Virus record (IMG/VR): IMGVR_UViG_3300031673_000527
Location: 1 to 22,360 of that record
Source of the DNA: a virus
Length of the DNA: 22,360 nucleotides
Direction: 5' to 3' (one strand)
Part shown: in pieces, positions 1 through 22,360 of the stretch
Position numbering within the stretch: the first letter of the stretch is position 1
How the letters are laid out: each line of letters begins with the position of its first letter
The notes under the pieces: model-generated
Seen by the model: the letters and a program-made list of their open reading frames with translations, nothing else
Told to the model about the DNA's origin: nothing
The model's database searches: none
Program-made: the position numbers and the translations under genes

Positions 1-73
1 ACACCTCCTTCATAAAAAAAAGTATCAGTTTCTTGCCTTGCCTGTACTCCCTTTAGTTAGTGAGGTGAAATAA

Positions 74-664
74 ATGAAAGGCAAATTTGGAATGTCCGGT
101 AAATTAAAAATAAAAAAAATAAAACCCAAAAAGGAAGGGATGACAAAAATGTTACTAAATAAAATTAGACCTTTTGCACAGAAGTTTGGTTTAATGTTAC
201 CCGAAAAATCTGTGGTAGAGATGTATGGTTCTCTGGCTATAAAGAAAATAGATATTGATGGCGATATAGAAGATTTTGGAATAGTAAGTAGAAAAAAGGT
301 TACTACTGTATTTGTAAATAATCTTGTAACGCACATGCAGACTACTGGTGGCGAGGCTATCTTTAAGTGGCACGGATCAGGTGAAACAACTGGTGCAGAA
401 AATATTACTGATGAACAATTAGGTGCTGGCAGTACTGCTTTTGGTAGAGACGAAGGTACATCTTCAGGTATTGCAAATGTCTATACTTCTATTGCGACTC
501 ATACCTATGAGACCGCTGCAGTAATAACAGAACATGGAATATTCTCAAGTTCAAGTTCTGGTGCAGGCGTTCTATTGGATCGTAGTGTATTTGGTGCAAT
601 TACCTGTTCGTCAGGTGATTCAATACAATTCACTTACGCGCTCACAGCATCAGCAGAAGCATAA
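74..664 (+). CDS. phage virion-associated protein, beta-rich C-terminal domain
   Basis: The ATG at 74 follows GAGGTG at 62-67, a good ribosome binding site. The 196-aa product has a basic N-terminus (about residues 1-35) and a beta-rich Gly/Thr/Ser C-terminal domain containing FKWHGSGETTGAENITDEQL, an ITEHGIFSSSS stretch and a final GDSIQFTYALTASAEA. From memory, this pattern (short sample-like motif, AITEHG, LMDRTVF, DGDSIQFTYEL) recurs in uncharacterised structural proteins of many tailed phages, usually near the head genes. No enzymatic motif is visible. It lies upstream of the neck genes, so a head decoration or minor virion role is likely but inferred. The family is recognised; the function is not. 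Confidence 0.75.
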   Translation: MKGKFGMSGKLKIKKIKPKKEGMTKMLLNKIRPFAQKFGLMLPEKSVVEMYGSLAIKKIDIDGDIEDFGIVSRKKVTTVFVNNLVTHMQTTGGEAIFKWHGSGETTGAENITDEQLGAGSTAFGRDEGTSSGIANVYTSIATHTYETAAVITEHGIFSSSSSGAGVLLDRSVFGAITCSSGDSIQFTYALTASAEA

Positions 665-691
665 AATTAAATAACGAATAAGGGGTAATTG

Positions 692-1132
692 ATGGCAACA
701 AAATCATTAAATGTTGTAACTCTATCTGCTCCAAGCGGGAATATTAGTAAAGCAATTAATGAAACATTTATTATGTCCCAAAGTTATACCCTTACTGGAA
801 GTGGTGGTGCTCCTACTGTAAATTTAACTTGGCAATCTGATGGAGTAGATATACCAACTGCTGGAACTACTGGTCTTGTTGCTGATTCTGGTGCTCAAAG
901 TAAGGCAACTGCTGGAACTACTTATTCAAGAACTATCACTTGTAAATCCGTGGGAGCTTATGTAATAAGAGCAAAGGCAGTTGATACTACTAATACTATT
1001 ACTAAATATTCGAGCAATACTCCGATGGTAACAATAACAGGACTTCCACAATTATATTATCAAGATGTTTCGGGGGATATTGCTTTTAAAGGAAATGTAA
1101 CACGGGGATTCTTTATAAAAGTAGGATGTTAA
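692..1132 (+). CDS. Ig-like virion surface protein
   Basis: The ATG at 692 is preferred over the in-frame TTG at 689 because AGGGG at 681-685 is then about 6 bases upstream. The 146-aa product is Thr/Ser/Gly-rich and reads as an Ig-like beta sandwich: alternating hydrophobic strands, an internal VNLTWQSDGVDI stretch and a terminal VITRAKAV-like strand. Its last 25 residues (YYQDVSGDIAFKGNV) resemble one copy of the 18-residue repeat that fills the C-terminal half of the next gene. There is no signal peptide or catalytic motif. It sits between a virion protein and a LamG/repeat protein, so it is probably a decoration or fibre component. Function is inferred from fold and position only. Confidence 0.65.
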   Translation: MATKSLNVVTLSAPSGNISKAINETFIMSQSYTLTGSGGAPTVNLTWQSDGVDIPTAGTTGLVADSGAQSKATAGTTYSRTITCKSVGAYVIRAKAVDTTNTITKYSSNTPMVTITGLPQLYYQDVSGDIAFKGNVTRGFFIKVGC

Positions 1133-1150
1133 TGATGAAGGAGATAAGAA

Positions 1151-4100
1151 ATGGCTTGGCTTGCTGGCTGGAAAAAACGAATAGAGCTTGCTATTAATGA
1201 TTATGCTGGTGATATCGGCGGGGAAGTTACTTGGTTTCCTGCAACCATACACCTAAAAGATGCAAACGGAGATAGCACTAAAGTCTTTTTAGAAGTTGGA
1301 GCTAATTATAAAAAGATAGCTATTACTAAAGCTGATGGTGAAACCGAGTTATATGGAGAAGTAGAAGCGTGGAATTATAATGCGGAAACTCCTGCCAACA
1401 GTACTGCTGTAATCCACACAAGTGCAGATGGTTGGGTTATCGATAGTAATACAAAAGTTTATGTCTATTACGACAAAGACCACGCAGATAATACGGATTA
1501 TATAGGTTCTATTGGTAATGCAATAGATGTAGGAAGTGGGGCATCTGATGAACTTAATGCTGTAATTGGAAATCTTACTTATATTGCTTTGGCTAATCCT
1601 GCTAATCTTACAGGTAAAATTACAAATATTGCTATTAATGTACATATAGCTCTGGCATCAGCTAAAGTGGCTACATTTTATGTTTCTGGGGGAAAGTATA
1701 CTGCTCGTTCTGCAAGTGGGGATTTGGGTATCATTGCAGTAGGTCTTCAAAATTTTGCTGTTGACCTTGATGTGGTTGCGGGTGACTTCATTGGAATATA
1801 CTTTACTGATGGTGGTGATGCTATCCATGCTAAAACCAGTGGTGGAAGTGGAGTTGCTTATTTAGCAGGCGACCAGACTGCGTGTAAAGATGCAACTTTT
1901 AGTTTATATGCTAATTATGCCATTAGTTTATACGGGACAGGGGGAATAATAACAGCAGGGACTAATGTTTGGGATGATTATTTTAAGATGGTTCAACACA
2001 TGGTTGACGCAACGACTTCAACGATAAAAGATTCTACTTCTAATAACAATGATGGAACGAAAAAAGGTGCGGGAGAACCTGCAAGTGCAACGGGTAAAGT
2101 CGGGTTAGGACAGAATTTTGATGGAAGTAATGATTATATAAATTTAGGGATAGGTTCTTACATTCCAGCAATTGGGACAATGGAACTTGTGGTAAAACCA
2201 GATTTTAACCATACTGACAATTTGGGTCATTACTTTTTTAATACAAACCAACCGCCTTACTATTTCGGCTTACTTAAATATTCAGATAATAATATTTATG
2301 CAGGTTGGTACACAAATTCAGAATATCGAGTTGTAATTACTTCTGCTAACTATACTCTAACTGCTGGTACTTATTATTACATAACTTTGACTTGGGATGA
2401 TACTGCTAATGAAACCAAATTATATTTTAATACTGTTCAACAAGGTTCAACAGTTACAACTTTAGCGACTTATACTCCTACGACATCATTTTTATTGGGA
2501 ATAGATATGAACTTGTCTGGTCAGCCATTTGATGGCATTGAGGATGAGGTTCGTCTTTCAAATGTTGTCCGCACTGCTGCTTGGGAAAAAGCAGCCTATA
2601 ATAGTCTGTTTGATACTTTGTTTACTTATGGGGATGAGGAAGTAGGGGTAATTGCTCAATCGCTTGCGGGGATTCTAACCGTTAGCGGAATAATAACTAA
2701 TAAAACAAATAAAAATTTAACGGGTATTCTAACTTCTACTGGTGATATAACAAATTCAATTACAAAATTATTATCAGGTGTAATTACCTTTGCGGGAGAT
2801 TTAGCTGCTGAACTTGTTGCCGAATTTGAAACCTTTTATAAATCAATTGCAGGGACATTAAATTTAACTGGGGAAATATCTAAAAAAATATATCGTAATC
2901 TTGCCGGTATTTTAACTTTTGGGGCTATTGCAGAAGGGGTAGCACAATTTTATCAAACAATAACAGGTTCTTTGATTTTAACAGGTTCGGTAGTCAAAAA
3001 TACTTATAAATCATTATCAGGCGCAGTTGAATTTACCGGAATAATATCAAGAATATTAGGAAAATTATTAGTGGGTATAATTGATTTTAGTGGGAATATA
3101 GTCAAAAATATATCACATAATTTGGCGGGTACGATTGAATTTATAGGTAAACTAATCAATAAAATATCTCTATCGTTAACGGGGGTATTTGACTTTACAG
3201 GATCTATAATCAAATCAATATATAAAAATATCGAGGGGGTATTTAATCTTAGTGGCAGACTAAATAATTTAATTAAATTAACATTATCAGGAGCATTTAA
3301 TTTATCGGGAATAACGATTAAGTCAATTAATAAAGTATTAACCGGTACGATTGGTTTTACCGGTACATTGATTAAAAAGATATCAATATCGCTATCGGGA
3401 ATATTAGATTCTATCGGTGCGGTAAATACAATTCTTATCAAAATATTTTACCAAAATATAACCGGAATATTAAACTTTACAGGGGATATTTTGAAAAAGA
3501 CTTCTGTTTCGGTTGCGGGTACGTTTAATTTTATAGGTTCATTAACTTTAAGAATATCAATAATGTTATCAGGCGTTTTGAATTTTATCGGTTCAGTAAT
3601 TACGGGACTTGCCAATTTTTATTACCAAAGTGTAACTGGAATTTTAGATTTTACAGGAAGTATTGTTAAAAAGACTTCCATATCGTTATCAGGAGTATTT
3701 AATTTTACAGGAATAATAACAAAACTAATCGATAAATTATTAACTGGGATTATTGAATTAAGCGGGATAATTAGCCGATTGACCAATAAATTAGTTTCTG
3801 GAATCGTAACTTTTACCGGAAATATAATCGGATCGATTATATATGCAATATCGCTTACGGGAATTGTTAGTTTTACCGGCGAGACAAGTAGAGTAATCGG
3901 AAAATTATTAGAAGGAACGATTACTTTTGCCGGAAGCATATTAAAAAGAATAAGTACCGTCCTTAGGGGAATTTTAGATTTTGTTGGTTCTGTAATTATC
4001 AGAATTGGATTTATCTTTACAAGGGCAACTTTATCAATTGAATCTACGGATACGGTTTTAAGTATAATAAATAATTTTTCAAGTTTATCAGTAAAGAATA

Positions 4101-4183
4101 CAGATACAGAAATTAGCATAATTAACGATTATTCGGATATATCAATAAAAGATACTGATACGGAAATAAGTATCAGTAATTAA
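1151..4183 (+). CDS. large DUF2341/LamG-like fibre protein with 18-residue repeats
   Basis: The ATG at 1151 follows AAGGAGATAAG at 1139-1149. The 1010-aa product opens with MAWLAGWKKRIELAI and a DUF2341-like segment (about 1-118). An extra beta-rich insert follows (about 119-268), then a concanavalin/LamG-like domain (about 273-495) with VWDDYFKMVQHM, DSTSNNNDGT and NFDGSNDYINLG. Residues 504-959 are 24 copies of an 18-residue motif of the form xLxGxLxFxGxIxKxIxK. Residues 961-1010 are 2.8 copies of a different 18-residue unit centred on TDT. DUF2341 plus LamG is a known pairing in adhesive surface proteins. The repeat block most likely forms an extended beta stalk. Its place upstream of the head-tail connector, not with the tail-tip genes, suggests a head fibre; that is inference. 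Confidence 0.75.
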   Translation: MAWLAGWKKRIELAINDYAGDIGGEVTWFPATIHLKDANGDSTKVFLEVGANYKKIAITKADGETELYGEVEAWNYNAETPANSTAVIHTSADGWVIDSNTKVYVYYDKDHADNTDYIGSIGNAIDVGSGASDELNAVIGNLTYIALANPANLTGKITNIAINVHIALASAKVATFYVSGGKYTARSASGDLGIIAVGLQNFAVDLDVVAGDFIGIYFTDGGDAIHAKTSGGSGVAYLAGDQTACKDATFSLYANYAISLYGTGGIITAGTNVWDDYFKMVQHMVDATTSTIKDSTSNNNDGTKKGAGEPASATGKVGLGQNFDGSNDYINLGIGSYIPAIGTMELVVKPDFNHTDNLGHYFFNTNQPPYYFGLLKYSDNNIYAGWYTNSEYRVVITSANYTLTAGTYYYITLTWDDTANETKLYFNTVQQGSTVTTLATYTPTTSFLLGIDMNLSGQPFDGIEDEVRLSNVVRTAAWEKAAYNSLFDTLFTYGDEEVGVIAQSLAGILTVSGIITNKTNKNLTGILTSTGDITNSITKLLSGVITFAGDLAAELVAEFETFYKSIAGTLNLTGEISKKIYRNLAGILTFGAIAEGVAQFYQTITGSLILTGSVVKNTYKSLSGAVEFTGIISRILGKLLVGIIDFSGNIVKNISHNLAGTIEFIGKLINKISLSLTGVFDFTGSIIKSIYKNIEGVFNLSGRLNNLIKLTLSGAFNLSGITIKSINKVLTGTIGFTGTLIKKISISLSGILDSIGAVNTILIKIFYQNITGILNFTGDILKKTSVSVAGTFNFIGSLTLRISIMLSGVLNFIGSVITGLANFYYQSVTGILDFTGSIVKKTSISLSGVFNFTGIITKLIDKLLTGIIELSGIISRLTNKLVSGIVTFTGNIIGSIIYAISLTGIVSFTGETSRVIGKLLEGTITFAGSILKRISTVLRGILDFVGSVIIRIGFIFTRATLSIESTDTVLSIINNFSSLSVKNTDTEISIINDYSDISIKDTDTEISISN
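2660..4027 (+). repeat. 24 tandem 18-residue protein repeats (54-base coding unit)
   Basis: Counted directly from the translation, residues 504-959 divide into 24 units, nearly all of exactly 18 residues. Examples are SLAGILTVSGIITNKTNK, SLTGVFDFTGSIIKSIYK and SVTGILDFTGSIVKKTSI. Gly at position 4 is nearly invariant, Gly at position 10 is common, and hydrophobics alternate between them, which predicts beta strands. Units 3, 5, 14 and 17 are longer (25, 20, 22 and 22 residues) and end in an aromatic-rich FY(K/Q) or YYQ segment. Units 21 and 22 are 19 residues. DNA identity between units is low, so this is an old, diverged protein repeat, not a recent DNA satellite. Confidence 0.85.
4031..4180 (+). 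repeat. C-terminal 18-residue TDT repeats (2.8 copies)
   Basis: Residues 961-1010 of the large fibre protein read as three consecutive units: LSIESTDTVLSIINNFSS, LSVKNTDTEISIINDYSD and a truncated ISIKDTDTEISISN. The spacing (18 residues) equals that of the preceding repeat block, but the motif is different and acidic, where the main block is basic and Gly-rich. It forms the extreme C-terminus and may be a capping or trimerisation element; that role is inference. Confidence 0.8.
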
Positions 4184-4195
4184 GGGGGAATGGGT

Positions 4196-4489
4196 ATGGC
4201 AGATTATAATATCGGAGATACGATAAGGCTTAAAGCTACTATAAAGGATTTTGATGATAAGGAAATAGCACCTGATTCAATTACTGTTTCGGTATATAAA
4301 TTAGATGGGGCTGCACTTCTTACAAGCACAGGCGGGATACCAACTTGTACCAGTGGAACTACTGCACAATATTATCAAGATTGGACAATTTCGACAGGGT
4401 TATCAGAAGCGACAAAATTAATAATGCTTTGGGAATGGACGGGACCACATAAGGCAAAAAAGACTTTTAATGTTATTCCAATAACATAA
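4196..4489 (+). CDS. small beta-rich virion protein, Ig-like/BppU-N-like
   Basis: The ATG at 4196 is preferred to the in-frame ATG at 4190. With 4196 the GGGGG at 4184-4188 lies 7 bases upstream; with 4190 it would almost touch the start. The 97-aa product begins MADYNIGDTIRLKATIKDF and continues as a beta sandwich, with acidic loops and a closing TKLIMLWEWTGPHKAKKTF. Such short proteins with an N-terminal GDTIRLKATIKD motif are common next to head-tail connector genes in phage late operons, and some resemble the N-terminal domain of baseplate upper proteins. No catalytic residue is evident. The exact role is unknown; a neck or decoration protein fits its place immediately upstream of the connector. 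Confidence 0.6.
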   Translation: MADYNIGDTIRLKATIKDFDDKEIAPDSITVSVYKLDGAALLTSTGGIPTCTSGTTAQYYQDWTISTGLSEATKLIMLWEWTGPHKAKKTFNVIPIT

Positions 4490-4502
4490 AGGAGTAATTA
4501 AG

Positions 4503-5315
4503 ATGTTAGTAGATATAGAAAAAGTAATAGACTTTTGCGGGGTAGACAGTGATGAAGATTCGGCAATAGTTACCGATATTCATAAGTCAGTAGAAAAATG
4601 GATTGATAATTATTGCAACAAGACCCTTCTGACTACTGCTCATGCAGAATATTATGATGGCAACGGTAATCAGTTCTTACAGTTAGACCATTATCCCATT
4701 ACTGGACTGACCAGAATAGCAGTAGGTAGAAGGACAGCAATCAGGGTGCAGAATACTGGTGATTGTGCTTCGGCAACGGTTAGTGTAACTGCAACGGGAA
4801 TAATTTTAACGAAAGACGGAACATCTTCGACATCTTCGGCATTAACTTTTGCAACCTCTACAGGTATGAGTACTTTGGTAAGTGCAATTACAGGTGATGG
4901 TTGGTTTGCGGTATTAAATAATTCTGAATATAGTAATTACAATTCAAGTGAATTAGTACAGATGTTCGGCAAAAGTGCCATTAAGGATAACTGGGTTTAC
5001 CTCGATATGCCAGAAGAGGCACTGAATGATTTTGAGGTTTATCCTAATCGAGGGGAAATATACCGATGTTCGGGCTGGGATGAGGGGCATAACAATGTCT
5101 ATGTGGAGTACGTTGCGGGATATGCAACTACTCCAGCAGATTTGGAATTGGCTGTTGAGATGTTTGTTAAATATATTTACCAAAAACGAGATGAAGATAC
5201 CTTTGGAATTAAGGCTTATAGTTTAGGCGATATCAGTACTACCTTTGAAAATGGCGGGGATGTTCCTAACGAGATTAAACTTATCTTAAATAAATATAGG
5301 AGAATATTAATATGA
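4503..5315 (+). CDS. gp6-like head-tail connector protein
   Basis: The ATG at 4503 follows AAAGGAG at 4488-4494. The N-terminus is helical (LVDIEKVIDFCGVDSDEDSA, then KSVEKWIDNYCNKTL). The C-terminus, YVEYVAGYATTPADLELAVE followed by VKYIYQKRDEDTFG and ISTTFENGGDVPNEIKLILN, is typical of the phage gp6-like/HK97 adaptor family, whose rings sit under the portal. At 270 aa it is much longer than a simple adaptor. The extra part is a beta-rich insert (about residues 80-180, containing ATVSVTATGIIL and a Thr/Ser-rich strand) that splits the helical core. It overlaps the next gene by four bases (ATGA at 5312), implying translational coupling. Assignment is from family pattern and gene order. Confidence 0.82.
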   Translation: MLVDIEKVIDFCGVDSDEDSAIVTDIHKSVEKWIDNYCNKTLLTTAHAEYYDGNGNQFLQLDHYPITGLTRIAVGRRTAIRVQNTGDCASATVSVTATGIILTKDGTSSTSSALTFATSTGMSTLVSAITGDGWFAVLNNSEYSNYNSSELVQMFGKSAIKDNWVYLDMPEEALNDFEVYPNRGEIYRCSGWDEGHNNVYVEYVAGYATTPADLELAVEMFVKYIYQKRDEDTFGIKAYSLGDISTTFENGGDVPNEIKLILNKYRRILI

Positions 5316-5632
5316 GGGGGAAAAAGAAAACTTTAACTCTTGAGAGAAAAACTTTAGAAGATGATGGCATGGGTGGAAGAAAGGAAACTTGGGCTGATGT
5401 GGTTAATGTGAAAGGGGTATTGTGTACCATTGATGGCGATGAACGTTTGGCGGCGGATAAGCTGACCGTGATTAGTACACACCACTTTTATATTGACTTT
5501 TTACATGGCGAAACAATTACCGAAGTAGACAGGTTTTCTATGGGAACGAGAATATTTAAAGTTGTGTACATAAATAATCTCGGTGCAAATACTGACAGGA
5601 AATTAAAAATTACCTTAAAGGAAGAAGTCTAA
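5312..5632 (+). CDS. head-tail joining / head closure protein
   Basis: This 106-aa beta-rich protein overlaps the connector gene by ATGA. It has the layout of the phage head-tail joining family (SPP1 gp16-like): an N-terminal strand with LTLERKTLEDDGMGGRKETW, then a WADV strand followed by a loop, and VISTHHFYIDF, RFSMGTRIFKVVYI and LKITLKEEV strands. The G(M)GG-x-x-x-TW turn after a charged strand is characteristic. Such proteins form the stopper below the adaptor and connect it to the tail. The stop codon overlaps the next start (TAATG at 5630-5634). The call rests on motif and on its place between gp6-like and gp10-like genes. Confidence 0.82.
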   Translation: MRGKKKTLTLERKTLEDDGMGGRKETWADVVNVKGVLCTIDGDERLAADKLTVISTHHFYIDFLHGETITEVDRFSMGTRIFKVVYINNLGANTDRKLKITLKEEV

Positions 5633-6045
5633 TGGCGATAGCAATAAAATGGTATGACAAAGAATTGAAAAAGATGGTATTAGATACGGCCACGCAGGCA
5701 ATAGCTAAGGGCTGTTTTTTGGTAGAGGGAGATGCCAAAAAGTTATGTCCAATAGTAACCACAAGATTAAGAGGCTCTATATCAAGCAACTGGTATGGTA
5801 GCGGAATGGCAAGGGGAAAGACAGGTGGAGTAGCAAAAGCTGATGATGGTATTGGACAACCTGAAAAAGAATTGACTGGCGTAGTAGGCACGAATGTTGA
5901 ATATGCAAGGCGTGTTGAAATGGGGTTCGTCGGAGCGGATGCACTGGGACGTATTTATAATCAAAGTCCTAAACCTTATTTGCGCCCAGCGTTAGAAAAA
6001 AATAGAAGCAAGATATTAGGGCTATTTAAAAATCTTATTAAATAG
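5632..6045 (+). CDS. HK97 gp10-like tail/neck protein
   Basis: The 137-aa product starts at the ATG overlapping the previous stop. It shows the HK97 gp10 family pattern: an N-terminal helix, then CPIVTTRLRGSISSNWYG, a glycine-rich loop, TNVEYARRVEMGF, and the C-terminal PKPYLRPALEKNRSKI. In the family, the PxxTGxLRxSI, YAxxVExG and PFLxPAL motifs are the signature. These proteins act at head-tail joining or as tail terminators. The loop at about residues 58-82 (GSGMARGKTGGVAKADDGIG) is somewhat long. The run gp6-like, joining protein, gp10-like matches the standard siphovirus neck order. Confidence 0.85.
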   Translation: MAIAIKWYDKELKKMVLDTATQAIAKGCFLVEGDAKKLCPIVTTRLRGSISSNWYGSGMARGKTGGVAKADDGIGQPEKELTGVVGTNVEYARRVEMGFVGADALGRIYNQSPKPYLRPALEKNRSKILGLFKNLIK

Positions 6046-6055
6046 GGGGGATTAA

Positions 6056-6166
6056 ATGTATATCATTTATGAATTACCAGATTACTGGGTTGAGGATAAT
6101 CACAAAATAGAATGTGATTCAACAGCAAATTATGTCATGGATAAAGATTTGAATATAACGATTTAA
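6056..6166 (+). CDS. 36-aa acidic protein, function unknown
   Basis: A short open frame, ATG at 6056, stop TAA at 6164-6166, lies in the small gap between two tail genes. It is preceded by a strong AGGGGGG ribosome binding site at 6044-6050. The peptide begins MYIIYELPDYWVEDNHKIE and is acidic with no membrane segment. The strong binding site, 10-base gaps on either side and correct strand favour a real gene. I recognise no family. Confidence 0.5.
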   Translation: MYIIYELPDYWVEDNHKIECDSTANYVMDKDLNITI

Positions 6167-6175
6167 AGGAGAAAT

Positions 6176-6592
6176 ATGCAAGTATTATTCGAGGGATTAT
6201 ATAAGCAATTTACTGGTAGTACAGGAGTAGGTAGTACGGGAGAAAGTTCTTTATCTGTTATTCTTGGGGGCAGGTTACATCCCATTGAAGCACCACAAGG
6301 AAGTGCATATCCCTATGGGGTATATCACCTTATTAGCGATGTACCTGAATATACTTTTAATGAAACAATAGAGAACGCGATCATACAATTTAACTTATTT
6401 GATGATGATAATAGTGCTAAAGATATCAATACGGCTTTTACCGCACTAACGGATTTATATGATTGGAAGACTATTCCCTTTTTTACGGGATATACTTCGA
6501 TTTATATGCAAAGGGAATTAAGCTATCTATTAAAAGAAAGCGGTGTTTGGAACTATATGATTCAGTATAGATTGGTATTTCAAAAAAATTAA
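6176..6592 (+). CDS. DUF3168-like tail completion/terminator protein
   Basis: The ATG at 6176 follows AAAGGAG at 6167-6171. The 138-aa protein fits the DUF3168/gp17-like tail completion family in length and pattern: an N-terminal helix LFEGLYKQF, the strand-turn PYGVYHLISDVPEYTF, an EN-x-I-I-Q-F-N-L-F-D-D strand, helix AKDINTAFTALTDLYDW, and a C-terminal NYMIQYRLVFQ strand. The family caps the tail tube at the head end. An unusual STG-rich loop (FTGSTGVGSTGESS, about residues 13-26) interrupts the N-terminal region. It directly follows the gp10-like gene, as in many siphoviruses. Confidence 0.75.
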   Translation: MQVLFEGLYKQFTGSTGVGSTGESSLSVILGGRLHPIEAPQGSAYPYGVYHLISDVPEYTFNETIENAIIQFNLFDDDNSAKDINTAFTALTDLYDWKTIPFFTGYTSIYMQRELSYLLKESGVWNYMIQYRLVFQKN

Positions 6593-6601
6593 GGAGGTAA
6601 T

Positions 6602-7372
6602 ATGGAAAAGTTAGAAGAGTTAGAAAAGAGAATAACTGAGTTAGAAAATAAAAAGGAGGTAAAAAAAGAGGAAATAATCATAAATGATAAGGAGGTTAAA
6701 ACAGAAAATAAAGAAGTGAAGGATTTTGTAAAAGGATTAGAAGATATCTACATCTTGGGGCGGGGGCAATCCTTAGGTTATGCTCCGACAACCAAAATAG
6801 AAAATTCGGAAGTCTGGGGCTGTAACAATGTCTATAAAGCAAGAGAAGTGGATAGATTATTCATTATGCACGATATTTATATGGTGCAATATTTACGGGA
6901 AAAAGATTTAATTATAGAACTTAATCAGAAGGATTTTCCTATCTATACTTTAGGTAAATACGATATCTTGAAAAATAACGTGCAGTATCCCATTGAAGAA
7001 ATTTTAAAGGAATTCGGAACATCTTATCTAATCAACAATGCTTCGTACATGCTGGCTCTGGCGATCATACAGAAACCCAAAAATATAAATCTATTTGGGA
7101 TAGATATGTCCTACGGAACGAATAATGAATACATGTATAACGAAAAGGCCTGTGTTGAGTTCTGGATTGGTATGGCAAAAGGCAGGGATATTAATTTTGC
7201 AATTTCGGAAGGGTCAACCCTGATGAAAAGAAGGGGAAGAAGTAATTATTATGGCATGTTAGAAAAATCAGATGGTCTTGCTTTTCGATTAGAACCAGAC
7301 TTTAGCTGGGGTAATAAAACAGGGAAAAGTGCTTTGAAATATAAAATCTTTAAAGTACAACATAAATTATAA
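6602..7372 (+). CDS. DUF115-like Rossmann-fold protein A, with N-terminal coiled coil
   Basis: The ATG at 6602 follows AAGGAGG at 6591-6597. Residues 1-45 are a highly charged Glu/Lys coiled coil. The rest is a Rossmann-like domain: DIYILGRGQSLGYAP (phosphate-binding-like loop), SEVWGCNNVYKAREVDRLF, IMHDI, and near the end NLFGIDMSYG and CVEFWIGMAKGRDINF. This pattern matches a phage family related to DUF115/MptE-like proteins, which in other contexts are linked to glycosyl- or pyrophosphoryl-transfer on surface structures. The reaction here is unknown. The next gene is a clear paralog without the coiled coil. Being inside a structural operon suggests a modification enzyme for virion or host surface, which is inference. 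Confidence 0.65.
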   Translation: MEKLEELEKRITELENKKEVKKEEIIINDKEVKTENKEVKDFVKGLEDIYILGRGQSLGYAPTTKIENSEVWGCNNVYKAREVDRLFIMHDIYMVQYLREKDLIIELNQKDFPIYTLGKYDILKNNVQYPIEEILKEFGTSYLINNASYMLALAIIQKPKNINLFGIDMSYGTNNEYMYNEKACVEFWIGMAKGRDINFAISEGSTLMKRRGRSNYYGMLEKSDGLAFRLEPDFSWGNKTGKSALKYKIFKVQHKL

Positions 7373-7390
7373 GGAGGTTATGAATATTAA

Positions 7391-8050
7391 ATGGGTAAAG
7401 GAATAGAGTTTATAAAGGGTTTAGACAAAATAATTATTCTGGCACAGGGGCCAAGCTGGTATCAATGTCCAGATAAAGTGCCATCTAATTGTGAAATTTG
7501 GGGATCTAATGTAATCTACCGAGACCATTGTGCGGATAGACTATTTTTTGGGCATGATATAAGGGCACACTTTTTAGAGGATGATACTAATTTATTCGAG
7601 AATCTTAATAATTTAGATATCCCGGTTTATACCAATGCTCCATGCCTACAACTTAAGAAAAATGCTCTTATACCGATAATGGAAATTTTAGAAGAATTCA
7701 ATGTAGGATTTTTCTTGAATGTAATTGCTTGGATGATAGCAACGGCAATCTTACAGAAACCAAAATGTATAGAATTCTTTGGGGTAGATATGCGGCCGGA
7801 TGCAGGAGGAGAAACTTTTGGAAATGAAAAAGGGTCAGTGGAATTTTGGGTTGGGGTAGCGATGGGAAGAGGGATAAAATTTATGAATACTTTAGAATCT
7901 TATGTATTAAAGACTAAACAAGAAGGAATGTTTCCCAATTACCGTCCAAAAGTACCACAAGCGGGATTGATATCTCAAGTCCCCGAAGCGGATAGAAATG
8001 CGATGGCCTTACGGAACTATGTGATAGTTCCAGATGGCACAGAAATATAA
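7391..8050 (+). CDS. DUF115-like Rossmann-fold protein B (paralog of upstream gene)
   Basis: The ATG at 7391 is the only reasonable start, because an in-frame TAA sits immediately before it. The ribosome binding site AAGGAGG at 7371-7377 is therefore 13 bases away, longer than usual. An out-of-frame ATG at 7380 lies between them. The 219-aa product repeats the landmarks of its neighbour: IIILAQGPSWYQCP, CEIWGSNVIYRDHCADRLFF, GHDI, FFGVDMRPDAGG and SVEFWVGVAMGRGIKF. The GPS form of the loop is closer to the DUF115 consensus than the GQS of the first copy. The two genes probably arose by tandem duplication and then diverged. Substrate and reaction are unknown. Confidence 0.65.
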   Translation: MGKGIEFIKGLDKIIILAQGPSWYQCPDKVPSNCEIWGSNVIYRDHCADRLFFGHDIRAHFLEDDTNLFENLNNLDIPVYTNAPCLQLKKNALIPIMEILEEFNVGFFLNVIAWMIATAILQKPKCIEFFGVDMRPDAGGETFGNEKGSVEFWVGVAMGRGIKFMNTLESYVLKTKQEGMFPNYRPKVPQAGLISQVPEADRNAMALRNYVIVPDGTEI

Positions 8051-8073
8051 AATAAAAAAAGAGGTGATTTTAA

Positions 8074-8448
8074 ATGGCAGTAATAAGTGGAAGATATGGT
8101 AGTGTAGTTTTTTCAGGTGGTCAAACCTACATTAAGAGTTGGACTTTGAATCGAAAAGCAGATTTGTATGACAGCACTAACTTTGATGATTCAACCGGTG
8201 GAAGGTCTTATGTTTCGGGTTTTACTGATTGGAGCGGGTCATTTGAGGGATTTTATTCAACAGGGAATACGGCAGTTCCGGGTTCAACAGGCAAAATAAC
8301 CTTAAAAACATCTTCAACTGGAACGACAGACCTATTCTATGGAGATGTGATTATCCTTGGAATGGATGTCGGAACAGGAGTAGATGGATTAATAACTCAA
8401 AGTTATACTTTTCAAGGAACGGGTGCTATAGCTACTAGTACAGGATAA
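8074..8448 (+). CDS. tail tube-like protein 1
   Basis: The ATG at 8074 follows AAAGAGGTGATTTTAA. The 124-aa beta-rich protein begins MAVISGRYGSVVFSGGQ and has WTLNRKADLYDSTNFDD, an SYVSGFTDWSGSFEGFY strand pair, and ends with SYTFQGTGAIATSTG. The pattern (compact beta sandwich, DxTxFDD loop, F-x-D-W-S-G-x-x-E central strand, C-terminal SFQGTG) is that of tail tube/major tail proteins seen in many siphoviruses. Its position just upstream of the tail chaperone genes supports this. The next gene is a longer paralog with the same ribosome binding site sequence. Which of the two forms the bulk of the tube cannot be told from the sequence. Confidence 0.72.
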   Translation: MAVISGRYGSVVFSGGQTYIKSWTLNRKADLYDSTNFDDSTGGRSYVSGFTDWSGSFEGFYSTGNTAVPGSTGKITLKTSSTGTTDLFYGDVIILGMDVGTGVDGLITQSYTFQGTGAIATSTG

Positions 8449-8462
8449 AGAGGTGATTTAAT

Positions 8463-9188
8463 ATGGGAGTAATAAGCGGCGTGAATGGAGCAGTATTCTG
8501 GAATGAAGGATTAACTAATACTACACTTGCGAATACTATTATTTTTAGTTCTGGAGATAAGACGATAACATCCTCTACCGATGGTGGAGTTGGCTCTTCA
8601 GGTGTTATAGATTTTGAGACTACAGGATATAAAACAGGAATGTTATTTACTTTATCGGGAGCGGGAACGACAGAAAATAACCGAATATTTACTATTAGTA
8701 CAATATCCTCTGGAACGATAACGGTAAGCGAGTCAGTAACATCTTCTACCGGAACAGGTGAAACCGATACGGGTGCAATAACATTTTTAGAAGCAGAACC
8801 GGGTTATCCCGAGGCAGGATTTTATAATTGGGCAATCAACTATAAGGTAGATTTATTGGATAAAACTAATTTCGATGATTCATCGGGGGGCAGGTCTTAT
8901 CTTGCAAGTATAAAAGATTGGACTGCAAAAGCAGACAAATATTTCCTGTCAACCGGCAATGCTGTAAATGATTGGTTAGGGGAAAACGTTAAGGCAAGAT
9001 TTTTTATGAACTATGTGGCTTCTCCAGAGACAACTAATGCTTCTCATTACTATGAAGGTAATACTATTGTAACGGGAATAGATATAGGAACTCCAGTAGA
9101 TGCTTTAATAACTCAAGGTATTAGTTTTCAGGGAGTAGGTACTTTAACTCCAAGAACCAAAATAATAGGATGGAGTGATACAAGTTAA
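8463..9188 (+). CDS. tail tube-like protein 2 with inserted beta domain
   Basis: The ATG at 8463 follows AAAGAGGTGATTTAAT, nearly identical to the site of the previous gene. The 241-aa product aligns with tail tube-like protein 1 at both ends: MGVISGVNGAVFW at the start, then KVDLLDKTNFDDSSGGRSYL, KDWTAKADKYFLSTGN and a C-terminal GISFQGVGTL. Between them (about residues 25-110) is an insert absent from the first copy. It contains VIDFETTGYKTGMLFTLSG and NNRIFTISTISSGTITV, a small beta domain I have also seen in other phage structural proteins. The insert could project from the tube surface as decoration. Whether the two proteins co-assemble or one is a tail-tip variant is not decidable here. 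Confidence 0.7.
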   Translation: MGVISGVNGAVFWNEGLTNTTLANTIIFSSGDKTITSSTDGGVGSSGVIDFETTGYKTGMLFTLSGAGTTENNRIFTISTISSGTITVSESVTSSTGTGETDTGAITFLEAEPGYPEAGFYNWAINYKVDLLDKTNFDDSSGGRSYLASIKDWTAKADKYFLSTGNAVNDWLGENVKARFFMNYVASPETTNASHYYEGNTIVTGIDIGTPVDALITQGISFQGVGTLTPRTKIIGWSDTS

Positions 9189-9207
9189 ATGAAAGGAGGT
9201 AATTAAT

Positions 9208-9630
9208 ATGGCAGATAAAGTAAAAGATAAGCTTGAAGATATGACGGCAAGTAGTAAGAAATTTACTTTTGGTGATAAGGAATATGAATTAAGTCCAATT
9301 GGCATAAGGGATTTATCGGCCTTAAAAGAATACATTAAAGGAAGGCGCATTCAATTAATTCAGAAAAATGTTCCGAATGTTAATGAAAGAATAGAATTGA
9401 TATTAAGAATTACTGGAATGGTAGTTGATGAAACGAAAGAATTAGATGATTTCGATAATTTAAAATATATCTTGTGGCTCTCTTTGGTGCGTAAACAGCC
9501 AGATATAACATTAGAAGATACAGAAAAAATATTTGAAGAAGGAGACATTGTAGAAATTACGGCAATAATAACACAGATGATCAAGACACCAAAAAACCCT
9601 ACAGCGAAGGCAGTAGTGGCGAAGAAATAA
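9208..9630 (+). CDS. tail assembly chaperone, G-like
   Basis: The ATG at 9208 follows AAAGGAGGT at 9192-9200. The 140-aa protein is mostly helical and charged: a short beta start (KKFTFGDKEYELSPIGIRDL), then helices ending IVEITAIITQMIKTPKN. Size, composition and place between tail tube and tape measure genes match gpG-type tail assembly chaperones, which bind the tape measure protein while tube subunits polymerise. Codon 129-130 (AAA AAC at 9592-9597) is part of a -1 slippery heptamer, so some ribosomes should switch frame and make the longer GT product. The C-terminal tail after the slip (PTAKAVVAKK) is short and basic. Confidence 0.8.
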   Translation: MADKVKDKLEDMTASSKKFTFGDKEYELSPIGIRDLSALKEYIKGRRIQLIQKNVPNVNERIELILRITGMVVDETKELDDFDNLKYILWLSLVRKQPDITLEDTEKIFEEGDIVEITAIITQMIKTPKNPTAKAVVAKK

Positions 9631-9650
9631 GCTGGGCTACTGCTTTTGCT
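9591..9650 (+). promoter_or_regulatory. programmed -1 ribosomal frameshift signal
   Basis: The heptamer A AAA AAC (9591-9597) is in the correct phase relative to the G frame (cca aaa aac). A 5-base spacer (9598-9602) follows, then a 14-bp stem. AGCGAAGGCAGTAG (9603-9616) pairs with CTACTGCTTTTGCT (9637-9650), every position paired and two of them G-U, around a 20-base loop. The G-frame stop TAA (9628-9630) lies in the loop. This is the canonical layout of a stimulated -1 frameshift and joins the G and T frames. Confidence 0.85.
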
Positions 9651-9878
9651 TTGTTATCAAGATATTATGCAGCATTGGGGCCAAAAGAAATTGGTGAATT
9701 AAGTCTATATCAGTTTTACAGTTATCTATATGAAATTCCGAACATTGAAAAAATATTCACAGGCAAGACAGAAGAAAACAATAAGCCAGTACAAAAGATG
9801 ACCAATAAAATAGATGACAACTGTGAATTAGTTAAACAAGCTAAAAAGTTAGGTTTAAAGGTGCCGAGATATTATTAG
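9597..9878 (+). CDS. T extension of the tail chaperone GT fusion (-1 frame)
   Basis: This frame has no ATG near its beginning and no ribosome binding site, but it is open from before the slippery site at 9591-9597 to the TAA at 9876-9878. A -1 shift after AAC at 9595-9597 continues with PYSEGSSGEEISWATAFALL, then helical SRYYAALGPKEIGELSLYQF and a terminal QAKKLGLKVPRYY. The predicted fusion is 223 aa (130 residues of G plus 93). In lambda-type tails the T domain recruits the tail tube protein. The typical S-W-A/T-x-A-x-L-x-x-YY-G motif of T domains is visible. A separate start at the TTG at 9651 is possible but unlikely. Confidence 0.8.
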   Translation, partial: PYSEGSSGEEISWATAFALLSRYYAALGPKEIGELSLYQFYSYLYEIPNIEKIFTGKTEENNKPVQKMTNKIDDNCELVKQAKKLGLKVPRYY

Positions 9879-9890
9879 TTATATTATATT

Positions 9891-10280
9891 TTATTGCCAA
9901 ATTACTTTAATTTTAAATATTTTTATTCTTGAATCATATTCGACCATAACTTGAAATGTTGCTTCTTGATTGGGAGTCATAGTATAAGGATCAGCATAAG
10001 TATCATTAAGAGAAACAAGTTTATCGTCTGTATCATAAGCTGTAATTTTAACTTTTACAAAATCGGCTGTTTTATCACCGGTATTTTTTAAAATACCTTC
10101 AACATAATAATATAGAGGGGGATCACTTAATCGATTAGTCCAATCAATAATCTCTATATTAGCTTTTGTGGCTGATTTTGGTGGATTTTGTTTATCATAT
10201 GTTTCAGAATTACAACCTAAAAATATAAAAATAAAACATAATAAAAATACAATTAATAGAAAGAATTTATAATTTTTCAT
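9891..10280 (-). CDS. FxLYD-type lipoprotein, probable moron
   Basis: This is the only supported minus-strand gene in the window. The start at 10280 has GGGAGG (10289-10294 on the complement) as ribosome binding site. The 129-aa product has a basic N-terminus, a long hydrophobic stretch (residues 6-21) and a lipobox-like F-L-G-C with Cys23, so it should be an exported lipoprotein. The mature part, with YVEGILKNTGDKTADFVKVK and NQEATFQVMVEYD, matches the FxLYD beta domain of bacterial surface lipoproteins. It ends 12 bases from the chaperone stop, convergently, and has its own promoter. Such isolated reverse genes in tail operons are often lysogenic conversion or superinfection exclusion genes. 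That role is inferred. Confidence 0.78.
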   Translation of the reverse strand: MKNYKFFLLIVFLLCFIFIFLGCNSETYDKQNPPKSATKANIEIIDWTNRLSDPPLYYYVEGILKNTGDKTADFVKVKITAYDTDDKLVSLNDTYADPYTMTPNQEATFQVMVEYDSRIKIFKIKVIWQ

Positions 10281-10304
10281 AATAATATACCTCCCATTTA
10301 TTGA

Positions 10305-10333
10305 ATTGTAATACTTAAATTATCTTTTGTAAA
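10305..10333 (-). promoter_or_regulatory. sigma70-like promoter of the lipoprotein gene
   Basis: Read on the minus strand, TTTACA (10333-10328, five of six matches to TTGACA) is separated by exactly 17 bases from TACAAT (10310-10305, five of six matches to TATAAT). Transcription would begin near 10298, close to the GGGAGG site and the start codon at 10280. The -35 box abuts the ribosome binding site of the tape measure gene on the other strand, so the two signals are back to back. No experimental evidence is available. Confidence 0.65.
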
Positions 10334-10349
10334 GGGGTGAACTAAAATT
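10334..10349 (+). promoter_or_regulatory. ribosome binding site deciding an ATT start for the tape measure gene
   Basis: GGGGTGA at 10334-10340 is a good Shine-Dalgarno sequence, 6-7 bases before ATT at 10347-10349. No ATG, GTG or TTG occurs in the tape measure frame between the upstream stop TGA (10338-10340) and the ATG at 10449. The ATG at 10449 has no comparable ribosome binding site. Confidence 0.6.
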
Positions 10350-12788
10350 TTATTAGGTGAAGCCTTTGTAGAAATTAAAGCAGATGCAACTAAATTAACC
10401 GCAGGTATAGCAGCTGCTAAGGGTCAAGTAGGAAATGCAACAGCTGGAATGAGCGCTCAATTTAAAACAATTGGTACAAGTATGGCTATAGCAGGAGCAG
10501 CAATTACCGCTGCCTTTGGATTGACGGTCAAAAGTGCTATTGGTTTTCAGAAAGAGTTAGCTCAAGTTTCCACAATGCTTAATGAATCGGCAATGAAGAT
10601 AATACCAGAATATAAGGCAGGGTTACAAGAACTTTCAGTTCAATTTGGAGAAGCCACTTCTACATTATCAAAAGGTCTTTATGACATTCTATCAGCAAGT
10701 ATACCACCTGCCGAAGCTCTTGGTGTTTTAGAAGTTGCGGCGAGAGCGGCCGCAGCTGGTATTACGGATACTGGAGTTGCTGCAGATGCTATTACAACTA
10801 TCTTAAATTCTTATGGAATGTCTGCTGATAAGGCAGGAGAAGTTTCGGATAAATTATTTGCAACTGTCTTACGTGGAAAAACCACTTTTGCAGAATTAGC
10901 CCCAGCAATTGGTAAATCTGCTTCATTGGCTTCTATAGCAGGATTAAGTTTCGATGATTTAGGAGCTTCCATTTCCACTATGACCAGAGCGGGTATTAGA
11001 GTAGATGAAGCAATGACTTCTATTAATGGAATATTAAATGCATTTATTTCGGCATCTCCAGAAGCTGTAGCAGCAGCTAAACAATTTGGGCTTACATTAG
11101 ATACTAATACCTTAAAGACAGAAGGGCTTACTGGAGTAATGGAAAAATTAAAAGATGCGACTGCCGAACAACTTGCTGCAATATTTCCTAATATTAGAGG
11201 TTTAAAGGGTATGGCGGCAGCTTTGGGGGATGCTGCAGGTTATGCAGAAGATTATGCTTTAATGTTAAAGTCTGCGGGTTTAACCCAAGAAGCATTTGAA
11301 AAACAATCTGCAACTTTAGGATTTAAAATTAACCAATTAAAAATGAACTTTTCGGTTATTGCAACTACTATCGGAGATGCCTTAATCCCGGTAGTAGAAC
11401 TTATGGTAGTCTGGCTTGGAAAAGTTATTGGAGCTATGAAGAAATTTATGGATGCCCATTCAGGATTAACTAAAGCTATTATTTATCTGGGAGCAACTTT
11501 AGGAATTTTAGTCGGTGCAGGTGGAGCATTAATATTATTAATATCGTCTTTTTTGAGGATAAAATCTGCAGTAGATTCAGTTACATTTGCCTTAAAACTC
11601 TTAAATATTAGGATGGGAGCTACTGGAGTAATAACTACTGGTACTCTTATCCCTGCTTTAGTAAAATTAAAATTATCTCTTGGCGCATTGGGAACAATAG
11701 CTACCGGTCCCATTGGACTTTTGATTCTTGCCATTGGAGGTTTATATCTTGCTTGGGAAAAAAATCTCTTTGGAATGAGAGATATAACTATAGAAGCCTT
11801 TAACAATATAAAAGGTAACTTCTCAAAATTAAAGGATTCAATAACTGGCGGTGGTAGTAGTGCTGGCGCATTCGGAGATGAAGCTAAGGAAGCGGGAGAT
11901 AAAGCAGAAGGGGCAGCTATAGGAGTTGATACTTTAGCCACTTCAATGGGAGGGCTTGAAACCAATACAGACGAAGCTAAGATTGCCTTAAATGAATTTG
12001 GCCAGGTGATTGAAACTTTTGACGAATGGGTACAAAGATTAGCCGATGAAACAGCAGAAGCCAATAAGAAGATTGCAGATGAAGCAGAAAAAGCAATGGA
12101 AAGATATGAAGATGCAATAAAACCCATAGAGGATAGGCTATATGAATTATCCCATACAGAGGAAGAAGTGGCAGCAAGAAATCTATTAACCAAAAAAGAG
12201 CAATTAGAGGCAATAATCAAAACTGCAGGTTTAGCAGCAGACCATGAAAAAAAAGAATTGACTTTAATAAAAGAATGGTATGAAAAAGAGATTGATTTAA
12301 TTAAAGCAAAGTTAGTGGAGCAGCAGAATGCTTTAATCGAAACAGCAAATAAGACAGAAGAAAGTGCCAGTATTCAGAAAGCGGCGATTAAGGGGATAAC
12401 AGATGAATATACTGGATTGATAAATAAAATTGATGCAGTTGGAAAAGCAGCAGAAGCAGCAGCAAAAAAGGCAGCCTCCGAAGCCTTTTTGGCTGGCGTA
12501 CCCACGATAGCAGAAACGGGATACGTACCGTCTTATATTCCAAAACTTCAAGTAGGCACTCCCTACGTGCCAAAAACTGGCCTATACCAGTTACATAAAG
12601 GGGAAGCAGTAATATCTAAAAATCAAAATACTACAAACAACAGTAATTCTTTTTCACCTTCAATTGTAGTTAATGTTTCAGGTGGAGGCAATGCTCAGAA
12701 TATAGCTTATGAAGTAAAGAAAGTTCTTGATGAAAGTATAAGACAATTCAGGCGTTCAGGCTTTGAATTAGTACCGGGGAGGGGATAA
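10347..12788 (+). CDS. tape measure protein (TP901-type)
   Basis: The protein is 813 aa if it starts at ATT 10347, or 779 aa from the ATG at 10449. The longer form restores a usual tape measure N-terminus, LLGEAFVEIKADATKLTAGI. Next come a TP901/PhageMin-like core (FQKELAQVSTMLNES, a long Ala-rich helical region, NIRGLKGMAAAL), two hydrophobic segments (near ILVGAGGALILLISSFL and GPIGLLILAIGGLYLAW), a Glu/Lys/Ala coiled coil, and a C-terminal TPYVPKTGLYQLHKGEAVIS motif typical of these proteins. It sets tail length and is threaded through the tube with help from the G/GT chaperones just upstream. At about 1.5 angstrom per residue it predicts a tail of roughly 120 nm. Confidence 0.88.
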   Translation: MLLGEAFVEIKADATKLTAGIAAAKGQVGNATAGMSAQFKTIGTSMAIAGAAITAAFGLTVKSAIGFQKELAQVSTMLNESAMKIIPEYKAGLQELSVQFGEATSTLSKGLYDILSASIPPAEALGVLEVAARAAAAGITDTGVAADAITTILNSYGMSADKAGEVSDKLFATVLRGKTTFAELAPAIGKSASLASIAGLSFDDLGASISTMTRAGIRVDEAMTSINGILNAFISASPEAVAAAKQFGLTLDTNTLKTEGLTGVMEKLKDATAEQLAAIFPNIRGLKGMAAALGDAAGYAEDYALMLKSAGLTQEAFEKQSATLGFKINQLKMNFSVIATTIGDALIPVVELMVVWLGKVIGAMKKFMDAHSGLTKAIIYLGATLGILVGAGGALILLISSFLRIKSAVDSVTFALKLLNIRMGATGVITTGTLIPALVKLKLSLGALGTIATGPIGLLILAIGGLYLAWEKNLFGMRDITIEAFNNIKGNFSKLKDSITGGGSSAGAFGDEAKEAGDKAEGAAIGVDTLATSMGGLETNTDEAKIALNEFGQVIETFDEWVQRLADETAEANKKIADEAEKAMERYEDAIKPIEDRLYELSHTEEEVAARNLLTKKEQLEAIIKTAGLAADHEKKELTLIKEWYEKEIDLIKAKLVEQQNALIETANKTEESASIQKAAIKGITDEYTGLINKIDAVGKAAEAAAKKAASEAFLAGVPTIAETGYVPSYIPKLQVGTPYVPKTGLYQLHKGEAVISKNQNTTNNSNSFSPSIVVNVSGGGNAQNIAYEVKKVLDESIRQFRRSGFELVPGRG

Positions 12789-12789
12789 T

Positions 12790-13380
12790 ATGGCAGAAGC
12801 ATATTTAGGCTCAAGTGGGATAACTATACCTATACCAATCGGTTATATTCTCGAACCGATTAAGTTAGAAACAAATGAGAGAACTTTAGACGGTACATTA
12901 ATTACTAATTATGCAGTCAATCCAGAAGATACTGCCATAACTAAATACCACTTTGAGCTTCCCGGAATAACAAAATCTTTAAGATTAGCTATTAGAGCAG
13001 AAGCACTTAAGACTGGCAATATGAGTTATATAGACCATATTCAAATACCGGAAGTCTTAATTCATGAAGGAAGTACTTCATCTGGTTCAATAAGTTTACA
13101 ACGAGGATTAGGGAGTACATCAAATAGTGATATCAATGCCACTTTAGTTGGTGTCACCAAAACAATTACAATTAGTACAGGAAACAATCCTACTTCTACG
13201 GGGATTTATACCACTATCGGAGGAGTTTTGACTATAGGTTCAACTTCTACCGGGAATTTAATTATAAATTATATACCTAAATATACCGTTCATGTTGTTT
13301 CAGATAGACACGAATTATTATATAAGACTTCTTCAACGGATCATACCGTTAGATATAATTTAGTTTTAGAGGAAGCATAA
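12790..13380 (+). CDS. distal/minor tail protein, beta-rich
   Basis: The ATG at 12790 lies one base after the tape measure stop and uses GGGGAGGGG inside the end of that gene as ribosome binding site. The 196-aa product is beta-rich. It opens with IPIPIGYILEPIKLETNERT and a FELPGITKSLRL strand pair, and ends VRYNLVLEEA. A Ser/Thr/Gly-rich segment (about residues 98-160, STSSGSISLQRGLGSTSNSD onward) looks like an inserted small beta domain. Position directly after the tape measure and before the hub is where distal tail (Dit-like) proteins are found, but I see no diagnostic Dit motif. It overlaps the next start by one base. Function is by position. Confidence 0.6.
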   Translation: MAEAYLGSSGITIPIPIGYILEPIKLETNERTLDGTLITNYAVNPEDTAITKYHFELPGITKSLRLAIRAEALKTGNMSYIDHIQIPEVLIHEGSTSSGSISLQRGLGSTSNSDINATLVGVTKTITISTGNNPTSTGIYTTIGGVLTIGSTSTGNLIINYIPKYTVHVVSDRHELLYKTSSTDHTVRYNLVLEEA

Positions 13381-15086
13381 TGGAAACAAAATTAGATTGC
13401 TTTGTGGCAGTAAGTGGACAATCTTCTACTGGGAAAACTTATGCCAGTAGTTCTGGAACATTATTAGTAAATGATATTGATGTGGGAGGTTTACCTAGAG
13501 ATTCTGGAATTTTCTCTTGGGTAAGAATCCCTTGCCAACTTGACGTTGTTACGGATATTATAGGCACTTATTTTAATGTTGGGCAGGGGATACGAGTTGC
13601 CATTACTGTTGATGGTGAATCTGTAAGCGATTCTCTAATAGGGGATATAACCATAGCACATAACTTAAATTACATTAGTACCTTTTCCTTTACTTTAGGG
13701 AATCCAAAATATTCTCCGTTAGTCTCTCCTTACTATATAGCAGTTAATTCAGTAGTGATAATTACTGTATATGTTAACGGGCAAGCATTTAAACTATTTA
13801 CAGGGTTGGTAGATGAAACAAGAACTACTTACGATGGTGGGTATAGATTACAGATTAATGGGCGTGATTATGGCAAGAAATTATTAGATAAGACGATGAC
13901 CTTGATATCAGTGCAGGATTCAGCAGATAAATCATATCGAGGTTCAATGGTAAAATACCTTGCTGGGCAGGCAAGTATAACTAATGTAAATGTGCCTACT
14001 GGCGATAAGGTGACCATCGACCACTCGTTTCAAGACCAGACCCTCTGGGATATGGTTCAAAAGGAATGTGCCATAGAGGGTTGGTATGTGCAACATGATG
14101 AGAATGCAATAATGAAATTACAGACGAGAAAAATCAAATCTAACAAAACTTCTTATCCTGTTGCTGACTGGGAATATGGAGAAGATAAATTTATTCAGTT
14201 AGGGTTGGAAACATCAGATATAGGAATTATAAATAAAGTAATCATATTAGGTGCAATATTTGAAGAAGAAACGATAACTGCAAATCCAGTTACTCCCGTA
14301 GAAGTTGTACCAGATGAAAAAGTATATGAATATACAGATTATAGTTTCTCTCCATCGTTTACTGCAGGCGAAGTAGTATCTGGCTGGACTGATGGGGATG
14401 CAGTGATTAGAGTTACTGCCTTTTATATAGGATATACAAAACCATTAGGATATCTTTTCCCTGTATCTCAGAATTATAAATTTAAAATTACTGGTTCTGA
14501 TAGTGGGAAAATACAAGGTCTTTCATTTTCTGTTAGTGGTGGAGCTACAAAGGCAGGGCAAAGTAGTAATTATGTGCTTATAGAAAGAAAGGTAGGTTAT
14601 GAATATCCTCCATTATCAGCAACTGAACAAGCATTCTCTATAACTATTACTTTTAAAATCAAAAACCAAACTGGCGGTGGGATAGAAGAACTTGAATCTG
14701 AAAATCCTGAAGAAACTTTTACCTCTACTATAACCTACACGCAAGTTAAGGCAATAGTAACAGATAATACATCTATTGGTATTTACGGCGAACGTAAACC
14801 CAATAATGAAGGTACTTTAGATTTTCCACTTGCTGAAACCGAAGCACAATGTAAGCGAATAGGGGAAAATATAATACTTGATAGCCATAGATTTATTAAG
14901 CAACCTGACTTTGAGGTTGCTTTTAATCCTAAATTAATTGTAGGACAAACCGTAGAATTGACTGATAAAAAGATTGGTTATGATGAAGATAGATATTTTG
15001 TAGAAGAAGTTATTCATACTATCGGAGCAAATTCAGAAGGTAAAATGAAAGCACGTACACGGATAGGATGTGTTTATTATGCTTAA
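13380..15086 (+). CDS. tail hub / gpD-like tail-tip protein
   Basis: The 568-aa protein shows a hub-type layout: an early strand region, FTLGNPKYSPL and VYVNGQAFKLFTGLVDETRT (the VxxxxxxFxGxVD element of gp27/gpD-like hubs), LQINGRDYGKKLLDKT, a helical DQTLWDMVQKECAIEGWYVQ, and a C-terminal FEVAFNPKLIVGQTVELTDK. Segment 320-455 is a beta-rich insert (FSPSFTAGEVVSGW and neighbours) that splits the usual fold. Such proteins form the trimeric ring at the tail tip and hold the fibre or spike proteins. The gene overlaps the next one. The GQSSTGKT at residues 13-20 resembles a P-loop, but no other ATPase feature is present. Confidence 0.78.
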   Translation: METKLDCFVAVSGQSSTGKTYASSSGTLLVNDIDVGGLPRDSGIFSWVRIPCQLDVVTDIIGTYFNVGQGIRVAITVDGESVSDSLIGDITIAHNLNYISTFSFTLGNPKYSPLVSPYYIAVNSVVIITVYVNGQAFKLFTGLVDETRTTYDGGYRLQINGRDYGKKLLDKTMTLISVQDSADKSYRGSMVKYLAGQASITNVNVPTGDKVTIDHSFQDQTLWDMVQKECAIEGWYVQHDENAIMKLQTRKIKSNKTSYPVADWEYGEDKFIQLGLETSDIGIINKVIILGAIFEEETITANPVTPVEVVPDEKVYEYTDYSFSPSFTAGEVVSGWTDGDAVIRVTAFYIGYTKPLGYLFPVSQNYKFKITGSDSGKIQGLSFSVSGGATKAGQSSNYVLIERKVGYEYPPLSATEQAFSITITFKIKNQTGGGIEELESENPEETFTSTITYTQVKAIVTDNTSIGIYGERKPNNEGTLDFPLAETEAQCKRIGENIILDSHRFIKQPDFEVAFNPKLIVGQTVELTDKKIGYDEDRYFVEEVIHTIGANSEGKMKARTRIGCVYYA

Positions 15087-15381
15087 TTTAACACAGGCTT
15101 ATAGACAGAATACAGCAGGGAATATTACTTTTAGAAATACTTATATCACAGCTGAAATAAAAGAAGACCAGGGGAATGGAAAATATAAAGTGGAGATAGC
15201 AGGTTCAGGAAAAGAATATCCCAATATATTTACTATTGTAACTGACCCGACTTATGTAGTTGGTGATAAGGTTGGTATTTTATGGGAATATGGCAATCGG
15301 GAAAAGCCTGTTATAGCAGGGATATTAAGGGATATTCAATTTATTGAAGTGACAGGCGGGGTAAATTCATTAGGAGCATAG
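15079..15381 (+). CDS. OB-fold-like tail-tip protein A
   Basis: The ATG at 15079 is preferred to 15070: AGGATG at 15064-15069 is then 9 bases upstream, and the start aligns with that of the paralogous next gene (MLN versus MLK). The gene overlaps the end of the hub gene. The 100-aa product contains NTAGNITFRNTYITAEI, GNGKYKVEIAGSGKEYPNIF and YVVGDKVGILWEYGNREKPV. This five-strand pattern, with VGDKVxI near the end, fits the OB-like domain of gpV/gp5-type tail-spike bases. It is probably a central plug or spike adaptor attached to the hub. Assignment is by fold-like pattern and context. Confidence 0.6.
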   Translation: MLNLTQAYRQNTAGNITFRNTYITAEIKEDQGNGKYKVEIAGSGKEYPNIFTIVTDPTYVVGDKVGILWEYGNREKPVIAGILRDIQFIEVTGGVNSLGA

Positions 15382-15391
15382 GGGATTATTT

Positions 15392-16447
15392 ATGTTAAAA
15401 CCCATTAGCGCAATCATAAAAGATTCGATAGGCAATATTATTTTTCGGGGTAACGTGGTAACTGGCACGGTTGCAGTGGTAAGGGGCAATGGCAGTTATG
15501 ATGTTTTTATATCCGAATCAGATAGGGCATATCCTAAAATATTTACCTTATCTCGGAATCCTGATTTAGCAGTAGGGGATAAAGTGAGGATTTTATATAA
15601 AAATGGCTGCAAGGAATTACCGATTATATTACCACCAACAATAAGCATTGGTGCTAATATAATTTTTGTGATGTATCAAGATTATGCTGGGAATAATTTT
15701 ATTAAAACTTATAACTCAAATGGAACATTAATAACATCTTGGGCAATGCCTACTGGATATTATGAAACTAATTGTATATGTGTAGATTCATCTAATAATA
15801 TCTATATTAATTATGGTACGAGCATAGTCAAGAGAGATAGTTCTGGAAATATTCTTCTCGCTAAAACAGGAATAGATAGTGCTGATGCAATTGCAATTGG
15901 AGCAGATGGATATATTTATACAAGGGAAGATTGGGGAGGAGATGATGTCTTGGTTAAAAGAAATACAAGTGATTTAGATAGTGTGAGCCATATTGCTTTG
16001 TATAATAAAAACTGGTATGGTTTGGCCTTTGATTCCAATAATAATTTCTATATGTGCAGTTTCACAGATAACAGAATGGAAAAGTGGCAATACACAGATT
16101 ACGGAAGAATAATTACCAAAATAATCAATACTGCAGGGGCAGATGATTCTGGCTTGTGTATTGTGGGAAATACAATAAGTATGGCGGCTGGAATCCAAAA
16201 AGCATTTACGATGCCGACAGATTTAAGTACAAATGAATCTGATTTTTATTTAGGGAAGATAGAAGATTATGTATATGGAACTCCAGCAAGTCTTGGAAAT
16301 TCTTATCTATTTGTGGGAGATTATTTAGGTACACATTTAGTAATGCAAAGTTATAATTCTTCAAGATTATTAGTTTGGCAAATAAATGTTACCAATCCCG
16401 GAAGCAATACAGTAGATTCGGCAGCAGTAACAGCTTATCCTTTTTAA
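15392..16447 (+). CDS. OB-fold-like tail-tip protein B with propeller-like C-terminal domain
   Basis: Residues 1-85 are a paralog of the previous protein: DSIGNIIFRGNVVTGTVAVV, GNGSYDVFISESDRAYPKIF, AVGDKVRILYKNGCKELPII. Residues about 90-351 are unrelated to it and show repeated blade-like elements: TNCICVDSSNNIYINYGTS, ADAIAIGADGYIYTRED, WYGLAFDSNNNFYMCSF, and AGADDSGLCIVGNTISM. The recurring A-I-x-x-D-S-x-N-N-x-Y pattern is that of NHL/beta-propeller blades; I see about five or six. A propeller at the tail tip would suit receptor binding. GGGGATT at 15381-15387 serves as ribosome binding site before the ATG at 15392. Confidence 0.65.
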   Translation: MLKPISAIIKDSIGNIIFRGNVVTGTVAVVRGNGSYDVFISESDRAYPKIFTLSRNPDLAVGDKVRILYKNGCKELPIILPPTISIGANIIFVMYQDYAGNNFIKTYNSNGTLITSWAMPTGYYETNCICVDSSNNIYINYGTSIVKRDSSGNILLAKTGIDSADAIAIGADGYIYTREDWGGDDVLVKRNTSDLDSVSHIALYNKNWYGLAFDSNNNFYMCSFTDNRMEKWQYTDYGRIITKIINTAGADDSGLCIVGNTISMAAGIQKAFTMPTDLSTNESDFYLGKIEDYVYGTPASLGNSYLFVGDYLGTHLVMQSYNSSRLLVWQINVTNPGSNTVDSAAVTAYPF

Positions 16448-16466
16448 TTAAAGTGAGGTGATTTAA

Positions 16467-17402
16467 ATGGCAATAGATCCAAATCCACAAATATATAGTG
16501 CAACAAGCACTGGAGAAATTATAGCTATAAACTATGGCATAGGTGATGCAGGAACTTATGAACCTGGTTCATCAGGGACAGAATACCGTATCTGGAATGA
16601 TAAGGGAAGGGTATTAGATTCGTCAACAATGACTTCCGTAAAAGTTACCGTCAGGGATGCCGATGGTTTAGAAGTGAATAACATTACTACTCAACACTGG
16701 GTAGAAATTAAATCTACAACTATTGTAGCGGGTGCAGCAGATGTTGGTTCAAGTGGAGACCTTACTGGCGTGACTGATGATGATATGCCAGAGTTTCAAG
16801 CAATAGGAGAAGATAATTATGCCACACTTGGGAATATACCTTCTAACTGTTACAGGATAATATTCGTTAGAGTAAATATCCCGACCAGTGCGATACAGGC
16901 GGGGGTGACTTTTAGCTTATACGTTACAAATCAACAGCCTTCTACACCTATTACTAAATGGATAACAAGGGATAAATTCAATGCAATAGTGCCGACCACT
17001 GGAGATCCCTTTGCAATGTCAACAGGGGGCACAACGGGAACTATTCCTTATAATGACGGGACTGCTTTAATAAATAGTAATGAAATCTATTATGGTTCAA
17101 GTGGAAGTTATGATATATCTACTACTGGTTCAGGAACTTATAATATTTATCTAAATGAGAGTGGGGTCTTGAGTGGAACTACGGGAGCATTGGCCTCTAA
17201 TCAATTGTCATTATATGAAGCAACTTATTCAAGTGGGGTATGTACTGATTTGGTAGATAAGAGAGTTTATTTAGTGGGATTTTTAGCGGGTATGTCTAAT
17301 GCAATGCCAGTAGCACCACTAATACCGGGAAGTATGTTTTTTGATACAAGTGGCGGAGTGCTTTATGGAGCAAAAACTTCTTCTGGATGGTCAACATTCT
17401 AA
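16467..17402 (+). CDS. tail fibre-like protein
   Basis: GTGAGGTGATTTAA precedes the ATG at 16467. The 311-aa protein is beta-rich and Ser/Thr/Gly-rich. Its N-terminal half, with GTEYRIWNDKG, VKVTVRDADGLEV and IIFVRVNIPTSAIQAGVTFS, looks like a virion-anchoring domain common in metagenomic phages. The second half has ITRDKFNAIVP, YNIYLNESGVLSGTTGA, and a C-terminal PGSMFFDTSGGVLYGAKTSS, like the end of many tail fibre or appendage proteins. It is the last virion gene before the lysis module. No enzyme motif or chaperone cleavage site is evident. Confidence 0.65.
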   Translation: MAIDPNPQIYSATSTGEIIAINYGIGDAGTYEPGSSGTEYRIWNDKGRVLDSSTMTSVKVTVRDADGLEVNNITTQHWVEIKSTTIVAGAADVGSSGDLTGVTDDDMPEFQAIGEDNYATLGNIPSNCYRIIFVRVNIPTSAIQAGVTFSLYVTNQQPSTPITKWITRDKFNAIVPTTGDPFAMSTGGTTGTIPYNDGTALINSNEIYYGSSGSYDISTTGSGTYNIYLNESGVLSGTTGALASNQLSLYEATYSSGVCTDLVDKRVYLVGFLAGMSNAMPVAPLIPGSMFFDTSGGVLYGAKTSSGWSTF

Positions 17403-17422
17403 ATGATTAAGGAGATGATGTG

Positions 17423-17920
17423 ATGTGCATATTCTTTAACAAATGGAAAGATTTTGAACCGACTACTAAATATTTATCGATAGTTAGCGGATTAACTACC
17501 ATTACTAAATTGCATAATTATTTAAAGCAGTTTAAATGGCAAGGTGAAAAAGCGTGGAAGGATTATTGGAAAACCCCGATTGAGTTTATTGAGAATAAAG
17601 ATAACAATAATGATTGTGAAGATTTTGCTCGCTTCGCTGTTGATGTATTAGTAAGGATAATGGGGATAACTGGAGCAAGATTTATCGCTCATTCTGGTTA
17701 TGATAAGAGCAGATGGAAGGGAATAAAATATCATGCCATTTGCGTATTTCCTTATCAAGATAAATTGGCAGTATTTAGCAATAATGGATTATTTAAAGGG
17801 ATAGATAGTTACGAAGATGCTGGGAAGTTAACGTTCAAAGATGGGCTGAAATATCAACAGGTCAGAGATTGGCAGGGTAAAATCCTATCAAGAAAATTTA
17901 AGATATTCGGAACGTTTTAG
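17423..17920 (+). CDS. transglutaminase-like cysteine protease
   Basis: The ATG at 17423 is chosen over the GTG at 17420 because GGAG at 17411-17414 is then 8 bases away. The 165-aa product contains NNNDCEDFARFAVDVLVR with Cys65, KYHAICVFPY with His104, and FSNNGLF with Asn120 or Asn121. The order Cys in a DCEDFA context, then His in a strand, then Asn/Asp is that of bacterial transglutaminase-like cysteine peptidases (papain-like fold). Substrate is unknown; it could cut a virion protein or cell-wall peptide. There is no signal peptide or anchor. It lies between the fibre and lysis genes. The catalytic reading is from motif and spacing. Confidence 0.7.
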   Translation: MCIFFNKWKDFEPTTKYLSIVSGLTTITKLHNYLKQFKWQGEKAWKDYWKTPIEFIENKDNNNDCEDFARFAVDVLVRIMGITGARFIAHSGYDKSRWKGIKYHAICVFPYQDKLAVFSNNGLFKGIDSYEDAGKLTFKDGLKYQQVRDWQGKILSRKFKIFGTF

Positions 17921-17932
17921 GGAGATGATTGA

Positions 17933-18169
17933 ATGACTGAAAAGACTAACAAAGAACGGTTGGCGGCAATAGAGACAAGTATTATTCATATTGACAAAAA
18001 TGTAGATTTAATAGTTACAAACAATAAAGAGCAATGGAAAGCAATTAATAAAAATTCTCAAAGTATAGCAGGTATAAAAGGTGCTGCTTGGGCAATTAGT
18101 GCTTTTGTTTCATTTATTGTTTCCGTAGCTGGTATATTATGGTCTATGTTTAAGGCGAAATCATCATAA
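17933..18169 (+). CDS. XhlA-like membrane-associated lysis protein
   Basis: GGGAGATGATT precedes the ATG at 17933. The 78-aa protein has an amphipathic N-terminal helical half (KERLAAIETSIIHIDKNVDL, then a stretch containing NNKEQWKAINKNSQSI) and one C-terminal membrane segment (AWAISAFVSFIVSVAGILWS). Heptad-like start plus one C-terminal transmembrane helix is the layout of the XhlA/hemolysin family found next to holins. It precedes a two-helix holin-like protein and the endolysin, so it probably aids membrane disruption. Confidence 0.7.
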   Translation: MTEKTNKERLAAIETSIIHIDKNVDLIVTNNKEQWKAINKNSQSIAGIKGAAWAISAFVSFIVSVAGILWSMFKAKSS

Positions 18170-18188
18170 TAATGAAAGGGGATAAATT

Positions 18189-18344
18189 ATGAATACAGGA
18201 ATTTATGAACATCTATTTGAAGAATATCCAATAAACGAATATTGTGATTTAGATGTTTTTCAAGGGGTTTTAATAGCCAGAGCAACATTACCATATATTA
18301 AATTACTTAACGAAGAAGATATCTTTGAAGAAGAGGATAAATGA
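18189..18344 (+). CDS. 51-aa acidic protein in the lysis module
   Basis: The ATG at 18189 follows AAAGGGGATA at 18175-18184. The 51-aa acidic peptide begins MNTGIYEHLFEEYPINEYCD and ends in EEEDK. It overlaps the start of the holin-like gene by four bases (ATGA at 18341), implying coupled translation. There is no membrane segment or known motif. An antiholin-like or timing role is conceivable from place alone; I make no claim. Confidence 0.5.
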   Translation: MNTGIYEHLFEEYPINEYCDLDVFQGVLIARATLPYIKLLNEEDIFEEEDK

Positions 18345-18595
18345 TAAACGATTACCTTACGCAGCATAATTTTTTTGTAAGAAGGATAATGACTGGAATA
18401 ATGTTTACTTTGTGGTGTCTGGTAAGTATCATGGCGGGGTGGCGGTTATTAATTAATCAAGTACCTTTACCGGAAGGCTTTCGGGATTTTTATTATTCTT
18501 TTACAGGGGCGGTAACAATAGCCATTGGATTTTACTATAAAGGTCGTAATGGCATTAAGGAGAAAAAAGAAAAAATAGAAGATGAACAACTATAA
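18341..18595 (+). CDS. holin-like protein
   Basis: The 84-aa product has two predicted membrane helices (about residues 15-35, IMTGIMFTLWCLVSIMAGW, and 51-67, FTGAVTIAIGFYY) and a Lys/Glu-rich charged tail (GRNGIKEKKEKIEDEQL). Two helices, small size, charged C-terminus and position before an endolysin fit a class II holin. Its end overlaps the endolysin start by 14 bases. The gene for an acidic 51-aa protein overlaps its start. The call is by topology and context; no specific holin family was recognised. Confidence 0.68.
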   Translation: MINDYLTQHNFFVRRIMTGIMFTLWCLVSIMAGWRLLINQVPLPEGFRDFYYSFTGAVTIAIGFYYKGRNGIKEKKEKIEDEQL

Positions 18596-19001
18596 TATAG
18601 AATTTGAAAAAGCAATTAAATTTGTACTGAAATGGGAAGGTGGATATAGTAATGACCCGAATGATTCAGGTGGGGAAACTAAATATGGAATCTCTAAAAA
18701 ATCTTATCCCAATGAAGATATAAAGAATATGACTTTAGAAAGAGCAAAGAAGATTTATTATGAAAATTATTGGTTGAAAACCGATTGTAATAAATTGCCT
18801 TCTCCGCTTAATCTAATAGTCTTTGATACTGCGGTTAATTGCGGTAGAAATAGGGCGAATAAATTTCTAATTTCTTCGCTTGGATGGCAAGATTATCTAT
18901 TTAAGAGAATAGAATTTTATGCAGGTTTAGAAAATGCCAAATATTATTTGAGGGGTTGGGTCAACAGAGTAATTGATTTATATAATTTAATAAAAAAATA
19001 A
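18582..19001 (+). CDS. endolysin, glycoside hydrolase 108 type
   Basis: The ATG at 18582 overlaps the holin-like gene. The N-terminus KAIKFVLKWEGGYSNDPNDS, followed by GGETKYGISKK, is the GH108 lysozyme signature; Glu19 in the EGGY motif is the expected catalytic acid. Further landmarks are TLERAKKIYYENYW, SPLNLIVFDTAVNCG and a C-terminal YLRGWVNRVIDLYN, resembling the peptidoglycan-binding part that normally follows. At 139 aa it is shorter than the usual 160-180 aa; the middle is compact and not obviously broken. It should cleave peptidoglycan after holin action. No secretion signal is present, consistent with holin-dependent release. Confidence 0.88.
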   Translation: MNNYNIEFEKAIKFVLKWEGGYSNDPNDSGGETKYGISKKSYPNEDIKNMTLERAKKIYYENYWLKTDCNKLPSPLNLIVFDTAVNCGRNRANKFLISSLGWQDYLFKRIEFYAGLENAKYYLRGWVNRVIDLYNLIKK

Positions 19002-19017
19002 GAAAGGAGAAAATAAT

Positions 19018-19173
19018 ATGAATTATCTAAAATTAGCCTATAACATTATTGTAGTGATCTGCGTTGTGTTTTGTGTTTTTCATCCCAAAGTCGTATTAGG
19101 TTTTTGGTGGACAAGCATAAAGAAGGTTGTAGTGGGCATTTATAAAAAGATAAAAGGATTGATTAAGAAATGA
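19018..19173 (+). CDS. 51-aa membrane peptide with basic tail
   Basis: The ATG at 19018 follows GAAAGGAGA at 19001-19009. The peptide has one hydrophobic segment (residues 5-30, including NIIVVICVVFCVF and VVLGFWW) and a strongly basic tail (KKVVVGIYKKIKGLIKK). This layout resembles small membrane-active or pinholin-like peptides. It comes directly after the endolysin. A lysis role is inference; the open frame and ribosome binding site are clear. Confidence 0.55.
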   Translation: MNYLKLAYNIIVVICVVFCVFHPKVVLGFWWTSIKKVVVGIYKKIKGLIKK

Positions 19174-19213
19174 AACTAAGTGGATTTGAAAAGAAAGGAG
19201 GTGAAAAAATAAA

Positions 19214-19384
19214 ATGGCTAAGAAAATTAAAGAAAAAATAATTAAAAAGCAAAAGGGAATGACTCGTGAAAAACTTATAGAATTATTTGGAGAGGATGCC
19301 TTCTACCATGACCCAAATAACTTTAACGATGAGTATAGGTCATTTTCCAGTCGTCGTGATACATCAAAAGATTATCGTCGTTAA
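19214..19384 (+). CDS. 56-aa basic protein, function unknown
   Basis: A strong AAAGGAGGTGA at 19194-19204 precedes the ATG at 19214. The product has a Lys-rich start (MAKKIKEKIIKKQKGMTREK), a short ELFGEDAFYHDPNN middle and an Arg/Ser-rich end (SFSSRRDTSKDYRR). No known family is recognised. The long run of basic residues could bind nucleic acid, but this is not testable from sequence alone. Confidence 0.5.
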   Translation: MAKKIKEKIIKKQKGMTREKLIELFGEDAFYHDPNNFNDEYRSFSSRRDTSKDYRR

Positions 19385-19410
19385 TTATATATTGATATAA
19401 AGGAATAACA

Positions 19411-19563
19411 ATGAACTCTACAGAAAAAAGCAATAGAAAAGCAGGCAAATATTGTAAAGGATGTGTCTGGAGACATATTGGTATAAATGTGGGTGGACAC
19501 GTTATTATAATGCCAATAGAAAGTTGGTTTTTATTGGGATGTAAAAATGAGGTGATTAAATGA
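19411..19563 (+). CDS. 50-aa putative zinc-binding protein
   Basis: AAAGGAATAA precedes the ATG at 19411. The peptide contains YCKGCVWRHIG (Cys15, Cys18, His22), His30, and a later Cys44 (FLLGCKNE). The Cys/His spacing could bind one zinc ion. Its stop overlaps the next start (ATGA at 19560). No family is recognised. Confidence 0.5.
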   Translation: MNSTEKSNRKAGKYCKGCVWRHIGINVGGHVIIMPIESWFLLGCKNEVIK

Positions 19564-20312
19564 AAACCTTCGGTGTAATCATTTTAATAATAGCGTTGAT
19601 AATCGGTGGCTACTTCGGCTATAACTATTTCAAGAAATGGGAAGCCAACCGCTTTTCGGAAATGAATATGTTACGGGTTAATCAGGATTTATTCCTGAAA
19701 AAGGTAACTTCCTTATCCGAAACCATTACCAGAGTAGTCAATGATACCGCAAAGACTACAACCGTAGTCAAACCTGACAACACTTATGTAGAATTAAAAG
19801 ATAAAATTTTAGAGTTACAGAAAGATGAAAAGGCAAACAAAGAGGAAATAAAAAAGTTAAGGGAAGAATTATCTATACAGCGTAAGGCGTTCTTGGCAAG
19901 TGATGATACCATATTGATTAAGACCGCAGACGGTGAAACCATATTATTATACCGTGATGAAGGCGGTATGCTTCAACCTGCAAGTGAAGGAATTGAAAAG
20001 ATTATAGAGCATAAAGATGTGTCAAATATACCATTACCGATAGAAGAAGTTAAACTTGATAAGGCAAATTGGAACATCAAGGCAGGCGGATATTACAATA
20101 TTACTGGAAAAGAAAGCGGGATAATACTTTCTAAAGGTATTTTGAATATTAAAAGATACAGTCTAAATGTAAGTTTATTATCTGACTTAAAAGATTTAGA
20201 AGGTATTAATTTGGGCGCTAATATTAATTATGGTATAAAAGATAATTTAGAATTAGGAGTTGGAATAACGATAGATAAAGATTATTTTATTGCGTTGGAA
20301 TATAGTTTTTAG
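19560..20312 (+). CDS. spanin-like protein: membrane anchor, coiled coil, beta-strand C-terminus
   Basis: The 250-aa product has an N-terminal membrane helix (GVIILIIALIIGGYFGYNYF), a long helical coiled coil (about 25-115, with LKDKILELQKDEKANKEEIK), a linker, and a C-terminal domain of about six amphipathic strands (WNIKAGGYYNI, LNIKRYSLNVSLL, INLGANINYGI, LELGVGITI, YFIALEYSF) ending in Phe. That end looks like an outer-membrane beta-strand signal. N-terminal anchor plus periplasmic coiled coil is the plan of inner-membrane spanins; similar architectures occur in phages of diderm bacteria. It follows the endolysin region. A role in disrupting the outer membrane at lysis is inferred, and implies a diderm host. 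Confidence 0.55.
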   Translation: MKTFGVIILIIALIIGGYFGYNYFKKWEANRFSEMNMLRVNQDLFLKKVTSLSETITRVVNDTAKTTTVVKPDNTYVELKDKILELQKDEKANKEEIKKLREELSIQRKAFLASDDTILIKTADGETILLYRDEGGMLQPASEGIEKIIEHKDVSNIPLPIEEVKLDKANWNIKAGGYYNITGKESGIILSKGILNIKRYSLNVSLLSDLKDLEGINLGANINYGIKDNLELGVGITIDKDYFIALEYSF

Positions 20313-20322
20313 AAGGGTAACC

Positions 20323-20484
20323 ATGAAAATGCTAAAAGTTTTAATAATCTATATCTTAATAGCCACTATATCGTTTATAGCAGGCAAAAATATATGGGTT
20401 AATCATAACAAGCATAAGATAGATACAAAGATAGAATGCGAGGGTGGGATTTGCCCTATACCAGAGGAATATAAAAATGACTGA
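20323..20484 (+). CDS. 53-aa membrane-anchored or secreted peptide
   Basis: The ATG at 20323, after AGAAGGG at 20311-20317, is preferred to an upstream in-frame TTG at 20290. Residues 1-20 are a membrane helix or signal (MKMLKVLIIYILIATISFIA). The short remainder is hydrophilic and ends with a CEGGIC pair of cysteines. No lipobox is evident. Placed after the spanin-like gene, it could be a partner in lysis. It overlaps the next gene by 8 bases. Confidence 0.5.
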   Translation: MKMLKVLIIYILIATISFIAGKNIWVNHNKHKIDTKIECEGGICPIPEEYKND

Positions 20485-20617
20485 CCCGCAGATATTCTGT
20501 CCTATATGTATTACCGTTATGTTATTAACCGAAACGACAGAGGAAGGACTGGTATATATCTGTCCTAAATGCGGGTTCCAACTTAATTTAGGTTTAGTAA
20601 AGGAGGAGAATATTTGA
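20477..20617 (+). CDS. 46-aa zinc-ribbon protein
   Basis: The ATG at 20477 lies inside the end of the previous gene. The peptide contains FCPICITVM (Cys8, Cys11) and YICPKCGFQL (Cys29, Cys32), a classic four-cysteine zinc ribbon. Its stop overlaps the TTG start of the next gene (TTTGA), suggesting coupled translation. Such small ribbons occur in many phages without an assigned role; nucleic acid binding is possible. Confidence 0.6.
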   Translation: MTDPQIFCPICITVMLLTETTEEGLVYICPKCGFQLNLGLVKEENI

Positions 20618-21735
20618 CAGATTATAAATGTCCTGAATGTGGATCAAGCAAGCTAACTAAACGAGGGTTTAATCCACATAATAAACAAAGATACCATTGC
20701 ATGGATTGTGGGGGTTATCCGACAGAGGGGGCCAAAAAGCATAGGAATAAGGAAGATATAAAACCGATAGGAGAAAAATTAATAAAATTATTAACAAAGG
20801 GTAGTTTTTCTATTGAAGAATTAAGTGACAAAAGTGGATTGGTCCCCAAAGAAGTAAGAAGGATAATCACCGAATTAGAGGAAAAAAAATATAATATAAA
20901 CTATGTCAATAATAAAGTTGAACTTGCGAAAGAACTAAAACCAGGCAATATTCAAAAACTAAATATTGAATATTGGAAGGGCGACAAAATAAAATTAGGT
21001 TTCGTATCCGATACACATTTATGCTCTAAATTTGAAAGATTAAAAGAACTTAATTTGATTTATGATATCTTCGCAGACGAAGGAATTGAATTAGTCTATC
21101 ATGGCGGAAATTATATTGACGGGGAATCAAGATTTAATAAGTACGAGATACATACGAATGGAGTAACTCCACAAGTAGAATACTTTATAAACAACTATCC
21201 TAAAAGAGAAGGTGTGCTTACAAAGTTTATTGCTGGCGACGATCATGAAGGATGGTACGCCCAGAGGGAACGTATTAATATCGGTGAATATACTCAAATG
21301 AAAGCAGAACAGACAGGGAGAAGAGATTTAGAATATATCGGTTATTTAGAATGTGATATACCCTTTGAAGGCATAGAAGGCGAGTCCTGGATGAGAATAA
21401 TGCACGGCGGCGGCGGTACTGCTTATGCTCTTTCTTATACCCCACAAAAAATAGTTGAGAGTCTGCAAGGTGGAGAAAAACCCAGAGTATTACTTTTAGG
21501 CCATTATCACAAAATAGATTATTGTTTTCCGCGTGAGGTTCATGTAATACAAATGGGTTGCTATCAGGATCAGACTACCTGGATGAGGAAACAGAAAATA
21601 CAGGCACATATCGGTGGCGGTATATTGCACATGAGATTAGCTAAAGATGGAACGATTAACCGCATAATGCCAGAGTTTATTACATTCTTTAATAAGAAAT
21701 TTTATATCGGCAATGATAAATATTGGATTAAATAA
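20614..21735 (+). CDS. zinc-ribbon metallophosphoesterase
   Basis: The TTG start at 20614 follows AAAGGAGGAG at 20600-20609; no suitable ATG is near. The 373-aa protein has a transposase-like zinc ribbon (CPEC, Cys6/Cys9, and CMDC, Cys29/Cys32), a winged-helix-like part (about 48-100, ELSDKSGLVPKEVRRIITEL), then a calcineurin-type phosphoesterase. Motifs: SDTH (Asp133, His135), GGNYID (Asn166), GDDHE (Asp210, His211, Glu212), MHGGG (His264) and GHYH (His297, His299). The usual GD becomes GN and the usual GNH becomes DDH, a paired swap. The family usually hydrolyses phosphodiesters; the DNA-binding N-terminus suggests a nucleic acid substrate. In vivo substrate and role are not known. Confidence 0.75.
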   Translation: MTDYKCPECGSSKLTKRGFNPHNKQRYHCMDCGGYPTEGAKKHRNKEDIKPIGEKLIKLLTKGSFSIEELSDKSGLVPKEVRRIITELEEKKYNINYVNNKVELAKELKPGNIQKLNIEYWKGDKIKLGFVSDTHLCSKFERLKELNLIYDIFADEGIELVYHGGNYIDGESRFNKYEIHTNGVTPQVEYFINNYPKREGVLTKFIAGDDHEGWYAQRERINIGEYTQMKAEQTGRRDLEYIGYLECDIPFEGIEGESWMRIMHGGGGTAYALSYTPQKIVESLQGGEKPRVLLLGHYHKIDYCFPREVHVIQMGCYQDQTTWMRKQKIQAHIGGGILHMRLAKDGTINRIMPEFITFFNKKFYIGNDKYWIK

Positions 21736-21738
21736 TAT

Positions 21739-21817
21739 GGGGGCGAAAGGTTCGATTAAGCAAAGCCGTAAATTCGTGTACGCTTAACACTCGGGTTCGT
21801 ACCCGACGCCTCCACCA
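21739..21817 (+). ncRNA. tmRNA-like tRNA-like structure without anticodon or message region
   Basis: GGGGGCG (21739-21745) pairs with CGCCTCC (21807-21813) in a 7-bp acceptor stem with a G3-U70 wobble, followed by A73 and an encoded CCA (21815-21817). AAAGGTTCGA (21746-21755) resembles the D-loop segment at the start of tmRNA genes. TTAAG/CTTAA and CGTA/TACG (21756-21782) form a capped H2-like helix with a 6-base bulge. TCGGG (21791-21795) pairs with CCCGA (21802-21806) as a T arm with a 6-base loop, one short of normal. I could not fit a standard cloverleaf or anticodon arm. It may be a phage attachment site copied from host ssrA, a relic, or a functional alanylatable RNA. Confidence 0.6.
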
Positions 21818-21856
21818 AAAGAGGGTTTCCCGTAAAAGTGGCATTAGTGGATTTTA

Positions 21857-21889
21857 ACTCTGGCTGTACTCTGGCTATACTCTGGCTGT
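21857..21889 (+). repeat. three tandem 11-bp repeats
   Basis: ACTCTGGCTGT (21857-21867), ACTCTGGCTAT (21868-21878) and ACTCTGGCTGT (21879-21889) follow one another without a gap. An 11-base period places each copy on nearly the same face of the DNA. This fits protein-binding iterons or integrase arm sites near the tRNA-like element. Confidence 0.85.
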
Positions 21890-22005
21890 TATATCGAATA
21901 TGCAGAAATATTAATGTAGCAGAGTATATTGCATTCCTAATATAACAACTTGAGGTCACAATTTGCAACCACAACAAGGCAACTTATTACACATTGTACA
22001 AAGCT

Positions 22006-22033
22006 ACGGCACTATGCACAATTGCCGTGCATA
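22006..22033. repeat. two overlapping, mutually exclusive inverted repeats
   Basis: ACGGCA (22006-22011) pairs with TGCCGT (22023-22028), while TATGCAC (22013-22019) pairs with GTGCATA (22027-22033). Both are perfect. The arms share bases, so only one hairpin can form at a time. It could be a recombinase core, an operator or an RNA switch. Confidence 0.7.
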
Positions 22034-22034
22034 A

Positions 22035-22062
22035 TGTTCACTAATCGCTACTGTTCACTAAT
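22035..22062 (+). repeat. pair of 11-bp direct repeats
   Basis: TGTTCACTAAT occurs at 22035-22045 and at 22052-22062, starts 17 bases apart. The second copy also begins an inverted repeat, TGTTC (22052-22056) with GAACA (22067-22071). An 8-bp ACATTGTA is shared by 21991-21998 and 22069-22076. Confidence 0.8.
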
Positions 22063-22080
22063 AAACGAACATTGTAAATA

Positions 22081-22110
22081 ACCCCCGCATATAGAAATTA
22101 TAGCGGAGGT
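22081..22110. repeat. GC-rich hairpin
   Basis: ACCCCCGC (22081-22088) pairs with GCGGAGGT (22103-22110) with one mismatch, and TATA inside can extend the stem with one bulged base. No run of T follows, so a simple rho-independent terminator is not supported. Confidence 0.6.
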
Positions 22111-22154
22111 GTTTACAAAGACACGCAAAGCGGTTTACAAAGACGTGTGGTCGT
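22111..22154 (+). repeat. two 22-bp units starting with a 12-bp direct repeat
   Basis: GTTTACAAAGAC occurs at 22111-22122 and 22133-22144, exactly 22 bases (two helical turns) apart. ACACG (22121-22125) and CGTGT (22144-22148) form an additional short inverted repeat. The core TACAAAG is also present at 21997-22003. The spacing suggests cooperative protein binding upstream of the next gene. Confidence 0.8.
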
Positions 22155-22220
22155 AATGCTATACAGTTGTTAAGAAATGTAAGCACTTATAACCAATGAT
22201 TATAAGGACAGGGGGTTATT

Positions 22221-22360
22221 ATGAAAAATAGAAACGAGAATTATGATAGGGAAAATGACATACTTTATATTTCAAGTAAAGATAATAGACCTGCAATAGC
22301 AGAAGAACCCATTGATGGAGTTGTTATAAGACGTGCAGTAGATAATAAAGAAATAGTTGG
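22221..22360 (+). CDS. DUF2283 protein (partial, runs off the window)
   Basis: CAGGGGG at 22209-22215 precedes the ATG at 22221. The visible 46 residues contain NYDRENDILYISSKDNRPAI, a DGVVIRR stretch and NKEIVG, the signature of DUF2283 (Y-D-x-E-x-D-x-L-Y-I-S ... DGVIIxxD). The frame is open to the window end. Members are small proteins of unknown biochemical role, often found with DUF4258-type proteins in toxin-antitoxin-like pairs; that is recalled, not seen here. It is separated from the late operon by the repeat-rich region, so it probably belongs to a different transcription unit. A weak -10-like TATAAC lies at 22188-22193. Confidence 0.75.
   Translation, partial: MKNRNENYDRENDILYISSKDNRPAIAEEPIDGVVIRRAVDNKEIV

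Follow-up and report, generated by a model that had tools for sequence, protein, structure and literature searches.

The stretch of viral DNA analysed here (the window; 22,360 nucleotides in full) encodes a tmRNA that is reduced to its tRNA-like domain (TLD) and has no message. Sequence, fold, a covariance model and shuffles together place this RNA, 79 nt long with its encoded CCA, on the plus strand at 21739..21817. It is a new example of a kind so far described from a single phage, and the novelty is the breadth of the family: with the same architecture found in at least 130 viral contigs, and in six cultured phages as well, what was an anecdote becomes a viral strategy against ribosome rescue that can be put to the test. 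The probable effect of the RNA is that the virus disturbs the rescue of stalled ribosomes by the host.

The 79-nt RNA and its close relatives

All parts of the RNA are read from the plus strand. The acceptor stem is formed by GGGGGCG (21739..21745), which supplies G3, and CGCCTCC (21807..21813), with U70 at 21811; the two strands make 7 bp including G3-U70. The linker and D-loop, AAAGGTTCGA (21746..21755), keep a UUCG that corresponds by position to U16-G19 of E. coli tmRNA. The strands of helix H2, TTAAGC (21756..21761) and GCTTAA (21782..21787), covary within the clade and enclose a 20-nt insert, AAAGCCGTAAATTCGTGTAC (21762..21781), where the message domain would be and in which a small internal hairpin is possible. 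The junction CAC (21788..21790; GAC in most family members) contains the equivalent of E. coli A334, an SmpB contact, and leads into the T arm TCGGG-TTCGTA-CCCGA (21791..21806), of 5 bp and with an unusual 6-nt loop. The discriminator A73 and the encoded CCA complete the molecule (21814..21817). There is no anticodon arm in 21739-21817, H2 standing in its place in the fold, and message domain, tag frame and pseudoknots are absent from the RNA, which has the 20-nt insert only. An earlier note, made from the sequence of the window, had described just such a domain, with these stems, D-loop and CCA, with intact alanine determinants and with neither message nor anticodon arm; every one of these elements is where it had been placed, and sequence and fold agree on what is absent.

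The 79-mer folds with −27.3 kcal/mol (z −2.55), and 1 of 200 shuffles was equally stable. The window has a single instance of the combination of a 7-bp acceptor, a T arm, a TTCGA D-loop and ACCA, against 0 in 300 dinucleotide shuffles. ARAGORN, run on the window, called the RNA neither as a tRNA nor as a tmRNA, and Rfam at gathering thresholds (RF02544 included) gave zero calls for it. The tmRNA model RF00023, against which the earlier note had proposed to check the RNA, did match it, at 28.2 bits, below the gathering cut-off of 47 bits. Since tRNA-like matches to this model elsewhere climb to 32.7 bits, its score alone is weak proof; the model also matches in archaea. We dropped the score as sole proof in favour of covariation and of a covariance model, R1, built from an alignment of the family (A3) with the window's clade left out. 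R1 scored the window RNA at 41.5 bits (E 2.9e-7), three relatives (L007, L010 and L008) at 52-54 bits, a fourth (L002) at 39.4 bits and the six cultured phages at 78-93 bits, and its best non-family match in the same search was a tRNA-Ala (L082) at 28.2 bits. Across 22 bacterial genomes, R1 exceeded 35 bits in the genome of L174 only (described below), with tRNAs and chance matches at or below 35. This comparative evidence is decisive for the window RNA.

The gene preceding the RNA (20614..21735, plus strand) encodes a 373-amino-acid protein with a weak match to calcineurin-like phosphoesterases (Metallophos_2, below the Pfam cut-off). Its stop codon lies 3 nt ahead of the RNA, and it is the putative upstream gene of a joint transcript. 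A search based on this phosphoesterase-like protein found the same gene immediately 5′ of a 106-nt version of the RNA in L007 and L010 and of a 98-nt version in L008. Another IMG/VR contig, L002, came from the pattern search; it has an 81-nt relative and downstream sequence similar to that of the window, and the phosphoesterase gene is not directly upstream. The RNA was absent after the same phosphoesterase gene in L009, L011, L012 and L013, and it is therefore an accessory gene. The tail and phosphoesterase proteins of the window phage were also examined for a clue to its host; their named relatives are all remote.

Acceptor, D-loop and T arm are common to the window RNA and all close relatives. 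H2 covaries among them (UUAAGC/GCUUAA, UAGC/GCUA, UAAGG/CCUUA), as does the T stem within the window's own clade, and the insert between the H2 strands varies in sequence and length.

Several side observations concern the surroundings of the RNA. A tRNA gene (tRNA-Thr or tRNA-Trp) follows it in three of the relatives (L007:11236-11312, L010:1116-1192, L002:7222-7296), with none in the window, where near-repeats of ACTCTGGCTRT lie just 3′ of the RNA (21859-21891). Far upstream, the adjacent genes at 6602-7372 and 7391-8050 encode similar-looking proteins, an apparent duplication, the first of them without a Pfam match. Another phage with a phosphoesterase homolog encodes a full-length tmRNA called by ARAGORN (L032:14771-15136), with the tag ANSYENALPLAA.

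A widespread viral family

We scanned IMG/VR with two patterns. The first was a generic pattern that forces GGGG...CTCCACCA, which makes G3-U70 and CCA uninformative in its matches; it returned 71 stretches, of which about 70 are true TLD-only RNAs and 0 were called by ARAGORN. The second, in which the acceptor was left free, returned at least 120 stretches, and the two together gave at least 130 contigs with relatives of 78-106 nt. Among the matches listed for the acceptor-free scan there are 93 distinct sequences, of which 92 form all 7 bp of the acceptor, the same fraction has G3-U70 (92/93) and all have A73 (93/93), with CCA encoded in only 27 of the 93. The one departure, L209, has the look of a deletion or a slip in register. 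Alanine identity is under selection in the family.

Acceptor pairs 4-6 are formed in 3.0 of 3 cases, compared with 1.72 after shuffling, and their sequence varies with full compensation; H2 has a mean of 5.79 of 6 pairs against 3.17 in shuffles (acceptor-free set, among the matches listed). In alignment A3 (29 rows), 147 cells had changed on both sides, compared with 37.6 in shuffles, with 99.2% paired, and the signal was lost when partners were shifted by 1-3 columns. Covariation is strong in acceptor pairs 4-6, H2 and the T stem. The earlier note had counted a lack of covariation in homologs, or conservation of just the last 20-30 bases, against its reading; the stems do covary, and conservation spans the whole RNA.

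A typical member has 80-83 nt and an H2 of about 8 bp with a small hairpin cap, the consensus being near GAAAGCC-GCAYG-CGGAAC. Of 43 family records, 39 have the RNA above the RF00023 gathering score, each match spanning model positions 1-374 with the message deleted, and no second full tmRNA scored above that cut-off in the 43. In the window, 21760-21771 reads GCA-AAG-CCG-TAA, and L002 has GCA-AAG-CCG-TGA, a possible frame of three codons and a stop. As a hidden tag this frame was rejected, having no family-wide signal: GCN...stop occurs in 25 of 92 sequences and in 27.4 after shuffling, which is no enrichment. Nor is there a common partner gene, a candidate we discarded, as neighbouring genes differ and none recurs across the family.

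Six cultured phages carry unannotated copies: Shaeky, pSt2308, BRock and LuckySocke, phages of Streptomyces, as well as phiPsal1 (Pontimonas) and Stenotrophomonas virus Jojan60; GiJojo and Alone3 are further candidates from BLAST. Across the family, most copies have escaped annotation, since ARAGORN passes them over. The RNA sits amid tRNA genes in the four Streptomyces phages, flanked in Shaeky by tRNA-Phe and tRNA-Leu within a long tRNA array, and the acceptors of BRock (GGGTTTG) and LuckySocke (GGGTCTG) differ with G3-U70 kept. A tRNA gene lies within 150 bp in 18% of 92 loci, compared with 4% at random, and 70 of the 92 have zero tRNA genes. The Streptomyces phages among the carriers are tractable. 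The annotated 'tmRNA' genes of cr50_1, Marzo and Bajun were considered and rejected as mini-tmRNAs: R1 matches them only weakly, and the 3′ part of the acceptor is found near the annotated gene start, so that they look permuted. Separately, Tunturiibacter phage Tunturi_4 (PP885687) has an annotated RF-1-domain release-factor gene (L308:121-468), possibly ArfB-like, adjoined by a tmRNA-like acceptor sequence (L308:501-535); the pair suggests a phage ribosome-rescue cluster.

Outside viral records, the first of the two patterns, a strict one, was run on 84,980 bacterial and archaeal genomes; of the 27 stretches that it matched, one, L174, is a clear case. It lies on a bacterial chromosomal contig among open reading frames without Pfam matches, apart from one strong match to a phage family, and the setting is probably a phage island.

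Possible roles at stalled ribosomes

We favour as the likeliest reading that a phage tmRNA has been reduced to its TLD and acts as an alanylated, SmpB-binding competitor of host tmRNA at stalled ribosomes. In this reading, expression, processing, charging, SmpB binding and a benefit to the phage are inferred. The RNA would share a transcript with neighbouring phage genes or with tRNA arrays and undergo tRNA-like maturation, after which alanyl-tRNA synthetase could add alanine by way of G3-U70 and A73. In E. coli tmRNA, SmpB contacts U17, C18, G19 and A334, and mutation of G19 abolishes its binding (PMC8363625); judging by these conserved contacts, SmpB would bind the viral RNA through the UUCG of the D-loop and the junction A, and EF-Tu would follow. 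The SmpB used would be that of the host, since no SmpB gene was found in 50 records. The charged complex may then rival host tmRNA for SmpB and stalled ribosomes; as it brings neither tag nor stop codon, normal tagging would fail, and host trans-translation would be blocked or bypassed during infection. Neighbouring genes give this mechanism no partner-gene support, because they differ across the family.

Competition is favoured because an RNA of the same type inhibits tmRNA. Mycobacteriophage DS6A encodes an RNA described as little more than a TLD (Mao et al. 2009, as cited in PMC4131195 and PMC11915505), and when tested in E. coli, TLD-only RNA of the DS6A type inhibits tmRNA (PMC4131195, PMC11915505). 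The inhibition by a DS6A-similar molecule is strong whether or not the molecule can be charged, perhaps through titration of SmpB (PMC4131195). The earlier note's guess of a decoy or modulator of ribosome rescue fits this precedent. As inhibition does not depend on chargeability (PMC4131195), strict alanine identity is unexpected for a pure SmpB sponge, and the near-invariant G3-U70 and A73 suggest that charging also matters, a point on which an active role differs from a simple sponge.

The same conservation bears on a less likely alternative, active rescue without a message. Here a candidate alanine-charged mini-tmRNA would enter stalled ribosomes with SmpB, perhaps repeatedly, and transfer alanine free of a template, with nascent chains released untagged or alanine-tailed. 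A mere sponge would have no need of alanine identity, which is kept in 92 of 93 sequences (among the matches listed) in an otherwise variable acceptor. A review cites in vitro synthesis of polyalanine by SmpB and a TLD fragment in the absence of mRNA (Shimizu and Ueda 2006, in PMC3929946), and the tag-less tmRNAs of mitochondria co-occur with SmpB (PMC11915505). DS6A-type RNA, however, inhibited tmRNA and did not substitute for it, and a TLD, once translocated, may stay stuck for want of anything to resume on. We regard only tentatively the idea that the charged, message-free tmRNA works with host SmpB as an mRNA-independent donor of alanine and replaces tag-and-degrade rescue in infection.

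It is doubtful that the copy in the window is decaying, or is an inactive offshoot of a functional family. The 6-nt T loop, which the earlier note had found odd, is real, and L002 has 8 nt; because L007, L008 and L094 have normal 7-nt loops, this is a local change in the branch of the window and L002, which could reflect decay or an assembly error. The window D-loop is also one U shorter than in most members of its clade, and the RNA is missing after the same gene in the four relatives named above, as a decaying element might be. Against this, acceptor, alanine identity and CCA are intact in the window copy, the T stem differs between the window and L002 by a compensated change from G-C to A-U, and a change in the insert still allows pairing.

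It is highly improbable that the RNA is a copy of the host ssrA attachment site for an integrase (the earlier note had guessed at an attachment-site mimic of ssrA) or a piece of ssrA that stayed behind after integration. Integration at ssrA is common, and the 3′ end of the target gene is part of an att site, but here the 5′ half is conserved and the stems covary, which an att site does not require, a tyrosine integrase gene (PF00589) is present in just 4 of 50 records and in none beside the RNA, and L174, the one clear strict-pattern case among the 84,980 genomes of bacteria and archaea, is in an apparent phage island.

Comparison with known tmRNAs

With bacterial tmRNA (ssrA, RF00023) the family shares the acceptor stem, alanine identity, the D-loop, the start of H2 and the T arm. 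The bacterial RNA, in contrast, has about 350 nt with message domain, pseudoknots, resume codon and stop, and the viral RNAs have 78-106 nt without them; the window RNA has neither a message domain nor an RF00023 score above the 47-bit cut-off. The tag-less mitochondrial tmRNA (RF02544) and the tmRNAs of Mallomonadaceae plastids (~65 bp) are likewise tmRNA domains minus the tag frame (PMC11915505), but they are organellar, and the mitochondrial gene is usually permuted.

The closest likeness is to the TLD-only tmRNA of DS6A (tmID 11587 in the tmRNA Website), which, by description, is also phage-encoded, is hardly more than a TLD and has no tag frame. A 7-bp acceptor, G3-U70, A73, CCA and the absence of a tag frame are all found in the window RNA, and its D-loop, H2 and T arm form a TLD in which the 6-nt T loop deviates; that loop and an H2 closed by U-A are the window's own marks in this comparison by description. 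The entries classed as 'standard, no CDS' in a 2025 tmRNA database number nine (PMC11915505), and in the open-access PMC literature we found no phage TLD-only tmRNA by name besides that of DS6A. DS6A is one reported phage, whereas the family described here occupies at least 130 viral loci in diverse genomes.
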